This document shows positions 1-64,000 of a stretch of 64,000 nucleotides of DNA, in pieces. Both the position numbers and the translations under genes were made by a program. Source of the DNA: Gemmatimonadota bacterium. Lineage in GTDB: Bacteria > Gemmatimonadota > Gemmatimonadetes > Longimicrobiales > Gaopeijiaceae. How positions within the stretch are numbered: position 1 is the stretch's first letter; the number at the start of each line of letters is the position of its first letter. The stretch covers positions 1 through 64,000 of the forward strand of contig JAPPGZ010000060.1 in the NCBI GenBank assembly GCA_028874905.1. Reading direction: 5' to 3'. Under the pieces are notes generated by a model that was not told the origin of the DNA, made no database searches, and worked only from the letters and a program-made list of their open reading frames with translations.

Positions 1-1091
1 TCGAAGTGGCCGATGTTGCCCACGATCGCCTTGTCCTTCATGCGGCGCATGTGGTCGAGGGTGACTACGTTGCGGTTGCCGGTCGCGGTGATGAAGATGT
101 CCGCGGTCTCGATCACGTCCTCCAGGCGGGCCACCTGGTACCCTTCCATGGCGGCCTGGAGCGCGCAGATGGGGTCGATCTCGGTCACCACGACGCGCGC
201 GCCCTGTCCCTTGAGCGCCTGGGCGCAGCCCTTGCCGACCTCGCCGTACCCCATCACGACGGCGACCTTCGCCGAGATCATGACGTCGGTGGCGCGGTTC
301 AGCCCGTCGATCACCGAATGCCGGCACCCGTAGATGTTGTCGAACTTGGCCTTGGTGACCGCGTCGTTGACGTTGATCGCGGGGAAGAGGAGCGTCCCGC
401 CGCGCGCCATCTCGTAGAGCCGGTTGACGCCCGTCGTCGTTTCCTCCGACACGCCGTGAATCCCCTCCGCCGTGCGCTGCCAGCGCGTGCCGTCGACCTG
501 CTGGTGCCGGCGCAGCAGTTCCAGAATCACGCCCCACTCCTCGCTGTCCGCGGCCGGATCGAAGGCGGGCACCGCGCCCGCGCGCTCGAAGTCGACGCCC
601 TTGTGCACCAGCAGCGTGGCGTCGCCCCCGTCGTCGAGGATCAGGTTGGGGCCGCGGCCGTCCGGCCAGGCGAGCGCCTGTTCGGTGCACCACCAGTATT
701 CCTCCAGTGTCTCGCCCTTCCACGCGAAGATCGCGGGACCGGCGGGCGCATCCGGGGTGCCGTCCGGCCCCACGACGGCGGCCGCGGCCGCGTGATCCTG
801 CGTGGAGAAGATGTTGCACGACGCCCAGCGCACCGACGCGCCCAGCTCGACCAGGGTCTCGATCAGCACGGCGGTCTGCACCGTCATGTGCAGCGAACCC
901 ATGATCCGGGCACCGGTGAGGGGCTGCAGGTCGCGGTATTCCCGCCGGATCGCCATGAGCCCGGGCATCTCGTGCTCGGCTAGGCGAATCTCGTTGCGGC
1001 CCCACTCGGCCAGGGAAAGGTCGGCCACCTTGAAGGTCGGCCGCTCAATATCGGTTGCGGCCTTGTCGGGGCCGGTGACTGCGGTCTTCAT
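1..1091 (-). CDS. ahcY: Adenosylhomocysteinase (3' end outside window)
   Basis: Reversible hydrolysis of S-adenosylhomocysteine to adenosine and homocysteine in the cytoplasm, clearing the product of SAM-dependent methylation. The minus-strand reading begins [10 protein letters not shown] at 1091 and contains the typical N-terminal stretch [20 protein letters not shown]. Near the window edge it contains the NAD-domain motif ending [13 protein letters not shown], preceded by a [14 protein letters not shown] segment. About 363 codons are present and the C-terminus lies beyond position 1. The start is supported by a purine-rich GAGGTG about 7 nt upstream. The leader carries three 19 bp tandem repeats (1102-1158), suggesting local control. 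Identification is by family motifs and is secure. Confidence 0.93.
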
Positions 1092-1101
1092 GATTCTGCA
1101 C

Positions 1102-1158
1102 CTCGGGTTGCGTGCAATTGCTCCGGTTGGGCGCAATTGTTCCGGTCGCCCGCAATTG
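1102..1158 (-). repeat. Three 19 bp tandem repeats in the ahcY leader
   Basis: On the minus strand three consecutive 19 bp units read CAATTGCGGGCGACCGGAA, CAATTGCGCCCAACCGGAG and CAATTGCACGCAACCCGAG. The CAATTGC head is invariant and the C/ACCGGA tail is nearly so. The last unit supplies part of the Shine-Dalgarno region (CCGAGGTG) of ahcY. CAATTG is itself palindromic and recurs every 19 bp, close to two helical turns, so a regulator binding one DNA face or an RNA-level element are both possible. No known SAH-riboswitch layout was recognised. Confidence 0.75.
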
Positions 1159-1267
1159 CGTGGGTCTAAATCTAGCCGTGGCGGTGGGCTGATCCAGACC
1201 CGGGCTGGTGGCAGAAAGCGTGCTGGCTGTCGCGAGGATCCTGGTAGTGGGTGACTGCGGTTGTGAG

Positions 1268-1330
1268 GATATACAAGTGCGTACAGATTGGATATATTTG
1301 TTTTGCAATAGCAGATATACCCGTGCGTAC
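1268..1330 (+). promoter_or_regulatory. Direct-repeat operator candidate upstream of vapBC
   Basis: Two imperfect 17 bp direct repeats, gatatacaagtgcgtac (1268-1284) and gatatacccgtgcgtac (1314-1330), match at 15 of 17 positions. They flank an AT-rich segment (ggatatatttgttttgc) that looks like the promoter. The second copy ends 14 nt before the antitoxin ATG. VapB-type antitoxins normally autoregulate by binding repeated sites at their own promoter, so this is the likely operator. The assignment is inferred from position. Confidence 0.55.
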
Positions 1331-1344
1331 CAGAGAGGGATCCG

Positions 1345-1554
1345 ATGCGAAAAACCAGCGTTGTGATCGACGATGAACTCGTTGCCCGCGTGCGGATCCT
1401 GCTCGGAACCTCGTCCATAAGGGAGACGATCGACAGGGCGCTGCGCGAAGTGGAGCGCCGCGAGGCGAGGCGCCGGGAGATCCGGGCACTCATCGAGATG
1501 GACGGGCTCGACCTGCGCGACCCGGCGGTCATGTCGAAGGCCTGGCGCTACTAG
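1345..1554 (+). CDS. vapB: VapB-family antitoxin
   Basis: Small 69-residue antitoxin. The N-terminus [17 protein letters not shown] resembles the ribbon-helix-helix-like DNA-binding strand-helix of VapB/DUF2191 antitoxins. The middle ([16 protein letters not shown]) is a charged helix, and the tail [11 protein letters not shown] is the kind of C-terminal peptide that wraps a PIN toxin. The start is preceded by GAGAGGG. It lies 20 bp upstream of vapC on the same strand, the usual antitoxin-first order. It should both neutralise VapC and repress the promoter through the direct repeats at 1268-1330. Confidence 0.8.
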
Positions 1555-1574
1555 CACATGACGGGTCAACCGAC

Positions 1575-1982
1575 ATGCCCTACCTGATTGACAAGGGCGC
1601 CCTGGCGCGAATGTCCGATCCCCAGGTCCAGGCCCGGCTTGTCCCGATCCTCGAAGCGGGCGAGGCCGCCACGTGCGCAGTGATCGACCTCGAGGTCCTC
1701 TACTCGACCCGGAATGCGTCCGACCACGCGCGCGCCCGCCGCCGCCGCTTCCTTGCCTACCGTCGGGTGGAACTGACCGAGGCGATGTTCCAGCGCGCCA
1801 TCGAAGTGCAAGGATTGCTGGCAATCCGGGGACAACACCGCGTGCCGATTCCGGATCTGATCATCGCGGCGGCCGCGGAGTACGCCGGGATGATCCTGGT
1901 GCACTACGACGCCGACTTCGACCGGATTGCCGCCGTGACGGGGCAGGCGATGGAGTGGGTTGTGGCGAGGGGATCGGTCTAG
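1575..1982 (+). CDS. vapC: VapC-family PIN-domain ribonuclease toxin
   Basis: 135-residue PIN-domain protein, predicted to be a metal-dependent endoribonuclease that cleaves tRNA or other RNA when freed from VapB. The acidic set expected for a PIN active site is visible: D6 in YLID, E40 in IDLEVLYS, D94 in PIPDLIIAA and D112/D114/D116 in HYDADFD. Residue 7 is Lys where most VapCs have Thr or Ser after the first Asp, a mild deviation. The stop overlaps the stop of the convergent amidohydrolase by 2 bp (1980-1982 against 1979-1981), so the two genes share no terminator space. Confidence 0.85.
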   Translation: MPYLIDKGALARMSDPQVQARLVPILEAGEAATCAVIDLEVLYSTRNASDHARARRRRFLAYRRVELTEAMFQRAIEVQGLLAIRGQHRVPIPDLIIAAAAEYAGMILVHYDADFDRIAAVTGQAMEWVVARGSV

Positions 1983-4900
1983 CGCTCCCGCCCCCGAATC
2001 CTATCCCAGTAATCCGTCGGCCGGTCGTCGCTGAGCAGCGCGTCCTGGTCCACCCAGTAGGGCTCGCCAAAGGGCCGGTCGCGTGGCCACATCTCGTCCA
2101 GCGTGTCGCCGTCGTAGACGATCCCGTCCTTGATCACCATGGCGATGTCGGCCGTTGCGCGGATGTCCTCCAGCGGGTTGGAGTTCAGCACCACGAAGTC
2201 TGCCAGCTTCCCCTCGGCCAACGACCCGAGTTCGTGCGCCAGCCCCAGGAAGTGCGCGCCGTGGATGGTGCCGACCTCGATCGCGGTGTGCTCGTCCGAC
2301 CCCGCCGCGACCATCCAGACCTCGTAGTGGGGACCGAGCCCGTGCAGCTGGCCGTGCGCACCGATCGCGCCCCAGCCGCCCTCCTCGATGATGTCGGCCA
2401 TTCCGCGCGCAATCAGCGGGAACGAGTAGTCGGTCTCCGGCCGCAGCATCCGCCGCCGCGTCACTGGAACCAGCATCCGCCAGGGCAGCCAGCGCTGCAT
2501 CTTGGGATCCTTCCAGATCTCGTACTCCTGGTAGAAGTACTCCTCGTTCCAGGGCCCCGGACCGCCCACCATGAACGTCGGCGAGTACACGGCATCCGCC
2601 TGCCCGAAGAACTTCGCCACGTCGCTGTAGAGCGGCACGTAGCTCAAGGGGTGCTCCCATGCCGTGTGCCCGTCCATGATCATGCCCATGTTGAACTCGA
2701 TGTCGCCCCCCTCCGAGGTGACTCGCAGCCCGCGCACGCGCGCTGCCTCGGTGACCCACTGCCGCTGGTGTCGCGTCGGCTGGAGGTACTCCTTGATCGT
2801 CACCGCGCCCCACGACATGAGCCGCGCTACGTTCTGGTCCGCCAGCTCGTAGCTCGAGATCTCGTTCTGGCGCGCGCCGTCGCCCGAATACACCGGATCG
2901 CCGGTGCTGTAGACACGAGGCCCGATCATCCTGCCCGACTCGACCAGTTCGGCGGCCGGGAACACGTTGGCCGACCACTGCGAGTTGTCGAGCGTCGTCG
3001 TCACCCCATAGGCCAGGTAGATCGCCGACTCCCAGTTGCGTAGCGGGATGATGCCCAGGTGGTCGCGGTGGTGGTGGGCGTGCATGTCGATCAGCCCCGG
3101 GATGATCGTCTTGCCGGTGGCGTCGAACACCTGGTCCGCGCCGGCCGTGTCGCACGCGCCGACGCAGGTGAGCCTGCCGTCCGTGGCGACGAGGGTTCCG
3201 TTTTCAAGGACGACGTCGTCCTCGACGGTGACGATGCGGGCGCCTGTGAAAGCCACCGTGCCGGATGCGATGTGGCGGGGAAGTTCCAGCCGGATCGGCA
3301 CCTCCTCGGTCTCACCCGTGGTGACATCGTGCGCGTAGTAGCGCGGCCCGCTCACGAACTCGAGCGTGGTCGCGTCGCGCCAGCGCGGGTGGATGCCCCC
3401 CTCCAGGCTGAGCTGGGTCACGGGGAGCTGACCGTCGCGCTTGGCGATCCGCACCGTATTGGATCCCGTGCCGCCGTACGGGAACGGCATCCGGTAGACG
3501 TTGTCCCCCTCCTGGAAGGCCAGCCACGCCCCGTCGGGCGACACGGCCGCCTCGTCGGCGTCGGGCAGCGTGAAGTGGACGCGGCGGTCCGTGCCGTCCA
3601 TGCGGATGGAGGCGATGTCGGTGCCCGCAGGGTCGTCGCCCATCGGGCCGAGCGCCTCGGCGTAGAAGAGCCGCGCGTCGGGGCCGAACCAGGCCTGGGG
3701 CGGGGGACGGCGGGGCATCATCGGGCGGCCGCCGGTGTAGGGTCGCGCGACCTTCGTGATCGTGCGGGTATCGCCGCCCTCCGCGGGGACCGCCACGAAC
3801 TCGAAGTACTCGTTGCTGGCCACGGTGCGGCCGCGGCTGGTCGCGCCAGCGCCGCGGGTGGCCACGATCTCGCCGCCGTCGGGGCTCCATACCGTGTTCA
3901 TGTATTCGCCCTCGCGGGTGGTGAGCTGCTCGGGGGTCCCTCCGTCGGCCGAGACGCGCCAGATGTGGCCGCGCCCGTTCTGCTCCCAACCCGAGAATGC
4001 GATGGCGCGGCCGTCCGGCGACCAGGCGGGGGCGATCTCGGAGTGTTCGAAGGAGTCGTCGGTGAGGCGGGTGGGCGTGCCGTCGGGCAGGTCCATGGTC
4101 CAGATCCGGCCAGCTGCGTGGAAGGCGAGACGGCTCCCGTCGGGTGACGAGGCGGTCCAGCGCGGGAACTTCACCGTGAAGGTCGTGCCGAGCGGCTCCT
4201 GGGGCCGCCCTGCCATCTCGGAGATGACGCGATGCACCCGCGCCGTGAACGCGATGGTGCTCACCTCGCCGCTCTCGACATCGACCCGGCGAATCTTCCC
4301 GCCCGCCGGAATCACGATCGAGCGGCTGTCGCGCGACCACGCGTAGCCGGGAAGATCGCGCGAGACCTTCATGCCCTCGGCCATGTCCACCTCGATCGGG
4401 TCCATCAGCACACGCTCCGCCCCCGTCTCGAGGTCGCGCAGCCAGAGCGCGGTGCGGGGACCGAACCTGAGCCCCTTGTGCGAGATCGTCCCGTCGGGAA
4501 TCCGTCGACCGAAGGCGAGCCAGCGCCCGTCCGGCGACGCTTCGGGCGCGATCGCGCCGCCGCTCGAGGTCTGCCCCTGCTGCACCACCTGGCCCGTCGT
4601 CACCTCGTCCACGCGCCCCGACTCGAGGTCGAGCCTTCGGACCTGCTTGTAGCCGTGTACGATGTCGGAGCGTCCCGACCAGATCCCGGGCGGTGCCGTG
4701 CGGACCTGGAAGTAGAGCGATCCGCCGTCGGGCGAGAAGGCGGGCCACGCAGCGGCCGGGTAGTCGGAACCGACCAGCTCGACCCCTTCACCTCCGTCCC
4801 GCGAATACATCCACAGCCCTGCGCCTCCGGCTCCGCGCCGTGTGGATGCGCGGCGGACCGCGATGAAGCGGCCGTCGGGCGACCAGGCCGGTTCCCACGC

Positions 4901-5344
4901 GCGCAGCCCCTGGTCCTCGAACACCGGCCGCGGATTGGATCCGTCCGCGTCCATCAGCCACAGGTTGCTCTGGCCGCCGCGGTCGGAGATGAACGCGATC
5001 GTGGAGCCGTCGGGTGAGAAGCGAGGATGGTAGTTGACCGCGATGCCGCTGTTCTGCGTCAGCGCGACCGCCTCGCCACCAGTAGCCGGCACCTGGTAGA
5101 CGTGGCCCAGGAGGTCGAAGATGACCGACTCGCCGTCAGCGGAGAGGTCGACGGACATCCACGTGCCCTCGCTGGTGGTGAAATCGATTTCGCGCGTCTC
5201 GCCGCGCGGAGCCGTGACGTCCCAAGCCTCGGAGTCGTCCGCCTCGTCCTGGGCGTGAAGGGGGACAGACGAGACGATCCACAACGACGCCAGTAGCATG
5301 CCGATGCAGCTCGGGCTCTGAAGAGGGATTGTTTGCGGGCGCAT
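1979..5344 (-). CDS. Secreted TolB-propeller amidohydrolase
   Basis: 1121-residue exported protein. Residues 1-31 form a signal peptide ending VPLHAQ. Residues of about 40-690 are WD40-like/PD40 (TolB-type) propeller blades with repeated SPDG..IAF and WSPDGR patterns. The C-terminal third is an amidohydrolase domain: a metal-binding HAHHHRDH motif follows IIPGLIDM near residue 750, and the domain ends with the LADFVVLNSNPLEDI strand typical of the family. The substrate cannot be read from sequence; related proteins are annotated as dipeptidase-like or imidazolonepropionase-like. It is transcribed divergently from the TonB receptor at 5515 across a 170 bp gap. Confidence 0.85.
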   Translation of the reverse strand: MRPQTIPLQSPSCIGMLLASLWIVSSVPLHAQDEADDSEAWDVTAPRGETREIDFTTSEGTWMSVDLSADGESVIFDLLGHVYQVPATGGEAVALTQNSGIAVNYHPRFSPDGSTIAFISDRGGQSNLWLMDADGSNPRPVFEDQGLRAWEPAWSPDGRFIAVRRASTRRGAGGAGLWMYSRDGGEGVELVGSDYPAAAWPAFSPDGGSLYFQVRTAPPGIWSGRSDIVHGYKQVRRLDLESGRVDEVTTGQVVQQGQTSSGGAIAPEASPDGRWLAFGRRIPDGTISHKGLRFGPRTALWLRDLETGAERVLMDPIEVDMAEGMKVSRDLPGYAWSRDSRSIVIPAGGKIRRVDVESGEVSTIAFTARVHRVISEMAGRPQEPLGTTFTVKFPRWTASSPDGSRLAFHAAGRIWTMDLPDGTPTRLTDDSFEHSEIAPAWSPDGRAIAFSGWEQNGRGHIWRVSADGGTPEQLTTREGEYMNTVWSPDGGEIVATRGAGATSRGRTVASNEYFEFVAVPAEGGDTRTITKVARPYTGGRPMMPRRPPPQAWFGPDARLFYAEALGPMGDDPAGTDIASIRMDGTDRRVHFTLPDADEAAVSPDGAWLAFQEGDNVYRMPFPYGGTGSNTVRIAKRDGQLPVTQLSLEGGIHPRWRDATTLEFVSGPRYYAHDVTTGETEEVPIRLELPRHIASGTVAFTGARIVTVEDDVVLENGTLVATDGRLTCVGACDTAGADQVFDATGKTIIPGLIDMHAHHHRDHLGIIPLRNWESAIYLAYGVTTTLDNSQWSANVFPAAELVESGRMIGPRVYSTGDPVYSGDGARQNEISSYELADQNVARLMSWGAVTIKEYLQPTRHQRQWVTEAARVRGLRVTSEGGDIEFNMGMIMDGHTAWEHPLSYVPLYSDVAKFFGQADAVYSPTFMVGGPGPWNEEYFYQEYEIWKDPKMQRWLPWRMLVPVTRRRMLRPETDYSFPLIARGMADIIEEGGWGAIGAHGQLHGLGPHYEVWMVAAGSDEHTAIEVGTIHGAHFLGLAHELGSLAEGKLADFVVLNSNPLEDIRATADIAMVIKDGIVYDGDTLDEMWPRDRPFGEPYWVDQDALLSDDRPTDYWDRIRGRER

Positions 5345-5514
5345 CGGAAAAACCTCCGTTCACGAGTACCGGGAGCAGGCTGAGGGCGGACGCGGTCCGC
5401 CCTGACGCTCACACTGCGGAGGCCGGTGACGACGTGCAACACGAAACCTCTGCCGTGCTTCGGCGTACACCGGTTCATGATCCCATTCAACATCGGTAGC
5501 TCAAGGAGCATTCC

Positions 5515-8295
5515 ATGATCAGAAAAACGTTCGTCTTCCTCGCAATTCTCGCGTCCCCTTCCGCGGCCCTCGCGCAGGGCACCGTCGAAGGGACGGTCCG
5601 CAGCGGCCAGAGCGGACAGGGGCTCGGCAACGCCCGCGTAGAAGTCACCGGCCTCGGGCTGGTGGAGTACACCGGCGCGGCCGGCACGTTTTCCATCTCC
5701 GGCGTCCCCGCCGGCACGCATACCCTCGAAGTCCGGCTTCTCGGCTACGGTCTGCATACGCAGTCGGTGACCGTGGCCCCCGGGCAGACGCTCAGTCTGG
5801 ACCTGGCGCTTGACGTCGTAGCGTTCGCGCTCAACGAACTCGTGGTGGTCGGGAGCCGCACGAGACCCCGCACCGTCACCGAGTCGATGGTGCCCGTGGA
5901 CGTGATTCCGGTGTCGGAGATCTCCCGCCAGGCGGAGACCAACATCGACTTCCTGCTTCGCAACGTCGTTCCGTCGTACAACGTGAACATCCAGCCGATC
6001 AGCGATGCGGCGACGATCACACGACCGGCCAACCTGCGCGGTCTGGCGTCCGACCACACGCTGGTGCTCATCAACGGGAAGCGCCGACACCGGGGCGCGG
6101 TCATCACCTGGCTGGGCGGAGGGCTTTCCGACGGCGCGCAGGGCCCCGACATCGGAGCCATCCCGGGCATTGCGCTGCGTCAGGTGGAGGTGCTGCGCGA
6201 TGGCGCGTCGGCGCAGTACGGTTCGGACGCCATCGCGGGCGTGCTGAACTTCCAGCTGAAGAACGACCGCTCCGGCGGATCGGTGCAGGTCAAGCAGGGC
6301 CGGCACTTCGACGGCGTCGAATTCGTCGATGGTGCGGACCGGAGCTGGGGCGGCCACGGGAACGCGATCGCTGTGGCGGGCAACTTCGGGGTCCCGCTCG
6401 GCGAGTCCGGATTCGCCAACGTCAGCGTGGAGTACGGCAACCAGGAGCCGACGGATCGCGCCATCCAGCGTAACGACGCGGCGGGGCTCGTGGCTGCGGG
6501 CAACACGGCCGTGCGGACGCCTACCGCCCAGGTCTGGGGCTCCCCCAGGGTCTCCGACGACCTCAAGGTGTTCCTCAACACCGGCTATAACTTCGACGAC
6601 GACGAGCAGGTCTACGCCTTCGGCAACGTCGGCACAAAGCGAGTGGACGGCGGCTTCTTCTTCCGCAACCCGAACACCCGCGGCGGCGTTTTCTCGGGCG
6701 ACGGCGGTGCCACCCTCCTGATCGGCGATGTGCTGCAGGCGAAGGGCCTCGGATCGGCCAACTGCCCGGTCGTAGCGATCACCAACAACATCCCCGACCC
6801 GGTTGCGCTCCAGCAGGTATTCGACGACCCGAACTGTTTCTCCTACCAGGAGATGTTCCCCGGCGGCTTCACGCCGCAGTTCGGCGGGGAGGTCTTCGAC
6901 GCCTCGATCGTCGGTGGAATCAGGGGCCGCACCGACAGCGGCATCAACTGGGATGCCAGCACGAGCTGGGGCAGGAATCTGGCCGATTTCTTCATCTACA
7001 ACACGGTGAATGCGGCGCTCGGTCCCGAGACCCCCACCGAGTTCGACCCCGGCCTGTACAACCAGGAAGAGATCAACCTCAACCTCGACCTCTCCTACCA
7101 GGTCAACGAGGTGGCCAACGTCGCGGCCGGGTTCGAACAGCGCGAAGAGCGGTTCGAGATTGGACAGGGCCAGGACGAATCCTGGAAGATTGGACCGTAC
7201 GCGGCCCAGGGCTTCAGCTCGTCGTCGAACGGCTTCCCCGGATTCAGCCCGCTCGCCTCCGGTGACTGGACCCGCAGCAACACGGCGGTGTATGCCGACC
7301 TCAACCTCGGCCGGGCCGACGACCCCTGGGCCATAGGCATTGCGGGGCGCTACGAGAACTTCTCCGACTTCGGCGGCAAGGCGACCGGCAAGATCTCCTT
7401 CCGGTTCGAGGCCACCGACAGGATCGCGTTGCGGGCGAACGCCAACACGGGCTTCCGCGCGCCCACACCCGGGCAGCAGAATGCCTTCAACGTCTCCACG
7501 GTCTTCGATACCGATCTCGGCGACCTGGTCAACCGCGGCACCATTCCCTCCACCTCGGAGGTGGCCAGGACCCGAGGCGGACGGCAGCTGGAGCCGGAGA
7601 CCTCGGTCAGCCTGACCGGCGGCGTCGTGTACGAGGCGGGCGCATTCCGCTTGACGGCGGACTACTTCCGCATCTCGATCTCGGACCGCTTCGCCCAGAC
7701 CAGGACCTTCAAGCTCACGCCCGCCGAGGTCACTCAGCTGGTTTCGGAGGGTGTGACGAGCGCCGCGAACCTCGCGGAGTTCCGCTTCTTCACCAATGAC
7801 TTCGCGACCCTGACCCAGGGTATCGACCTGGTGGCGAACTACTCGCCCGGAGAGGCGACCAACGTAAGCCTGCTCTTCAACTACACCGGCACCGAGGTCA
7901 CCGAGCGCAATCCGGAAGTCGTGAACGACGCGCGCGTGGACCAGCTCGAGCGGGCCCTGCCGCGCTATCGCAGCGTGCTGAGCCTGTCGCGGCAGCTTGG
8001 CAGTCTGAGCGCCCTGGCCCGTGGCACCTACTACGATGGCTTCTACGATTCCGAACTCAGCGACCCCGACCTGCGGTACGGCGCGCGCGTCCTCTTCGAC
8101 GCCGAGCTGTCGGTGCCGCTGGCGGACAACGCGGCGATCGCCTTCGGCGCCAACAACCTGTTCAACACCTACCCGGACGAGAATCCCGCCGCGTCCGGCC
8201 TCGGTGCGCTCTATCCCGAGAGCGCTCCCTACGGCTTCAACGGCGGCTACTACTACGTCAGGTTGAGCTACGACTGGCTGTGGGCGACGCGGTAG
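5515..8295 (+). CDS. TonB-dependent receptor with carboxypeptidase-regulatory N-terminus
   Basis: 926-residue outer-membrane transporter. A signal peptide (1-20, ending ALAQ) is followed by a CarboxypepD_reg-like beta-sandwich at about 22-105. A plug domain follows at about 115-245, with the motifs TRPANLRGL, LVLINGKRRH and VEVLRDGASAQYGSDAIAG. The rest is a 22-strand barrel ending in aromatic-rich YYYVRLSYDWLW. The substrate is unknown; the family imports siderophores, glycans or peptides using TonB energy. It has its own intrinsic terminator at 8357 and a divergent amidohydrolase neighbour, so coupling of uptake and cleavage is possible. Confidence 0.92.
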   Translation: MIRKTFVFLAILASPSAALAQGTVEGTVRSGQSGQGLGNARVEVTGLGLVEYTGAAGTFSISGVPAGTHTLEVRLLGYGLHTQSVTVAPGQTLSLDLALDVVAFALNELVVVGSRTRPRTVTESMVPVDVIPVSEISRQAETNIDFLLRNVVPSYNVNIQPISDAATITRPANLRGLASDHTLVLINGKRRHRGAVITWLGGGLSDGAQGPDIGAIPGIALRQVEVLRDGASAQYGSDAIAGVLNFQLKNDRSGGSVQVKQGRHFDGVEFVDGADRSWGGHGNAIAVAGNFGVPLGESGFANVSVEYGNQEPTDRAIQRNDAAGLVAAGNTAVRTPTAQVWGSPRVSDDLKVFLNTGYNFDDDEQVYAFGNVGTKRVDGGFFFRNPNTRGGVFSGDGGATLLIGDVLQAKGLGSANCPVVAITNNIPDPVALQQVFDDPNCFSYQEMFPGGFTPQFGGEVFDASIVGGIRGRTDSGINWDASTSWGRNLADFFIYNTVNAALGPETPTEFDPGLYNQEEINLNLDLSYQVNEVANVAAGFEQREERFEIGQGQDESWKIGPYAAQGFSSSSNGFPGFSPLASGDWTRSNTAVYADLNLGRADDPWAIGIAGRYENFSDFGGKATGKISFRFEATDRIALRANANTGFRAPTPGQQNAFNVSTVFDTDLGDLVNRGTIPSTSEVARTRGGRQLEPETSVSLTGGVVYEAGAFRLTADYFRISISDRFAQTRTFKLTPAEVTQLVSEGVTSAANLAEFRFFTNDFATLTQGIDLVANYSPGEATNVSLLFNYTGTEVTERNPEVVNDARVDQLERALPRYRSVLSLSRQLGSLSALARGTYYDGFYDSELSDPDLRYGARVLFDAELSVPLADNAAIAFGANNLFNTYPDENPAASGLGALYPESAPYGFNGGYYYVRLSYDWLWATR

Positions 8296-8356
8296 CGAGG
8301 TGCGCCCGACTTAGTCAAGAAATCGGGTAAGCCGGTCGGTACTATCAGATAAGGGG

Positions 8357-8397
8357 AGACCCCGGTGGGCTTGCGAGAGTCCGCCGGGGTCTTCTTG
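8357..8397 (+). terminator. Intrinsic terminator after the TonB receptor gene
   Basis: A 12 bp stem (8357-8368 with 8381-8392, one G-U wobble) encloses a 12 nt loop and is followed by a T-rich tcttgt run. It lies 61 bp after the receptor stop. In the rest of the roughly 305 bp gene-free gap (8296-8600) the only other thing seen is the Shine-Dalgarno of the next gene. Confidence 0.75.
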
Positions 8398-8600
8398 TGC
8401 TTGTCGGAGCTGGGAAGTGGGCAAGACGGGGCAACAACACAGCAATCGGCACGGCCGACCAGAACACGCCACCGGTTCTACGATTCCGAGTCCCGCCGGC
8501 GGCAGCCATGGCCAACTAATGCGCTAGCGGCCAGGATGGCACTCTGGACAGGCGTGCGCGTACCTTGCATTCCAGAGCACCAAGAACTGGGGAGTATGTA

Positions 8601-10418
8601 GTGCGTGTGTTCTGGTCATCGGGTGTCATAGGGTTTTCCATCTGCGTGTTCCTTGTGGGCGTCAACGCCTCGGAGGCAGGCGGTCAGGTCGTGCGCGGGA
8701 GGCTCCTGGATGGTGACGGATCGACCGCCATCGGCGGTGCGATGATGAGCCTCGTGGGTGACAGTGAACAGGAGCAGGAGCGCGACCTCAACCTGACCCG
8801 GGAGAGCGGTCTGTATCAGTTGATAGCCGCAGTGCCGGGCCGATACCGGGTGAGGGCCGAACGAATCGGATACGCCACGACGTACTCGGATTACTTCGAG
8901 ATCGCGGCCGGGGATACGATTCTGGTCGATCTCGTCGCACGCGTGGAAGCGGTTTCACTGATGGGAATCGAAGCCGAAGGTGAGCGCCGCTGCCGGGTGC
9001 GCCCCGAGGAAGGGCTCGCGGTGGCGCGGGTCTGGGATGAGGCACGGAAGGCGTTGAAGGCGGCAGCGTGGACCCAGGAAAGGGGCTACTACCGCTACGA
9101 GATGATGGGAATCGAGCGCCAGATGGATCGCGAGAACCGCAGGGTAATCTCGGAGGAACGGACCCATGGCGGGGGCTACGGGCAGGCCCCGTACGTTTCG
9201 CTTCCCGCTGCACAACTCATGAAGGATGGGTTCGCCCGGCTGACCCCATCGGAATCGGTCTATTGGGCGCCCGACGCCGCGGTTTTGCTTTCCGACGAGT
9301 TTCTCAACACGCATTGCTTTCGAGTCGGACGCGATGAGAATCGTGCACCGGGGTTGATCGGCCTCGCCTTCCAGCCCGTGGGTGGCCGCGACGTCGCCGA
9401 AATCTCCGGCACACTCTGGATTGATCATGCCACGTCGGAATTGAGGCGGCTGGATTTCTACTACGAGAACCTCGAGCTGCCAGAGGCGCTTCTATCCGCT
9501 CCGACCGGGGGCACGGTAGAGTTCCGGGCGCTTCCCAACGGCACCTGGATCGTCGACTCGTGGCGGATCAGGGTGCCGCGCGCGCGGATGACCACCAACC
9601 CCCTCACGCGACGGGCCGAACCCGTGCTGGACGGCATCTCCGTTCACGGAGGTGACGTGCTGCGAGTACACGGAAACGAGGGCACCGTGCTGGAGGCGGA
9701 TCCGGGAGGCCGTATTGCCGGGGTAGTGTTCGACAGCTTGCAGGTCGGTCTGGCCGGAGCAAGAGTATACATCGAGGGGCTTGCAAACGAGGCCGTCACT
9801 TCCGGGGACGGAAGATTCGAGCTGATTCACCTGGAGCCTGGCGTCTATTCCGTGACGTTCTCGCACCCTTACCTGGAACCTTACGGCTACATTCCAGACC
9901 CCTTCGAAGTGGAGGTGGTGGAAGGAGCGAAAACACCTGCGCAGGTCAACTTTGTCGCACCTACCATGACGAGGATCGCCAACGGTCTCTGCAGCGGTGC
10001 CGAGCGACCGGCGGCCAAGGCGACCACCGCCCATGGTGCCAGTTTTGCGAACGACGGTGTCCTGATCGGACAGGTCACCGACGGTGCGGGAGAAGCGATA
10101 GCAGGCGCAATGGTCCGTGTTCTGTTGCAGTCATTCGACATCAACGGGCTCAGTCAGCCATCTTCGGCGAGCAACGTCATAGGCGTCGTCTATGACGGTG
10201 CCGTGTTCTCGACCGACCGCAATGGCCATTACCTGGCGTGCTGGGTTCCGGTGGACATCGACGTGCGGGTATCGGTAGTCAGCGTCGGTTCGGAAGTCGA
10301 ACTCAATGCGTTGCGGGGAGAGGTGCTGTGGAATCTGGCCGAATTGCAAGGGGAGACGGTGGTTATCCTCTCCGAGGTCCCCGTGCGGACGCTTGATCTT
10401 CGCGTCGAGTCCAACTAG
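8601..10418 (+). CDS. Secreted protein with carboxypeptidase-regulatory-like domains
   Basis: 605-residue exported protein of unknown specific function. I place the start at GTG 8601 because GGGGAG lies 6 nt upstream and a signal peptide follows directly (VRVFWSSGVIGFSICVFLVG...EAGGQ). An ATG start 12 codons earlier would push that signal inward. Three CarboxypepD_reg-like beta-sandwiches are visible: residues of about 30-110 (VVRGRLLDGDG), a middle one (GRIAGVVFDSL...SGDGRFELIHLEPGVYSVTF) and a C-terminal one (GVLIGQVTDGAGEAIAGAMV). Between the first two is a long segment rich in Trp and Tyr. Such proteins usually sit at the cell surface near TonB receptors. Confidence 0.75.
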   Translation: MRVFWSSGVIGFSICVFLVGVNASEAGGQVVRGRLLDGDGSTAIGGAMMSLVGDSEQEQERDLNLTRESGLYQLIAAVPGRYRVRAERIGYATTYSDYFEIAAGDTILVDLVARVEAVSLMGIEAEGERRCRVRPEEGLAVARVWDEARKALKAAAWTQERGYYRYEMMGIERQMDRENRRVISEERTHGGGYGQAPYVSLPAAQLMKDGFARLTPSESVYWAPDAAVLLSDEFLNTHCFRVGRDENRAPGLIGLAFQPVGGRDVAEISGTLWIDHATSELRRLDFYYENLELPEALLSAPTGGTVEFRALPNGTWIVDSWRIRVPRARMTTNPLTRRAEPVLDGISVHGGDVLRVHGNEGTVLEADPGGRIAGVVFDSLQVGLAGARVYIEGLANEAVTSGDGRFELIHLEPGVYSVTFSHPYLEPYGYIPDPFEVEVVEGAKTPAQVNFVAPTMTRIANGLCSGAERPAAKATTAHGASFANDGVLIGQVTDGAGEAIAGAMVRVLLQSFDINGLSQPSSASNVIGVVYDGAVFSTDRNGHYLACWVPVDIDVRVSVVSVGSEVELNALRGEVLWNLAELQGETVVILSEVPVRTLDLRVESN

Positions 10419-10452
10419 AACAGCGGCCTCCGTCTGCTCATCCCAAACCCCC

Positions 10453-11322
10453 TCAGCCTCCCGGCACCCACCCCACGATCCTCAGCGGCCCGCCGCTCCC
10501 CCCCTCGATCTTCATTGGGAGCGCGACGATCCCGGCCCCGGTTGGCGGCAGCCGGTCGAGGTTGGTGAGGTTCTCGAACCCCACGATGTTGTCGCTGTAG
10601 AGGATCACGTGGGAGCGGAAGTCGGTGGACTGGCCGTAGTCGATGCTGGGCGTGTCGATCCCGATCGCGCCGATGTTGCGGTTGTCGACGAGCCACTGCG
10701 CGGCCTCGGTGCCGATGCCCGGGAAGTGCAGCTCGGGCACGGCATCGGGGCCGGTCAGGTCGGTGCCCAGGTAGGCGGTGCGGTCGCTCCAGCGTGAGGA
10801 CCATCCCGTGCGGATGAGCAGCGCCGTGCCGTCGGCGATCGGGCCGTGTTCGGCCTCCCACGCCACCAGGTCGGCGACCGAGAGGAGGTAGTCCGGGTCG
10901 GCGTCGGCCCCCGCCGTGACGTCGACCACCGAGGCCGGGGCGATGAGGCGGGACAGCGGGATTTCATGTGCTGCCTGACGCCCCTCGGCGAAGTGCATGG
11001 GGGCGTCCAGGTGGGTGCCGCCATGCTCGGCCGACGCGAACGAGTAGGATGCGTAGAAGTAGCCCCCCTCGGTGTGGCCGTACGCCAGTTCGGTGAGCTG
11101 AAAGCCGAGGGTGTCGGTGGGCCAGTAGATCGTGGACGGTCCGAAGGCGTGCGCGAGGTCGATCCACTCGCCAGCCGTGCCGTCGAAGAGCCCGATGGGG
11201 GCCGCGCCCGCTGCGGCGGGATCGGCGTTGCCCCCCGATGGGGCATCCTGCAGGCACCCCGTGGCCACAAGGATGCAGGTCAGCGCGGCGAGCGCGGCCG
11301 CCGCCGGGTTCGTCGTCCTCAT
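10453..11322 (-). CDS. Cyclase/kynurenine-formamidase-like lipoprotein
   Basis: 289-residue member of the cyclase family (PF04199 type: metal-dependent amide or ester hydrolases such as kynurenine formamidase). The hallmark HGGTHLDAPMHF (HxGTHxDxPxH) is present around residue 105, and IGIDTPSIDYG is the second conserved block. The N-terminus is a lipoprotein signal with LVATGC at residues 18-23, followed by a low-complexity linker. The start ATG has AAGGAGG upstream. It lies 61 bp after the PQQ-propeller gene on the same strand and is probably co-transcribed. The substrate is unknown. Confidence 0.85.
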   Translation of the reverse strand: MRTTNPAAAALAALTCILVATGCLQDAPSGGNADPAAAGAAPIGLFDGTAGEWIDLAHAFGPSTIYWPTDTLGFQLTELAYGHTEGGYFYASYSFASAEHGGTHLDAPMHFAEGRQAAHEIPLSRLIAPASVVDVTAGADADPDYLLSVADLVAWEAEHGPIADGTALLIRTGWSSRWSDRTAYLGTDLTGPDAVPELHFPGIGTEAAQWLVDNRNIGAIGIDTPSIDYGQSTDFRSHVILYSDNIVGFENLTNLDRLPPTGAGIVALPMKIEGGSGGPLRIVGWVPGG

Positions 11323-11383
11323 TCCATCCTCCTTCTGTCCTGATTCGCCCGGACCGCGGGGCGTTGCGCGACCGGTGCGACCG

Positions 11384-13369
11384 CTACTCCGGCAGGCGCA
11401 GGGCCACCAGCGATCCCGGGAGCCCCCGGCGGTTGATCGCCATCACCACGTACTGCACGCCCTCGTGCATGTAGGTCATCGGGGCCGTGACCGTGGAGCC
11501 GGGGATCTCGACGGCCCCCAGCTCCTCGCCGGTCATCTTGTCGACCGCGCGGAATACGGGTGCGGCGCCGCGGCCTTCGGCGTACATGAGCAGGGTGCTG
11601 GTCACGAGCTTGGTGGCGTGCGAGCGGGCGCCGGTGTTGCCGACGTCCACGCCCTCGAGCAGCGGGTGGTTGCGGATCGCGTCGGGGGTGTGGCCGTTGG
11701 GGATCTGCCAGACGTGGTCGCCGGTGTTGAGGTCGATGGCGGTGATGGTGCCGTACGGGGGCTTGAAGATCGGCAGTCCCCGGGGACCCCGGACGCCGCC
11801 CGGTCCGATGCTCACCCAGTCGACGTTGGAGTCGGGGTCCACGTCCTTGCCCGGCTGAAGGCGGGGGGCGCTGCAGCCGCGGGTCGAGGCGACGTAGAGG
11901 ATCGCGCTCTCGGGGTCCACCGCCGAGCCGCCGGGGATGTTGGCCCCGCCGTTGGCGCCCGGACAGTGAATCGCGGCCTGCGTGCCGTCGGGGGCGCCTT
12001 CGACCGAGGGAGGATTGAAGAGCGGGCCCAGGCGGAAGTCCTTCACGATGTCGAGCGCCATCGCGCGGAGTTCCGGAGTGAAGTCGATCAGGTCGTCCTC
12101 GGTGATGCCCTGCATCTCATAGGGGGCCGGGCGCGTCACGAAGGGCTGCGTGGGCGACAGCTGCTCGCCGGGCACGTCGGACTGCGGGACCGGGCGCTCC
12201 TCGATCGGCCAGACGGGCTCGCCGGTCTCGCGGTCGAGGACGTAGGCCCAGCCCTGCTTGGTGGTCTGCACGATCGCCCTGATGTCACGCCCGTCGACGT
12301 TGATGTCCACGAGGTTGGGCGCAGTGGGGTTGTCGTAGTTCCAGACGTCGTGGTGCACGGTCTGGAAGTGCCAGCGCCGCTCGCCAGTCTGTACGTCGAT
12401 GGCGAGGATGGAGGTGGCGAAGAGGTTGTCGCCGGGGTGGAAGCCGCCGAAGTAGTCGATTGTCGGCGGATCGGTGACGACGTAGACAAGGCCCAGTTCG
12501 GCGTCGGCGGAGAGGGGCGCCCACGCGGACACGTTGCCGGTCCACTTCCAGGCGTCGTTCTCCCAGGTGTCGTTGCCGAACTCGCCCTCCTGCGGGATCA
12601 CGTTGAAGGTCCACATGTGCTCGCCGGTTGCCGCGTCGTACGCCAGCACGTTGCCGGGCACGTTCTCCTTCCGGGTCTGGAAGTAGCCCTGCTCGTGGGA
12701 GTTGCCCACCACGACCACGCCGTTGACGACGATCGGGGGCGACGAATTGGTGATGTAGCCGACCTCGGGGGGCAGGCCGACGTCGCGGTCGTGCTTCCAG
12801 TGGCCGAGGTTGGCCAGCAGGTCGACGGTGCCGTGCTTGCCGAAGGATTCGATGGGACGCCCGGTCTCGGGGTCCAGCGCGTGCATGAAGAAGGCGGGGG
12901 TGACCAGGTAGATCATGCCGCGGCCGTCCACCTCGGCGTAGGCGACGCCCTTGCCGTAGTCCTTCCGCATCGAGTCCTCCCACCGCTTGGTGTGGGGCTC
13001 GCGGAAGGTCCACAGGGTCTCGCCGGTCGCGGGATCGATGGCGACGGCGGTGCGGCGGGTGCCTGCCACAGAGTACAGCGTCCCGTTCACGTAAATGGGG
13101 GTCGCGCGCAGGTATTGTGTGGGGTTGGGGCTGAAGTTGTCGCCTCGCCACGTCCACGCCACTTCGAGGTCGTTGAAGTTGGAGGCGTCGATCTGGTCAA
13201 GGGGGGAGTAGCGCGAGCTGGCCGCGTCGGCGCCCCAGTAGCGCCACTCGCCGTCCTGGGCGGAGGCGGTGGGCGGGGCGGCGAGGGACAGGGTGGTGAG
13301 CGTGACGGCTGCTAGGGTGAGGGCGGCGCCGAGCGAGCGGCCCGCCGAGGCCCGAATGGTCGGATTCAC
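11384..13369 (-). CDS. Periplasmic PQQ-dependent propeller dehydrogenase
   Basis: 661-residue quinoprotein-type eight-bladed propeller, likely oxidising an alcohol or sugar in the periplasm. Tryptophan-docking motifs recur: GETLWTFREP, GEHMWTFNV, GERRWHFQTVHHDVWNYD and GEPVWPIEERPVPQ. The HHDVWNYD block is characteristic of the glucose-dehydrogenase-like branch. A signal peptide ends PTASAQ. The start is GTG at 13369: GGAGGAA lies just upstream, and the ATG overlapping it (13371) is followed at once by TGA in its own frame, so GTG is the only workable start. No fused cytochrome CxxCH was seen, so electrons must go to a separate acceptor. Confidence 0.87.
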   Translation of the reverse strand: MNPTIRASAGRSLGAALTLAAVTLTTLSLAAPPTASAQDGEWRYWGADAASSRYSPLDQIDASNFNDLEVAWTWRGDNFSPNPTQYLRATPIYVNGTLYSVAGTRRTAVAIDPATGETLWTFREPHTKRWEDSMRKDYGKGVAYAEVDGRGMIYLVTPAFFMHALDPETGRPIESFGKHGTVDLLANLGHWKHDRDVGLPPEVGYITNSSPPIVVNGVVVVGNSHEQGYFQTRKENVPGNVLAYDAATGEHMWTFNVIPQEGEFGNDTWENDAWKWTGNVSAWAPLSADAELGLVYVVTDPPTIDYFGGFHPGDNLFATSILAIDVQTGERRWHFQTVHHDVWNYDNPTAPNLVDINVDGRDIRAIVQTTKQGWAYVLDRETGEPVWPIEERPVPQSDVPGEQLSPTQPFVTRPAPYEMQGITEDDLIDFTPELRAMALDIVKDFRLGPLFNPPSVEGAPDGTQAAIHCPGANGGANIPGGSAVDPESAILYVASTRGCSAPRLQPGKDVDPDSNVDWVSIGPGGVRGPRGLPIFKPPYGTITAIDLNTGDHVWQIPNGHTPDAIRNHPLLEGVDVGNTGARSHATKLVTSTLLMYAEGRGAAPVFRAVDKMTGEELGAVEIPGSTVTAPMTYMHEGVQYVVMAINRRGLPGSLVALRLPE

Positions 13370-13475
13370 ATGTTCCTCCGGATGGGACTGGTGTCGTTGA
13401 AGCCGCTTGAGAATATGGCGGACCCCTTCAGGGGGCCAGTGGGGCCGAATCATGGCGCCGACGTATGGCCTGGAG

Positions 13476-14492
13476 TCACGGCCCAGGCAGTTCCCCGTTC
13501 AGTTCCATGTAGATGCGGCCGATGGCCCTCGGCGCCTGGCTCGCTCGGAGCGACCAGTCTTCCAGGGCTCCGAAGTCAGCCTGTGCGACCGCTTCTTCGA
13601 GCGTAAGCCCGGCCGTGTGGAGGCGGGTGGTCTCGGCGATGACCTGGACGACGGCCTGCCGGTAGGTCTCCAGCTCCTCGGCCAGGACCGCGGGCGGGTC
13701 CACGAAGCCGTGCCCCGGCACGTAGGTGTCCACGTCCATCGCCTGTGCGGCCTCGATCATGGCCACCCATTCTGTCGGATACGCCGATCGCATGGCGGGG
13801 AACACCCGGTTCAGATACGCCTCGCTCATGAAGAGGATCTTCTCGGCGGGCAGGTAGACAACCAGGTCGCCGCCGGTGTGGGCGCGTCCCAGGAAGAGGA
13901 GCTGGATCTCGCGCCCGCCGAGGTGAAGCGTTTCGCGGCTCTCGACGAGGTGCGTGGGCACGACGACGGGAGCCGCGTCGGCGGGGCGGATCGGGCTGTC
14001 GGCGGCCGCCTGCAGCACGGCCCGGGATGTGGGGTGTGCGTAGAAGCGGGCGTCGGCGGGGAACTCGGAGTTGCCTGCCGTGTGGTCGCCGTGGTCGGAG
14101 CAGACGATGACGTGGGCGATGGGTCGGTCGGTGATCCCGGCGATGGTCTCGACCATGCGCCGTGTCTCTTCCGGGCTGCCCTGGCCGTCGGCGACGAGGA
14201 CGCCTTCCTCCGTCACGACGAACATGCTTACCGTGGTGAAGCGCTCGTCGCCCGCGGAGCGCAGCTGTTCGTAGGAGTACACGCCGGGCGCGAGTTCCTG
14301 GACACGGGGGAAGTCACCATCGGTGTAGCCGCGGGCGTAGGGGTCCGCCGTGCGGAGGACATCGTCGGCGGTCGCGGCTGTGGCGGCGGCACCGGGTGCG
14401 TCGTCGGACGCGGGGGCGCAGGAGAGGGCCAGGAGTGTGATCGGCAACAGGATGGCGCCAGGGGATCTGCTTTTTGCGCGTGCAGCGTGCAT
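13476..14492 (-). CDS. MBL-fold hydrolase lipoprotein with substituted zinc motif
   Basis: 338-residue metallo-beta-lactamase-fold protein exported with a lipoprotein-like signal (LLALSC at residues 20-25). The first metal motif reads CSDHGDHTAGN (131-141): it has Ser132 where the canonical HxHxDH has its first His. Later ligands look intact (GRAHTGGD and YVPGHGF). It resembles the quinoprotein-relay/SoxH-like MBL branch more than true beta-lactamases. It is divergent from the creatininase-like gene, with 125 bp between starts. The start ATG 14492 has CAGGAGC 7 nt upstream. The paralogue at 20782 keeps the full HWHGDH motif. Confidence 0.82.
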   Translation of the reverse strand: MHAARAKSRSPGAILLPITLLALSCAPASDDAPGAAATAATADDVLRTADPYARGYTDGDFPRVQELAPGVYSYEQLRSAGDERFTTVSMFVVTEEGVLVADGQGSPEETRRMVETIAGITDRPIAHVIVCSDHGDHTAGNSEFPADARFYAHPTSRAVLQAAADSPIRPADAAPVVVPTHLVESRETLHLGGREIQLLFLGRAHTGGDLVVYLPAEKILFMSEAYLNRVFPAMRSAYPTEWVAMIEAAQAMDVDTYVPGHGFVDPPAVLAEELETYRQAVVQVIAETTRLHTAGLTLEEAVAQADFGALEDWSLRASQAPRAIGRIYMELNGELPGP

Positions 14493-14617
14493 GGATGGTG
14501 CTCCTGAACGGGCGGGACTCTGTCTGCGCGGCAAAGGTCGCCATTGGAGCCCTTCCGCGCTACAATGTTGCCCGGCAAGCCCGCGCCCGGCGGGCGCACC
14601 TGAACGGAGGTCCGGCG

Positions 14618-15526
14618 ATGACGTATCCGAGATGGGTCCTTGCGGCGGCACTAGCGATGCTGGCCGTGCCGGAGACAAGTGACGCGCAGCAGGGGCGCCG
14701 TGCGATGAATGCGGAGCAGCGTGCCACGATGGCCGCACGGCAGGCGGAAGCGCTTCTGGTCGACATGCGCATGGAGCGCCCGATCGACGCCCTCAACTCC
14801 GTCTGGATCGAGGAACTCACCTGGATGGAGGTGCGCGACGCGCTCCGCGACGGCAAGACGACCGCGATCATTTCGACGGGCGGGATCGAGCAAAACGGCC
14901 CCTACCTGGCCACGGGCAAGCACAACTACGTGCTGGCGGGCGCCTGCGAGGGGATTGCACGCAAGCTGGGCAATGCACTCTGCGCCCCCGTTCTCAAGCT
15001 TGTCCCCGAAGGCGACATCGATAACCCGTCGGGCCACATGCGCTATCCGGGCACGATCAGCCTGCGGGAGGAGACGTTCCGCGCCGTGCTGGACAACATG
15101 GCGAGCAGCCTGCGGGCGCACGGTTTCACCGACATCGTCTTCATCGGCGACAGCGGGGGCAACCAGGCCGGGATGGCGGCGGTGGCCACCGATCTCAACG
15201 AGCGCTGGCGTGGGAGTGCGCGTGCCCACTTCATTCCCGAATTCTATCGCTACGCCGAGGTCTTCGAGTGGATGGAGAGGGAGCTCGGGATCGTCCAGCC
15301 CACCAACGACGGCTTCCATGACGACTTCGTGATCACGGCGATCATGATGACGGAGGACCCGACCTCGGTTCGGCACCCGCAGCGAGTTGCGGCGGGGAAG
15401 GCGTCAATCAACGGAGTGAGCATTGCCGACAAGGAAGCCACGATCGATGTCGGCAGGAAGTTGCTGGGTTTCCGGGTCGACCAGACGGTGAAGGCGATCA
15501 AGGCGGCCATCTCGGGCAGCAACTGA
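14618..15526 (+). CDS. Secreted creatininase-family protein with altered metal ligands
   Basis: 302-residue exported protein (signal peptide ending TSDAQQ) with the creatininase fold. Recognisable blocks are TGGIEQNGPYLATGKHNYV, MRYPGTISL and FIGDSGGNQAG. In classical creatininases the corresponding ligands are in EQHGPHLPLGTD and NGHGGN. Here Asn replaces the His after EQ, His stands near the Asp position, and Ser replaces the His before GGN. Either metal binding is rearranged or this is a divergent subfamily with another amidohydrolase activity. The start has CGGAGG 7 nt upstream. Confidence 0.78.
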   Translation: MTYPRWVLAAALAMLAVPETSDAQQGRRAMNAEQRATMAARQAEALLVDMRMERPIDALNSVWIEELTWMEVRDALRDGKTTAIISTGGIEQNGPYLATGKHNYVLAGACEGIARKLGNALCAPVLKLVPEGDIDNPSGHMRYPGTISLREETFRAVLDNMASSLRAHGFTDIVFIGDSGGNQAGMAAVATDLNERWRGSARAHFIPEFYRYAEVFEWMERELGIVQPTNDGFHDDFVITAIMMTEDPTSVRHPQRVAAGKASINGVSIADKEATIDVGRKLLGFRVDQTVKAIKAAISGSN

Positions 15527-15557
15527 CGGCGACAGTGATCGCAAGGGCGCAATCCCA

Positions 15558-15596
15558 TATACTCACAGGGTGCAAATCACACGTTCCCAGGGAACG
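15558..15596 (+). promoter_or_regulatory. Promoter and operator candidate before the Sec-peroxiredoxin gene
   Basis: A TATACT hexamer (15558-15563) resembles a -10 element, but no convincing -35 is visible. It is followed by a perfect palindrome CGTTCCCAGGGAACG (15582-15596) with 7 bp arms. The palindrome ends 17 nt before the ATG at 15614 and would overlap the early transcript. This is a plausible site for a redox-responsive repressor. The assignment is positional only. Confidence 0.4.
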
Positions 15597-15613
15597 AGAA
15601 CGGAGAAACCGAA

Positions 15614-16207
15614 ATGATTCGTAGACTACCGGTGGCGTTGGGGTTGGCTGCCGTACTGGGCTTGGGCACGCCGAACGGTGCGGTGGCCCAGGAGGCCGGC
15701 GACGGCCTTATCGAGATCGGAGCGATGGCTCCGGACTTCGCGTTGACGGGCGCGACCCGTCACGGAGTGCTCTCGGATGAGGTCCGCCTGAGCGACTACC
15801 GCGGCGAGACGGTGGTACTGGCGTTCTTCTTCAGAGTCAGGACGCGTGGCTGAACGGTTCAAATGAGAGCGTACCGTGATCAGTACGCAGAACTGTTCAA
15901 CGAAGGCCGCAACGTGGTGCTCATGGCGATCTCCAACGATTCGCCGGAAGAGGGCGCTTCCTGGCTGAAGGACGAGGACTTCCCATACCTCTTCGGAAGC
16001 GACCCCGACGGTGCCGCCTTCACGGCGTTTGGCGGATCGCTCAGAGACAACGGAATGGTTGGGAGCCGCGCCGTGATCGTGATCGGGCCCGACGGCCGCG
16101 TGGCGAAGGTGATCCCGCAGTTCAACCAGGTGGATCCTGCAGCCTACGAGGAACTGGCCGCCGTGATCGACGAGGTGACTCCGGAGCCGCAGGAAGGTCA
16201 GGGCTAG
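15614..16207 (+). CDS. Periplasmic peroxiredoxin, predicted selenoprotein (UGA = Sec80)
   Basis: Peroxiredoxin of the BCP/AhpC-TSA type, predicted to reduce peroxides in the periplasm (signal peptide 1-26, ending GAVAQ). The frame is open from 15614 to 16207 except for one TGA at 15851-15853. Reading it as residue 80 gives FFFRVRTRG-U-TVQMRAYRDQ, aligning U exactly with the peroxidatic Cys of the family motif TPGCTVQM. No other Cys occurs anywhere in the 197 residues, so truncation at the TGA would leave no active site. A hairpin at 15869-15888 fits a bacterial SECIS. The C-terminal half (VVLMAISNDSPEEGASWL...DGRVAKVI) is well conserved. ATG has GGAG 8 nt upstream. The alternative is a nonsense-mutated pseudogene, made unlikely by the second case at 24874. 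Confidence 0.82.
15869..15888 (+). promoter_or_regulatory. SECIS-like hairpin after the UGA
   Basis: A perfect 6 bp stem GCGTAC/GTACGC encloses the 8 nt loop CGTGATCA. The apical loop begins 21 nt after the UGA (15854-15874 between) and has G at loop position 2. As I recall the bacterial SECIS consensus, it asks for a loop about 16-37 nt downstream with a G among the first two loop bases, so this fits. It would recruit SelB to decode UGA as selenocysteine. Confidence 0.7.
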
Positions 16208-16217
16208 GGTTGGGGCG

Positions 16218-16778
16218 CTAGCCGGCCCCGAGCATCGACTCAACCGAGCCCACAAGATCCTGCCCGGGCCCCACGCCCGTGGAGACAATGCGCCCATTGT
16301 CGTCGACCAGCACCACGATCGCTGTCGTGAGGGCCTGATACGCTCTCACAGCCTCGCCCCCGGCGTCGTAGACGAAGGCATAGCCAGGTGCGTGCCGGTC
16401 GATGTGACGCCGTATCCGCCTCGGCGTCTGGTTCACCGCGACGGCGACGGCGACTACGGTGATGTGATCGGAGAAGCGTTCCTGGATCTCGTCGATCTGG
16501 GGTTGCAGCGCCTCGCACTGCTCGCACCACGACGCCCAGAACTTGATGAGCGCCGGGCCGCTGCCCACCACGTCGAGCAGCGAGACGGCGTTGCCGTCCA
16601 GATCCTGCACCTGAGCGTCCGGCGCTGGGGTGCCGGGTGGAAGCCCCAGTCCGTCGTCCTGGGCGGTTGCGGTGCTTGGACCGGCCGCCGCGAGCGCGAT
16701 CCCCGTGAAGAGGATCACGGCGGTTTGCGTCCACCGGGACGCGCACCCGTTGAATGAGGCCATCCTCCTTACGCTCAC
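16218..16778 (-). CDS. TlpA-like periplasmic thioredoxin
   Basis: 186-residue exported thioredoxin-fold protein with the active site KFWASWCEQCEALQPQ and a redoxin-like core (VVAVAVAVNQTPRRIRRHI). The signal peptide ends STATAQ. I prefer the GTG start at 16778 because GAGGAG lies 7 nt upstream; the ATG at 16763 has an AAGGAGG directly abutting it, with no spacing. It follows ccdA by 11 bp on the same strand, so CcdA should keep its CxxC reduced with cytoplasmic electrons. It ends 10 bp from the stop of the Sec-peroxiredoxin, a plausible electron acceptor. Confidence 0.85.
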   Translation of the reverse strand: MSVRRMASFNGCASRWTQTAVILFTGIALAAAGPSTATAQDDGLGLPPGTPAPDAQVQDLDGNAVSLLDVVGSGPALIKFWASWCEQCEALQPQIDEIQERFSDHITVVAVAVAVNQTPRRIRRHIDRHAPGYAFVYDAGGEAVRAYQALTTAIVVLVDDNGRIVSTGVGPGQDLVGSVESMLGAG

Positions 16779-16789
16779 TGATTCGCTCC

Positions 16790-17527
16790 TCACAGGTTGT
16801 ATCCGACCTGGATAAAGTAGTATTCGGCCACCCCCAACATGACCAGAGCCGCGAGACGTTTCACCGTCACCATCCACTTCCCGGACCTGGGAAGGCGCGA
16901 AATCGTGCCCGAGAACAGGCCCACGGCAACCAGGAGGGCGGTCATCCCGAGGGAGAAGACGAATAGGTAGAGAAACCCCATTGCGCCAGCCCTGGTGGCG
17001 GCTACCCATGCCAACACCGCCGCAAAGGCGGGCGCGCCGCACGGGGCGGCCACGACACCGGAGGTGGCGCCCAGCACGAAGACGGCGCCGTAGGAACCCC
17101 CCTCTCGGCTCCCGGCCCACGCCAGCAACCGCTGTGGCACCCGCACCGGGATCACGTCGAGCATCGCCAGCGCAAAGAGAACGAGCAGGTTGCCGATCGC
17201 GAAGAGGGCCCACGGGCTGGCGCTCACGGTGCCGAAAAGGGTCCCGGTCAGGCCCGCGAGGAGTCCCAGGAAGGCGTAGAGCAACGCCATCCCCACGACA
17301 TAGGTCATGGTGAGGCCCACCGTCCGCCGCATGGGCTGTCCGTCGGTCGCCGTCCCCGAGATCACCGATGCAGTGATCGGGATCATGGGGTACACGCACG
17401 GCGTCAGGCTGGTCGCGACGCCGGCTCCGAAGAGCACGGCGAGAGCCAGAAGCGGACTGGAGGCTAGCGTTTCGGATAGGCCCCCGGCCGCCTGCTGAAC
17501 GAGGACAGCCGGGACGACTTCCGTCAC
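16790..17527 (-). CDS. ccdA: CcdA/DsbD-type thiol-disulfide transmembrane protein
   Basis: 245-residue polytopic membrane protein that moves reducing equivalents from cytoplasmic thioredoxin to periplasmic thiol proteins. The two membrane cysteines are in SLTPCVYPMIPI and VAAPCGAPAFA, the expected DsbD/CcdA positions, and about six hydrophobic helices are visible. The start is GTG at 17527, 10 bp below the previous stop; no strong Shine-Dalgarno is seen, so translation is probably coupled. It is followed immediately by the TlpA-like gene, forming a reductase relay pair. Confidence 0.88.
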   Translation of the reverse strand: MTEVVPAVLVQQAAGGLSETLASSPLLALAVLFGAGVATSLTPCVYPMIPITASVISGTATDGQPMRRTVGLTMTYVVGMALLYAFLGLLAGLTGTLFGTVSASPWALFAIGNLLVLFALAMLDVIPVRVPQRLLAWAGSREGGSYGAVFVLGATSGVVAAPCGAPAFAAVLAWVAATRAGAMGFLYLFVFSLGMTALLVAVGLFSGTISRLPRSGKWMVTVKRLAALVMLGVAEYYFIQVGYNL

Positions 17528-17534
17528 GAGCAGG

Positions 17535-18770
17535 TCATTTGCCGCCGCGGCGCTTGGCGGTCCGGCCGCTGCTGCTACGGCCTGAACTTGCGCTTGCTCC
17601 CGAGCTGCGACCGCTAACGGATCCGATGCTCCTGCCTCCCGAGTATCCGCCGCCCGTGCTGACCGACCGCGGACCCCTGTAGCCCCTTCCGGCGATCACG
17701 CGTCCACCACCGGATCTGGACGGCGCACGATTGACATCCACTACAACCGGCCTGTAGTAGCCACCGCCCCATCCACCCCAATAGCTCGAATATCCGTAGC
17801 CGTAGTAGCCGGGATAGCCATAGCCGTAGCCGTAGCGGTTGTAGCGGCCGTAGCCGTACATCAGGGGGGAGTAGTAATAGCCGAAGGGGCTTGTCATGTA
17901 TACACGGCGGGTTCGCTGGTCGGACCCGTACGCCTCGTCGGCGAGCGGTCCACCGCCTCCGAGCGCGAAGTGCTGCGGATACGAGATGGCCACGACGATG
18001 TCGATCACCTCCGCAGGCACACCGGCGTCGTCAAGCCGGATCAACTGTTCGGAATCCAGCCCATCGAACTCCTGCCGGACCTGTGCAAGCCAGCCCGCGA
18101 CCGCCTTCGCATCGACATTGCGCGAAGCGTCGATCACGTCGTCGATCGTGACGCGGGCAGCCGCAAAGAAATCGGCCCCCCGCAGGACGAACGGCAGTGG
18201 CTCGGTGCGCCGCGGGAGCCCCAGGTCCTCCAGGACGGAGTCATCCGCGTGGCTGTACCACTGCGACCAGGCGGTCGTGCCGCCGTTCGCCTGAAGGGCC
18301 CGCACATCCAGCCACTCCCCGGGGCCCGGCATTGAGATGATGCCGGTGCTGTGGCGGACCGTTCCGTTGTCGCAGGTCAGGTTGGACGTCGTGTACAGAC
18401 GCCGACCGTCTTCGGAGAATCTGGCCGACTCCGTCCCTCGACATTCATCCTGCTCGACCGGATGCGGTTGCCCGTCGGCGTAGTAGCTCTCGCGGTGCGT
18501 GATCTCGCCGTCCACGATGGTGAGCATCTCCACGTCGGCACCACTCGGTACGAAGCACAGGATGCCCCTGTCGACGGCTTCGTTGTCGGTGGGCCAATCA
18601 GCCTGGGTCGGAACGTTCGGCTCCCAGCAGCCGAGGTAGGGTTGCCACCCTGCTCTTGTCTGGCCGGCCTGTCCCTGCACAGTGCCCGGAATGGCAGCAA
18701 GCAGGAGCCCGGCCACCACACTGATGCCCTTCGTTCTCGTCAGCATGTCTGATCCCTTCGCGTCGTGCAT
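17535..18770 (-). CDS. Secreted Tyr/Gly-rich protein of unknown function
   Basis: 411-residue exported protein (signal peptide ending TVQGQ) that I do not recognise. The N-terminal half (residues of about 35-260) looks globular, with paired cysteines (LGCWEPN, GILCFV, QDECRG, LTCDNG). The C-terminal 150 residues are low-complexity: repeated YGYGYG/YGYGYP runs, then Ser/Gly/Arg-rich repeats ending AKRRGGK. Such tails are typical of adhesive or surface-exposed proteins. The start ATG 18770 has a strong GGAGGAAAAC upstream. It precedes ccdA by 8 bp and could share its operon. Confidence 0.65.
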   Translation of the reverse strand: MHDAKGSDMLTRTKGISVVAGLLLAAIPGTVQGQAGQTRAGWQPYLGCWEPNVPTQADWPTDNEAVDRGILCFVPSGADVEMLTIVDGEITHRESYYADGQPHPVEQDECRGTESARFSEDGRRLYTTSNLTCDNGTVRHSTGIISMPGPGEWLDVRALQANGGTTAWSQWYSHADDSVLEDLGLPRRTEPLPFVLRGADFFAAARVTIDDVIDASRNVDAKAVAGWLAQVRQEFDGLDSEQLIRLDDAGVPAEVIDIVVAISYPQHFALGGGGPLADEAYGSDQRTRRVYMTSPFGYYYSPLMYGYGRYNRYGYGYGYPGYYGYGYSSYWGGWGGGYYRPVVVDVNRAPSRSGGGRVIAGRGYRGPRSVSTGGGYSGGRSIGSVSGRSSGASASSGRSSSGRTAKRRGGK

Positions 18771-18814
18771 CGTTTTCCTCCGTGCCGGGAGCGTCCGTCC
18801 CGGTGCGTTCGCCG

Positions 18815-19597
18815 TCACAGCCTGAATCCTATTCCGAACGTGACCTGCAGGCCTGCCAGATCGAGATCGGGGAAGCCTACGAAGTCGGTCGAGAGCGGGG
18901 CACTCGCGAAGCCGTACTTCGCCTCGCCCATGAACAGTATCCGACCGTTTACGGCGACGTCCATCCCGCTGAACAAATGTACCGTAGCTCCTCGGTCCCG
19001 CGAATAGAAACGGTCACCGAAGATCTCCAGGGTTTCGAAGTCGACGAAGTCACCGTGCTGCACGAAGCGATACGACACGATGCCCCCGGCGACACCCACG
19101 TACGGGTTCCATGTTTCCGGAACCCACGCGAACCGGCCAATCGCTCTCCCCCTGTCCTTCAGGTAGGCCTTCACGCCGACCGTGACAGGTCGGATCGAGA
19201 ACTCGGTGGTCTGCTCGATCGGCAGGTCGTCCTGATCCACCCAGTCCCGGAACTCCGACCTGGTCTTGGAGCTGGTGTATCCCACGCTGAGCAGCAGATC
19301 CAGCCGGGTCGTGGCCCGGATCGCGAGATCACCACCGATCGACGCGCCGGCCAGATCGCGGGTATCGACCGTCAACTCCGAACGGGTCAGATCCCATAGG
19401 CTCTGAGTGCCGTCGCCGCTCCCGGCACGGGGCATGTGCAGCCCTGCCCTGAACGTGAAGGTCGCCCTGGGTGTTCCGAAGAGGAAGTCGCGGCCCTGGG
19501 CACTCGTCGCCGCTGGTGCTGCCGCCCCCAGCAGGAGAACGAAAAGAATGCTGCCAAGCACGGGCCCTGCCCCGAAACTCCATTCTCTACCGAGCAT
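18815..19597 (-). CDS. Outer-membrane beta-barrel protein
   Basis: 260-residue predicted outer-membrane barrel. A signal peptide (ending AATSAQG) is followed by alternating amphipathic strands such as GGDLAIRATTRLDLLLSVGYTSS, YVGVAGGIVSYRF and LAGLQVTFGIGFRL, with a terminal aromatic-hydrophobic strand as recognised by the BAM complex. No specific family can be assigned; the size fits an 8-stranded OmpA/OmpW-like barrel. The start ATG 19597 has CAGGAGA 6 nt upstream. It lies 44 bp upstream of the Tyr/Gly-rich protein on the same strand. Confidence 0.72.
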   Translation of the reverse strand: MLGREWSFGAGPVLGSILFVLLLGAAAPAATSAQGRDFLFGTPRATFTFRAGLHMPRAGSGDGTQSLWDLTRSELTVDTRDLAGASIGGDLAIRATTRLDLLLSVGYTSSKTRSEFRDWVDQDDLPIEQTTEFSIRPVTVGVKAYLKDRGRAIGRFAWVPETWNPYVGVAGGIVSYRFVQHGDFVDFETLEIFGDRFYSRDRGATVHLFSGMDVAVNGRILFMGEAKYGFASAPLSTDFVGFPDLDLAGLQVTFGIGFRL

Positions 19598-19757
19598 TGC
19601 GGTCTCCTGGTTTGCGGGTTCGGCGATACTCATGCGCAAGACCCGTGCCGCTCTTCACATGTGCCCGGGCGGGACCTTGGAGGTGGTACGGGCGCCCGCT
19701 TATCCTCCCATGGGGACAGTGAGCGTCCGCTCGGGGTGACACCTGCCCGATCCGGCA

Positions 19758-20621
19758 TCAGCCGAGCGTCCGTTGCAGATAGGCCTTCAGACGCTCCCAG
19801 GCGTCGGCAGCCGGTGCCGCACGTACATCGGGGTTGCCGTCCACGCGCAGCCAGAAACCGTGATTCACGTCGTCGTAGATGTGCAGGTCGTGCTCCACGC
19901 CGGCGGCCCGGAGCGCACTCTCGAACGCCGCCACGGACTCCGGTGAAGGCTGGTTGTCGAGAGCGGCGAAAGTCCCGTACACCTCGTGGTTCAGCCGGGC
20001 GACGACCTGCGGGTCATCCACGAGCCGACCGTAGAAGATGGCGGTCGCTTCGTGGTTCGCACCGTCCAGGCCGAAGGAGAGGGCGATCCCTCCGCCGAAG
20101 CACCACCCCATCGCGCCAACCCGCCCGGTCACGTCGGGACGGCCCTTCAGGTAGGCCACCGCTGCGTTCAGGTTCGTGATCATCGCCGCCGGATCCGACT
20201 GCGCTTCCCGGACCAGCGCCATGTTCTCGTCCGGGTTGGAGCCGGTGCGCCCGCGGAAGAGGTCCGCCGCGAGCGTCACGTACCCCTCGTCCGCGAAGTC
20301 GTCGGCAAGTTGCCGGACGCGGTCCTGGAGGCCGTTCCATTCGTGAATGATCACCAAAGCCGGAAACGGACCGCCGCCGTCCGGGACGGCGAGGTAGCCG
20401 GTGGTGAGTTCGTCACCGTCCACGTACTTGAGGTCGCTGCCCTCGAGAGCCCCTCCCTCGCCGATGATCGCAGAGGGCAGATCGGGGGGCTGGGCCGTGT
20501 CCTCCGGGGGAGGCGCCTCCGCGCATGCCAGTACGAGCGGAACGAGAAGGAACGGGTTGCCGAAGCGCCAACCGGCCCTTGCGTCGGCCCGGCGAGCACC
20601 TGCTTCAGTGAATCCACCCAT
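19758..20621 (-). CDS. Dienelactone hydrolase-family lipoprotein
   Basis: 287-residue alpha/beta hydrolase of the dienelactone-hydrolase family. The Cys nucleophile is in GAMGWCFGGGIAL, the catalytic His in YDDVNHGFW, and the active-site Glu in IIHEWNGL. The leader MGGFTEAGAR...LLVPLVLAC looks like a lipoprotein signal, so the enzyme is probably attached to the envelope rather than cytoplasmic as in classic ClcD. The Pro/Glu-rich stretch after the Cys is a flexible linker. The substrate is unknown. It is divergent from the MBL gene at 20782. Confidence 0.87.
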   Translation of the reverse strand: MGGFTEAGARRADARAGWRFGNPFLLVPLVLACAEAPPPEDTAQPPDLPSAIIGEGGALEGSDLKYVDGDELTTGYLAVPDGGGPFPALVIIHEWNGLQDRVRQLADDFADEGYVTLAADLFRGRTGSNPDENMALVREAQSDPAAMITNLNAAVAYLKGRPDVTGRVGAMGWCFGGGIALSFGLDGANHEATAIFYGRLVDDPQVVARLNHEVYGTFAALDNQPSPESVAAFESALRAAGVEHDLHIYDDVNHGFWLRVDGNPDVRAAPAADAWERLKAYLQRTLG

Positions 20622-20781
20622 GGTCGCTCTTCCATCCTGGTGATTGCCACCGAAAGGCTATTGGTTAGACAATAGGTGGGACGGGCACGCCCGGCGTCAA
20701 ATGGAAGCGTGCGCCGAATTCCGGTTGTGTCGGAAGTCCGGCTTTGCCGGAAGCGCAAGTTGGAGCCACCAGGAGCGGGAG

Positions 20782-21717
20782 ATGCGCAGAATGAGGATTC
20801 CCCTTGTGAGACAGTCGGGCCGCTGGCCCCGAATCGCGGCCGTCGCGGTCGTGCTTGCCGGTATCGGCACGAGTGCGTTGGAAGCGCAGCAGGACATGTC
20901 GGATGTGGAGATCACGACCATTCCCCTGGAGAGCGACCTGTTCATGTTGTTGGGACGGGGCGGGAATATCGGATTGTCCGTCGGAGAGGACGGTGCGTTC
21001 CTCATCGACGACCAGTTCGCGCCCCTGACGGACAAGATCCTCGCGGCGGTCGCGGAGGTGACGGACCAGCCCGTTCGCTGGGTGCTCAACACCCATTGGC
21101 ACGGCGACCACACGGGGGGCAACGAGAATCTGGGCAATGCCGGAGCCATGATCGTCGCCCACCGGAACGTGTACCGGCGGATGAACCCTGCAGAGTTCGC
21201 GGACCTCGTGGGCCGGTCCAGCCAGGCCCCTCGTGCGGCCCTGCCCGTCGTCACATTCGACGAAGGCGTCCAGTTTCACTGGAACGGCCGGCGCATCGCA
21301 GTGACGCACATCGGCAAGGCCCACACGGACGGTGACGCGATCGTCCACTTCCCGCGGGCCAACGTCTTCCACATGGGAGACACCTTCTTCCGCGGCCGCT
21401 ACCCGTTTGTCGACGTGGACAGCGGCGGCGGCGTCGACGGGGTCATCGCCGCGGCCAACTTCGTGCTGGAGCGTTCGAACGAAGGCACGAGGATCATACC
21501 GGGCCATGGTGACCTCGCGTCGCCGGAACACCTGCGCGAATACCGCGACATGCTCGAGACCGTGCGGATGCGCGTGGCGAGCCTGGTGGCCAATGGCCGC
21601 ACGGAGGATCAGGTCGTCGCCGCGGCGCCCACGGCCGACCTCGACGACATCTGGGGCGCCAACTCCGAGCGCTTCGTCCGCGCCGTGTACCAGAGCCTGT
21701 CAGGAGGGATGGAGTGA
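20782..21717 (+). CDS. Secreted MBL-fold metallohydrolase
   Basis: 311-residue metallo-beta-lactamase-fold protein with a complete metal site: NTHWHGDHTGGN, GKAHTDGDAIVHF and IIPGHGD. A signal peptide ends ALEAQQ. The architecture (short sheet-forming start VEITTIPLESDLFMLLG, then the MBL core) matches the periplasmic quinoprotein-relay-like branch; a classical beta-lactamase role is not implied. ATG 20782 has AGGAG 6 nt upstream; ATG 20791 is an alternative. Its stop TGA overlaps the M20 gene ATG (TGATG), so the two are translationally coupled. Confidence 0.85.
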   Translation: MRRMRIPLVRQSGRWPRIAAVAVVLAGIGTSALEAQQDMSDVEITTIPLESDLFMLLGRGGNIGLSVGEDGAFLIDDQFAPLTDKILAAVAEVTDQPVRWVLNTHWHGDHTGGNENLGNAGAMIVAHRNVYRRMNPAEFADLVGRSSQAPRAALPVVTFDEGVQFHWNGRRIAVTHIGKAHTDGDAIVHFPRANVFHMGDTFFRGRYPFVDVDSGGGVDGVIAAANFVLERSNEGTRIIPGHGDLASPEHLREYRDMLETVRMRVASLVANGRTEDQVVAAAPTADLDDIWGANSERFVRAVYQSLSGGME

Positions 21718-23075
21718 TGAGGATGAACATCGAACGCATTCGGACGGTTTCCGCAACAGCTGCCACGAGAGCCGCCGCGGCCGGGCTGGCGGTGATGATC
21801 GGGCTCGCCGCCCTGGCGCCCATCTCACCCACAGCCGCCCAGGACGCGCGCGTCGACGAGGTGCTGGCCACCGTCCAGGACACGATCATTCGCCTGCGCG
21901 AGCACATCCACCAGAACCCCGAGCTCGGCAACCGCGAATTCAACACGGCGGCCCTGGTCGCCGACCACCTGCGCGCGCTCGGCTTCGACGAGGTGCAGAC
22001 CGGGGTCGCGCACACCGGGGTGGTGGGGATCCTGCGCGGCGGCCGCCCCGGACCCGTGGTGGCGGTGCGCGCCGACATGGACGCGCTCCCCGTCACCGAG
22101 ATGACGCCCTACCCCTTCCGGTCCACAGTGCGCACCACCTACCTGGGCCAGGAGGTGGGAGTGTCCCATGCGTGCGGCCATGACATCCACGTCGCCGTGC
22201 AGTTGGGCGTGGCCTCGGTGCTGGCCGGCATGCGCGACGAGCTGCCGGGGACGGTCAAGTTCATCTTCCAGCCAGCCGAGGAAGGGCCCCCGCCGGGCGA
22301 GGACGGCGGCGCGCGCATGATGGTGGCCGAGGGCGTCCTGCAGGATCCCGCGCCGAGCGCCATCTTCGGCCTCCACTCCTTCGCCGAGATGGAGGTGGGC
22401 AAGGTCGGGTTCACCTCCGGTCCCGCGCTCGCGGCCGTGGACCACTTCCGTGTCCGCATCCTGGGGCTGCAGGCCCACGGCGCCGCGCCGCATCTGGGGA
22501 TCGACCCGATCGTGATGGCTTCCCAGGCGGTCAGCGCATTCCAGACCATCCGGTCGCGCAACCTGCCCCCGCTTGAGCCCAGCGTGGTGACGGTGGGGAT
22601 CATCCGGGGCGGCACCCGCTTCAACATCATCCCGCACGTGGTCGAGATGGAGGGTACGGTACGCACCTACAACCCCGACGTGCGCGACGCCGTCGAGCAG
22701 CGCATGGGCGAGATCTTGGCCGGGATCACGGCTGCGGGGGGAGGCACCTTCGAGCTGGACTACGACCGCGGCACGCCCGCCACGATCAACGATCCCGACC
22801 TCGGGGAGCGCATGCTGCCCACGCTCGCCAGAGTCGTCGGCGAGGAGAACGTCGTCGACCTGGATCCGACGATGGGCGGCGAGGACTTCGCATACTTCGC
22901 CAACGAAGTTCCGGGCTTCTTCTTCCGGCTGGGACAGGTCATTCCCGGCGGAACCTCCGGCGGTCACCACACGCCGGACTTCCAGGCCGACAACTCGGCC
23001 GTGCCCGTCGGGATCCGCGCGATGACCAACCTGCTTCTGGACTATCTGAAAGCGGGCACGCCGGCCACCGAGTAG
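21717..23075 (+). CDS. Secreted M20D-family amidohydrolase/peptidase
   Basis: 452-residue M20-family zinc amidohydrolase of the AbgB/hippurate-hydrolase (M20D) type, exported (signal peptide ending SPTAAQ). Visible motifs: LREHIHQNPELGNREF, VRADMDALPV, SHACGHDIHVA, IFQPAEEGPPPGE, GLHSFAEMEVG and MGGEDFAYF. Likely releases amino acids or aromatic acids from N-acyl conjugates. It starts at the ATG overlapping the upstream MBL stop and ends 67 bp from the convergent asnB. The Cys-Gly-His-Asp metal centre is intact. Confidence 0.9.
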   Translation: MRMNIERIRTVSATAATRAAAAGLAVMIGLAALAPISPTAAQDARVDEVLATVQDTIIRLREHIHQNPELGNREFNTAALVADHLRALGFDEVQTGVAHTGVVGILRGGRPGPVVAVRADMDALPVTEMTPYPFRSTVRTTYLGQEVGVSHACGHDIHVAVQLGVASVLAGMRDELPGTVKFIFQPAEEGPPPGEDGGARMMVAEGVLQDPAPSAIFGLHSFAEMEVGKVGFTSGPALAAVDHFRVRILGLQAHGAAPHLGIDPIVMASQAVSAFQTIRSRNLPPLEPSVVTVGIIRGGTRFNIIPHVVEMEGTVRTYNPDVRDAVEQRMGEILAGITAAGGGTFELDYDRGTPATINDPDLGERMLPTLARVVGEENVVDLDPTMGGEDFAYFANEVPGFFFRLGQVIPGGTSGGHHTPDFQADNSAVPVGIRAMTNLLLDYLKAGTPATE

Positions 23076-23142
23076 CGGCACGACGGGCCGCAGGACGCTG
23101 GCGGACCGCAGGCCAGCGGAGGGCGTCCCGTGGCCTTGTGCC

Positions 23143-24801
23143 TCAGTAGGCGGCCTCGTGCACCCCCGCGACCGCCCGTCCCGAGGGGTCGAGCGTTTTC
23201 GACAACACCTCGTCCCACGCCAGCGCCTCGGGTGTGGAGCATGCGACGCTCGGTCCCCCGGGGACACAGTGCGCGGCTGCGGGCAACGGGAAATGGGACT
23301 CGAAGATCCGGCGGTACAGGTACGCTTCCTTGTCGGCGGGAGGGTTGTGAGGGAAGCGGAAGGGGGCGCTTGCCATCTTGCGGTCGCTCACGCTCTTCTC
23401 CGCGAAGTCCTTCAGGGAGTCGATCCAGGCATACCCCACGCCGTCCGAGAACTGCTCCTTCTGCCGCCACAGCACCTCGGCCGGAAGGTAGTCGGTGAAG
23501 GCTTCGCGAAGGATGCGTTTCTCGATTCCGCCGCCGGGCATCTTGCCGGCCGGATCGATCGACATGGCCACGTCTAGGAATTCCTTGTCGAGGAAGGGGA
23601 CGCGGGCTTCGATTCCCCACGCGGCCATCGCCTTGTTGGCACGCAGACAGTCGTACTGGTGCAACCGGTCGATCTTGCGAACGGTCTCTTCGTGGAATGA
23701 GCGGGGGTCGGGCGCCCGATGGAAGTACAGGTAGCCGCCGAACACCTCGTCGGCCCCCTCGCCAGACAGCACCATCTTGATCCCCAGGGTCCGGATGCGC
23801 CGCGCCATGAGGTACATCGGCGTGGCGGCACGCACCGTCGTTACATCGTATGTCTCCAGGTGATGGATGACGTCGGACAGCGCGTCCAGTCCGTCCTGGA
23901 CGGTAAAGTGGAACTCGTGGTGCACGGTGCCGATGTGGTCGGCCACGACCCTGGCGGCGGCCAGATCCGGCGATCCCTCCAGGCCGATGCAGAAGGAATG
24001 GAGCCGGGGCCACCACGCCTCGGTGCGGTCGTCATCCTCGATCCGGCGTCTCGAAAAGCGCTGCGCCACCGCGGAAACGATGGAGGAGTCCAGTCCTCCG
24101 GACAGGAGCACGCCGTAGGGCACGTCGGACATGAGTTGCCGGTGCACGGCGGCCTCGAGCGCTTCACGGATGCGTGATGGGTCGGGATCCGCCGTTGCGG
24201 CACCGAGTTTCCGCCAGGCCCGCTTGTAGTACCGTCGCGGGGTGCCCTCCGAGGAATCGAGGAGGTGTCCCGGCGGGAATTCGGAGACCGTCCGGCAGAC
24301 CGGCGTGAGGGCCTTCATCTCGGACGCGACGTAGAACCGGCCGTCGTCGTCATGGCCGGTGTACAGAGGGACGATGCCGAGGTGGTCGCGGCCCACGATG
24401 TACCGGTCCTGCGCCGAATCGTACAACACGAAAGCGAAGATCCCGTTCAGCCGATCCAGAAAGTCGCCTCCTTCCTCCGCGTACAGCGCAAGAATGACCT
24501 CGCAGTCGCTCCGGGTGAGGAAGCGATAGGGGGTCTGGAGTTCGGACTCGAGCTGGCGGTGGTTGTAGATCTCGCCGTTGACGGCCAGCACATGGGTGCC
24601 GTCAGCGTTCTCCAGGGGCTGGGCGCCGTGCTCCACATCCACGATTGCGAGGCGGTTGTGGGCCAAAATGGCGCGCTCGTGCGCAAAAACGCCGGACCAG
24701 TCGGGACCACGATGTCGCTGCAGCTTCGACAGTGTCAGGACCCGGTCACGGGGTGGTGGATCCGCGGGGTCAAACCCCAGGATGGCGAGGACTGAGCACA
24801 T
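23143..24801 (-). CDS. asnB: Asparagine synthase (glutamine-hydrolysing)
   Basis: 552-residue class B asparagine synthetase, close to the usual length of about 554. Cys2 (MCSVLAI) is the N-terminal glutaminase nucleophile. RHRGPDWSG and NRLAIVDVEHGAQPL are the amidotransferase blocks, and the synthetase PP-loop is VLLSGGLDSSIVSAV, followed by VLSGEGADEVFGGY. Converts aspartate, glutamine and ATP to asparagine. The ATG at 24801 is preceded not by a Shine-Dalgarno but by TATTTTAAT, so the message may be leaderless. It is divergent from the Sec-AhpC gene (72 bp between starts), with a palindromic CCCGGAACCGGG at 24819-24830 between them. Confidence 0.93.
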   Translation of the reverse strand: MCSVLAILGFDPADPPPRDRVLTLSKLQRHRGPDWSGVFAHERAILAHNRLAIVDVEHGAQPLENADGTHVLAVNGEIYNHRQLESELQTPYRFLTRSDCEVILALYAEEGGDFLDRLNGIFAFVLYDSAQDRYIVGRDHLGIVPLYTGHDDDGRFYVASEMKALTPVCRTVSEFPPGHLLDSSEGTPRRYYKRAWRKLGAATADPDPSRIREALEAAVHRQLMSDVPYGVLLSGGLDSSIVSAVAQRFSRRRIEDDDRTEAWWPRLHSFCIGLEGSPDLAAARVVADHIGTVHHEFHFTVQDGLDALSDVIHHLETYDVTTVRAATPMYLMARRIRTLGIKMVLSGEGADEVFGGYLYFHRAPDPRSFHEETVRKIDRLHQYDCLRANKAMAAWGIEARVPFLDKEFLDVAMSIDPAGKMPGGGIEKRILREAFTDYLPAEVLWRQKEQFSDGVGYAWIDSLKDFAEKSVSDRKMASAPFRFPHNPPADKEAYLYRRIFESHFPLPAAAHCVPGGPSVACSTPEALAWDEVLSKTLDPSGRAVAGVHEAAY

Positions 24802-24873
24802 GCGATTAAAATAGGTGTCCCGGAACCGGGGGTGTACCCGGTGGAATCCAACATACTGCAACGGACCACGAAC

Positions 24874-25500
24874 ATGTCTCCATCCATTCGATTCCCGGCC
24901 GGCATGCGCACTGTCGCGTTGCCGGTCCTGCTGGGCCTGCTTGCGACCACCAGCTCGGCTCGCGCACAGGACCTGGGCCCGGTCGACGGTCATGACCTGC
25001 CGCCCACCGACATCGAGCGCGTGGCGGTCGGGGACGAAGCGCCGCTATTCACCCTGGAATCGTTCGGCCGCGGCCAAGTGGCGCTCTCGGGATTCCGAGG
25101 GGACAAGAACGTGGTGCTCGTCTTCTACCGGGGCCACTGGTGACCGTACTGCGCCAGTCAGCTCGTGGAGCTGAGAGCCCTTTTGCCCGCAGACCTCGAG
25201 GACGAGACCGAAATCGTGACGGTGTCTGTGGACGACCAGGAGGGGATGCAGTTGATGATCGACCGTGTCGCCGCGGAAGACGGCATGGCCCCCGACTTCA
25301 TCATGCTCTCCGACCCCGACCACGCGGTTATCGACCGCTACGGCCTGTTCAACGAGAACGCGCCTCCGAACCGGCCTCTGCCGCATCCCGCCACCTACGT
25401 GATCGACAAGGATGGTGTCGTACGGTACCGCTTCGTTGAGGTGGACTACCGTGTGCGGCCCACCAACGAGGACATTCTGGAGGTCCTGAAGACGCTGTAG
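24874..25500 (+). CDS. Secreted AhpC/TSA-family protein, predicted selenoprotein (UxxC, Sec90)
   Basis: Second peroxiredoxin-like selenoprotein candidate. The frame is interrupted only by TGA at 25141-25143. Read as residue 90, it gives VLVFYRGHW-U-PYCASQLVEL, matching the family motif YRGHWCPYC, so U replaces the peroxidatic Cys and forms a UxxC redox pair with Cys93. Downstream sequence is fully conserved (ETEIVTVSVDDQEGMQL, HPATYVIDKDGVVRYRFVEVDYRVRP). The signal peptide (TSSARAQ) places it in the periplasm. The start is uncertain: ATG 24874 gives the neatest signal peptide; GTG 24832 and ATG 24904 are alternatives. A 7 bp hairpin at 25158-25174 fits a SECIS. Total 208 residues. Confidence 0.83.
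25158..25174 (+). promoter_or_regulatory. SECIS-like hairpin after the UGA
   Basis: A perfect 7 bp stem TCAGCTC/GAGCTGA closes a GTG triloop. The loop begins 21 nt after the UGA (25144-25164 between), identical to the spacing of the hairpin at 15869. Loop position 1 is G. Two unrelated stem sequences with the same spacing argue that the structure, not protein conservation alone, is under selection. Confidence 0.7.
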
Positions 25501-25689
25501 CGATTCAGGGCACCGCCCCGCGCGAGCAATGCCCCGCACTAACAGGGGCGGTGGGGGCGCGGTGTCATCGGTCGTTGGGGGTGGTCCGGGTCGGCGTGCG
25601 CCCGAATCGCGGTGGCCAAAGGAGGGCGATTCGCGCTCCTGGAACGATTAGTCCCAACCAGACATGTAAACGCACATCCGGGGTGGGTA

Positions 25690-25724
25690 GCGTGGGTCTC
25701 GCTTGATCGAATGACGACCCACGC
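25690..25724 (+). promoter_or_regulatory. Inverted repeat directly before the C39 peptidase gene
   Basis: Perfect 9 bp arms GCGTGGGTC (25690-25698) and GACCCACGC (25716-25724) are separated by 17 nt. The right arm ends immediately before the GGAG Shine-Dalgarno (25725-25728) of the C39 gene. It could be a dimeric operator for the peptide cluster, or a leader hairpin that sets access to the ribosome site. No terminator-like T tract follows. The preceding gap 25501-25689 shows no further feature. Confidence 0.5.
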
Positions 25725-25736
25725 GGAGCCACCCGG

Positions 25737-26336
25737 ATGCCTGAAAGCCACTGCGAAGCGTCCAGCTGCCCACTACTACCCTCGGAGCACCGCGTCGCAC
25801 GTCGCCGCCGCTCAGCGATCCTGACTCTGGTGCTGGTGCCGGCGTCGATCGCACTCGCGGCGCTTGCGGTCTCCGACCTGCCCCGCATGGGGCGAATGGC
25901 GGCACGCGTCGACCTGGCCAGGCTGAATGCAGAGTTCCTGGAAGATGACGCGGTCGTCTTCCAGTCGGCGCTGAATGACTGCGGGCCGGCGGCGTTGGCC
26001 AACATGATGCGCGCGGTCGGTGTCGTCGCGCCCTCGACCGACACACTCGCGGTACTCGCCGACATGGGGCCGAGAGGTACGACCGCCGGCGGGCTGATTC
26101 GCGCCGCCGGCCGATTCGGCCTGCCGCTCACGCTGGTTCGGCTGACACCGGCAGACCTCAGCAGCGCACGCACGCCGTTCATCGCGTGGGTGAACCGCAA
26201 TCACTTCGTGACAGTCACCGGAAGATCACCGTCCGGCAGTTTGACCGTGGTGGATCCGACGGCGGGCCGCTACTCGATCAGCGAGGAAGCATTCCTGGAG
26301 ATCTGGTCCGGCGAGTCGATCGTGTTCGCCGGGTAG
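25737..26336 (+). CDS. Membrane-anchored C39-type (double-glycine) peptidase
   Basis: 199-residue stand-alone peptidase_C39-like protein. The catalytic Cys is in FQSALNDCGPAALANMM (Q76 oxyanion, C82), His156 in WVNRNHFVTV and Asp173 in LTVVDPTAGRY. Residues of about 24-46 are a membrane helix after an Arg-rich stretch (ARRRRSAIL), so the catalytic domain faces the periplasm. C39 domains cleave leaders after a double Gly, matching the V-x-G-G-Q sites in the six peptides that follow. Unusually it is not fused to an ABC exporter. It starts the cluster, with the first peptide gene 63 bp downstream. Proposed role: maturation of the propeptides after Sec export. Confidence 0.82.
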   Translation: MPESHCEASSCPLLPSEHRVARRRRSAILTLVLVPASIALAALAVSDLPRMGRMAARVDLARLNAEFLEDDAVVFQSALNDCGPAALANMMRAVGVVAPSTDTLAVLADMGPRGTTAGGLIRAAGRFGLPLTLVRLTPADLSSARTPFIAWVNRNHFVTVTGRSPSGSLTVVDPTAGRYSISEEAFLEIWSGESIVFAG

Positions 26337-26399
26337 TTCCTGGGTGCGGTCGCGGCGAGGGGCGTTGCGGCTTCTTTCACAATCGCTGAGGAGGAGAAG

Positions 26400-26684
26400 A
26401 TGAGGAAAGGACAAATGCGGGCCACAGTGTATGCGCTCTGTCTCGCGCTGCTTGTGGGGCAGGGAGCGCACACAATCGGTGGGGCGCCGGTCGACGCCCC
26501 GGAGAGTGAAGTACCAGCCTCAGTTGAGGGTCGCGGATGGATATCGTTCAGTATCTGCGTCGGTTGCGTGTTCTCGGGCATCACCCTGGCCATGACAGGC
26601 GGAATCGTGGCAGCAGCGAGTGTACCCGGTTCGACCATGGCGCTCGCCGGATGTATAGCCGCGTGTCATGACGCAATATCCTGA
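26400..26684 (+). CDS. Prepropeptide 1 (CxxC...CxxxC family)
   Basis: 94-residue precursor, first of six tandem paralogues. Basic start (MRKGQMR), hydrophobic signal-like segment at about 8-22, and a short acidic pro-region. The processing-site equivalent SVEGRG (41-46) has GRG where the others have GGQ or GAQ. The core is hydrophobic and Gly/Ala-rich, with C53-x2-C56 and C85-x3-C89 separated by 28 residues and five residues after the last Cys. Its own Shine-Dalgarno is GGAGGAGA. I know no named family for it; the cysteine layout and size recall halocin-C8-like or class II bacteriocin peptides, but that is analogy only. An extra Cys14 sits in the signal region. Confidence 0.72.
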   Translation: MRKGQMRATVYALCLALLVGQGAHTIGGAPVDAPESEVPASVEGRGWISFSICVGCVFSGITLAMTGGIVAAASVPGSTMALAGCIAACHDAIS

Positions 26685-26701
26685 TTGACCATGGAGACAA
26701 C

Positions 26702-27037
26702 ATGAATAAGACAACGTCCAAAGAGACTCACATAGGCATGGCGGTGATACTGTTGCTTGCTCTTGCAAATGGCTCGGTGAACCCGCTTGCGCATGAAGGA
26801 CAAATGGCTACGCCCGCGGACATCGTGCAAGCAGTGGGACCTGGTCAAACGGTAACTGAAAGAGACACGACCACTGTCGAGGGAGGACAGAAGCTTGTCA
26901 AGGCAGGCTGCATTCTGTGCGCTGCGGCCATTCTCGTAGGGGGAGGAGCAAGTGTCATCGGTTTGATAGTATTGGCGTCGGCGGCCCCGATTGCTACGGG
27001 CGCGTGTGCCTTCGTCTGTACGCTGGGGTACGGATGA
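26702..27037 (+). CDS. Prepropeptide 2 (CxxC...CxxxC family)
   Basis: 111-residue precursor, the longest of the six. Signal-like helix at 11-24 (IGMAVILLLALANG) and a pro-region of about 35 residues ending TTTVEGGQ (GGQ at 61-63). The core has C70-x2-C73 and C102-x3-C106, spacing 28 as in peptide 1, and tail TLGYG. Between the pairs is an uninterrupted hydrophobic Gly/Ala/Ile stretch that could form a membrane-active helix. The gene is visibly richer in A and T than the neighbouring enzyme genes. Shine-Dalgarno GGAGA, 17 bp after the previous stop. Confidence 0.72.
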   Translation: MNKTTSKETHIGMAVILLLALANGSVNPLAHEGQMATPADIVQAVGPGQTVTERDTTTVEGGQKLVKAGCILCAAAILVGGGASVIGLIVLASAAPIATGACAFVCTLGYG

Positions 27038-27075
27038 TCATCGGTTTCGGTGACAAGAAAGAAAGGATGGCGCGA

Positions 27076-27363
27076 ATGAAAAAGACAAGCGTTGCAACAG
27101 TGATACGGATCTTGATCGTGGTTGCACTGGTGAACGCCACCAGCGTGGGAAACCGGCAGGCGCAAGTCGCCGTTGACAAAGCAGGGCCGGTCGAGACAAG
27201 TGTGGTGTCGGAGGAGGCCATTGTGGGCGCTCAGAACACGGGTCTCAACATAGCGTGCTGGGGGTGCATCGCCGGCACCATCATTCTGGTGACGACAACC
27301 GGCGTTGGAGGGTTTCTTGGGATCGCTTGTGGTTTTGCATGTGGTAAGCTTGCCTTGGCATAA
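27076..27363 (+). CDS. Prepropeptide 3 (CxxC...CxxxC family)
   Basis: 95-residue precursor from the ATG at 27076, chosen for the AAGGA 8 nt upstream; ATG 27067 abuts the purine run and would add MAR. Signal-like segment VATVIRILIVVALVNA, then a pro-region ending SEEAIVGAQ (GAQ at 51-53, one Gly replaced by Ala). Core cysteines C61-x2-C64 (CWGC) and C85-x3-C89 (CGFAC) with 20 residues between, tail GKLALA. The core begins with NTGLN after the site, similar to peptide 6 (NAG). Confidence 0.72.
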   Translation: MKKTSVATVIRILIVVALVNATSVGNRQAQVAVDKAGPVETSVVSEEAIVGAQNTGLNIACWGCIAGTIILVTTTGVGGFLGIACGFACGKLALA

Positions 27364-27377
27364 CTTGGGAGGAGATG

Positions 27378-27668
27378 ATGACTAAGCTACGTAGTAGGCG
27401 GCTGACGGGAGCTGTGATGGTCGCGGTATTGATGGCGGGGTCACTGCGAGGTGTTGGGACCGGTGCTGACAACGCCGTGGTGTGGGAGGCGCGTTCGGAG
27501 GTCGCTGAATCGAGTGTGTCCGGAGGACAGGGATGGTTGGGGTTCTGGGGATGTGCAGGTTGCATCGCAGGGGGGCTGGTAACCTCGGTTGCGTCAGGCG
27601 GGGCGGCGGCCATCGTATTGATGGGTTGTGGAGTCCTGTGCAGCTTGGCGTTCGCTGAGGAACTCTAG
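27378..27668 (+). CDS. Prepropeptide 4 (CxxC...CxxxC family)
   Basis: 96-residue precursor starting MTKLRSRRL (ATG 27378, GGAGG 5 nt upstream; ATG 27375 is too close to it). Signal-like helix GAVMVAVLMAGSLRGVG, pro-region ending AESSVSGGQ (GGQ 49-51). The core GWLGFWGCAGC...CGVLC has C59, C62, C84 and C88 with 21 residues between pairs and an eight-residue acidic tail SLAFAEEL, the only one of the six ending in acidic residues. It lies 14 bp after peptide 3. The aromatic start of the core (GWLGFW) is shared in spirit with peptide 1 (WISF). Confidence 0.73.
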   Translation: MTKLRSRRLTGAVMVAVLMAGSLRGVGTGADNAVVWEARSEVAESSVSGGQGWLGFWGCAGCIAGGLVTSVASGGAAAIVLMGCGVLCSLAFAEEL

Positions 27669-27691
27669 GATCTGGTTATGGAGGTGAAGCC

Positions 27692-27985
27692 ATGAGACGT
27701 ACAATGGACAGGTGGTTCCTCGGCATTGCGATGACGCTATCGGCTGGTGGGGGGACCGTAGTGGGTTTGACGTTCGAGGCAGAAGCGGAGCGATACGGTA
27801 CTGGTGCCTCGACCGACGTGACTTATCCGGCAAGTGTTGTTGGCGGCCAGGGTGTAAGCGCCGATGCGCTTTGTGACCTGTGTTGGTCCGCCGCCAGGCA
27901 TTTCCTCTATTTGCCACCCTGGCAACGGACGGCGGGAAGTGTAGTCTGCGGAATAGTCTGTACAGTGAATCTCGGAACCGCATAG
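27692..27985 (+). CDS. Prepropeptide 5 (CxxC...CxxxC family)
   Basis: 97-residue precursor with a strong GGAGGTGAAG ribosome site. Signal-like region WFLGIAMTLSAGGGTVVG, pro-region ending YPASVVGGQ (GGQ 51-53), core with C61-x2-C64 (CDLC) and C86-x3-C90 (CGIVC), 21 residues between. The inter-pair loop is less hydrophobic and more basic and aromatic (ARHFLYLPPWQRT) than in the paralogues, with a Pro-Pro turn, so this member may have a distinct target or partner role (two-peptide action is possible). Confidence 0.72.
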   Translation: MRRTMDRWFLGIAMTLSAGGGTVVGLTFEAEAERYGTGASTDVTYPASVVGGQGVSADALCDLCWSAARHFLYLPPWQRTAGSVVCGIVCTVNLGTA

Positions 27986-28004
27986 AGAAAGGCAGGGAAG
28001 GATG

Positions 28005-28304
28005 ATGAGGCTGAGTAACAGGATTGTTCGAGGTGTCGTAGCGGCGGCTGCCGTCGTGACCGTTGGGACTGCAGGAGCTTCGGGGACAGGGTACGGAGTC
28101 GAAGCGGACGCAAGCTTGGTTGGAGCGCCGGTGGAGGCGGAGATTGCGGATCAGGTTGTCGGAGGCCAGAACGCGGGTGTCGTGGCGCTCGTAGCTGCAC
28201 TGCAGATGTTGTGCGTGCAGTGCGTTTTCGAGGCGGCTTCGGCCGAGCAGATCGATCTCGTGGCACTAGCAGAGTGCACGATCATCTGCAACGTCGCGTT
28301 CTAA
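28005..28304 (+). CDS. Prepropeptide 6 (CxxC...CxxxC family)
   Basis: 99-residue precursor (ATG 28005; ATG 28002 is possible but abuts the GGGAAGG). Signal-like segment VVAAAAVVTVGTAGASG, long acidic pro-region, site IADQVVGGQ (GGQ 53-55). The distance from the site to the first Cys is 14 residues instead of 6-7, and the pair spacing is the shortest at 17 (C70-x2-C73, C91-x3-C95). The loop is acidic (EAASAEQIDLVALAE), unlike the basic loop of peptide 5. It is the last peptide before the hairpin at 28325. Confidence 0.7.
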   Translation: MRLSNRIVRGVVAAAAVVTVGTAGASGTGYGVEADASLVGAPVEAEIADQVVGGQNAGVVALVAALQMLCVQCVFEAASAEQIDLVALAECTIICNVAF

Positions 28305-28324
28305 TCAGACAACAGGGAAGCGGA

Positions 28325-28359
28325 GGGGGACCCGGGCAGTTGCTGCGCCCGGGTCCCCC
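28325..28359 (+). terminator. Strong hairpin between peptide genes and maturation/transport genes
   Basis: A perfect 13 bp G+C-rich stem GGGGGACCCGGGC/GCCCGGGTCCCCC with a 9 nt loop AGTTGCTGC lies 20 bp after the last peptide gene. No T tract follows; the next gene's GGGAGGA begins 4 nt later. It fits a leaky terminator or an mRNA 3'-stabilising processing structure. Either would give much more peptide mRNA than transporter mRNA from one operon. Confidence 0.7.
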
Positions 28360-28372
28360 GATGGGAGGAATC

Positions 28373-28921
28373 ATGGGGATATCGAAACCATCGGTGCGTC
28401 AGAAGAGCGCAGCGTTGGCGTTGGCGGCCGGTGTCGCGGGGATAGCGGCTGCGCCGTTCCTCTGGATGGGTAGGGCGGGGGATGGTCCGGATACCCCGCC
28501 CTGGGTGCTTCCGCCCGTCTCGGGGTCGCTACGGGAGTCGGAGACGTGGACGTACCGGACCAACCAGGCAGGTGCGACGGCCTTGATCTATGTGGATCGC
28601 AGCTGTGTTCACTGCAAGGCGGAATTGGAGTTATGGGAGTCGGTGGCGGAAGGTGACGCGGACGGTGTAGCGGTCTGGGTGGTGGCATCTCCGAGGTCGG
28701 TGATGGAGGGCGCGAACTGGGTTCCCCCTTCGCTTCGCGCGCGGACGGTACACGACCGTGACGGAAGTGTGGGCCGGGCCCTGGGGGTCAGCGCGGTTCC
28801 CGCAACGTTCTGGATCGACGAGACCGATACGGTCCGAATCGTACGTGTCGGACGTAGCAACAGGAACATGCTTGCCGAGAACATGGTGGCGATGAGCGGA
28901 ATGGGAGAATCGAAGTCATGA
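28373..28921 (+). CDS. Membrane-anchored thioredoxin-like protein of the peptide cluster
   Basis: 182-residue protein with an N-terminal membrane anchor (about 11-31, SAALALAAGVAGIAAAPFLW) and a periplasmic thioredoxin fold. Active site SCVHCKAE (C78-x2-C81) and a cis-Pro region GVSAVPATFWID. In context it would form, isomerise or reduce the two disulfides expected in each peptide core; the related MauD/TlpA branch serves cofactor-protein maturation. ATG 28373 has GGGAGGA 3-4 nt upstream. Its stop overlaps the next ATG (ATGA). It is distinct from the TlpA at 16218, which has WCEQC. Confidence 0.8.
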   Translation: MGISKPSVRQKSAALALAAGVAGIAAAPFLWMGRAGDGPDTPPWVLPPVSGSLRESETWTYRTNQAGATALIYVDRSCVHCKAELELWESVAEGDADGVAVWVVASPRSVMEGANWVPPSLRARTVHDRDGSVGRALGVSAVPATFWIDETDTVRIVRVGRSNRNMLAENMVAMSGMGESKS

Positions 28922-29598
28922 GTGGACGAGAAGGGACCGGCGGGGGCGGGCGACGGACTCTCGCGGCGCTGAGGCATTTTTTGAACATGCTCGTTCCCAG
29001 CCTGGACGACATTCGTGAACATCGTCCCATCGTACCGCCACTGGTCATTGGGTGGGTGTTCTCGCTGGTAGCCGCGTTCTCGCTGCGGCCGCTGTTACTG
29101 AGCGCCATGGCAAGCCAGGGAGCGGAAGTTGCCCAGGGGACGCTCCTTGTGCTGGGAATAGTAGCGGTGATGGCGCCTCTGGTTCACCTGCTCAAGGCGG
29201 GGCTCCTGATCGCCTTGGGGTGGGCCGTGCTGGTGCTCACGAACTCGCAGCGCCGCATCCGACCGATACTGTCGGTACTTCTTTACGGGGAAGCGATTCT
29301 CGCGGCGCAGGGGGTGCTCCAGGCACTCTATCTGCACTTGGCCACGGGTGGGAGCCCAACCTCTCCCGTGGATCTTCAAGCCAGCCTGGGGTTGGCTGCC
29401 TTCGTCCCGGCCACGAGCCCGGGTCTGCTAGCGGTCGCCCAGAGTTTTTCGGTGGGTCATTTCCTCTGGTTCGGGTTCCTTGTGATTGCTTTGCGCCGGT
29501 GCGATGGTCCGGAGCCCCGCCCGTCTTTCGGACTCGCGCTTTTCTTCTGGGGCGTTATGGTGGCCTTTTCAGCGGCGCGCGCATGGGTCACATTGTAG
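28918..29598 (+). CDS. Yip1-like polytopic membrane protein
   Basis: 226-residue integral membrane protein with about five to six hydrophobic helices. The layout (a soluble start MLVPSLDDIREHRPIVPPLVIGW, then TM pairs GTLLVLGIVAVMAPLVHLL, LLIALGWAVLVL and FLWFGFLVIAL) resembles the bacterial YIP1 family, but the match is by overall pattern only. It overlaps the upstream thioredoxin-like gene by 4 bp and precedes the ABC ATPase by 44 bp. It could be an immunity protein, a transporter accessory or a scaffold for the C39 peptidase. Confidence 0.6.
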   Translation: MSGREGTGGGGRRTLAALRHFLNMLVPSLDDIREHRPIVPPLVIGWVFSLVAAFSLRPLLLSAMASQGAEVAQGTLLVLGIVAVMAPLVHLLKAGLLIALGWAVLVLTNSQRRIRPILSVLLYGEAILAAQGVLQALYLHLATGGSPTSPVDLQASLGLAAFVPATSPGLLAVAQSFSVGHFLWFGFLVIALRRCDGPEPRPSFGLALFFWGVMVAFSAARAWVTL

Positions 29599-29642
29599 AG
29601 CGGACGAGAGAGAGGGTGGGCGGGCGGCGTGGAGATGGCCAA

Positions 29643-30359
29643 ATGGCCGGAGTGAGGCTGCGGGGACTCAGCGTCCGGTATTCCAACTTCCTCCTGGAGC
29701 CGATGGATCTGGACATCGACCTGGGAGAACGCGTGGCGTTGGTTGGAGCGAACGGGGCCGGGAAGAGCACGACACTCAAGGCGGTCGCGGGTCGGCTTCG
29801 GGACTACGAGGGCAGGGTGGAGGTAGGCGGAGGCGATATCAGGCCCCGGTTGCCAGGGATCAGGGCGACCATCGGGTTTCTCCCCGAACGCCCGCTTGGA
29901 TTCGGGTGGATGACCATCGATCAGCACTTGCGGTTCCTCTCGACCTTCTTTCCCACTTGGGACCGCGACTACGAACGGGAACTCCTCGCTCGCCTGGAGC
30001 TTCCGGGCACGTCGAAGGTGGGTACGCTTTCCAGGGGGATGTCGGTCAAGCTATCGCTGGTAACGGCGGAAGCGCACCGGCCACCGATCCTCATTCTCGA
30101 CGAGCCCACCACGGCCATCGATCCGGTCATGCGACGTGAGCTGTTGAAGATCATCGGTGATTGCGCACCAACAGGCGGCGATCGCCTCGTCCTCTTTTCC
30201 AGTCACATCCTCGAAGATGTGGAGTTCATTGCCGAGCGGGTGGTCCTGATGAGGCGAGGACGGATCCTCGAAGACGTGACAACACAGGAGCTGCAGGAAC
30301 GCGATCCCGGCGCGCCTCTCTCCCAAATCCTCGTTTCAGCGTTGGAGTCCGATGACTAG
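29643..30359 (+). CDS. ABC transporter ATP-binding protein of the peptide cluster
   Basis: 238-residue ABC ATPase. Walker A GANGAGKST (35-43), signature TLSRGMSVKLS, Walker B ILILDEPT and the switch His in FSSHILED. The LSRGM signature and length place it in the CcmA/YtrB/BcrA-like group that pairs with ABC-2 permeases and often gives bacteriocin self-immunity or export. The start is ATG 29643 with GGAG 8 nt upstream. Upstream in-frame codons overlap the Yip1-like gene and are not expected to be translated. It overlaps the permease gene by 8 bp. Confidence 0.9.
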   Translation: MAGVRLRGLSVRYSNFLLEPMDLDIDLGERVALVGANGAGKSTTLKAVAGRLRDYEGRVEVGGGDIRPRLPGIRATIGFLPERPLGFGWMTIDQHLRFLSTFFPTWDRDYERELLARLELPGTSKVGTLSRGMSVKLSLVTAEAHRPPILILDEPTTAIDPVMRRELLKIIGDCAPTGGDRLVLFSSHILEDVEFIAERVVLMRRGRILEDVTTQELQERDPGAPLSQILVSALESDD

Positions 30360-31056
30360 TCAAGCCTTCTGGATTCTGGTGGCACTGGAGTTCCGACGCT
30401 CCCGTCGGAGCTTGGTGCGAATTGGCGTTTTCCTCCTGGCAGTTATGGTCATCTCGCTCATGGTGGAATCCCCAACGTCAGTGCTGACCTTCGGACTGGC
30501 CGTGGTGGGTGGCGCACTCGGTATGCAGATACCGGTTGATGCGCTCCAGGACAGGTTGACGGGCAGCCTGGAAGTGCTCACCACGCTCCCCGTGACCCCC
30601 TTTACGCTTGCGGCAGCCCGTCTGACGGCGGTGGTCCTTGTTGCGGCGCTGGGAGCCGTACCGATGGCTGCTGCCGGTGGCATCGTGGGCCCCGCGTTTC
30701 TGGAAGACACAGGCTTGATCCGCATCATCATGGCCGCTTTTCTGGGAGCCTGGACCATGCTTTCGGCGATGTCGGCGGTGCTCCTTGCGGTCTTGCTTCG
30801 CTTCAAGGTCAAGCCGCTGGTTTCCTATGGTGCGATGGTTGCGCTGGGGATGTTGTTGGGAGCAGGGTATCTCTACGATCGCCTCTTCGGGAGTCCGATG
30901 CGGTTGATCCAGGCCGTGATGGCCAGCGACCACACCCTGGCGATCGCCGTCGGCAGCGCCCTTGTCGGTTCAGCTGTGGTCCTGACGGCGTCATTCGTGC
31001 TCACCCGCAGGGGGTTCGAGATCTACCAGCCGGAGCCGGATGCGATGGACTGGTAG
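30352..31056 (+). CDS. ABC-2-type permease of the peptide cluster
   Basis: 234-residue membrane protein with six predicted helices: about 22-40, 46-62, 85-110, 117-140, 160-180 and 198-220. It has an ABC-2-like cytoplasmic coupling region (QDRLTGSLEVLTTLPVTPFTLAAARL). The LTTLPV..F..AR pattern resembles ABC-2 and CcmB-type permeases. Together with the ATPase it would form a homodimeric exporter or immunity pump for the mature peptides. No extracytoplasmic solute-binding protein is nearby. The stop at 31056 appears to end the cluster. Confidence 0.8.
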   Translation: MTSQAFWILVALEFRRSRRSLVRIGVFLLAVMVISLMVESPTSVLTFGLAVVGGALGMQIPVDALQDRLTGSLEVLTTLPVTPFTLAAARLTAVVLVAALGAVPMAAAGGIVGPAFLEDTGLIRIIMAAFLGAWTMLSAMSAVLLAVLLRFKVKPLVSYGAMVALGMLLGAGYLYDRLFGSPMRLIQAVMASDHTLAIAVGSALVGSAVVLTASFVLTRRGFEIYQPEPDAMDW

Positions 31057-31214
31057 GGCAGCGCTTGCCCGCTTCAGTGGCTGCGGCATTCGGCCGCGCA
31101 GCGACACTTTCCCTGGCACCTCGGCGCCAACACGGGCGAGCACTCGCGGGTCTTTGGGGTTGCGGAGAGCGTTATTGTACTCCCGGAACACGGCGCCTCC
31201 AACCTGCGGAAGTA

Positions 31215-33014
31215 ATGTCCCGAGGTACTACGAGTCCCATGAGTCTGGTGGAATCCCTCCTGTCCAAGGCGTCATTCGCGGAGGGCTCGGAGGGATGGAG
31301 CCTCATCGAACGGTTCGCGGTGCTCGTGCGCGAGTCCGGAACGCCGGATGAGCGTGCCGCAGCGCACTTCATTGCGTCACGCCTTGAGAACGCGGGAGTG
31401 CCTCACGATGTCTACGAGCCGGATCTCTACCTTTCCATACCGAAGGGGGCCTCGGTCGGATTCGCGGGCGAGGACTTCGCCGGAAAGCCGCCTTCGTTTG
31501 CGGCTTCAACCCCGAAACGGGGACTGACGGCCCCTCCGGTCCACGTCCCCGCGAACCCATCCGCCGACGCCGCCGATCTGTTCAAGTCGGCGCACGGTCC
31601 ACTCCCCGACGACATTGCGGGGAAGATCGTGGTGACCGAGGGAATGCCGATGCCTGTGTCAGTGGCGCGTTTCGAGGCCGCTGGTGCGGTCGGCCAGGTG
31701 TACATCAATCCGGGTAGCCGTGTCCACTGGGGAATCTGCACGACCGTGTGGGGCACGCCGGGCGAGTCGCAACTCGGGCAGCGTCCCGCTACCCCGGTGA
31801 TAGCCATCGATCGCTGGGACGGCGACAAGTTGGTGGCAGCCATCGCGGACGGCCTGGACAAGATCACCCTCCATACCGACCTGGAGGAAGGCTGGTATCC
31901 CTGCCAGCTCCCCGTCGCGCGCATCGATGGCCAGGAAGAGGATTTCGTCCTCGCGCACGGGCACTACGATTCGTGGGACGTCGGAATCGGCGACAATGCC
32001 GTGGGCGACGCCACGCTGCTTGAACTCGCGCAGATTTTCCACGCACACCGCGAGGACCTGAGGCGATCGCTGAGGGTGGCCTGGTGGCCGGCGCACTCAA
32101 CGGGCCGCTACGGCGGCTCAACCTGGTTCGCCGACACGTTCGCGCTTGAGTTGTCCCGCCGATGCGTGGCCGCCGTCAACATCGACTCGCCGGGTTGCTG
32201 GGGCGCGACCGAATACGATGCCGTACCGTGGATGGCGGAGGCCGGGGAGGTTTGCCGCTCCTCCATCATGTCTGTGGCGGGCGTCGAGCCGACCCGTCAA
32301 CGGCCCCTCAGAGCGGGAGACTACTCGTTCGACCAGATCGGTCTCACCTCATTCTTCATGCTGCTCTCGAACATTCCTGGCGAGGAGCGGGAGCGGCTCG
32401 GGTTCTACCCCGTGGGCGGCTGTGGGGGCAACATCGCGTGGCATACGGAGAAGGACCGAATCGAGGTTGCGGACCGCGCCAACCTGGAACGCGACCTCCG
32501 GGTCTATCTGACGGCCATCGCCAGATTCCTGGACGAAGAGATTCTGCCCCTGGACTTCCGCGAGACCGCGACCGAGTTGGGCGATGCGCTCGAAGCCTAC
32601 GAGGGCGCGATCGACAAGGACCTCGGCAAGGTATTCAACCTGGTGCCGGTCAGAGAGGCCTACGATGAAATGCTGGAGCGCCTGACCGCATTCTACGACG
32701 CGATCGAAGAGGGCAGTCTCGACCCTGATGTGGCAAACGAGGTGCTGCTCAGACTGGCACGGATCCTGGTTCCCATCGGATACGCCGAGGGGCCCCGGTT
32801 CGAGCATGATCCGGCGACGCCCCGCGCACCCATTCCCAGGCTTGCCAGGGTGCCCGACCTCGCCGCCATGCGGGAAGAGGACCCGGAGATGTTCCCATTC
32901 GTCGTGACGGAACTGCGGCGCCGGTCCAACCAGGTCGTTGCCGGCTTCACCGAGGCGTCATGGCTGCTCAAGCGGTTGGCCGCGCCCCTGGTTCCCCAAC
33001 TGTCCGTCGGCTGA
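31215..33014 (+). CDS. M28-family metallopeptidase-like protein
   Basis: About 599-residue protein of the M28 aminopeptidase fold without an obvious signal peptide. The metal site is partly visible: LAHGHYDSWDVGIGDNAVGDAT (His and Asp ligands), NIDSPGCWG, and the final His in IAWHTEKDRIE. Where typical M28 enzymes have the catalytic Glu-Glu (SAEE.GLxGS), this reads WWPAHSTGRYGGST, so the general base is missing or moved. A PA-like insert precedes the peptidase core (DIAGKIVVTEG). ATG 31215 (GGAAG close upstream) or ATG 31239. Its 3' end overlaps the convergent racemase gene by 57 bp. Confidence 0.8.
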   Translation: MSRGTTSPMSLVESLLSKASFAEGSEGWSLIERFAVLVRESGTPDERAAAHFIASRLENAGVPHDVYEPDLYLSIPKGASVGFAGEDFAGKPPSFAASTPKRGLTAPPVHVPANPSADAADLFKSAHGPLPDDIAGKIVVTEGMPMPVSVARFEAAGAVGQVYINPGSRVHWGICTTVWGTPGESQLGQRPATPVIAIDRWDGDKLVAAIADGLDKITLHTDLEEGWYPCQLPVARIDGQEEDFVLAHGHYDSWDVGIGDNAVGDATLLELAQIFHAHREDLRRSLRVAWWPAHSTGRYGGSTWFADTFALELSRRCVAAVNIDSPGCWGATEYDAVPWMAEAGEVCRSSIMSVAGVEPTRQRPLRAGDYSFDQIGLTSFFMLLSNIPGEERERLGFYPVGGCGGNIAWHTEKDRIEVADRANLERDLRVYLTAIARFLDEEILPLDFRETATELGDALEAYEGAIDKDLGKVFNLVPVREAYDEMLERLTAFYDAIEEGSLDPDVANEVLLRLARILVPIGYAEGPRFEHDPATPRAPIPRLARVPDLAAMREEDPEMFPFVVTELRRRSNQVVAGFTEASWLLKRLAAPLVPQLSVG

Positions 33015-33749
33015 TCCGACGCCGACCTCGGCCAGCTGCTTGCGCGGCGCGGGGTAGGCTTGCGCCGACGGTGCCAAGCCAGCCGCTACCATTCCTTCCG
33101 CAGCCTTGAGCGCGGCGACAACTGGATTGACAACCGGCACACCCAGGCGCCCCTGCAGGTCGCGTGTCAGGTCAAGAAAGCCCATCGTCATGCATCCGAG
33201 CACGATGGTATCGGCACCGTTCGATATGGCTGCGTGCCCCTCGCCTTCAAGCGTGAGCAGGACCTGTTCGCGCCGTCGGCGCAACTCCAGAACCGGTACC
33301 TCCACCGCTCGCACTTCCGAAACGAACCCCTCAAGGCCGTGGCCACGCATTTGCCTGTACACCGAAGGAACCACCTCGTCCACGACCGTCAAGACCGCGA
33401 AGCGATCGCCGAGCTGGGCCGCAAGGTGGCCGCTCGCCTGTCCGGGGCCCACCACCGGAATACGCGTAATCTCACGAACGGCAGACAGTCCGGGATCACC
33501 GAAACAGCCAACAATGATGGCATTCGTGCCGTTGGACTCAAGCTGCGGAGCCGCCGCGAGCAGCGATGGTACCGAGAGCGCCTCCTCCGCCGAACTCTCG
33601 ATCGAAGCGGGTCCCTCATCACTATCCTCGACTGCCACGGTCGTGCCGGGAGCGGCGTGGCGCTCCAGGTACGCCCGTCGGCGTTCCAGTTCTCGGTGTC
33701 CGAGAGGACCGCGCGAGAGCGGGCCGGGAATGAAGTAGGTCACATGCAT
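32958..33749 (-). CDS. Asp/Glu/hydantoin racemase-family protein
   Basis: 263-residue cytoplasmic protein of the Asp/Glu racemase superfamily. The two cysteines expected for proton transfer are in AIIVGCFGDPGL and TIVLGCMTMGF, and the N-terminal VTYFIPGPLSRG replaces the usual xIxxxNP start. Most similar in layout to the hydantoin-racemase branch. ATG 33749 has GAGGAG about 8 nt upstream; MHVTYF is the start. It converges on and overlaps the M28 gene. A fused hydantoinase-like gene lies far away at 55280, so a joint pathway is speculative. Confidence 0.82.
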   Translation of the reverse strand: MHVTYFIPGPLSRGPLGHRELERRRAYLERHAAPGTTVAVEDSDEGPASIESSAEEALSVPSLLAAAPQLESNGTNAIIVGCFGDPGLSAVREITRIPVVGPGQASGHLAAQLGDRFAVLTVVDEVVPSVYRQMRGHGLEGFVSEVRAVEVPVLELRRRREQVLLTLEGEGHAAISNGADTIVLGCMTMGFLDLTRDLQGRLGVPVVNPVVAALKAAEGMVAAGLAPSAQAYPAPRKQLAEVGVGSADGQLGNQGRGQPLEQP

Positions 33750-33857
33750 GTGGGGTCTCCTCGCCGATGCCTGAAATGTAGTCTTGTCCACACGCTCCTT
33801 TGGTGCCAGCCTTACTATCTTGTCGCCTTGTCTTCGACGACGGTCAGGAAAGGGAAA

Positions 33858-36209
33858 ATGAGCAGAGTGTTGAGGGTTGTTCGGGCAGGCCTGGTGGCGT
33901 TGGTACTGCTCCCCGGTTCGCTTTTTGCGCAGGGGTTCGGGGGAAGCGTTGCGGTGTGGGGCAACGAGGTGCTGGTGGCTGACCCCGCCTTTGGCGGCTC
34001 CGCCGCCGGGGGGATCTATACCTACATGAGGGACGGGGACAACTGGGTCGAGGCCGGCAGACTGACTGGTCCGGAACCCGCTGCTGGCAATGGATTCGGA
34101 TCCGGGATCGCCGTATCGGGGGACCGCATGCTTGTCACGGCCATGAATCCGCGCCGTCCCCAGGGCGGTGGCATTCATTCATATGTTCGCGCAGCGACCG
34201 GCTGGAGCCATGACGGAATGCTCGTCGCCGACGCGTTTCCGGAAGGAACGATGATGGTGCGCGCGGCGCTGAGCGGCGATCGCGCCGCGGTGGCCACGGC
34301 CTCGATGCGTGCGGACGGATCCGTCCTGCTGTTCCGCCACGTAGACGGCTCCTGGATCCAGGAGGCCGAGCTGGCGTCCCCCCGGCCGGAGGAGAGAATA
34401 GGATTCGGCGGGTCGATCGCGCTATCCGAGGACATGCTCGTCGTGGGAGCTCCCATTGCCGACTCCGCGATGGGTGCGGCGTTCGTGTACGAAAGCGGCC
34501 CCAACGGGTGGGAGATGACCGCCGAACTCGCCGTCGACGGCAGCGGCGGGTCCTACCTGGGCACCTCCGCGCTCATCATGGAAGACCGAATTCTCGTGGC
34601 CGGTGGACACCCCCTGAACGACGCGGGAGCGGTGTTCGTCTTTGCACAGGAAGACGGTGAATGGGCCGAGGTGGGCCGACTCGGCGCCTTCGACGGATCT
34701 CCCGGAGACCAGTTCGGATCCACGATGGCGTCGGACGGACCCGTGCTGTGGGTGGGTGCGCCGGGCGTGGACACCCGCCGGGGCGGCATCTACGAGTTCA
34801 CCGGCGACGGGGCCGGTGGCTGGGCCTCCGCCATGAAGTTGACCGACCCGTCGCCCGAGCCCGGTGCCTGGATGGGTACAGTAGTGGCCTACGGCGACGG
34901 GGTTCTGGTTTCGGGGATGCCCAGGGACGACTACGGGGCCGGCACGGCACTGATCCTCGAGCGGGACGGGGACGGCTGGACCGATGGCTACTCCGTGTTC
35001 ACGGACATCGAAGGAATGGAACCCGTGCTCGGAGGCCAGGTCGACTGTGCCGAGGGCAGCGCCTCCGCGTTCGGGTGCAGCGATGTGGACCTCGTTTCGT
35101 TTGTGCCGGTCGAGGATCTCGGCGGCAGCCGAGGCGTGCGCGTCAACGACGTATGGGGATGGACGGACCCCGAGTCCCAGCGGGACTACGCCATCGTCGG
35201 GCGGATGGACGGCACGTCCTTCGTGGATGTGACCGACCCGGTCAATCCGGTGGTCGTCGGCAACCTGCCCAAGCCGCAGTGGGCGCCGGGGAGCGTCTGG
35301 AGAGACATGAAGGTCTACAGCGACCATGTGTTCATCGTGGCGGACGGGGCTGCCGACCACGGCATGCAGGTGTTCGACCTCACACGCCTGCGCGAGTTCG
35401 CCGGCGAGATGCTCACCTTCGACGTGGACACGCACTACGACCGGATCAACAGCGTTCACAACATCGTGATCAACGAAGAGACCGGCTTTGCGTATGCCGT
35501 CGGCAGCAGCGGGGGCGGGGACACCTGTGGTGGTGGGCTCCACATGATCAACATCCAGGAGCCGAAGAACCCGGTCTTCGCGGGGTGTTTCGCCGACCCC
35601 ACCACGGGACGGTCGGGCACCGGCTACTCCCACGATGCCCAGTGCGTCATCTACGACGGACCGGACCGGGAGCATGCCGGCAAGGAGATCTGCTTCGGAT
35701 CGAACGAGACGGCGCTGAGCATCGCCGATGTCACCGACAAGGACAATCCGATTGCCCTGGCGATGGGCGAATACCCCAACGTGGCCTACACGCATCAGGG
35801 CTGGCTCACCGAGGATCAGGCCTACTTCTACATGAACGACGAGTTGGACGAGGTGCGCGGGCTCACGCAGGGAACGCGGACCCTCATCTGGGACGTCAGC
35901 GACCTGGACGAGCCCATCATGGTCAAGGAGCATGTGTCAGAGAACACAGCCAGCGATCACAACCTCTACATAGTCGGTGACCTGATGTACCAGTCCAACT
36001 ACAACAGCGGACTGCGTGTTCTGGACATCTCCGACGCGGTCAACCCGCTCGAAGTCGCGTTCTTCGACACCGTGCCGGGTGAGGATTCTCCGTCCATGGA
36101 CGGCTCCTGGAGCAACTATCCCTTCTTCGCATCGGGAGTCATCGTCGTGACCTCGGGGTCACAGGGACTGTTCCTGGTCAAGAAGCGGAACCGCACGCCC
36201 GTCTCCTGA
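33858..36209 (+). CDS. Secreted choice-of-anchor-B/LVIVD propeller protein
   Basis: 783-residue exported protein (signal peptide ending GSLFAQ). The N-terminal half (30-390) has FG-GAP-like blades such as RIGFGGSIALSEDMLVVGAP and DQFGSTMASDGPVLWVGAP. The C-terminal half is an LVIVD/choice-of-anchor-B propeller (TSFVDVTDPVNPVVVGNLP, SIADVTDKDNPIALA, LRVLDISDAVNPLEVAFF) with a conserved HNIVINEETGFAYAVG block. It probably acts at the cell surface in adhesion or ligand binding; no catalytic residues are evident. ATG 33858 follows AGGAAAGGG. First of three consecutive propeller genes. Confidence 0.82.
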   Translation: MSRVLRVVRAGLVALVLLPGSLFAQGFGGSVAVWGNEVLVADPAFGGSAAGGIYTYMRDGDNWVEAGRLTGPEPAAGNGFGSGIAVSGDRMLVTAMNPRRPQGGGIHSYVRAATGWSHDGMLVADAFPEGTMMVRAALSGDRAAVATASMRADGSVLLFRHVDGSWIQEAELASPRPEERIGFGGSIALSEDMLVVGAPIADSAMGAAFVYESGPNGWEMTAELAVDGSGGSYLGTSALIMEDRILVAGGHPLNDAGAVFVFAQEDGEWAEVGRLGAFDGSPGDQFGSTMASDGPVLWVGAPGVDTRRGGIYEFTGDGAGGWASAMKLTDPSPEPGAWMGTVVAYGDGVLVSGMPRDDYGAGTALILERDGDGWTDGYSVFTDIEGMEPVLGGQVDCAEGSASAFGCSDVDLVSFVPVEDLGGSRGVRVNDVWGWTDPESQRDYAIVGRMDGTSFVDVTDPVNPVVVGNLPKPQWAPGSVWRDMKVYSDHVFIVADGAADHGMQVFDLTRLREFAGEMLTFDVDTHYDRINSVHNIVINEETGFAYAVGSSGGGDTCGGGLHMINIQEPKNPVFAGCFADPTTGRSGTGYSHDAQCVIYDGPDREHAGKEICFGSNETALSIADVTDKDNPIALAMGEYPNVAYTHQGWLTEDQAYFYMNDELDEVRGLTQGTRTLIWDVSDLDEPIMVKEHVSENTASDHNLYIVGDLMYQSNYNSGLRVLDISDAVNPLEVAFFDTVPGEDSPSMDGSWSNYPFFASGVIVVTSGSQGLFLVKKRNRTPVS

Positions 36210-36242
36210 CGTGAGAGTGTCTCCTGGTCGAAAGGCGCAGTG

Positions 36243-37433
36243 ATGACCTTGTCGAATACCCCTCGCACGGCGATGCGCCACGCGCGCCCCGGCCCGGCGC
36301 CTCGCCGCTCGGGCGGCTTTGTCAACGGGCTCCTCGTCGCCCTTCTGGCCTGCACGGCCACGGCACTGAACGGCGCCGTGGGGATCGTGGACGGCCAGGC
36401 CGAAACAGCCGAGCGCGTGTACGTTGCCAACCAGGCGTCCGCCAGCGTATCCGTCATCGACGCCGCGTCCGGGACGGTCATCGAGACCATCGACCTCACC
36501 CGACTCGGCTTCGATCCCAACTGCCGCCCTCACCACACGGCAGTCGACCCGGACGGCAGCCACTGGTACGTCTCGCTGATCGGCGGCGGCAACGTCCTTC
36601 GCTTCAACGCGGACAATGAGCTGGTCAGCCGCGCGCCGTTCGAGACGCCCGGGCTGCTGTCCGTCGACCCAACCAGCGACCGGCTGTACGTGGGGCGTTC
36701 GATGATGGCGGTCAATCCGCCGCAACGCATCGGCGAGATCGACCGCAACGACATGACCGTCCAGGAGCTGGACGTGTTCTTCCCGCGGCCGCATGCGCTG
36801 ACCATCGACCCCTCCACGAACCGCATCTTCACGGCTTCGCTTGTCGAGAACCGCGTCGCGGTGGTGGAGAGCGGCACCGAGGCACTGGAACTGGTGGACA
36901 TCGACGGCCCCCCCCATACCCTCGTGCAGTTCGCGCTTTCTCCCGATGGCCGTCATCTCGTCGCCACGACGCAGCTGACCGGAAGGCTCCTGGTCTTTGA
37001 CGCCACGACACCCCAGCTCCGCCTCGTTAGCGAGGTCGAGGTCGGTACCCAGCCCTGGCACCCGGTCTTCTCTCCGAGCGGGGACCGGGTGTACTTCGGC
37101 GCCAAGGACGACGACGCGGTCGTGGTGGTCGAGACGGACGGGTGGTCCGTCGTGACGCGGATCACCGCGCCGGGGATCGTGGAGCCGCACGGCAGCGCGG
37201 TGACCGCCGACGGCCGCTACCTCTTCGTGTCGAACCGGAACCTCAAGGGCGCCTACACGCCGACCCGCCAGGTGGAAGACAACGCCGATGTGGGCACGGT
37301 GGTGAAGATCGACACCCGAACGCTGGAAGTCGTGCAGACGATCGAGGTCGGGACGTATCCAGCGGGGATCTCGCTCGGGGCGGTGAGCACTTCGAGTCCG
37401 ACCGGTTCGCCGCAGGGACCCGCCCTCCCGTGA
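36243..37433 (+). CDS. Secreted YVTN-type beta-propeller protein
   Basis: 396-residue exported propeller protein. Signal segment GGFVNGLLVALLACTATALNG after an Arg/Pro-rich start. YVTN-like blades follow: RVYVANQASASVSVIDAASG, TNRIFTASLVENRVAVVESG, GRHLVATTQLTGRLLVFDA and GRYLFVSNRN. No enzyme motif is seen. GTG 36240 and ATG 36243 are both possible starts; ATG is 7 nt from AAAGG. Its stop overlaps the GTG of the next gene (GTGA), indicating coupled translation within the 33.9-39.8 kb series. Confidence 0.8.
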   Translation: MTLSNTPRTAMRHARPGPAPRRSGGFVNGLLVALLACTATALNGAVGIVDGQAETAERVYVANQASASVSVIDAASGTVIETIDLTRLGFDPNCRPHHTAVDPDGSHWYVSLIGGGNVLRFNADNELVSRAPFETPGLLSVDPTSDRLYVGRSMMAVNPPQRIGEIDRNDMTVQELDVFFPRPHALTIDPSTNRIFTASLVENRVAVVESGTEALELVDIDGPPHTLVQFALSPDGRHLVATTQLTGRLLVFDATTPQLRLVSEVEVGTQPWHPVFSPSGDRVYFGAKDDDAVVVVETDGWSVVTRITAPGIVEPHGSAVTADGRYLFVSNRNLKGAYTPTRQVEDNADVGTVVKIDTRTLEVVQTIEVGTYPAGISLGAVSTSSPTGSPQGPALP

Positions 37434-39304
37434 CCCTCGTCCGCACAACCGCGGTCGTCCTGATCCTGTCGGGGTTCACCGGGGTCTGTGCTCCGGTGCC
37501 GGCCCCGCCGCCTCCGGCTCCGGTGTCGTCCGCCCCGCCTTCCGACTGGGAACGCGTCGTTTACGGCATCGCGGTCACGGACGCAGTGGGAGAGCCGATC
37601 GATCATCCTTTCCTGGGCGGCTTCAACCTGCCCCGGCCCCAGCTCGCCGATGCAGATGGCGACGGGGATCTGGACCTCTTCATCCAGGAGCGGTCGAACC
37701 GGGTGATGTTCTTCCGCAACGAGTCCGAAGGCGGCCCGGCCGTCTACCGTTGGGTCACCGACGCCTTCGAGGATCTGGCCGTGGGCGAATGGTTCCGTTT
37801 CGTGGATGTGGATCTCGACGGCGACCTCGACCTCCTCGCGGAAGAGCCCTTCAGCTACATCCGCTACTACCGGAACGACGGCGGAGCCGGACCGGCCGAG
37901 TACGTCCTGGCGACCGACACGATCAAGGACGTGATGGGGGAACCCGTCTTCTCCGACCGCCAGAACATCCCCAACGCGGCGGACATCGACTGCGACGGGA
38001 TGCTCGACCTGCTGATCGGACGCCTTACCGGGACCATCACGCGCTACGAAGCCGAGTCCATCGACGATGACGGCGTGCCGCGCTTCCGTCACATCACGGA
38101 TTCCTTCGAGGACATCGAGATCATCGGCGCATTCCAGGGTAGTCTGCACGGCGCCAACACCATGGCGCTCGGCGACATCGACGAGGACGGCGACCACGAC
38201 CTGTTCTGGGGCGATTTCTTCGAACCCGGCCTGCTTTTCATCGAGAACACCGGCAGCTGTCGCCGACCCGTTCTCAGGGGCGTGCCAAGGCCGTTCCCGC
38301 TGCGCGACCCCGTGAGCACGTCGGGCTACAACGCCCCCGCACTCGGGGACGTGGACCAGGACGGCGACATGGACCTGACCATGGGCGTGCTGGGCGGGGC
38401 CTTCAACCCCAACCTCACGACCGTGGAGAACCTCCACCAGTTCGAACAGGGTGCGGACGGGGCGTTCACCGAGACCACGGCCCGCCTTGTTCGCAGCCTC
38501 GATGTCGGCAGCGAGTCGATTCCCGCGTTCACCGACCTCGACGGCGACGGCGACCTCGACCTCCTCGTGTCCAACAAGATCGAGCCCGGGGACACGCGCA
38601 GCGGCCGCCTCTACGTGTTCGAGAACACCGGCACACGCACCGCACCCGCCTTCACCGCGCGGGGCACGGTGCCGGGGCTCCCGGAGGCGTACCACTATGC
38701 CCCCGCGTTCGGGGACCTCGACGGCGACGGCGACGACGACATGCTGCTCGGCGAATGGCGCGACCGGGTCGCCTACTACCGCAACGACGGCGGCCGGCGC
38801 GGCCGTGCGGATCGCCGCGGTTCGGACGACCTGCTGCCGCGCTGGACCCTCGTGGACTCGGCGGCGGCCACCCTCACGCGGGGACGCAACACGACGCCTG
38901 CCCTGGGCGATCTGGACGCGGACGGGGACCTTGACCTCATCGTTGGCGAGTCGTCCGGCATGTTGAACTACTACCGCAACGACGGCGGTCCGGGTTCGCC
39001 GGATTTCGTCCTCGTCTCGGACGAATTCCAGGACATCGACGTCGGTCGCCGGAGCGTTCCCACCATCCTCGATCTGGACGGCGACGGCGACCTGGACCTC
39101 GCCGTGGGAACGGAGGCCTCGGGGCTTCTGTTCTACCTGAACGAGGGGTCCGGCGGCGAGCCCGTTTTCGTCGAGACCGTGCCTTTTGCGCCCGCAGTCC
39201 CCACATTCACCGCACCGGTCTTCGTCGACATCGACGGAGACGGGGACCGCGACCTGGTATCGGGCGGCGTGGGGGGCGGGATCACGGTCTACCGCAGACG
39301 ATAG
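37430..39304 (+). CDS. Secreted FG-GAP/VCBS calcium-binding propeller protein
   Basis: 624-residue exported protein starting at GTG 37430 inside the previous stop. The signal segment TTAVVLILSGFTGVCA leads to a Pro-rich linker. Repeated calcium-loop motifs of the D-x-D-x-D-G-D-x-D type follow: DADGDGDLDLF, DVDLDGDLDLL, DIDEDGDHDLF, DLDGDGDLDLL, DLDGDGDDDML, DLDADGDLDLI and DIDGDGDRDLV. About seven to eight blades alternate with YYRNDGG turns, as in integrin-alpha-like FG-GAP/VCBS domains. Likely surface adhesion or carbohydrate binding. No catalytic module was recognised. Confidence 0.85.
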   Translation: MTLVRTTAVVLILSGFTGVCAPVPAPPPPAPVSSAPPSDWERVVYGIAVTDAVGEPIDHPFLGGFNLPRPQLADADGDGDLDLFIQERSNRVMFFRNESEGGPAVYRWVTDAFEDLAVGEWFRFVDVDLDGDLDLLAEEPFSYIRYYRNDGGAGPAEYVLATDTIKDVMGEPVFSDRQNIPNAADIDCDGMLDLLIGRLTGTITRYEAESIDDDGVPRFRHITDSFEDIEIIGAFQGSLHGANTMALGDIDEDGDHDLFWGDFFEPGLLFIENTGSCRRPVLRGVPRPFPLRDPVSTSGYNAPALGDVDQDGDMDLTMGVLGGAFNPNLTTVENLHQFEQGADGAFTETTARLVRSLDVGSESIPAFTDLDGDGDLDLLVSNKIEPGDTRSGRLYVFENTGTRTAPAFTARGTVPGLPEAYHYAPAFGDLDGDGDDDMLLGEWRDRVAYYRNDGGRRGRADRRGSDDLLPRWTLVDSAAATLTRGRNTTPALGDLDADGDLDLIVGESSGMLNYYRNDGGPGSPDFVLVSDEFQDIDVGRRSVPTILDLDGDGDLDLAVGTEASGLLFYLNEGSGGEPVFVETVPFAPAVPTFTAPVFVDIDGDGDRDLVSGGVGGGITVYRRR

Positions 39305-39312
39305 GAGTCGTA

Positions 39313-39825
39313 TTGGACCTCAGAGACGTTCAGGCCGTCATCGACAGCGCGAAGGTCCGGGATAACGGGATGCTGGAGGAGTTCATCCGCGGCACCGCGC
39401 CGGACGCGACGGAAGAGGAGGTCCTGGAGGCGGCCGCGGTCGCGATCGAGGTCGTGGAAACCGTCCCGGTGCTGCTGGCCAGGGCCGCCCAGGCCGCCGA
39501 CCAGCGCGGCCTCAGGGTGGTGGTCATGCCGCTGCTGGAACACGCGGCGCGTTACTTCGTCAATCCCGTCGACCTGATCCCCGAGATGACCCAGGGCATG
39601 GCCGGGCTTCTGGACGACACCTACCTGGCCCTGCGCATTCTCGAAAACCTGAATCGAGGCTCGGACCCGCTGTTCGACGCAGATTTCGATGAGCCGCTGC
39701 GCTTCCTGCGGAGGCTTGTGGGTCGAGAGATCGCCAGAAAGCTCGACGCCGCCTCGATCTTCGCATTGCAGGACGTGTCGACGCACGTCAGCAGGGTGTT
39801 CGCCGAGATGGGAAGGCCCTCCTGA
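39313..39825 (+). CDS. YkvA/DUF1232-like protein
   Basis: 170-residue cytoplasmic protein. The core motif YFVNPVDLIPEMTQGMAGLLDDTYLALRIL matches the DUF1232/YkvA pattern (DLIPD.....G..DD). The flanks are helical and charged. The start is TTG 39313 with AGGAG 5 nt upstream. It lies 8 bp after the FG-GAP gene and is probably in the same transcript. Function unknown; the family is often found with membrane or envelope genes. No membrane helix is evident here. Confidence 0.7.
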   Translation: MDLRDVQAVIDSAKVRDNGMLEEFIRGTAPDATEEEVLEAAAVAIEVVETVPVLLARAAQAADQRGLRVVVMPLLEHAARYFVNPVDLIPEMTQGMAGLLDDTYLALRILENLNRGSDPLFDADFDEPLRFLRRLVGREIARKLDAASIFALQDVSTHVSRVFAEMGRPS

Positions 39826-39917
39826 CCGTGGGTGGCCGGGAAAACGGGAAACGTTGCGGTTGCCAGGACCGTATTTGAGCAAAAACGGGGCTGAGCCCCG
39901 GGAAAGGACAGAGGACC

Positions 39918-40193
39918 ATGTTTGAGTTGCTTGCTCTTGGCATCGGGGGTGCGGCGGGCCTGTTCGGACACGTGAAATCGAAGGACTTCGTACGCCGCAA
40001 GCTCAGGTATACCAAGGTCGCGGAGAAGTCGGCGAGTGGCGTGGGACTGGCCGCCGGCGCCGCCACGGCGATCGCTGCCGCACCGGTTGTGGCGTTGCTG
40101 CCGGTGGTGGGTGCCGGCACGGCGATCCTCGTCGGGCTCGGCGTGGGGACGGGCGTGGGTGTCGGCATCAAACAGGCGCGAAAGGGACAGTAG
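39918..40193 (+). CDS. Small Gly/Ala-rich membrane protein
   Basis: 91-residue hypothetical protein. A short N-terminal hydrophobic segment (FELLALGIGGAAGLFG) is followed by a basic patch (KSKDFVRRKLRYTK). Two glycine-zipper-like hydrophobic helices follow (GLAAGAATAIAAAPVVALLPVVG and GTAILVGLGVGTGVGVGI), and the end is basic (KQARKGQ). Glycine-zipper hairpins insert in membranes; no further function is readable. It has a good ribosome site (AGAGGACC before ATG) and normal GC codon use, which supports a real gene. Confidence 0.62.
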   Translation: MFELLALGIGGAAGLFGHVKSKDFVRRKLRYTKVAEKSASGVGLAAGAATAIAAAPVVALLPVVGAGTAILVGLGVGTGVGVGIKQARKGQ

Positions 40194-40268
40194 AGCAGGC
40201 CCCACGGGGAAGCCCCGCGGGGACTGCCCCAGCCTCCAAAGAGTCTACCGCACAAAGGATTTGAGCCC

Positions 40269-41510
40269 TTGAGCCAGGACAAGCGCACCGTCAGGTCATG
40301 GGTGCTGTACGACTTCGCGAATTCGATCTATCCTGCGGTGGTTACGACGGCGGTCTTCCCGCTTTTCTACCGGGGCCGGATCGTCGGTGGTGAGGGAGGC
40401 CTGGGCGAACTCTGGTGGGGTTGGGCCGTGGCCGCCTCGGCGATTATCGTCGCCTTCACGTCGCCGCTGCTCGGAGCGATCGCCGACCGCAGCGGGGCGC
40501 GCAAGCGCTTCCTGGCCTTCTATGTGGTGACCTGCCTGATCGGCGTCGGGCTCATGACGACGCTGGAGCCGGGGATGATCGTCGCCGGCTTCCTCTTCTT
40601 CGTCATCGCCAACGTAGGGTTCGAAAGCGCGAACGTCTTCTACAATGCGTATCTCCCCGACATCGTCCCGGCGGACCGGATCGGGCGCACCTCCGGCTAC
40701 GGCTACGGCCTCGGTTATCTCGGGTCGGCGGTGGGCCTCCTGCTCGTCCTCCCCTTCGCGCAGGCCGGGCAGATGGAAATCGTCTGGCTCATCGTCATTG
40801 CCTTCTTCGCGGTCTTCTCGATCCCGGCGTTCCGGCACCTTCCGAAGGGCAGTAGCGGTGGCATGGGTATCGGGCAGGCAGCGGCGAAGGGACTCGCCGA
40901 CTTCAAGCGGATCACCGCCGAGGTGTGGGGTCACAGGAACCTGCGGAGGTTTCTCTTCTCCTTCTTCTTCTACATCGACGGTGTCCTGACCATCATCGTG
41001 ATGGCCGCCATCATCGCCGAGGAGACCTTCGGCTTCAACCAGCAGCAGGTGATCATCCTCTTCCTCATCGTGCAGTTCTCCGCCCTCGCCGGGGCGTACA
41101 CGCTGGCGAAGCCGACCGACACGATCGGGCCCAAGAAGGTGCTGACCGGCGTGCTGTTCCTGTGGGTTGCGGCGGGAATCGCCGTCTATTTCGTCGAGAG
41201 CCCGAACGTCTTCTACGGCCTGGCGGTCGCGGCGGGGTTCGGTCTCGGATCGGTACAGTCCGCCAGCCGGGCGCTGATGGCGTCGCTGATCCCCGACGGC
41301 AGGGAGGCCGAACTGTTCGGCTTCTACGCGTTGTGCGGGAGGTCCTCCTCCGTGCTCGGCCCACTGCTATTCGGGGGCGTCACCTACCTGGCCGCCGGCA
41401 ACCAGCGTCCCGGATTCCTGGTCCTGACCGCGCTCTTTCTGATCGGACTCATACTGTTGCAGCGGGTGCGCGACCCCAAGGCCCCCGCTGCTCAAGGAGC
41501 AACCACGTGA
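40269..41510 (+). CDS. MFS transporter of the UMF1/Atg22-like family
   Basis: 413-residue 12-helix major facilitator. The N-terminus RSWVLYDFANSIYPAVVTTAVFP is diagnostic of the UMF1 (Atg22-like) family. GAIADRSGARKRFL is the MFS A-like loop, and YNAYLPDIVPADRIGRTSGYGYGLGYLGS is the second signature block. Substrate unknown; relatives export amino acids or sugars. The start is TTG 40269 with AAAGGA about 10 nt upstream. The stop overlaps the arsM GTG (GTGA), so they are co-translated; a role in moving methylated arsenic is possible but unproven. Confidence 0.85.
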   Translation: MSQDKRTVRSWVLYDFANSIYPAVVTTAVFPLFYRGRIVGGEGGLGELWWGWAVAASAIIVAFTSPLLGAIADRSGARKRFLAFYVVTCLIGVGLMTTLEPGMIVAGFLFFVIANVGFESANVFYNAYLPDIVPADRIGRTSGYGYGLGYLGSAVGLLLVLPFAQAGQMEIVWLIVIAFFAVFSIPAFRHLPKGSSGGMGIGQAAAKGLADFKRITAEVWGHRNLRRFLFSFFFYIDGVLTIIVMAAIIAEETFGFNQQQVIILFLIVQFSALAGAYTLAKPTDTIGPKKVLTGVLFLWVAAGIAVYFVESPNVFYGLAVAAGFGLGSVQSASRALMASLIPDGREAELFGFYALCGRSSSVLGPLLFGGVTYLAAGNQRPGFLVLTALFLIGLILLQRVRDPKAPAAQGATT

Positions 41511-42394
41511 CCATTAACGCCACCGAACGGCGCACCGCCGTGCGCGAACGCTACGCGAGAGCCGCGACGACGGGCGACGGCTGCTGCGGACCCTCGGACT
41601 GCGGCGCCCCTTCGAACGACCCGGGGGACAGTGGCGCCACGGCCACCGCCACAACGACCACCATCGCCGACGAAATCAGCTGCGCCGTCGGCTACGACCA
41701 GGACGAGTTGAGCCGCGTCCCAGAGGGAGCCAACCTGGGTCTCGGCTGCGGGAACCCCGTGGCACTGGCGTCGCTGGCGCCCGGCGAGACCGTGCTGGAC
41801 CTCGGTTCGGGCGCCGGATTCGACTGCTTCCTGGCCGCGGAGCGGGTCGGGCCTGCCGGCCGGGTCATCGGCGTGGACATGACGCCCGAGATGGTGGAAA
41901 AAGCCCGCGCCAACGCGCTCAGCGGCGGTTTTGCCAACGTCGAGTTCCGACTCGGCGAGATCGAGGCCCTGCCGGTAGCCGACGCCAGCGTCGATGCGGT
42001 CATCTCCAACTGCGTCCTCAACCTCTCGGCCGACCGCCCGCGCGTGTTGGCCGAGACGATGCGCGTGCTCAAGCCCGGGGGGCGCGTCATGATCTCGGAT
42101 CTGGTGTCGGACCGGCCCATTCCGGACTTCGTGGCCAATTCCAGGGAGTCGCTGGTCGGCTGCCTGCCGGTCGGGATCGCCGAGTACCGGGCCGACCTGA
42201 CCGCCGCCGGATTCACGGCCATCGGCGTCGACAAGCGCCAGCGCTATCCCTCCGAACACATCCTCTCCGACCCGCGGGTGCAGGAGGTCATCCGCCGCGA
42301 CCCCGCCCGCGAAACCGAGGTCCACAGCTTCGTGGAGTCGATCCACGGCGGTACGATCCACGCGGTGAAGCCGGCAGGCACAAAGGAGGGGTAG
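41507..42394 (+). CDS. arsM: Arsenite S-adenosylmethyltransferase
   Basis: 295-residue methyltransferase that methylates As(III) with SAM. Motifs: VPEGANLGLGCGNP, VLDLGSGAGFDCFLAAERVG (SAM site), VIGVDMTPEMVEKARANA, and the catalytic cysteines in EISCAVGYD, ISNCVLNLSADR and SLVGCLPVGI. The more common CxAGA near the third Cys is CLPVG here. The N-terminal CC pair (DGCCGPSDC) may also bind As(III). GTG start with CAAGGAGC upstream, overlapping the MFS stop. No arsR is visible nearby. Confidence 0.9.
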   Translation: MTINATERRTAVRERYARAATTGDGCCGPSDCGAPSNDPGDSGATATATTTTIADEISCAVGYDQDELSRVPEGANLGLGCGNPVALASLAPGETVLDLGSGAGFDCFLAAERVGPAGRVIGVDMTPEMVEKARANALSGGFANVEFRLGEIEALPVADASVDAVISNCVLNLSADRPRVLAETMRVLKPGGRVMISDLVSDRPIPDFVANSRESLVGCLPVGIAEYRADLTAAGFTAIGVDKRQRYPSEHILSDPRVQEVIRRDPARETEVHSFVESIHGGTIHAVKPAGTKEG

Positions 42395-42398
42395 CAGG

Positions 42399-43706
42399 AT
42401 GATAAGACTTGCCGGCAAGGTCGGCCGTACGGCGCTGACCACCCTGGGTGTTGCGGTTGCCGTGCTGGCCTCGGTGACCGTGCCAGCGCCGGTGGCTTCC
42501 CAGCAGCGCGGGCCCGAGGGGGCCCGGGTCGCGCGCGTAGCCCCGGTCGCGCAGGGTGCCCCGGTCACCGCGGTCGCGCCAGCCGCGCAGGTCGCGACCC
42601 CCGCCGAGATTCAGGCCATCATCGAGGGTGTCCAGTCGCCGAACCGCCAGGGACTGGACGTGCTCACGCTCGAAGAGGTCATGGAGCGGTTCGGCGTGCC
42701 GGGCATCAGCGTGGCCGTGATCCACGACTTCGAGGTCCACTGGGCCAAGGGCTACGGAATCGCGGACGTGGAGACCGGTGCCGCGGTCGATGTCGAGACG
42801 CTCTTCCAGGCGGCATCGATCAGCAAGCCTGTCACCGCGATGGCGGCCATGGTGGCCGTGCAGGACGGCCGCTTCTCGCTGGACGACGACATCAACGCGG
42901 TCCTCACGTCGTGGCAGCTGGACGGGGGCGGCTTCACGGACGGACGGCCGGTCACGCCGCGCCTGCTCTTCAGTCACGTAGCCGGCCTCGGCGACGGACA
43001 CGGCTTTCCCGGCTACGACCCCGGCGTCCCGCGTCCCACGGCGGTGCAGATCCTCGACGGCGATGAGCCGTCCAACGTGGAGGCCGTGGCGATGGTGCGG
43101 CCACCGCTCACCGCCATGCACTACTCGGGCGGCGGCACCACGGTCATGCAGCTCGCGCTCACCGACGTCTTCGGCGAGTCCTTCCCGGAACTCATGCGGA
43201 AGACCGTGCTCGAGCCCGTCGGGATGACGACCAGCACTTTCGCCCAGCCGCTTCCCCCCGACCGCGACGCCAACGCGGCCCGCGCGCATGCGGGCGGCCG
43301 GGCCCTGGGCGACGCCAAGTGGCACGTGTACTCCGCGATGGCGGCGGCCGGGCTGTGGACCAATGCCCGCGATCTCGCGCGCTTCGCCATAGAGGTGCAG
43401 AAGGCCGGACGTGGCGACACCGATCGGGTGATCACCCCCGCGTCCGCCGCCGAGATGCTCAGCCCGGTCGGCGTGGGCGACTTCGCGGTGGGCTTCAGCA
43501 TCGCGCGCCAGGGTCAGGGGTGGTACTTCAGCCACTCGGGCGGAAACTGGGGCTTCACCTGCTTCCTCATCGCCCACAAGGCGAAGGGCTACGGAGCCGT
43601 CGTCATGACCAACGCGTCGGGCGGCGGCCAGGTCTTCCGCGAGGTCATGGAGCGCATCCAGCGCGCCTACGGCTGGGACTCGCTGGACAAGCCGACGCTG
43701 CGGTAG
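42399..43706 (+). CDS. Secreted serine beta-lactamase-family hydrolase
   Basis: 435-residue class C beta-lactamase/D-aminopeptidase-type hydrolase with a signal peptide (ending PVASQQ). The catalytic SxxK is in FQAASISKPVTAM, the Tyr motif is HYSGGGTTVMQLAL, and the C-terminal HSGGNWGF equals the KTG/HxG strand. Between the signal and the domain is an Ala/Val/Pro-rich linker (residues of about 45-70, APVAQGAPVTAVAPAAQVA). The substrate is unknown; esterase or peptidase activity is common. It begins 4 bp after arsM. Confidence 0.87.
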   Translation: MIRLAGKVGRTALTTLGVAVAVLASVTVPAPVASQQRGPEGARVARVAPVAQGAPVTAVAPAAQVATPAEIQAIIEGVQSPNRQGLDVLTLEEVMERFGVPGISVAVIHDFEVHWAKGYGIADVETGAAVDVETLFQAASISKPVTAMAAMVAVQDGRFSLDDDINAVLTSWQLDGGGFTDGRPVTPRLLFSHVAGLGDGHGFPGYDPGVPRPTAVQILDGDEPSNVEAVAMVRPPLTAMHYSGGGTTVMQLALTDVFGESFPELMRKTVLEPVGMTTSTFAQPLPPDRDANAARAHAGGRALGDAKWHVYSAMAAAGLWTNARDLARFAIEVQKAGRGDTDRVITPASAAEMLSPVGVGDFAVGFSIARQGQGWYFSHSGGNWGFTCFLIAHKAKGYGAVVMTNASGGGQVFREVMERIQRAYGWDSLDKPTLR

Positions 43707-43777
43707 GAGGACGGATCCGGCTGGGGTGCCCCGCCCGAGGCGCTCGCGGCGCACGGTACCGAGTCGCGCCCAAAGTG

Positions 43778-43804
43778 CCGCGCATCATTTTTTGTTGCGC
43801 GCGG
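43778..43804 (+). promoter_or_regulatory. Inverted repeat upstream of the Xre-RES pair
   Basis: Arms CCGCGC (43778-43783) and GCGCGG (43799-43804) flank an AT-rich core containing six consecutive Ts. It lies 27 bp before the antitoxin ATG and is the only AT-rich spot in the region. It is a candidate promoter-operator for autoregulation by the Xre-like antitoxin. Short arms make this tentative. Confidence 0.35.
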
Positions 43805-43830
43805 TTCCGTGGGTCCGCTAGCTTGACCCC

Positions 43831-44205
43831 ATGAATCCAGCCGCCGAGGTCATCGTGCAGACACCCGACCGACGCTCCGCAAGGGCGCGAAGCCACCTGG
43901 ACATGATTCGTGCGGTGGTGCACTCCGACCGGGCCATGGCGGAGATCCTGGGTGTGTCCCAGTCGCAGGTCTCGCGGTGGCGAAGTGGTCAGCGCCCGGA
44001 CCGGGACAACGCCGATCGGCTGGCAGGACTGGCGCTGGTCGTCGAGATGCTGCTTCGCTGGCTCGAACCCGAAATCGTTGAGGAATGGCTCACGGGCGCG
44101 AACGCCCATCTCGATGGGGCAACGCCAGCGTACCACGTTCAGCAGAGTCAGCTCGCCGAGGTCGTGGGCGCCATCGAGGCGATGAAGGCCGGCGTCTTCG
44201 CGTAG
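43831..44205 (+). CDS. Xre/MbcA/ParS-like antitoxin
   Basis: 124-residue antitoxin with a helix-turn-helix (AEILGVSQSQVSRWRSGQRP, residues of about 47-66) followed by a toxin-binding helical domain (LAGLALVVEMLLRWLEPEIVEEWLTGANAHLDGATPA). The WLxxxNxxLxGxxP pattern is characteristic of antitoxins paired with RES toxins. It lies 4 bp upstream of the RES gene and should repress the operon. Confidence 0.85.
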   Translation: MNPAAEVIVQTPDRRSARARSHLDMIRAVVHSDRAMAEILGVSQSQVSRWRSGQRPDRDNADRLAGLALVVEMLLRWLEPEIVEEWLTGANAHLDGATPAYHVQQSQLAEVVGAIEAMKAGVFA

Positions 44206-44209
44206 CGTC

Positions 44210-44773
44210 GTGGCTCTCTTCTGGCGCGTCTTCCCATGGGACACCGATGCGCGTGACGAATCTCCTTTTTCGCCCGCCTACGTTCCCCCGACCACTGGCC
44301 GTGGCCGGTTCGATCTGCCGGTTGCCTGTTCTCCGGTCCTCTACCTGGCCGAATCGCCCGCACACGCCGTCGCCGAGGCCCTTCAGCCCTGGCGCAACCG
44401 GCCGCTCCGCCGAGCTCACCTTCGCCGGGCTGGACGCCCTCTTGCGCTGGTCGATGTGCAGTTGGAGGCGGATGAAGCAGCGGAACTGGTTGACCTCTGC
44501 GATCCGGCGACGCTGCGCCGCCGTCGTATCGGGCCGGACCGGATCGCGTCTCGGCACCGCCGCCGAACGCAGCCGATCGCCGCGTCGATCTGGGACAGCG
44601 GGAACATTGGACTCCGGTGGTGGTCCAGCTTCCGGGGCGATTGGCACGGTGTCGTCCTCTTCACGGCACGCGTGCGACGAAGTCTGCACTTCGGGGAGCC
44701 GCAGGAAGTTTCAGCTGAAACTCCAGCCCTCCGCGAGGCGGCTACCGCGCTGGGGATGCCGCTGGCACTCTGA
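44210..44773 (+). CDS. RES-domain NAD-degrading toxin
   Basis: 187-residue RES-family toxin. The family is known to degrade NAD+ in the cytoplasm (MbcT/Res type). Motif residues visible: Arg in LFWRVFP, Glu in VLYLAESPAHAVAE, and Ser in GLRWWSSFRGDW. The start is GTG 44210, 4 bp after the antitoxin stop. Its stop overlaps an ATG at 44773. The ORF is intact, consistent with a functional module. Confidence 0.85.
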   Translation: MALFWRVFPWDTDARDESPFSPAYVPPTTGRGRFDLPVACSPVLYLAESPAHAVAEALQPWRNRPLRRAHLRRAGRPLALVDVQLEADEAAELVDLCDPATLRRRRIGPDRIASRHRRRTQPIAASIWDSGNIGLRWWSSFRGDWHGVVLFTARVRRSLHFGEPQEVSAETPALREAATALGMPLAL

Positions 44774-44814
44774 TGCCGTCGCCGGTGCCCTCGACGCCCG
44801 CGCATCGGTTTTTG

Positions 44815-45393
44815 ATGCGCGCCACCCCGCGCGGCAGGACGTGGGCTCTGCGTCCGATTCTTGCGGCTGTCGTGCTCGCCGCGACTGCACCGCACCCCGC
44901 CGCCGCCCAGAACACGTCCGAGGAGACCGCCCAACGCTTCTTCGACGCGCTCAGCCGGCTGCGCTGGGAGCGAGTCTCCGCGGAGCTGCACACCGCCGCC
45001 CTGGACGAGTTCCACCTCATCTCGCGGCAACTCGTCGAGAGCCTGCGGGGCGACAGCATCCTGATCCAGCTCTACGACGCTTCGCACGACGAGTGGGCGG
45101 GCTGGTCGAGCCGGGAGGTCTTCGAGCGCTCGATGTCCGGGTTGACGCGCTACGCCCGTGGCCTGATGGAGTCGCAGGTCATGACCGACTTCCGCGTACT
45201 CGGGACGGTGCCGGAGGGCGACACGATCCGCCACGTGGTGTACCGGGAGACCACCGACCACATGGGGCTCATCATCGAGGCCGCGCCGACAACCACGCTG
45301 GTGCTGGAAGACGGCGCGTGGCGGGTCCGCGAAAACGCGGAACTCGCGGTGCTCAGAGTGGCGCTGCGCGGGATTCCCATCGGGCGGCGGTGA
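44815..45393 (+). CDS. Secreted protein of unknown function
   Basis: 192-residue exported protein from the ATG at 44815 (MRATPRGRTWALRPILAAVVLAA...AAAQ is a clear signal peptide). The ATG at 44773 overlapping the RES stop would add 14 residues before it. The mature part is a compact alpha+beta domain (EETAQRFFDALSRLRWERVSAEL...DFRVLGTVPEGDTIRHVVYRET), reminiscent of NTF2-like/SnoaL folds used as small ligand-binding or hydrolase scaffolds. No active site was identified. No clear terminator separates it from the VPS10 gene. Confidence 0.65.
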   Translation: MRATPRGRTWALRPILAAVVLAATAPHPAAAQNTSEETAQRFFDALSRLRWERVSAELHTAALDEFHLISRQLVESLRGDSILIQLYDASHDEWAGWSSREVFERSMSGLTRYARGLMESQVMTDFRVLGTVPEGDTIRHVVYRETTDHMGLIIEAAPTTTLVLEDGAWRVRENAELAVLRVALRGIPIGRR

Positions 45394-45556
45394 GCGCGCG
45401 GGATCCGGCGGTGCCGGGTCCGGCACTGTTGCGTTTCACCGGCTGTACCAACGCCACCCGGCGCGATACCTTGAACCGGCTGGCTCCGGGCACGAGCCCT
45501 GGAACGCGAGAGCCAGGAATCACCATCCCCACGCCCCAACCCGAAAGAGACACCGC

Positions 45557-48500
45557 ATGAGAAGGCTCCTGGGCATCACGACCCTCGCCGCCGCCGCGGC
45601 CGCCAGCGCCGCCGTCTTCCCACCGGCAACCGCCACCGCACAGAACGGCGGCGCCACCGCGCAGAACGGCGCCCCGACCTTCAGCGAGGACCTCTTCGGC
45701 AGCCTCCGCTACCGCTATGTCGGGCCCTCGCGCGGGGGACGCGTCACCGCCGTAGCCGGGCACGTCGCCCACCCGACCACCTTCTACATGGGGGCCACCG
45801 GGGGCGGCGTGTGGAAGACGACCGACAACGGCCACAGCTGGCACAACATCTCGGACGGGTACTTCGGGACGGGCTCGATCGGCGCGATCCGCGTCGCCGA
45901 TTCCGACCCGGACATCGTCTACGTGTCGACCGGCTCGGACGGGCTGCGCAGCAACGTGATCATCGGCGACGGGGTCTACAAATCCACCGACGCCGGGGCC
46001 ACATGGCAGCACATCGGACTGGAGGCCACCGGGAATTCCGGGGCGATCCTCATCCACCCCGACGACCCCGACCTGGTCTACGTCGCGGCCATCGGCAACC
46101 CCTTCGCCCCGAATGACGAGCGGGGCGTCTACCGCAGCAGCGACGGGGGCGCGAGCTGGGAGACCGTGCTCTTCGTCTCGGACAGCACCGGCGCCGTTGA
46201 CCTCGAGTTCGCGCCCGACGACCCGAACACCATCTACGCGAGCATGTGGCAGGCCGAGCGCAAGCCCTGGACGATCATCTCGGGCGGCATGCAGGGCGGC
46301 GTCTTCATTTCGCGCGACGGCGGCGACAGCTGGGACCGCGCGACCGACGGGCTCCCCACCGGCCTGCGCGGCAAGTCCGACCTCGCGGTCAGCGCGGCCG
46401 ATCCCGACCGCGTGTACGTGCTCATCGAGGCGCCCGCCGACGCCGGCGGCGTCTACCGCTCCGACGACCGCGGCGCCACCTGGCGGCAGGTCACCGACTT
46501 CCAGCCGATCCGCAACCGGCCGTTCTACTACAACAACCTCGAGGGGCATCCCACCGACCCCGACATCCTCTGGGGCATGGCCGAGGGCCACTGGAAATCC
46601 GTCGACGGGGGCGTGACCTGGAACTCCGAGCGGACGCCGCACGGCGACAACCACGACATGTGGATCAACCCGGAGAACCCGGACATCCTGATCCAGTCGA
46701 ACGATGGTGGCGCCAACGTCTCGCTCGACGGCGGCAGGACCTGGTCCACACAGCTCAACCAGCCCACCGCCGAACTCTACCAGGTGGACGTGTCCGACGA
46801 CTTCCCCTACCGCCTCTACGCGGGCCAGCAGGACAACTCGACCATCTCGGTGCCCGGCCTGCCCGAACGCTCGGAGCCCGGCGGCTCACAGTCGACCTGG
46901 GAGGCCCACGGGGGCTGCGAGACTGGTCCGGTGGTGCCCAAGCCCGGTGATCCGGATATCGTCTACGCCAACTGCAAGGGCCGTTTCGGGCTCTATAACC
47001 GGCGCACGGGACAGGAGGCGCAGTACTACGTCGGTTTCGGAAACCTTTACGGGCACAACCCGCGCGACCTGGAGTACCGCTTCCAGCGCGTCGTCCCCAT
47101 CCACGTCTCGCCTCACGACCCCAACAAGGTCTACCACGGCTCGCAGTTCGTTCACGTCTCCACCAACGGCGGCCAGCTCTGGGAGACCATCTCGCCCGAC
47201 CTCACCGCCTTCACCCCCGAAACGCAGGTCGTCTCGGGTGCGCCGATCACCCTCGACGTCACCGGCGAGGAGCACTTCTCCGTCCTCTACGACATCCAGG
47301 AGTCGGTGCTGGAGCCGGGTGTGATCTGGGCGGGGGCCAACGACGGCCCCGTGCACGTCACCCGCGACAACGGCCGCAGTTGGGACGACGTGACGCCCCC
47401 CGGCATGGGCCCCTACGGGCGAGTCCAGACCATCGAGGTATCGCATCACGACCCCGCCAAGGCCTACGTGGCGATCCTCCGCTACATGATGGGCGACTTC
47501 ACCCCGCACACCTACCGCACCGACGACTACGGCGCGACCTGGACGCGGATCACGACCGGCGACAACGGCGTGCCGAACCACCATCCCGTGCGCGTCGTGC
47601 GCGAGGATCCCGACCGCGAGGGGCTGCTCTACCTGGGCACCGAGTTCGGGATGTTCATCTCGTTCGACGACGGCGGCTCCTGGCAGCCCTTCCAACTGAA
47701 CCTTCCGGGAACCCCCATCACGGACATCAAGGTGGTGCAGGGCGACCTGGTGCTGTCGACAATGGGTCGCGGCTTCTGGATCATGGACAACCTCACGCCG
47801 CTGCACGAGCTCGGCGACCGGGTTGCCAGCGCCGACGCACATCTGTTCGGGATCCGGGACGCCTACCGGTTGCGCTACCGTGCCGGCTTCGGCGGGGGGC
47901 TCCCCCACGAGCCCGAGTTCCCGCAGGCGGGCGCCAACATCGACTACATGCTGGCCTCGCCCGCGCAGGGTCCGGTGACGCTCGACATCGTGGATTCGAG
48001 CGGCGAGGTCGTGCGCTCCTTCTCGAGCGAGAGCCCCGGCGAATACACGGTTCCCGCCGAGCCCGGGATGCGGGAGTGGCGGCTGGAACGCTTCGGCACG
48101 CCGCGGCTGCCGTCGGACGCGGGGACCCACCGGTTTACGTGGGACCTGACACATCCGGGGCCGTGGGATGCCAATCCGGCGCGGTCGGGGCGGGGTGGCC
48201 CGATGGTGCCGCCGGGGATGTACACGGCGCGCCTTGCGGCCGGCGACTGGAGCGCGAGCCGCAGCTTCGAGGTGATGCTGGATCCGCGCGTCGCGGCCGA
48301 GGGGATCGGCGTGCAGATGGTGGAGCGGCAGATTGAGCTGGCCCTGCAGGCGCGTGACGCGCTGAGCGAGGGCCGGCTGGCGGTGCACCGCATCAACGAG
48401 GCGCGCGAGCGCGGCGGCGGGAATCTCGCGGCCGAAGTCGAGGCGATCGAGCGCGAGTTGGTTACGGCCCCGATTCGCTACTCACGCCCGATGCTCGTCG

Positions 48501-48664
48501 ACCAGCTGCAATACCTGTACGGCAACCTGACGCGCGCCGACCAGGAGCCGGGCCAGGACGCGATCGTGCGCTACGACCAGTTGAACACGGCGCTGGAGGA
48601 GCACGTGCGGCGGCTGGAGCGGCTGCTGCGCGCGAACATCTCGGACGACGCCTCGGAGCGCTGA
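45557..48664 (+). CDS. Secreted VPS10/BNR-repeat propeller protein
   Basis: 1035-residue exported protein (signal peptide ending TATAQ). Long sortilin/VPS10-like ten-blade propeller with BNR Asp boxes: KTTDNGHSW, KSTDAGATW, RSSDGGASW, SRDGGDSW, STNGGQLW, TRDNGRSW and SFDDGGSW. Opening block YVGPSRGGRVTAVAGH. The C-terminal 250 residues are a beta-sandwich plus helical tail (MVERQIELALQARDALSEGRLAVHRINEA). Often annotated as glycosyl hydrolase/sialidase-like, but catalytic sialidase residues are not evident, so binding or a peptidase-associated function is equally possible. Confidence 0.87.
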   Translation: MRRLLGITTLAAAAAASAAVFPPATATAQNGGATAQNGAPTFSEDLFGSLRYRYVGPSRGGRVTAVAGHVAHPTTFYMGATGGGVWKTTDNGHSWHNISDGYFGTGSIGAIRVADSDPDIVYVSTGSDGLRSNVIIGDGVYKSTDAGATWQHIGLEATGNSGAILIHPDDPDLVYVAAIGNPFAPNDERGVYRSSDGGASWETVLFVSDSTGAVDLEFAPDDPNTIYASMWQAERKPWTIISGGMQGGVFISRDGGDSWDRATDGLPTGLRGKSDLAVSAADPDRVYVLIEAPADAGGVYRSDDRGATWRQVTDFQPIRNRPFYYNNLEGHPTDPDILWGMAEGHWKSVDGGVTWNSERTPHGDNHDMWINPENPDILIQSNDGGANVSLDGGRTWSTQLNQPTAELYQVDVSDDFPYRLYAGQQDNSTISVPGLPERSEPGGSQSTWEAHGGCETGPVVPKPGDPDIVYANCKGRFGLYNRRTGQEAQYYVGFGNLYGHNPRDLEYRFQRVVPIHVSPHDPNKVYHGSQFVHVSTNGGQLWETISPDLTAFTPETQVVSGAPITLDVTGEEHFSVLYDIQESVLEPGVIWAGANDGPVHVTRDNGRSWDDVTPPGMGPYGRVQTIEVSHHDPAKAYVAILRYMMGDFTPHTYRTDDYGATWTRITTGDNGVPNHHPVRVVREDPDREGLLYLGTEFGMFISFDDGGSWQPFQLNLPGTPITDIKVVQGDLVLSTMGRGFWIMDNLTPLHELGDRVASADAHLFGIRDAYRLRYRAGFGGGLPHEPEFPQAGANIDYMLASPAQGPVTLDIVDSSGEVVRSFSSESPGEYTVPAEPGMREWRLERFGTPRLPSDAGTHRFTWDLTHPGPWDANPARSGRGGPMVPPGMYTARLAAGDWSASRSFEVMLDPRVAAEGIGVQMVERQIELALQARDALSEGRLAVHRINEARERGGGNLAAEVEAIERELVTAPIRYSRPMLVDQLQYLYGNLTRADQEPGQDAIVRYDQLNTALEEHVRRLERLLRANISDDASER

Positions 48665-48668
48665 CTCC

Positions 48669-49445
48669 ATGGATCTCGGACTGGCGGGCAAGGTCGCGGC
48701 TGTCACGGGCGGCAGCCGCGGCCTCGGCTTCTACAGTGCCCGGGCGCTGGCCGCGGAGGGCGCGCGGCTCGCGATCTGTGCGCGTGGGAAGGAGGGGCTG
48801 GCGGCGGCGGCGAAGACGTTGCGGGGTGAGGGCGCCCAGGTGTTGACGGTGCGTTGCGACATCGCCGAGGAGGGCGGCGCGGCCGAGCTGGTCGACGCCG
48901 TGCGGGAGCGCTACGGTGCGCTCGACGTGCTGGTCAACAACGTCGGCGGCAACCGGCGCGGCCGCTTCGAGGAGACGAGCGACGAGGACTGGCTGGACAT
49001 CATCCAGCTGAACGTGCTGTCGGGATTCCGGACCGCGCGGCTGGCGATTCCGCTGATGCGCGAGGAGGGCGGCGGCTCGATCGTGTTCGTGTCGTCGGTG
49101 TTCGGGCGGGAGAAGGGTGGCCCGGGGCTGTCGATCTACAACACGACCAAGACGGCGCTGATCTCCGCGGCCGGAATCATGGCGCTCGAGCTGGCCAAGG
49201 ACCGGATCCGCGTGAACTGCGTGGCGCCGGGCTCGATCCAGTTCCCGGGCGGCAGCTGGGACAAGCGCGTGAAGGCCGACCCGGACGGGATGCGGGCGTT
49301 CGTGCGGGCGAACCTGCCGTTGGGGCGGTTCGGGCGGGGCGAGGAGGTGGGGGATGTGGTCGCGTTCCTGGCATCGGAGCGCGCGAGTTTGATCACAGGG
49401 GCGTGTATCGCGGTGGACGGGGCGCAGGGGCGGTCGCTGGTGTAG
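48669..49445 (+). CDS. SDR-family oxidoreductase
   Basis: 258-residue classical short-chain dehydrogenase/reductase. NAD(P) loop TGGSRGLG, NNVGG structural motif (usually NNAG), catalytic Ser in FVSSVFG and YxxxK in SIYNTTKTAL. C-terminal block VDGAQGRSLV. Likely reduces a 3-oxoacyl or related carbonyl substrate in the cytoplasm. It begins 4 bp after the VPS10 gene. A second, differently typed SDR lies at 54486. Confidence 0.88.
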   Translation: MDLGLAGKVAAVTGGSRGLGFYSARALAAEGARLAICARGKEGLAAAAKTLRGEGAQVLTVRCDIAEEGGAAELVDAVRERYGALDVLVNNVGGNRRGRFEETSDEDWLDIIQLNVLSGFRTARLAIPLMREEGGGSIVFVSSVFGREKGGPGLSIYNTTKTALISAAGIMALELAKDRIRVNCVAPGSIQFPGGSWDKRVKADPDGMRAFVRANLPLGRFGRGEEVGDVVAFLASERASLITGACIAVDGAQGRSLV

Positions 49446-49462
49446 CGCATGCGGCCCTCTTT

Positions 49463-49897
49463 TCAGACGCGCTGGTGGTCGGCGCGCCAGTGTTCGACGG
49501 CCTGCTTTATGGACTTCCGGTCCGTCAGTTCGCCCGCGAGGATCCGGCGGACCAATCCAGCCAGTTCCGCGTCGGAAGCGAAGCGCAGAGCGATCAGCTG
49601 GTCCGTTGTCAGCTGTCCGATTGCGCCCGTTAGTTCGTCCGGCAGGATCCTCTCCAGCCGGAGGCGCTCCTCCATGCGGATGACGCGGTCCTGAACGCCG
49701 GTTGAGAAGCGCCGCGCATAGAGAAGGCCTATCGCCGTACAGGCGGCGACCACAAACAGGGCCAGCGTCCCTGCGCTGAAATCCACGACGAGCAGGTATC
49801 CGATGCCGACCGTAGCGGCCGTTGAGAGGTAGCACCCCGCGAGGAACAGCAGTGGAGGGCGCTTGGCGTGGTTCGCGTAGTTTTGCGGCGGGGCCAT
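49463..49897 (-). CDS. DUF6526 membrane protein
   Basis: 144-residue protein beginning MAPPQNYANHAKRPP, with two membrane helices (FLAGCYLSTAATVGIGYLLVV and LALFVVAACTAIGLLYA) and a cytoplasmic tail with QDRVIRMEERLRL, LTTDQLIALRFASDAEL and the end VEHWRADHQRV. These blocks match what I recall of the DUF6526 family. Function unknown. Its ATG overlaps the stop of the upstream TPR gene, so the two are translationally coupled. Confidence 0.78.
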   Translation of the reverse strand: MAPPQNYANHAKRPPLLFLAGCYLSTAATVGIGYLLVVDFSAGTLALFVVAACTAIGLLYARRFSTGVQDRVIRMEERLRLERILPDELTGAIGQLTTDQLIALRFASDAELAGLVRRILAGELTDRKSIKQAVEHWRADHQRV

Positions 49898-51210
49898 CAC
49901 GACTCCGGATACGGATGCGGCCTGGTCACGCCCGAAGTGATGTGCGGTCGCGCGACGATCCCGGCGTCCGAACCGCCGGCCCGTCCCACCATGGCCGCGA
50001 TTACGGCTGCGCTCAGGCCCTCTTGGGCCAACGCCGCCAGCGCCGCGGGCGACACGTCGAAATCGACCGCGGATGTCCGAATCACCTCAATAATGACCTG
50101 GTCCGCGAGGCCGTCCCTGACCATCGCGACGATGTCGTCGTTTCGGAGGACGTTTTCCTCTTCTACCTGTCTCTGCTGGTCCAGTGCTGCCGCTGCCTCC
50201 TCGACCCTGTGCAGATCAGCGGCGACGGCTTCCGCGGAGAGGGTTTCGCGGATGGCTTCCAGGACGGAGCCATTGCCGGGATCGGCCGCGCGGGCTCGTT
50301 CGAAGCTCGCCAGGGCCGACTCGAAATCTCCCTGAATGCGATGCAGCACGCCAACATTGTGGTGTGCGGCCGCCACATCCCTGGTGGTGATGTCCGCCGC
50401 CGGATCGGGTTGGCAGGAGCCGACGTTTGCGATCGATATCACGAGCGCGCGCTCGTAGTCGCCCGCCTCCACGGCGCGGTGTGCCACGTCCAGGTCGCAT
50501 CTTTCGTCGTCGAAAAAGACCAGCTCCCTCGCCTCGACCCAGCGAAACAGAATCGGAGTTATGGGTCCGATCGTGCTGACGTAGGCTCGCCTCGCCACGA
50601 CTCCCGGGGACGGGAACTCCGGGAGTTCGCTGACGCTGGAATTGGTGCTCTCGGGCTCGTAGGCGAGCGTGCGCGAAGCGGCCACGAGACCCGTTGACGG
50701 ATTGACGACCTCGAATGTCCCCCGGAACCGGACCCGCGTGCGCGCGTGATGCTCCGGCACGGTCCGGCGACGGGTGTTGTCTCCCACCCTTTCGACGATT
50801 TCCCTCGATCCTTCGCGCCGGTCCTGTTCCGTTTCGCAACGCGTCACATCGACGGTGATCACCGCGTCGGTGTTCTGCCCGGCATCTCCGCGCGCAACCC
50901 GTACGCCGAGTTCCACCAGTTCCTGCGTCAGGACCTGCACCCACTCGGCTTCGCAGCGAGTCTCGGCGTCCTCGGAGCCAGGAAGAGTCACGCCCCCGGA
51001 CCGGGAATCCCCGGCAAGCACGACCTCGTCGACCAGGAACCCCACGCTCGGCGGGTGTTCAACCTCCACGGTCACGGAGGGGTTGAAAGCCGACGAGTAA
51101 CGCACTGAAGCGCAAGAGGCCGCCGACATCATGACGATAGCGAGACCGCCCACCCGAGCGGCGCGACAAGCGTTGAGGTCCCTGCAGGCCTTCCGATCCC
51201 TTATTGACAC
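49897..51210 (-). CDS. Envelope protein with C-terminal TPR segment
   Basis: 437-residue exported or lipid-anchored protein. I place the start at GTG 51210 because GAGGA lies 6 nt upstream; the hydrophobic stretch RVGGLAIVMMSAASC then looks like a lipoprotein signal, though the lipobox is imperfect. Residues of about 45-260 form an all-beta domain (LPGSEDAETRCEAEWVQVLTQEL, RVRFRGTFEVVNPSTGLVAAS). The 290-340 region is TPR-like (AAHHNVGVLHRIQGDFESAL, SFERARAADPGNG). The tail LADQVIIEVIRTSAVDFDVSP resembles domains that sense repeats. Function unknown. Confidence 0.65.
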   Translation of the reverse strand: MSIRDRKACRDLNACRAARVGGLAIVMMSAASCASVRYSSAFNPSVTVEVEHPPSVGFLVDEVVLAGDSRSGGVTLPGSEDAETRCEAEWVQVLTQELVELGVRVARGDAGQNTDAVITVDVTRCETEQDRREGSREIVERVGDNTRRRTVPEHHARTRVRFRGTFEVVNPSTGLVAASRTLAYEPESTNSSVSELPEFPSPGVVARRAYVSTIGPITPILFRWVEARELVFFDDERCDLDVAHRAVEAGDYERALVISIANVGSCQPDPAADITTRDVAAAHHNVGVLHRIQGDFESALASFERARAADPGNGSVLEAIRETLSAEAVAADLHRVEEAAAALDQQRQVEEENVLRNDDIVAMVRDGLADQVIIEVIRTSAVDFDVSPAALAALAQEGLSAAVIAAMVGRAGGSDAGIVARPHITSGVTRPHPYPES

Positions 51211-51318
51211 GAGAATCCTCGTTTTCCTGGCTTCCCTGAGAGCGTTGCCTTGCGGATCTCGATGCGAAAGCCGGTCGTCATGCATGCGTTGCGTCTTCCC
51301 GGCGAGGGTCAAGCGTCC

Positions 51319-52425
51319 CTACACGAACCGGACCAGCCTGACCTCCAGTTCCCGGATTGGGCGGGGTGGCGCCTTCCACTGGACGAGGATCGGGCTCTGA
51401 TAGGTCCCCCAGCCGATCTCGCCGGTGCCGTCGCCGGTGCGATCCAGCACCGGAAGGCTGAATCCACGCTTCATGCGCAGGAAGTGGGAAACCGGAAGTG
51501 CCAGCGCCCGGTTGACCACGCGTTCCACCATCGACTCCCGGAGGCGTGTGGTGTCCATCAGCTTGTTGAGGACCTGCAGGGCGTCGAATTGGGCGAAGTT
51601 CAGGGCCTTGGCGGGCAGGGTGCGCGGGTCGCGGAGCGCGCCGGTTACGTCCCTGCCGGTCCGGGCCATGAAGCGGAAGGGGTTCTTGAGGGCCTCGCGC
51701 AAGTCATGGTTCATGAGCAGGGTTTCGTATTCGTTGACCGTCAGTCCCGCATCCTGCTCGTCGTCGGGCAGCAGGACGTCGAATCGCCCGAACGAGATGC
51801 CGTGCTGCTCGACGAGCGCCTCCAGCTCGCCGATGAAGCCCAGCTCGGGGTCGCGGAGATTCTGCGCATCGATGGGGTGCGGCGATGACTTGACGGGCAC
51901 CGTGAGGCGGATGACCTCATCTTCCCCGTCGTAGGCCACTACCGTTGTGCGCCGGTGGCGGGTGCCCCCGACATGCACGCCGTCGAGTTCCACGAACCAG
52001 ACGGGCTCGGGTCCATCGAGTTCGTACGAAGCCGAGTTCCTGAGACCCGCTCCGATGAAGGTCAGATGCGAATCGGCGTTGAGCGGCTCGTTGGCCCGCT
52101 GCTCCTCGGTCAGCTCGGTCCGCAGGTGCATTGTGTCGTGCACATAGTCCGCGCCGGGCGGGAAGAGGTGCTGAAAGAGCTGCAAGTAGCCCTCGATCCC
52201 TTGGCCGTCGTGTTCCAGGAGTTCCGCGAGTCGCTGATCCAGATACCCGGCGGTCGTGTGGTTCGAGATGTAGAAGGACTTGGTGAAGCGGGTGAATTCG
52301 TCTCCGAATTCCTCTCGCAACCTGCCCCGGACGTCGATCAGCTGCACCCGCGACGCCGGCTTGATCCGCAGCGTAGCCTGGAACGGACCTTTGCCCGTGC
52401 TCGTATGCCGGTCGATGAGAATCAT
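51319..52425 (-). CDS. YjbQ/UPF0047-domain fusion protein
   Basis: 368-residue cytoplasmic protein. The N-terminal ~150 residues resemble YjbQ/UPF0047: FYISNHTTAGYLDQRLAEL, the aspartate/histidine block GADYVHDTMHLRTEL, and NADSHLTFIGAGLRN. Stand-alone YjbQ proteins are about 130-140 residues. Here a second domain of about 200 residues follows (TVVAYDGEDEVIRLTVPVKSS...MERVVNRALALPVSHFLRMKRGF), which I do not recognise. ATG 52425 starts at MILIDRHTSTGKG. Function unknown; metal or thiamin-phosphate-related activity is known only for the single-domain family. Confidence 0.72.
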   Translation of the reverse strand: MILIDRHTSTGKGPFQATLRIKPASRVQLIDVRGRLREEFGDEFTRFTKSFYISNHTTAGYLDQRLAELLEHDGQGIEGYLQLFQHLFPPGADYVHDTMHLRTELTEEQRANEPLNADSHLTFIGAGLRNSASYELDGPEPVWFVELDGVHVGGTRHRRTTVVAYDGEDEVIRLTVPVKSSPHPIDAQNLRDPELGFIGELEALVEQHGISFGRFDVLLPDDEQDAGLTVNEYETLLMNHDLREALKNPFRFMARTGRDVTGALRDPRTLPAKALNFAQFDALQVLNKLMDTTRLRESMVERVVNRALALPVSHFLRMKRGFSLPVLDRTGDGTGEIGWGTYQSPILVQWKAPPRPIRELEVRLVRFV

Positions 52426-52555
52426 CCTGCCTTCTCCCCTGCCGAAGTCAAGGTGGAGCCTTACGCTGACAACTTACGACAAAGAACGGCTTTGTGCCGC
52501 AGCGGCGTGCGGTGGCGGGCTGCGGTAGCGGTCCTGAGACAACGGCCCGCGCAGA

Positions 52556-53851
52556 CTACCGCGACAGCGCGCCGTATACGAGCGCACGCAGCTTGGCGTG
52601 GTCGTCGGGTTGCCGGACACTGCGGAGTTGCGTGAAGTACACGACGACGAGTTGCTCGGCGGGATCGACCCAATACGTCGTGTGATAGGCGCCGCCCCAT
52701 CCGTAGTCGCCGACGGAACCGGGCTGGCCGGCGGCACCCAGGTCGAGGCGAACCTGGAAGCCCAGGCCGAAGCCGCTGCCGGGGCCGAGCAGGTCCCCGA
52801 TGTGGTTGGCGGTCATCAGCGCCACGCTCGCGGGCGACAGAATGCGCGTGTCCCCAAGCGAGCCGCCGTTCAGCATCATCTGGAGAAAGCGGGCGTAGTC
52901 GCGTGCGGTGGAGAGCAGGCCCGCGCCGCCCGAATAGCTCGCGCGGGGCCCGTTCACGTACTCTCCCTGAGTGTTCATCCCCGGTCCCTCGGGCGAGCGA
53001 ATCAGCTTGCCGGCGGCGTCATGGCCGTGCACGGCGGCCAACCGGTCCACCTTGCCGGGCGGCAGGTAGAAGTGGGTGTCGCGCATGTCGAGGGGTTCGA
53101 AGAGGCGCGTGGCGAGGAACGTGTCCAGGGTGAGACCGGAGACCTCTTCCACCAGGGCGCCGAGAATGTCGGTGGCGTACCCGTACACGAACCGATCCCC
53201 CGGCTGGGCCTGAAACGGCAGGGCCGCCATGCGGTCCACGGTCTTGCGCACGGGTTCGTCACGATGCGCGAAGTACCACCCGGTGATGTCCGCCTCCTGC
53301 CAGCGATCGCCTCCCGGTCCGTAGCCGTAGGATATCCCCGCCGTATGGGTCAGGAGGTCGCGGATCGTGACCGGACGGTCCGCCGGCACCACCTCGTACG
53401 CGCCGTCCTCTCCGGGCACGGCCACCGTCGTCTGCGCGAATGCCGGGAGGTGTTTGCCGACCGGGTCCGAGATGAGGAGCGCGCCCTCGTCCTGGAGCAT
53501 CATCACGGCGACGCTGACGACAGCCTTCGTCTGGGACGCGATGCGGAAAACGGCGTCGGTCGCGAGCGGCGCGCGCGTCTCCACGTCGCTGTAGCCGACG
53601 GCCTGCTCGTAGACGACCGCCCCGTTGCGGAGGACGGCCACGACCGCGCCGGGAAGTTCGCCCTCCATCACGTAGTCTTTCAGCACCTCCTCGATCAACG
53701 AGAGGCGGTCCGTGGCGAAGCCCGCATCTTCGGGGGCGATCCTCGGCAGCTCTTGGGCGACGCCAGCGGTCGGGGTAAGCGCGGCGAGCGTCGCGAGGAA
53801 CAGGTACGAGACCACTGAGAGCGCCCTGGAGGGCAAAGGCATGCGCTTCAT
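52556..53851 (-). CDS. Secreted serine beta-lactamase-family hydrolase
   Basis: 431-residue class C beta-lactamase-fold hydrolase with a signal peptide (ending TAGVAQ). SxxK is in FRIASQTKAVVSV, the Tyr motif is YGYATDILGAL, and YGWGGAYHTTYWVDP is the C-terminal strand. It is more EstB-like than a true beta-lactamase. ATG 53851 is chosen because it gives a complete signal peptide; no strong Shine-Dalgarno is seen, and ATG 53842 is an alternative. It is divergent from the DinB gene by 120 bp. Paralogue of the gene at 42399, but with SQTK instead of SISK. Confidence 0.86.
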   Translation of the reverse strand: MKRMPLPSRALSVVSYLFLATLAALTPTAGVAQELPRIAPEDAGFATDRLSLIEEVLKDYVMEGELPGAVVAVLRNGAVVYEQAVGYSDVETRAPLATDAVFRIASQTKAVVSVAVMMLQDEGALLISDPVGKHLPAFAQTTVAVPGEDGAYEVVPADRPVTIRDLLTHTAGISYGYGPGGDRWQEADITGWYFAHRDEPVRKTVDRMAALPFQAQPGDRFVYGYATDILGALVEEVSGLTLDTFLATRLFEPLDMRDTHFYLPPGKVDRLAAVHGHDAAGKLIRSPEGPGMNTQGEYVNGPRASYSGGAGLLSTARDYARFLQMMLNGGSLGDTRILSPASVALMTANHIGDLLGPGSGFGLGFQVRLDLGAAGQPGSVGDYGWGGAYHTTYWVDPAEQLVVVYFTQLRSVRQPDDHAKLRALVYGALSR

Positions 53852-53971
53852 GGAACCGGCCGGGCTGCAGGGATTGGCGTCGGCAAGTCGGCAAGCTAGA
53901 CTTGGCAACCCCGGGCGACAACCAACGCCGCCCGTTCCTGCAACCATTGCGATCGCACAGGACAAGCGAAC

Positions 53972-54442
53972 ATGTCGGCTGCCGCCCCCCTCGTCACGCA
54001 GCTTCAGACGTCACTCAAGTACATGAAGACCACGATATCGGTCTTCGACGAAGCTGACTCCGGCTTTGCGCCACAACCTGAACTCTACACGGTGGCAGGT
54101 CATATCGCGCACGCCGCCGACTCGGTCGACTGGTTCGTGGAGGGGGCGTTCGGCGAGGGCTGGAACATGGACTTCGAGGGCCTCATCGCGGCCGCCAGGG
54201 CCGTCACGTCGCTGGACGATGCGAACGCGTGGCTGGACCGCGCGTACGCCGCGGCCATCGCCGCGGTCCAGGCGGCGCCCGACGAAGCTCTCCATGCGCC
54301 GATCCCCGACGAACGCATCATGCGGGGTGCGCCGCGTGCCGCCATCGTCGGTGCCATCGTGGATCACACGGCCCACCACCGCGGAGCGCTGACGGTCTAC
54401 GCGCGGCTCCTCGGCAAGGTGTCGCCGATGCCGTACGGCTGA
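53972..54442 (+). CDS. DinB-family protein
   Basis: 156-residue four-helix DinB/YfiT-like protein, a metal-binding putative thiol transferase fold. Metal-ligand histidines appear in GHIAHAADSVDW and VDHTAHHRGALTVYARL (H-x3-H pattern), and the end PMPYG is family-typical. Cytoplasmic. It has no operon partner before it and the SDR follows 43 bp later. The exact activity of such proteins (bacillithiol/mycothiol transfer or detoxification) is not readable. Confidence 0.83.
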   Translation: MSAAAPLVTQLQTSLKYMKTTISVFDEADSGFAPQPELYTVAGHIAHAADSVDWFVEGAFGEGWNMDFEGLIAAARAVTSLDDANAWLDRAYAAAIAAVQAAPDEALHAPIPDERIMRGAPRAAIVGAIVDHTAHHRGALTVYARLLGKVSPMPYG

Positions 54443-54462
54443 TCCCGGCGCCTCGGAGTCCG

Positions 54463-54496
54463 CAGCCCGTGATTTCGCTCAGCCCGTGATTTCGCT
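54463..54496 (+). repeat. 17 bp tandem duplication across the SDR start codon
   Basis: The unit cagcccgtgatttcgct occurs twice in direct tandem (54463-54479 and 54480-54496). Both copies carry a GTG. Only the second (54486) is in frame with the SDR gene. The first opens a six-codon frame whose TGA overlaps the second GTG. It probably arose by replication slippage, and could weaken or couple initiation. Confidence 0.8.
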
Positions 54497-55283
54497 CGAC
54501 GGAAAGACCGCCGTCGTCACAGGCGCGGCCAGGGGGATCGGTGCCGCGTGCGCTCGGGCCTTCGCCGAACACGGCGCCGCCGTGGTAGTGGCCGACGTAC
54601 TCGCCGAACAGTGCGCCGAAACCGCCCGGCGGATTGCCGACGACACCGGGGCGGCCACCCTCGCCGTCCGCACCGACGTCAGCGACGAGAGGGACTGTGC
54701 GGCGCTGCTCGCGGCGTGCGTGGACCGCTTCGGCGGCTGTGACATCCTGCTCAACAATGCCGGGATCATCGTCCCGGGCTCGATCCTGGACGCCACGGTG
54801 GAGAACTTCGACCGCGTCCTCGCGGTGAACCTCCGCGGCACCTTCCTGGTCAGCCGGGAGATCGCGCGCCACATGGTGGAGCGGGGCACGAAGGGCGTCA
54901 TCATCAACATGTCCTCGACCAACGCCGTCGTGACAATCCCCGACCAGATGGCGTACGCAGCCTCGAAGGGCGGCGTCGCGCAGATGACGAAGGCGATGGC
55001 GCTGGCTCTGGCCCCGCACGACATCCGGGTCAACGCGATCGGGCCGGGCACGATCCTCACCGACATGCTCAAGGTCGTGATCGCGAACGACGAAGCCCGG
55101 CGCACGATCCTGTCGCGCACGCCCATGGGCAGGATCGGCGATCCCGCCGAGGTCGCCAGCGTCGCGGTCTTCCTGGCCTCCGATTACGCCTCGTATCTGA
55201 CCGGCGAGACGATCTATCCGGACGGCGGCCGGCTGTCCCTCAACTACACCGTACCGGTTCGCGAGGACGGGGAGAAGACGTGA
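54486..55283 (+). CDS. SDR-family oxidoreductase
   Basis: 265-residue classical SDR. TGAARGIG cofactor loop, LLNNAGIIVPG, Ser in INMSSTNAV, YAASKGG catalytic Tyr/Lys, and DGGRLSLNYTVP at the end. Aspartate in VVADVLAEQ after beta-2 suggests NAD rather than NADP. GTG start inside a tandem duplication (54463-54496), with no good Shine-Dalgarno. Its stop overlaps the GTG of the hydantoinase fusion (GTGA), suggesting the two act in the same catabolic route. Confidence 0.87.
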   Translation: MISLDGKTAVVTGAARGIGAACARAFAEHGAAVVVADVLAEQCAETARRIADDTGAATLAVRTDVSDERDCAALLAACVDRFGGCDILLNNAGIIVPGSILDATVENFDRVLAVNLRGTFLVSREIARHMVERGTKGVIINMSSTNAVVTIPDQMAYAASKGGVAQMTKAMALALAPHDIRVNAIGPGTILTDMLKVVIANDEARRTILSRTPMGRIGDPAEVASVAVFLASDYASYLTGETIYPDGGRLSLNYTVPVREDGEKT

Positions 55284-58200
55284 GCGGCGTCGCGGGCGGG
55301 CCTGCCGCGAGACTCGCGATCGACATCGGGGGGACCTTCACCGACGTTGCCCTGGAAACGGGGGACCGCCTCGTGACCACCAAGGTGCTCACGACCCACG
55401 CCGCGCCCCAGGACGGCGTGTTGCAGGGCATTGACAAGGTGCTGGGCATTGCAGCGGTCCCCCCTTCGGCCGTGCGCCTGGTCATTCACGGCACGACCCT
55501 GGCGACAAACGCGGTCATCGAGCGCAAGGGCGCGCACACCGCGCTGATCGTCAGCGAGGGGCATCGCGACGCCCTGGAGATGGCCCAGGAGAACCGCTTC
55601 GAGCAATACGACATCGGCGTCGACCGACCACCCCCGCTGGTGCCGCGGCGATTGCGGCTGCCCGTACGCGAGCGTGTCGACCGGCACGGACGCGTGTTGA
55701 TTCCACTGGACGAAGACACCGTCCGGGCTCTCGTCCCGATCCTCGACGAACATGGGATCGAGTCCCTCGCGGTGGGTTTGATTCACGGGTACGCCAACCC
55801 CGCGCACGAACAGCGGATTCGTGCGATCATCGCCGAGGAGCGTCCGGGCCTCCTGATCACGCTCGCCTCCGATGTCTGTCCCGAGGTGAGGGAGTACGAG
55901 CGTCTCTCGACGGCCTGCACGAACGCTTACGTCCAGCCGCTGATGTCGCGCTATCTCCAGGGGCTGGCCGCGTCGCTGTGCGAATCGGGGCTTGACTGCC
56001 CCTTCCTGCTCATGACCTCGGGAGGCGGCCTGACGACGCTGGAGGCGGCCGTCGCGGCCCCGGTTCGCCTGGTGGAATCGGGTCCGGCCGGGGGGGCGAT
56101 CCTGGCGAGCCATCTGGCGCGCGAGCTGGAGTTGGGCGATGTCCTTTCGTTCGACATGGGGGGCACGACCGCCAAGCTCTGCGTAATCGACGGCGGCGAA
56201 CCGCTGCACTCCCGGACCTTCGAGGTGGCGCGCAGCTACCGCTTCAAGCAGGGCAGCGGGCTGCCCGTGCGGATTCCGGTGATCGAGATGGTCGAGATCG
56301 GGGCCGGCGGCGGGTCGATTGCGGGGGTGGACGACCTGGATCGCATTCACGTGGGTCCCGAGAGCGCCGGGTCGGAGCCGGGTCCGGCGGCGTATGGGCG
56401 GGGAGGGGACCACCCCACCGTGACCGATGCGGACGTGGTGCTGGGGCGGATCGAGCCGGAGCTGTTTGCGGACGGCGCGATTGCGCTGGACCGGGGCAGG
56501 GCGGAGGCGGCGATTCGCGGTCGCGTAGGTGCGGAACTGGGGCTTGACGCCCGGTTGGCCGCGCTGGGGGTGAGCGAGATGGTGGACGAGAACATGTCCA
56601 ACGCCGCCCGAACCCACGCGATCGAGTGGGGCAAGGGACTTGCGGGCCGCACCATCGTCGCATTCGGGGGATCGGCGCCGATTCACGCCGCGCGGCTGGC
56701 CGACAAGCTGGAACTGGACCGCTTTCTCGTGCCGGGCGACGCCGGGGTCGGTTCGGCGGTCGGGTTCCTCCTGGCGCCGATCTCGTACGAGGTCGTGCGC
56801 AGCCGGTACATGCGCCTGTCCGGGTTCGATGCGCACCTCGTGCGCGACGTGCTCGCCGGGATGAGGGAGGAAGCGGCGGCCGTGGTCGCGGAGGGTGCCC
56901 CGGGCATCGCCACCACGGAACGTGCGCACGCGTACATGCGGTACGTGGGCCAGGGACACGAGATCGGCGTGGAGCTGCCGGCGGAGGTGATGGCGGGCAC
57001 GACCGGGGGTGCTACGCCGCACGGGGCGAATGGCCGCGGCGGCGGAGGTCCGGTGGCGGCCTTGCGCGCGGCTTTCGATCGCGCGTACCACGCCGTGTAT
57101 GGCCGCACGATTCCGGGCCTGGATGTGGAAGTGCTCAGTTGGACGCTGGTGGTGTCGGCTCCGGCGCGCTCCCCGGTGCCAGCCGAGTCGCCGGTGCCGG
57201 TCCGGGACGCGACGCAGATCTCGCCGGCCGCGGACCCGACGCGGGCCTCTTCGCCGCCCCGGCCCATCGCGCGCGCCGAACTCTTCGATGGCACCGGCGA
57301 CGGGACCGTGAACGCCGCGGTCCACCACCGCCGGGCCCTCGAAGTGCGCGCCACGGTCCGTGGTCCCGCGCTCATCGCCGAGACCCAGACCACGACGGTC
57401 ATCCCGGACGGATGGGAGGCGCGGGTGCTGCCGGGCGGCCATCTGCTGGCGGAACGCCGCGCCCGGGGCGTGGCCGCCGCGGGGGTCTCGGCGCTGCAGG
57501 ACCAGATCATGTGGAGCCGCCTGCTCTCGGTGGTCGAAGAACAGGCCCGGACGCTGGTGCGCACGGCCTTCTCGACTCCGGTGCGGGAGGCGGGCGACCT
57601 CTCGGCGGGCGTTTTCGATCTCTCGGGCCGCATGCTGGCGCAAGCGGTGACCGGCACGCCGGGACACGTCAACGCCATGGCGGCCTCGGTCGGCTTCTTC
57701 CTGCGCGATCACCCCGTGGAGACCCTGGAAGAGGGTGACGTGCTCGTGACCAACGATCCATGGGAGGGAACGGGCCACCTGAACGACTTCACGGTCGTCA
57801 CGCCGGCCTTCCTCAAGGGCCGTCCGGTGGCCCTCTTCGCCGCGACGAGCCACATCGCCGACGTCGGCGGCCGCGGGTTCGGCGCCGACGCCAACCAGGT
57901 GTACGAGGAGGGGCTCCGGATCCCGATCGGCTATCTCATTCGCGCCGGCACGGTGGACGAGACGCTCATGCGCATGGTGCGCGCCAACGTGCGGGAGCCT
58001 GACGTGGCACAGGGTGACCTGTACTCGTTGGCGGCCTGCAATCGGACCGGTTGCGACCGCCTGATCGCGATGATGACCGAGTTCGGGCTGGACTCGCTGG
58101 ACGAACTTGCCGAAATGATCGTGGCCGCATCCCGCCGAGCCATGGTGGAGCGGATTCGAGCGTTGCGCCCCGGCACGTACAGGCACCGCATGACCATCGA

Positions 58201-59149
58201 CGGCTACGACGAGGACCTGGAGCTGGTGTGCGTGCTCACGGTGACTCCGGACGGCATCCACATCGACTTCGACGGCACCTCGCCCATGTCGCCTTACGGG
58301 ATCAACGTCCCCGAGACGTATACCCGCGCGTACGCGTCGTTCGGCGTGCGCTGCGTGGTGGGGTCCGAAGTCCCCAACAACGCGGGCTCGCTGGACACGA
58401 TCGAGGTCACGGCTCCGCTCGGCTCCCTCCTCAACGCGCCGCCTCCGGCCGCCGTTTCCGCGCGCCATTCCATCGGCCAGATGCTCCCCGACGTCGTGCT
58501 CGGCTGCCTGGCCCAGGCGATGCCCCCGGGGTCTGTGCCGGCCGAGGGGGCTTCGTGCCTGTGGAACCCGGTCCTCATGGGCGGGCCGGGGCTTACGGGC
58601 TCCCATCCGTACGGCGACGCGGAACCCTTCGTCGTCAACCCGTTCCACACCGGCGGCACCGGCGCCCGGCCCGGGAAGGACGGCCTCTCCGCGACCTCGT
58701 TCCCGTCGGGGGTGCGCAGTACGCCGATCGAGATCACCGAGACCGTATCGCCCCTCATCTTCTGGCGGAAGGAGTACATTCCGAACTCCGGCGGTGCGGG
58801 CGAGTACCGCGGAGGTCTGGGCCAGGTCATGGAGATCGCGCACGCCGAGGGCGCGCCCTTCGCCGTGTCCAAGATGTTCGAGCGGGTCCGCAACGCGGCG
58901 CGGGGGAGGGAGGGGGGTGGCAAGGGGGCCCGCGGGAGGGTCTACGTTCCTGGCGCGGGCGAGATGCGGGTCAAGGGCCGCGAGGTGGTGCCGCCCGGCC
59001 ACAGGATCGTTCTCGAGACGCCGGGAGGCGGGGGGCTGGGAGATCCGCGCCGGCGCGACCCGAAGAAGGTGGAGGAAGACGTGGTCGACGGATTCGTGAC
59101 CGCCGAGCAGGCGCGCGGGTCGTACAACGGTGGCGGAGGGAACCCCTGA
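55280..59149 (+). CDS. Fused hydantoinase A/B (5-oxoprolinase-like)
   Basis: 1289-residue HyuA-HyuB fusion, an ATP-dependent hydantoinase or oxoprolinase that opens cyclic amides in the cytoplasm. HyuA part (1-690): RLAIDIGGTFTDVALE phosphate-binding loop, VIHGTTLATNAVIERKGA, DVCPEVREYERLSTACTNAYVQPL, MTSGGGLT and LSFDMGGTTAKLC. HyuB part (740-1275): MWSRLLSVVEEQARTLVRTAF, LVTNDPWEGTGHLNDF, VVGSEVPNNAGSLDTIEV and GGAGEYRGGLGQVMEI. The length matches eukaryotic 5-oxoprolinase-type fusions. GTG start overlapping the SDR stop. Substrate (5-oxoproline, hydantoin or N-methylhydantoin) not decidable. Confidence 0.9.
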   Translation: MSGVAGGPAARLAIDIGGTFTDVALETGDRLVTTKVLTTHAAPQDGVLQGIDKVLGIAAVPPSAVRLVIHGTTLATNAVIERKGAHTALIVSEGHRDALEMAQENRFEQYDIGVDRPPPLVPRRLRLPVRERVDRHGRVLIPLDEDTVRALVPILDEHGIESLAVGLIHGYANPAHEQRIRAIIAEERPGLLITLASDVCPEVREYERLSTACTNAYVQPLMSRYLQGLAASLCESGLDCPFLLMTSGGGLTTLEAAVAAPVRLVESGPAGGAILASHLARELELGDVLSFDMGGTTAKLCVIDGGEPLHSRTFEVARSYRFKQGSGLPVRIPVIEMVEIGAGGGSIAGVDDLDRIHVGPESAGSEPGPAAYGRGGDHPTVTDADVVLGRIEPELFADGAIALDRGRAEAAIRGRVGAELGLDARLAALGVSEMVDENMSNAARTHAIEWGKGLAGRTIVAFGGSAPIHAARLADKLELDRFLVPGDAGVGSAVGFLLAPISYEVVRSRYMRLSGFDAHLVRDVLAGMREEAAAVVAEGAPGIATTERAHAYMRYVGQGHEIGVELPAEVMAGTTGGATPHGANGRGGGGPVAALRAAFDRAYHAVYGRTIPGLDVEVLSWTLVVSAPARSPVPAESPVPVRDATQISPAADPTRASSPPRPIARAELFDGTGDGTVNAAVHHRRALEVRATVRGPALIAETQTTTVIPDGWEARVLPGGHLLAERRARGVAAAGVSALQDQIMWSRLLSVVEEQARTLVRTAFSTPVREAGDLSAGVFDLSGRMLAQAVTGTPGHVNAMAASVGFFLRDHPVETLEEGDVLVTNDPWEGTGHLNDFTVVTPAFLKGRPVALFAATSHIADVGGRGFGADANQVYEEGLRIPIGYLIRAGTVDETLMRMVRANVREPDVAQGDLYSLAACNRTGCDRLIAMMTEFGLDSLDELAEMIVAASRRAMVERIRALRPGTYRHRMTIDGYDEDLELVCVLTVTPDGIHIDFDGTSPMSPYGINVPETYTRAYASFGVRCVVGSEVPNNAGSLDTIEVTAPLGSLLNAPPPAAVSARHSIGQMLPDVVLGCLAQAMPPGSVPAEGASCLWNPVLMGGPGLTGSHPYGDAEPFVVNPFHTGGTGARPGKDGLSATSFPSGVRSTPIEITETVSPLIFWRKEYIPNSGGAGEYRGGLGQVMEIAHAEGAPFAVSKMFERVRNAARGREGGGKGARGRVYVPGAGEMRVKGREVVPPGHRIVLETPGGGGLGDPRRRDPKKVEEDVVDGFVTAEQARGSYNGGGGNP

Positions 59150-60045
59150 CTCGGCCACGACGGCTACTGGCACTCCTCGCGCTGGGCGCGGCCGCATGCG
59201 ATGCTTCGTCCACCGAGTCCGTGAGCGACGCGCCGGCTGCTCCGTCCGTGTTCATCATCGGCGGCGATCGTCCGGCCACCCTGGTACGTCCCCTGGACTA
59301 CACGGCCGGCACTCGTCTTCCCCTGGTGATCGCACTCCACGGTTATACCAGCAACTCCGCCAACACCAATCGCTATTTCGGCCTGTCGCAACGCGTCACG
59401 CGCGACCGGTTTGCGCTGATCCTGCCCAACGGCACCCGCAATCCTGAGGGCGCCAACTTCTGGAACGCCACGGACTATTGCTGCGACTTCTGGGGCACCG
59501 GTGTGGATGATGTCGCGTACCTGAACGGCCTGGTGGTCGAGGCGGACGAGCACATCGTCGCCGACGGAGTCTATCTCGTCGGGCTCTCGAACGGGGCCTT
59601 CATGTCCTACCGGATGGCATGCGAGTCGATGCCGGGACTGCGGGGCATCGTGCCCGTCGCCGGCACCACCTTCGACGACCCCGAGCGGTGTGCGGGAGCC
59701 GCGCCCGTCTCCGTGCTTCACATTCACGGCACGGCGGACGTCGTGATCCGGTACGGCGGCGGCAGCAGCAACACGGGCACGACCCACTATCCCGGCGCCG
59801 AAGAGACCGTCCGCCGGTGGGCCGCCCGCGCGGGCTGCGATCTCGACGCCGCTGAAACGCTGGAACCTCTCGATCTCGATTTCACGCTGTCCGGCGCGGA
59901 AACGCAGCCGCTCCGATACCGTGAGGGGTGCGCCGAGGGAGTCACCGTCGAGTTGTGGACCATCGAGCAGGGCGCCCACGTGCCGGCGTTCGACCCCGAC
60001 AGGATCGGAGCGCGCCTCATCGACTGGCTCTTCGCGGGGCGCTGA
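59146..60045 (+). CDS. PHB-depolymerase/feruloyl-esterase-like lipoprotein (CTG start)
   Basis: 299-residue secreted alpha/beta hydrolase of the LpqC/PHB-depolymerase family. LVIALHGYTSNSAN (oxyanion), nucleophile in VGLSNGAFMSYRMA, Asp in LHIHGTADVVIRYGG, His in EQGAHVPAF, and FWNATDYCCDFWG typical of the family. The reading frame has no ATG, GTG or TTG near the conserved start. The only sensible start is CTG 59146 with a perfect GGAGGG 5 nt upstream, giving LTRPRRLLALLALGAAAC, a lipoprotein signal. The CTG overlaps the hydantoinase TGA, so reinitiation is likely. Confidence 0.83.
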   Translation: MTRPRRLLALLALGAAACDASSTESVSDAPAAPSVFIIGGDRPATLVRPLDYTAGTRLPLVIALHGYTSNSANTNRYFGLSQRVTRDRFALILPNGTRNPEGANFWNATDYCCDFWGTGVDDVAYLNGLVVEADEHIVADGVYLVGLSNGAFMSYRMACESMPGLRGIVPVAGTTFDDPERCAGAAPVSVLHIHGTADVVIRYGGGSSNTGTTHYPGAEETVRRWAARAGCDLDAAETLEPLDLDFTLSGAETQPLRYREGCAEGVTVELWTIEQGAHVPAFDPDRIGARLIDWLFAGR

Positions 60046-60079
60046 ACTCGTCCGACCGGAACGCGAATCCAAAATGTCA

Positions 60080-60108
60080 AGCAAACATTACATAGTGTAA
60101 ACTTTGCT
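60080..60108. terminator. Bidirectional terminator or dyad between convergent genes
   Basis: Nested dyad AGCAAA-CA-TTACA-TAG-TGTAA-AC-TTTGCT in an AT-rich patch between the esterase stop (60045) and the stop of the convergent lipoprotein gene (60115). As RNA it folds on both strands and is followed by TTTCC or TTGAC, fitting a weak bidirectional terminator. The inner TTACA-N3-TGTAA also resembles BlaI/CopY-type operators (TACA-N2-TGTA), but no promoter lies here. Confidence 0.55.
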
Positions 60109-60114
60109 TTCCAC

Positions 60115-60579
60115 TCATTCGCTCGGGCACTCCGGATAGATCACCAGCGACTCCAAGTCCCCCGTGATCGCCTGGTACACCGTCTCGGGCTCCGCCGGAT
60201 TCTCGTTCTCGATCCAGCCGCCGCACTGCGCTCCGCCGGACATCTCGCCCTGGTATCGCACGCGCCCGCTTTCGTGATACACCGTCAATTCACCTTCCCA
60301 GGTCCCGTCGCGAAGACTGGCCTCGAGCTGCAACAGATTGTCCTGGCCCGGGAAGTGGCGGACGACCCGGCCCGAATAGGGCAACATTGAGGCCGGGTCG
60401 AGATAGGTGCTGTCCTGAACGATCAGTTCGTCGAGATTGCGCGTGGGGGTCGGCACGCACGCCAGAAGCGCGGGGGCGAGCAGGCATGCCAACAGCGCCG
60501 TGTAGCGTGTCAACCGCCACGGCCTCGCGCGCCGGGGCCTTGAACGATGGTCCGAACCTCGTACAGATTGCTTCACCAT
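60115..60579 (-). CDS. Small lipoprotein with MORN-like repeats
   Basis: 154-residue exported lipoprotein: basic start, then LLACLLAPALLACVPTPTRN with the acylated Cys. The mature part contains YwqK/MORN-like repeats (YSGRVVRHFPGQDNLLQLEASLRDGTWEGELTVYHESGRVRYQGEMSGG) and a cysteine pair (AQCGGW, YPECPSE). ATG 60579 overlaps the plus-strand ATG 60578 within a shared CATG, so the two divergent genes begin on top of each other. Function unknown. Confidence 0.68.
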   Translation of the reverse strand: MVKQSVRGSDHRSRPRRARPWRLTRYTALLACLLAPALLACVPTPTRNLDELIVQDSTYLDPASMLPYSGRVVRHFPGQDNLLQLEASLRDGTWEGELTVYHESGRVRYQGEMSGGAQCGGWIENENPAEPETVYQAITGDLESLVIYPECPSE

Positions 60580-62017
60580 GAGCATTAACCTAGCCGATGA
60601 CGCCGTCCACGCGCTGAACCGCGCTTCTGCAGCGGCCGCCCGGGCGGGGGCGGAAGCGATTTCGCCGCGCAACATTCTGGCGGGGGTCGTGTCGCAGCGC
60701 GCTCCGGGCCTGTTGGAGCTTATCGGTCCGCTGGGACTGGAGCTCGAAGCCCTCCCGGAGGAAATGCGGGACCTTCCCGAGACCTATCACGGCCACCTTC
60801 CGTTCACATCGGATGCCCACGAAGTGCTTGCCGCCGCCGTGACCGCCGCGTCCGAATCAGGTGGCGGCGCGACCACCAGCGGCCATCTTCTGCTTGGCGT
60901 GGCGCGTGCCGGCGACGCACCGTCACGGCAGACCCTGGAGGCGTGGGGGTTGGTGGAGGCCGCCCTCGCGGCCGCCCTCGCCCCACAGCCGGACGACGGC
61001 GCCGACACTGTGACGGCCACCCCTGCGGCGGGTCCGGCGCTGCTGCTCGTGCTCTCCATCGCACTCGCGTGCACGGGGGATACGGCGCCGGATGCCGCAC
61101 AGCACACCGGAGATCCCTTCGCGGCGGCCCCCGCCGACGGCACGTTCCCGCAAATCGGTCCCGCCCCTCCCGACTACGTGCCCACTGCGGCGGGCGCCCC
61201 GTCCACCGACATCTGGCTCGGCCGGCTCGACCGGGACGAGCACGGCGACCTCGTTGTCAGCGGTCTCTCGAACGCCACCGACCGTGACGGCTACGACAAT
61301 CAGCCCGCCTTCGACCCCGCGGGGAGCGCCCTGTACTACACCGCCGCGATGGATTCGACGCAGACGGACACCTTCCGCCACCTGGTGGAGGACGGCACGA
61401 CGGAACGGGTCACGCATACGCCCGACGCCAGCGAGTTTTCGCCCACGCCCATTCCCGCACAGGATGCGTTTTCGGCCATCCATGAGAACAACGGCTTCCA
61501 GTACCTGTGGCGGTACGGCGCCGACGGGTCGGAACTGGGGCCGATCTTCGCCACGGCCGAGCCGGTCGGATACCACGCATGGGCAGATGAGCGGACCGTG
61601 GCGATGTTCATTCTCGGCAGTCCGCCCACGCTGCAGGTCGGCGACGCGCTCTCCGGCGAGATCCGCGTCGTGGCCGAGAACCCGGGCCGTTCGATCCACC
61701 GAATCCCGGGATCGAGCGAGATCTCCTTCGTCCGCAAGGTCGACGACGAGGAATGGTGGATCGAGCGTCTGGATCCCGCGTCCGGCCGGAGCGAGCGAAT
61801 CGTGCGGACGCTGCCGGGTCGCGAAGACCATGCGTGGACGCCCGGCGGCGAAATCCTGATGGGCGATGGGGCTGTGCTGTTTGTGTGGTCCGAGGAAACC
61901 GGATGGCGCGAAATCGCGGACCTTGGCACGGGTTCGGACGACATTTCGCGCATTGCGGTAAGCCCCGACGGATCGAGAATTGCCCTGGTGAGAAGCCGGA
62001 CGGACAGCGAGGGTTGA
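60578..62017 (+). CDS. Clp_N domain fused to a TolB-like propeller through an internal signal/TM segment
   Basis: 479-residue protein of unusual architecture. Residues 1-135 form two Clp_N-type repeats (ADDAVHALNRASAAAARAGAEAISPRNILAGV and SDAHEVLAAAVTAASESGGGATTSGHLLLGVA), normally the substrate-binding head of ClpA/B/C. Residues of about 149-163 (AAGPALLLVLSIALAC) look like a lipoprotein signal or membrane helix with Cys163. Residues of about 185-479 are TolB-like blades (YDNQPAFDPAGSALYYTA, VSPDGSRIALVRSR). This is either a true type-II membrane fusion with cytoplasmic Clp_N and periplasmic propeller, or two genes joined in frame (internal GTG near 61017 without Shine-Dalgarno). No AAA+ domain is present. 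Confidence 0.68.
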   Translation: MSINLADDAVHALNRASAAAARAGAEAISPRNILAGVVSQRAPGLLELIGPLGLELEALPEEMRDLPETYHGHLPFTSDAHEVLAAAVTAASESGGGATTSGHLLLGVARAGDAPSRQTLEAWGLVEAALAAALAPQPDDGADTVTATPAAGPALLLVLSIALACTGDTAPDAAQHTGDPFAAAPADGTFPQIGPAPPDYVPTAAGAPSTDIWLGRLDRDEHGDLVVSGLSNATDRDGYDNQPAFDPAGSALYYTAAMDSTQTDTFRHLVEDGTTERVTHTPDASEFSPTPIPAQDAFSAIHENNGFQYLWRYGADGSELGPIFATAEPVGYHAWADERTVAMFILGSPPTLQVGDALSGEIRVVAENPGRSIHRIPGSSEISFVRKVDDEEWWIERLDPASGRSERIVRTLPGREDHAWTPGGEILMGDGAVLFVWSEETGWREIADLGTGSDDISRIAVSPDGSRIALVRSRTDSEG

Positions 62018-62106
62018 ATTCGCCCAACCCGGCGCGCGCGAAACAATGAGCGCCGCGGAATAGTACATTCAGAGACGACGGCGGACATCACACGGAGGAC
62101 ACCAGC

Positions 62107-62397
62107 ATGTTGGGAGACTTCTTCAGCTTCTACCTGACCTCTCTCGGAGAGTTCTGGAGTTCCGCCATCAGGATCGGCCTCCCGCAGATCCTGCTGGTGA
62201 TCCTGCTCATCTGCTGGCTGCGTCGGAAGGGGTCCGGCAAGTCCTGTTCCAAGTCCTGCTGCTGGATCTGGTCTTGCGGCACCGGTGGGAGTTCCTGGTG
62301 TTGCCCCGAGGATGAGGGGTGCGGTTGCACCTGCGGTGCCTGTTGGTGCCAGACGCGCAAGGACGACGCCACTGAAGCCGACGCGGATGAGGAATAG
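62107..62397 (+). CDS. Small cysteine-rich membrane protein
   Basis: 96-residue protein. N-terminal membrane segment (SSAIRIGLPQILLVILLICWL, about 19-39) followed by RRKGSGK and a compact Cys-rich domain: CSKSCCWIW, SCGTGG, SWCCPEDEGCGCTCGACWC. About a dozen cysteines lie in about 35 residues, including CxC, CC and CxxC pairs, before an acidic tail (DDATEADADEE). It might bind metal clusters, zinc or copper, or be disulfide-bonded. Shine-Dalgarno GGAGGAC 6 nt before ATG supports expression. No family recognised. Confidence 0.68.
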   Translation: MLGDFFSFYLTSLGEFWSSAIRIGLPQILLVILLICWLRRKGSGKSCSKSCCWIWSCGTGGSSWCCPEDEGCGCTCGACWCQTRKDDATEADADEE

Positions 62398-62433
62398 GTC
62401 GTTGCGGGACGGCCCTGTCCCCGTGCGGGGCGT

Positions 62434-64000
62434 GTGCGCCTAGTCCGTCCGGTGTTTCTGGCGGCCCTCGCCGCCGGCCTGCACCACGGTCCCCTCCACG
62501 GGCAGGACGCAACATCCCGCCAACCGGCCGGAACCCGGGCGCTCGACGAGCCGACAGTCCGGGCCGTCCGCACCGGTCAGCCGCCGACCATCGACGGGGT
62601 TCTTGACGAGCCGTTCTGGCACGAGATCGAGCCCGTCACCGACTTCCGCCAGCGTGTGCCCGTCGACGGCGCGCCGTCGTCCGAACTCACCGAACTGAGG
62701 GTCGCGTTCGACGACAACAACCTCTATTTCGCGGTCGTCCTACACGACTCGGACCCGTCGGGGATCCGGCGCAGCATCCTGCACCGCGAGGGACGGATCG
62801 ATCAGGACGACAACATCCGCATCGGCCTCGACACGTACCATGACCGGCGCAACGCCTACATCTTCGAGATCAACCCCTTCGGCACCCAGGGAGACGCGCT
62901 GATCAGCGACGAGTCCATGACGCTCTCGAACTGGTGGTGGGAGGGCGTCTACGAGAGCGAGGCGCGGATCACCGATGAGGGGTGGGTGGTCGAGGCGGCC
63001 ATCCCGTTCACGACGATCCGCTTCGACGACGCGGACGCGCTCGAGATGGGGATCCTCATGGAACGCACCATCCGCCGCAAGAACGAGATGGTGTACTTCC
63101 CCCACATCGGGCAGGAGTTCAGCCGCGCGCTGAGCCAGGTCTCGCAGTACGCGACCCTGACCGGGCTGGAAGGGTTGCGCCGCGGCCGCTACATGGAGGT
63201 GAAGCCCTTCGCGATCACGGGCCGCTCGGCGACGGGGCAGCAGGGTGAGGTGGGCGGCGGAACCGAGACGCTCAACGACCTCGGGCTGGACTTCAAGTAC
63301 TCGATCACCTCGAACCTCACGCTGGACGCGACCCTCAACCCGGACTTCGCCCAGGTGGAGGCCGACAACGTCCAGATCAACCTGACGCGCTTCGGCCTCT
63401 TCTTCCCCGAGAAGCGGGAGTTCTTCCTGGAGCGGGCCGGGCTCTTCGACTTCGGCGACTCGCGGGAGACGCAGGTCTTCTTCAGTCGCAGGATCGGGAT
63501 CACCAACGACATCACGGGAGGCACGCGGCTGACGGGTCAGGCCGGCCCGATTTCCGTGGGCGCGCTCAGTCTCTTTACCGACGACGCCCGGGACGCGGAC
63601 GGCCGCGTGATTGCCGGCGGCCTCAATTCAGTGCTGCGGCTGCGCGCCGACCCGTTTCCGAGGACGACCGTTGGAGGCATCTTCACGTCGCTGGATACGG
63701 ACGACGGCGCGAGCAGGGTCGTCGGCGGCGACATGCAGTTCCGTTTCGGCGGGTCCACGGTGAGGGGGTGGATGGCCCGATCGTCCGAGAGCGGCAGCAC
63801 GTCGTCCGAGAGCGACGGCGCGTCGACTGGCGGCGCCACGGCCGGGACCTTCGAAGTCGACCTGCGCAACGATTTACTCTCTGCGGGAGGCAGCTTCGCC
63901 CAGGTGCCCGTGGGGTTCAACCCGGCGCTCGGCTTCGTGCGCCGCCGCGACATCCGCACCCGTTCGGGCTCCGTTGCCGTGTTCCCCCGTTTCGAGCAGA
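62434..64000 (+). CDS. DUF5916 outer-membrane protein (3' end outside window)
   Basis: First ~522 codons of a large exported protein. I place the start at GTG 62434 because a signal peptide follows (VRLVRPVFLAALAAGL...LHGQ); an alternative GTG is at 62452. The N-terminal CBM9-like domain reads PPTIDGVLDEPFWHEIEPVTDF and VAFDDNNLYFAVVLHDSDP. Then comes the DUF5916 barrel start with its signature LDATLNPDFAQVEADNVQIN and FFPEKREFFLE. A Ser/Glu/Gly-rich loop (SSESGSTSSESDGAS) lies near the window end. The family is probably an outer-membrane carbohydrate-related barrel. Truncated at 64000. Confidence 0.85.
   Translation, partial: MRLVRPVFLAALAAGLHHGPLHGQDATSRQPAGTRALDEPTVRAVRTGQPPTIDGVLDEPFWHEIEPVTDFRQRVPVDGAPSSELTELRVAFDDNNLYFAVVLHDSDPSGIRRSILHREGRIDQDDNIRIGLDTYHDRRNAYIFEINPFGTQGDALISDESMTLSNWWWEGVYESEARITDEGWVVEAAIPFTTIRFDDADALEMGILMERTIRRKNEMVYFPHIGQEFSRALSQVSQYATLTGLEGLRRGRYMEVKPFAITGRSATGQQGEVGGGTETLNDLGLDFKYSITSNLTLDATLNPDFAQVEADNVQINLTRFGLFFPEKREFFLERAGLFDFGDSRETQVFFSRRIGITNDITGGTRLTGQAGPISVGALSLFTDDARDADGRVIAGGLNSVLRLRADPFPRTTVGGIFTSLDTDDGASRVVGGDMQFRFGGSTVRGWMARSSESGSTSSESDGASTGGATAGTFEVDLRNDLLSAGGSFAQVPVGFNPALGFVRRRDIRTRSGSVAVFPRFEQ

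Follow-up and report, generated by a model that had tools for sequence, protein, structure and literature searches.

A conserved two-peptide gene cluster with a stand-alone C39 peptidase in Gemmatimonadota, possibly encoding a disulfide-stapled bacteriocin-like pair

What is made by a run of small genes for secreted, cysteine-containing peptides that lies between a protease gene and genes for membrane proteins? The question is raised by positions 25737-31056 of the window, the whole stretch of 64,000 nucleotides from a Gemmatimonadota bacterium that was analysed. To our knowledge this phylum is little studied and its competition systems are little known. Among the open-licence papers returned by searches on Gemmatimonadota or Gemmatimonadetes, or on stand-alone C39 peptidases, no title or opening part of an abstract describes such a cluster. 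From its sequence it most likely encodes an undescribed kind of antibacterial weapon, and we favor, with some reserve, a two-peptide, disulfide-stapled, bacteriocin-like pair acting on membranes.

Organization of the locus

The genes named by a first-pass annotation of this region are all present, in the order and on the single strand that it gave: a C39 peptidase, six secreted peptides, a CxxC thioredoxin-like protein, a Yip1-like protein, an ABC ATPase and a permease.

25737..26336, + strand: stand-alone C39 peptidase; PF03412 E 1.9e-21; one N-terminal membrane helix
26400..26684, + strand: peptide A precursor; signal-like helix, pro-region, VEGRG site, core with C-x2-C and C-x3-C; universal partner 1
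26702..27037, + strand: peptide B precursor; VEGGQ site; B type, universal partner 2
27067..27363, + strand: accessory peptide C; VGAQ site, four cysteines; orthologues in L021 and L022
27375..27668, + strand: accessory peptide D; SGGQ site, four cysteines; orthologue in L021 and, truncated by the contig end, a copy in L022
27692..27985, + strand: accessory peptide E; VGGQ site, four cysteines; orthologue in L021
28002..28304, + strand: accessory peptide F; VGGQ site, four cysteines; orthologue in L021
28325..28359, + strand: 13-bp G+C-rich hairpin that follows the peptide genes and precedes those for the machinery; lacks a T-run
28373..28921, + strand: thioredoxin-like protein with a membrane anchor; C-V-H-C active site; Redoxin PF08534 E 1.9e-5, slightly short of the model cut-off
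28918..29598, + strand: Yip1-like membrane protein; five hydrophobic segments; 226 residues
29643..30359, + strand: ABC ATPase; best NCBIfam match PmtA, E 1.1e-35, below the family cut-off like the other NCBIfam matches listed; 238 residues
30352..31056, + strand: ABC-2-like permease; six hydrophobic segments; PF12698 at E 0.2 only

The starts of the thioredoxin-like gene (most likely 28373) and of the ATPase gene (29643) are corrected ones. Between C-x2-C and C-x3-C, the loops of peptides A to F measure 28, 28, 20, 21, 21 and 17 residues in gene order, and the C-terminal tails 5, 5, 6, 8, 7 and 4, in agreement with the 17-28 and 4-8 residues reported before. When all six reading frames of the window were searched for C-x2-C-x(15-32)-C-x3-C close to a C-terminus, exactly the six peptide genes came back; 30 dinucleotide shuffles of the window gave one match in total, and none with the G-x-G/Q motif added. 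Integration linked to a tRNA was considered, but the window contains no tRNA.

The catalytic residues of the peptidase are intact, with Gln76, Cys82, His156 and Asp173 invariant in 13 of 13 homologues. It has a single N-terminal hydrophobic segment (residues 27-45), and its peptidase domain probably lies outside the inner membrane. The C39 profile matches chain 4s0f, an ABC-type bacteriocin transporter that we take to be PCAT1 (E 1e-17), and its relatives also include ComA chains, which bear the name of competence factor transporters. Family and catalytic residues are shared with these exporter domains, but the present C39 is not fused to an ABC transporter: it stands alone with its own membrane anchor, and the ABC ATPase carries no C39 domain. 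As far as sequence tells, the leaders would not be removed in the course of export by an ABC transporter.

A thioredoxin-like homologue occurs in all 18 clusters that are not cut before that gene, and both CxxC cysteines and a VP pair are invariant in 12 of 12 aligned proteins. The Yip1 label given to the next gene has weak support, with PF04893 matching 4 of 10 homologues (best E 0.001) but not the copy in the window. Neither this protein nor the permease has a Pfam match to DUF95/SpoIIM. The permease is the least conserved machinery gene, with 65% identity to L021 versus 82-90% for the others. A PADLOC defence-system scan of the C39, thioredoxin-like, Yip1-like and permease proteins returned no match, and the conserved genes from C39 to permease include no regulator or sensor.

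Peptides A and B and their putative processing site

The six-peptide layout described for this locus does not hold for the family as a whole. The conserved unit comprises two peptides, A and B, which lie side by side in every one of the 19 clusters and are the sole peptides in 10 of them, the remaining 9 having several variants. The two types separate (split support 0.986), and the nearest neighbor of each of 37 cores (18 A and 19 B) is of its own type. Peptide A of L027 is outside this set because its leader is missing.

The four cysteines, whose conservation had been proposed as a check, are invariant in all 37 A and B cores. As to their pairing, five accessory peptides (two in L024 and three in L028) have just two core cysteines, always one per half, which favors disulfides that link the two halves over ones closed within CxxC. 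The processing site fared less well as first described (V-x-G-G-Q-like). Its first glycine does not vary in any of the 37 cores, but the family site is better written as V-x-G-x-G/Q-like: counted row by row, as the alignment row of peptide B of L075 is out of register here, the residue after this glycine is R in 8 cores, A in 8, T in 6, G in 5, Q in 3, F in 2, and N, S, M, D or L in one each. C39 domains typically follow a double-glycine rule (GG or GA); the variable residue weakens this reading of the site, and its atypical nature counts against our preferred explanation. So does L027, whose peptide A lacks a recognisable leader and whose two other peptides lack the motif.

The cores, whose starts were set by a rough rule, are strongly hydrophobic (mean GRAVY 1.26 for A and 1.35 for B) and by the same rule contain few charged residues (means of 2.4 and 3.1). 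Their mean net charge of -0.7 (A) and -0.6 (B) makes them near neutral or slightly anionic. Many bacteriocins are cationic, and this difference also speaks against a bacteriocin-like role.

In line with the lack of a named family noted before, a single Pfam or NCBIfam model reaches at most 1 of the 37 cores or 2 of 46 precursors, and none recurs consistently. PF10439, the class II double-glycine bacteriocin model, has no match in the 37 cores up to E 10 (with HMMER filters applied), nor, up to E 1, in the six precursors encoded in the window. Searches for relatives of solved structure gave none for peptide A and one chance-level match for B (E 2.2), and a search for a plasmid origin found no match to peptide A in 72,556 plasmid records.

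Distribution, chromosomal site and selection

The proposal of a conserved system linking peptides, C39, thioredoxin-like, Yip1-like and ABC genes was confirmed: gene order and strand are the same in the window and 18 further Gemmatimonadota loci, where, as to the other check that had been proposed, the peptides again adjoin the C39 and thioredoxin-like genes (the L022 cluster is cut by a contig end, and the C39 of L072 begins at a contig edge). A peptide profile matches 19 of 395 genomes of the phylum, namely 18 with this type of C39 and one weak match (G368, E 3.5e-4), and in 98 relatives profile and C39 type co-occur in the same 13. The C39 type was delimited post hoc from other C39 matches, by a break in E values (1.3e-28 or better versus 1.7e-23 or worse) and by context. 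Any C39 match at all is found in 28 genomes of the phylum, and the peptide profile finds nothing in seven C39-positive ones that were judged by this profile alone (G028, G077, G081, G118, G135, G190 and G366). Six weaker C39 matches (L033-L038) have no such cluster, L033 having less than 1 kb after its C39. None was seen around seven matches from a named-genome scan (L083-L089), among which the context of L085, from a Gemmatimonadetes MAG, is not judgeable because its contig ends inside the C39 gene. Outside the phylum, samples of 282, 398 and 149 genomes (829 in all) from three further phyla gave no match to the profile, an empty answer that shows nothing for a sample without a positive genome; the absence rests also on one named-genome scan restricted to one C39 peptide pattern.

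Within one genus, the cluster occupies a shared chromosomal site that can be empty, carry this cluster or carry other cassettes for secreted cysteine peptides. It is present there in 7 of 23 genomes, each time after a gene for a probable selenoprotein peroxiredoxin. Among the 15 cluster-less genomes read, the site is empty in 5, holds another cassette in 4, and in 2 a third cassette accompanied by a fragment resembling the C39 N-terminus.

All 11 genes have dN/dS below 1 relative to L021 (range 0.11-0.69), the permease diverging faster than the other machinery genes. Selection is uneven, with dN slightly above dS in the leader of peptide E (0.65 versus 0.63) and, relative to L022, slightly below it in the core of A (0.147 versus 0.164), and we count this against our preferred explanation. 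The cluster is inherited mostly along families, which would also fit a non-antagonistic secreted peptide with many losses.

A candidate antibacterial pair and its alternatives

How might such a cluster work? In the scheme we propose, the precursors, with their signal-like N-termini, would leave the cytoplasm by the Sec route, and the membrane-anchored C39 would cut them extracytoplasmically at V-x-G-x-G/Q, releasing cores that are hydrophobic and some 50 residues long. Oxidation of the four cysteines by the CxxC thioredoxin-like protein would yield two disulfides, which would link the halves of each core and so close it into a helical hairpin. The two peptides, here accompanied by four extra paralogues, would then act jointly on the membranes of close relatives, while the Yip1-like protein and the ABC pair would protect the producer, move mature peptides outward, or both. 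No dedicated immunity gene was identified, which counts against the scheme; in gallocin A this part is played by the hairpin-like GIP, and some of the accessory peptides may likewise confer immunity. A bolder version, to which we give somewhat less than even chances, is that a Gram-negative phylum here uses a new class of peptide antagonism. Its toxins would be pairs of hairpin peptides, each with a double disulfide, and all their maturation would take place outside the cytoplasm: Sec export first, then trimming by a tethered C39, then oxidation by a dedicated thioredoxin-like enzyme. The ABC and Yip1 proteins would serve producer immunity rather than primary export, and peptide cassettes would be swapped at one site.

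Other readings of the same genes have to be weighed. The peptides could be pheromones for communication between kin, exported or taken up by the ABC and Yip1 proteins. They are small and near neutral, several variants coexist in 9 of 19 clusters, and C39 domains also process signalling peptides, as the ComA relatives illustrate. This reading is nevertheless unlikely: the conserved genes from C39 to permease, to which that search was confined, include no regulator or sensor, and the cores come in pairs and are strongly hydrophobic, both A and B being retained in every cluster. Somewhat less probable still is a role in envelope housekeeping, with the four cysteines binding metal or doing redox chemistry at the membrane and the thioredoxin-like protein keeping them reduced. 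C-x2-C plus C-x3-C could coordinate a metal, CxxC proteins can serve as reductants as well as oxidants, and a probable peroxiredoxin gene precedes the cluster throughout the genus, but the accessory peptides with one cysteine per half fit this poorly, and patchy presence (18 of 395 genomes) and cassette exchange at one site look unlike housekeeping.

We regard as improbable a third possibility, that the peptides are remote members of the halocin C8-like or of the head-to-tail cyclised bacteriocins. The cores are hydrophobic, and circular bacteriocin clusters often contain Yip1 proteins, in some cases next to ABC components (PMC8659200). Against this, the C-terminal tails are variable, no Pfam model matches consistently, and DUF95, class-defining for circular bacteriocins (PMC11580447), matches neither the Yip1-like protein nor the permease. 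Halocin C8, offered earlier as the nearest analogy, is likewise a cysteine-containing secreted hydrophobic peptide, but it has ten cysteines versus four here, no fused immunity region was seen in our peptides, and TIGR04450 (Gpos_C8_like) touches only 2 of 46 precursors, at best E 4.6.

For the bacteriocin-like pair that we prefer, gallocin A (GllA1/GllA2, BlpT), together with related class IIb bacteriocins, is the closer analogy; the pair would work in a like manner, though it is unrelated in sequence. Its two peptides are modelled as disulfide hairpins, and the thioredoxin-domain protein BlpT is needed for killing (PMC10100652). Both systems have two unlike peptides with few charged residues, a thioredoxin-domain partner and, modelled there and predicted here, a disulfide between two halves. 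Leader cleavage, predicted here, is also common to both; in gallocin A it occurs at double glycine during export by the ABC transporter. The present peptides differ in having four cysteines rather than two, a signal-like N-terminus and pro-region and no PF10439 match, and the cluster in having a stand-alone membrane C39 instead of an exporter-borne one, a Yip1-ABC module and a host in Gemmatimonadota. If our reading is right, two-peptide disulfide bacteriocins, in the parts of the literature consulted coming from Gram-positive bacteria, extend to this phylum, and a C39 peptidase separate from the transporter offers a testable export-then-cut route.

It would also give a handle on the part that Yip1 proteins play in bacteriocin clusters. 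Such proteins recur beside ABC genes in leaderless and circular systems (PMC11580447, PMC10707071, PMC8659200). Bawcin shares with our cluster an ABC ATPase, a permease and a five-helix Yip1 protein of 223 residues (226 here), but it is leaderless and its seven listed genes include neither C39 nor thioredoxin, while the peptides of circular clusters with Yip1 and ABC genes are cyclised. The SKF and sublancin loci of Bacillus subtilis likewise combine peptide, protease, thiol oxidoreductase and ABC transporter; unlike there, the conserved genes here include no radical SAM enzyme or glycosyltransferase.

Finally, the hairpin at 28325..28359 has a z-score of -4.6 in the window. With mononucleotide shuffles, z lies near zero in three of the nine loci scored (L024, L025 and L030) and below -2 in the other six; the hairpin is a candidate transcript-stabilising or attenuating stem.

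Gene layout and distribution of the cluster

The gene cluster is a conserved system for which our searches yielded no name. In the window it has the following layout:

25737-31056, + strand: C39 peptidase gene, six small precursor genes, thioredoxin-like gene, Yip1-like gene, and ABC ATPase/permease pair

This gene set, reported in the first-pass annotation, is present in full and on one strand. All six precursors combine a signal-like helix and a pro-region with a V-x-G-x-G/Q-like site and a hydrophobic core carrying C-x2-C and C-x3-C. When all six frames of the window were searched with this cysteine pattern, the six matches were the six precursor genes, against one match in 30 dinucleotide shuffles, which places the pattern beyond chance. 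The C39 protein has complete catalytic residues and its own N-terminal hydrophobic helix, with arginines before it. No transporter is fused to it, and its profile aligns to the peptidase domain of 4s0f, an ABC-type bacteriocin transporter known as PCAT1. The last peptide gene and the thioredoxin-like gene flank a 13-bp G+C-rich hairpin that lacks a T-run; of the nine loci scored, six had a clearly stable stem at this border (z below -2), with differing sequences, and three had no stem of such stability. Stems dividing abundant peptides from scarce machinery are a common operon device. Over the peptide genes (26001-28000), G+C is 0.60 and GC skew +0.195, and the other 2-kb windows have G+C of 0.63 to 0.72.

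A C39 protein search of 98 relatives gave matches at 19 places in 18 genomes, counting that of the window. Among the 18 other places, 12 repeated this gene order, again on one strand (with L022 truncated by a contig end), and six were C39 genes in other settings. A C39 profile matched 28 of 395 phylum genomes, adding six clusters. The peptide profile, built from 37 peptide cores, matched 13 of the 98 relatives and 19 of the 395 phylum genomes, and the genomes with this type of C39 are exactly these 13 relatives and 18 of the 19. The nineteenth match (L130, G368:C142:45075-45203) is weak (E 3.5e-4), lies inside a 431-residue open frame, and is probably due to chance. Because these clusters supplied the profile, matches there are expected, and the informative part is that nothing else of note was matched in the sampled phylum. 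Nothing was matched either in 282, 398, and 149 genomes sampled from the phyla to which a Polyangiaceae, a Ruegeria, and a Methanobacteriaceae genome belong; these samples lacked a positive genome, and an empty answer from them is uninformative alone. When a single C39 pattern was run against genomes of named species, it matched 17 loci; ten of these are clusters already found, in MAGs whose titles read Gemmatimonadota, Gemmatimonadetes, Gemmatimonadales, or Longimicrobiales.

Peptide types, cysteines, and divergence

The six-peptide layout initially ascribed to the system had to be revised, as the conserved unit is a pair: one type A peptide followed by one type B in all 19 clusters. Type A mostly has a PGS/T-like motif in its second half and a loop of 28-32, and type B a loop of 28-29; the split has a support of 0.986, and the nearest neighbour is of the same type for 37/37 cores. 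Ten clusters (L029-L032, L067-L072) have only this pair. Eight complete ones (the window, L021, L023-L028) also encode accessory peptides, between two and four each, and come from the genus of the window or from two other genera in the same family. The window has four (C, D, E, and F), in L026 the accessory peptides precede A and B, and the cut L022 has at least two. At L027, turned to the operon strand, an A core without recognisable leader (4771-4929) was excluded from the 37 cores, and two more peptides with paired C-x2-C (5396-5969) are without the G-x-G/Q site.

The four cysteines are invariant in all 37 A/B cores. In five accessory peptides the core cysteines number only two and are always split between the halves, a pattern that would fit disulfides linking one half to the other and speaks against bonding within CxxC or a metal site formed by four cysteines. 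Counted individually, all 37 cores have a glycine separated by one variable residue from a G (32), Q (4), or D (1), and a V stands two positions ahead of this fixed glycine in 30; the aligned column, with one row out of register, gives 33, 3, 1, and 29 instead. The P2 and P4 positions matter in C39 substrates, and the fixed glycine, together with the hydrophobic residue two positions ahead of it, would be consistent with these. The residue after this glycine is too variable for the classical C39 rule.

Rough dN/dS values (NG86), from the single pair of the window and L021, its nearest complete relative, were 0.25 for C39, 0.23-0.69 for the six peptides, 0.27 for the thioredoxin-like protein, 0.11 for Yip1-like, 0.21 for the ATPase, and 0.37 for the permease. 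Some stretches have higher ratios: the leader of peptide E was near 1 (dN 0.65 vs dS 0.63), as was peptide A's core when compared with L022 (0.147 vs 0.164). Comparing the five machinery proteins of 17 other loci with the window's shows the permease to be the least identical in 16. Such divergence would be in line with a component that has to keep pace with the peptides, and would likewise fit ordinary fast permease evolution. The tree of joined machinery proteins mostly tracks families, with L068 and L069 away from theirs.

A possible bacteriocin system

Judged from sequence, a bacteriocin is the best supported reading of the cluster. The precursors would leave via Sec export, be trimmed by C39 outside the cytoplasm, and be oxidised by the thioredoxin-like protein; A and B would then act jointly on membranes, and the Yip1 and ABC proteins would protect the producer or carry the peptides outward. 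Among worked-out systems the nearest parallel, in likeness of working rather than membership, is gallocin A. It is reported to consist of two peptides, both required and each with one disulfide, modelled as hairpins and inactive once reduced, whose killing needs the thioredoxin-domain protein BlpT (PMC10100652). Membership is not claimed because the cluster peptides do not match the class II model PF10439 and the C39 lies outside any exporter. Yip1 proteins are reported to adjoin ABC genes in leaderless and circular bacteriocin clusters, among them that of bawcin, where the Yip1 protein is 223 residues long with five predicted helices (PMC11580447, PMC10707071, PMC8659200).

Chromosomal site and the upstream peroxiredoxin

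A peroxiredoxin gene precedes all seven clusters of the window's genus, and a peptidase-like gene, M28-like and present in 23/23 genomes, follows the six uncut ones. We read 15 of the 16 cluster-less genomes of the genus (G004, with too little contig, was left out). The two flanking genes adjoin directly in five. Four (L138-L141) have another cassette, related among them, in which a propeller-like protein is encoded together with an ABC ATPase, a permease, and small cysteine-containing secreted proteins. Two (L148, L149) have a third, which joins a propeller-like protein to three small secreted peptides containing cysteines; next to it is a fragment matching the C39 N-terminus (E 3.1e-6 and 6.5e-6), which suggests that the cluster was replaced. 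The peroxiredoxin gene was not seen in one genome, and in three the site is cut off by a contig edge. Swapping of secreted-peptide cassettes at one fixed place is as expected of competition genes, without being proof. The propeller-like proteins match a 6-bladed beta-propeller weakly in L139 (PF17170, E 0.0063) and NHL under its cut-off in L148/L149 (E 0.0011); in the small proteins of L138-L141, a leader with a terminal AQ precedes several cysteines.

The peroxiredoxin-like gene of the window (24832-25500, + strand) has an in-frame TGA at 25141, within FYRGHW-TGA-PYC, and probably encodes a selenoprotein. The hairpin after this TGA is unexceptional (z -1.3). The motif was not found in L026, L144, and L145, though peroxiredoxin matches are present there; where it was found, TGA occupies the same codon in 17/17 loci. 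Read with TGA as Cys, the protein matches AhpC/TSA (E 2.8e-27), and tRNA-Sec is matched in the window's genome at 68.9 bits, against a cut-off of 47.
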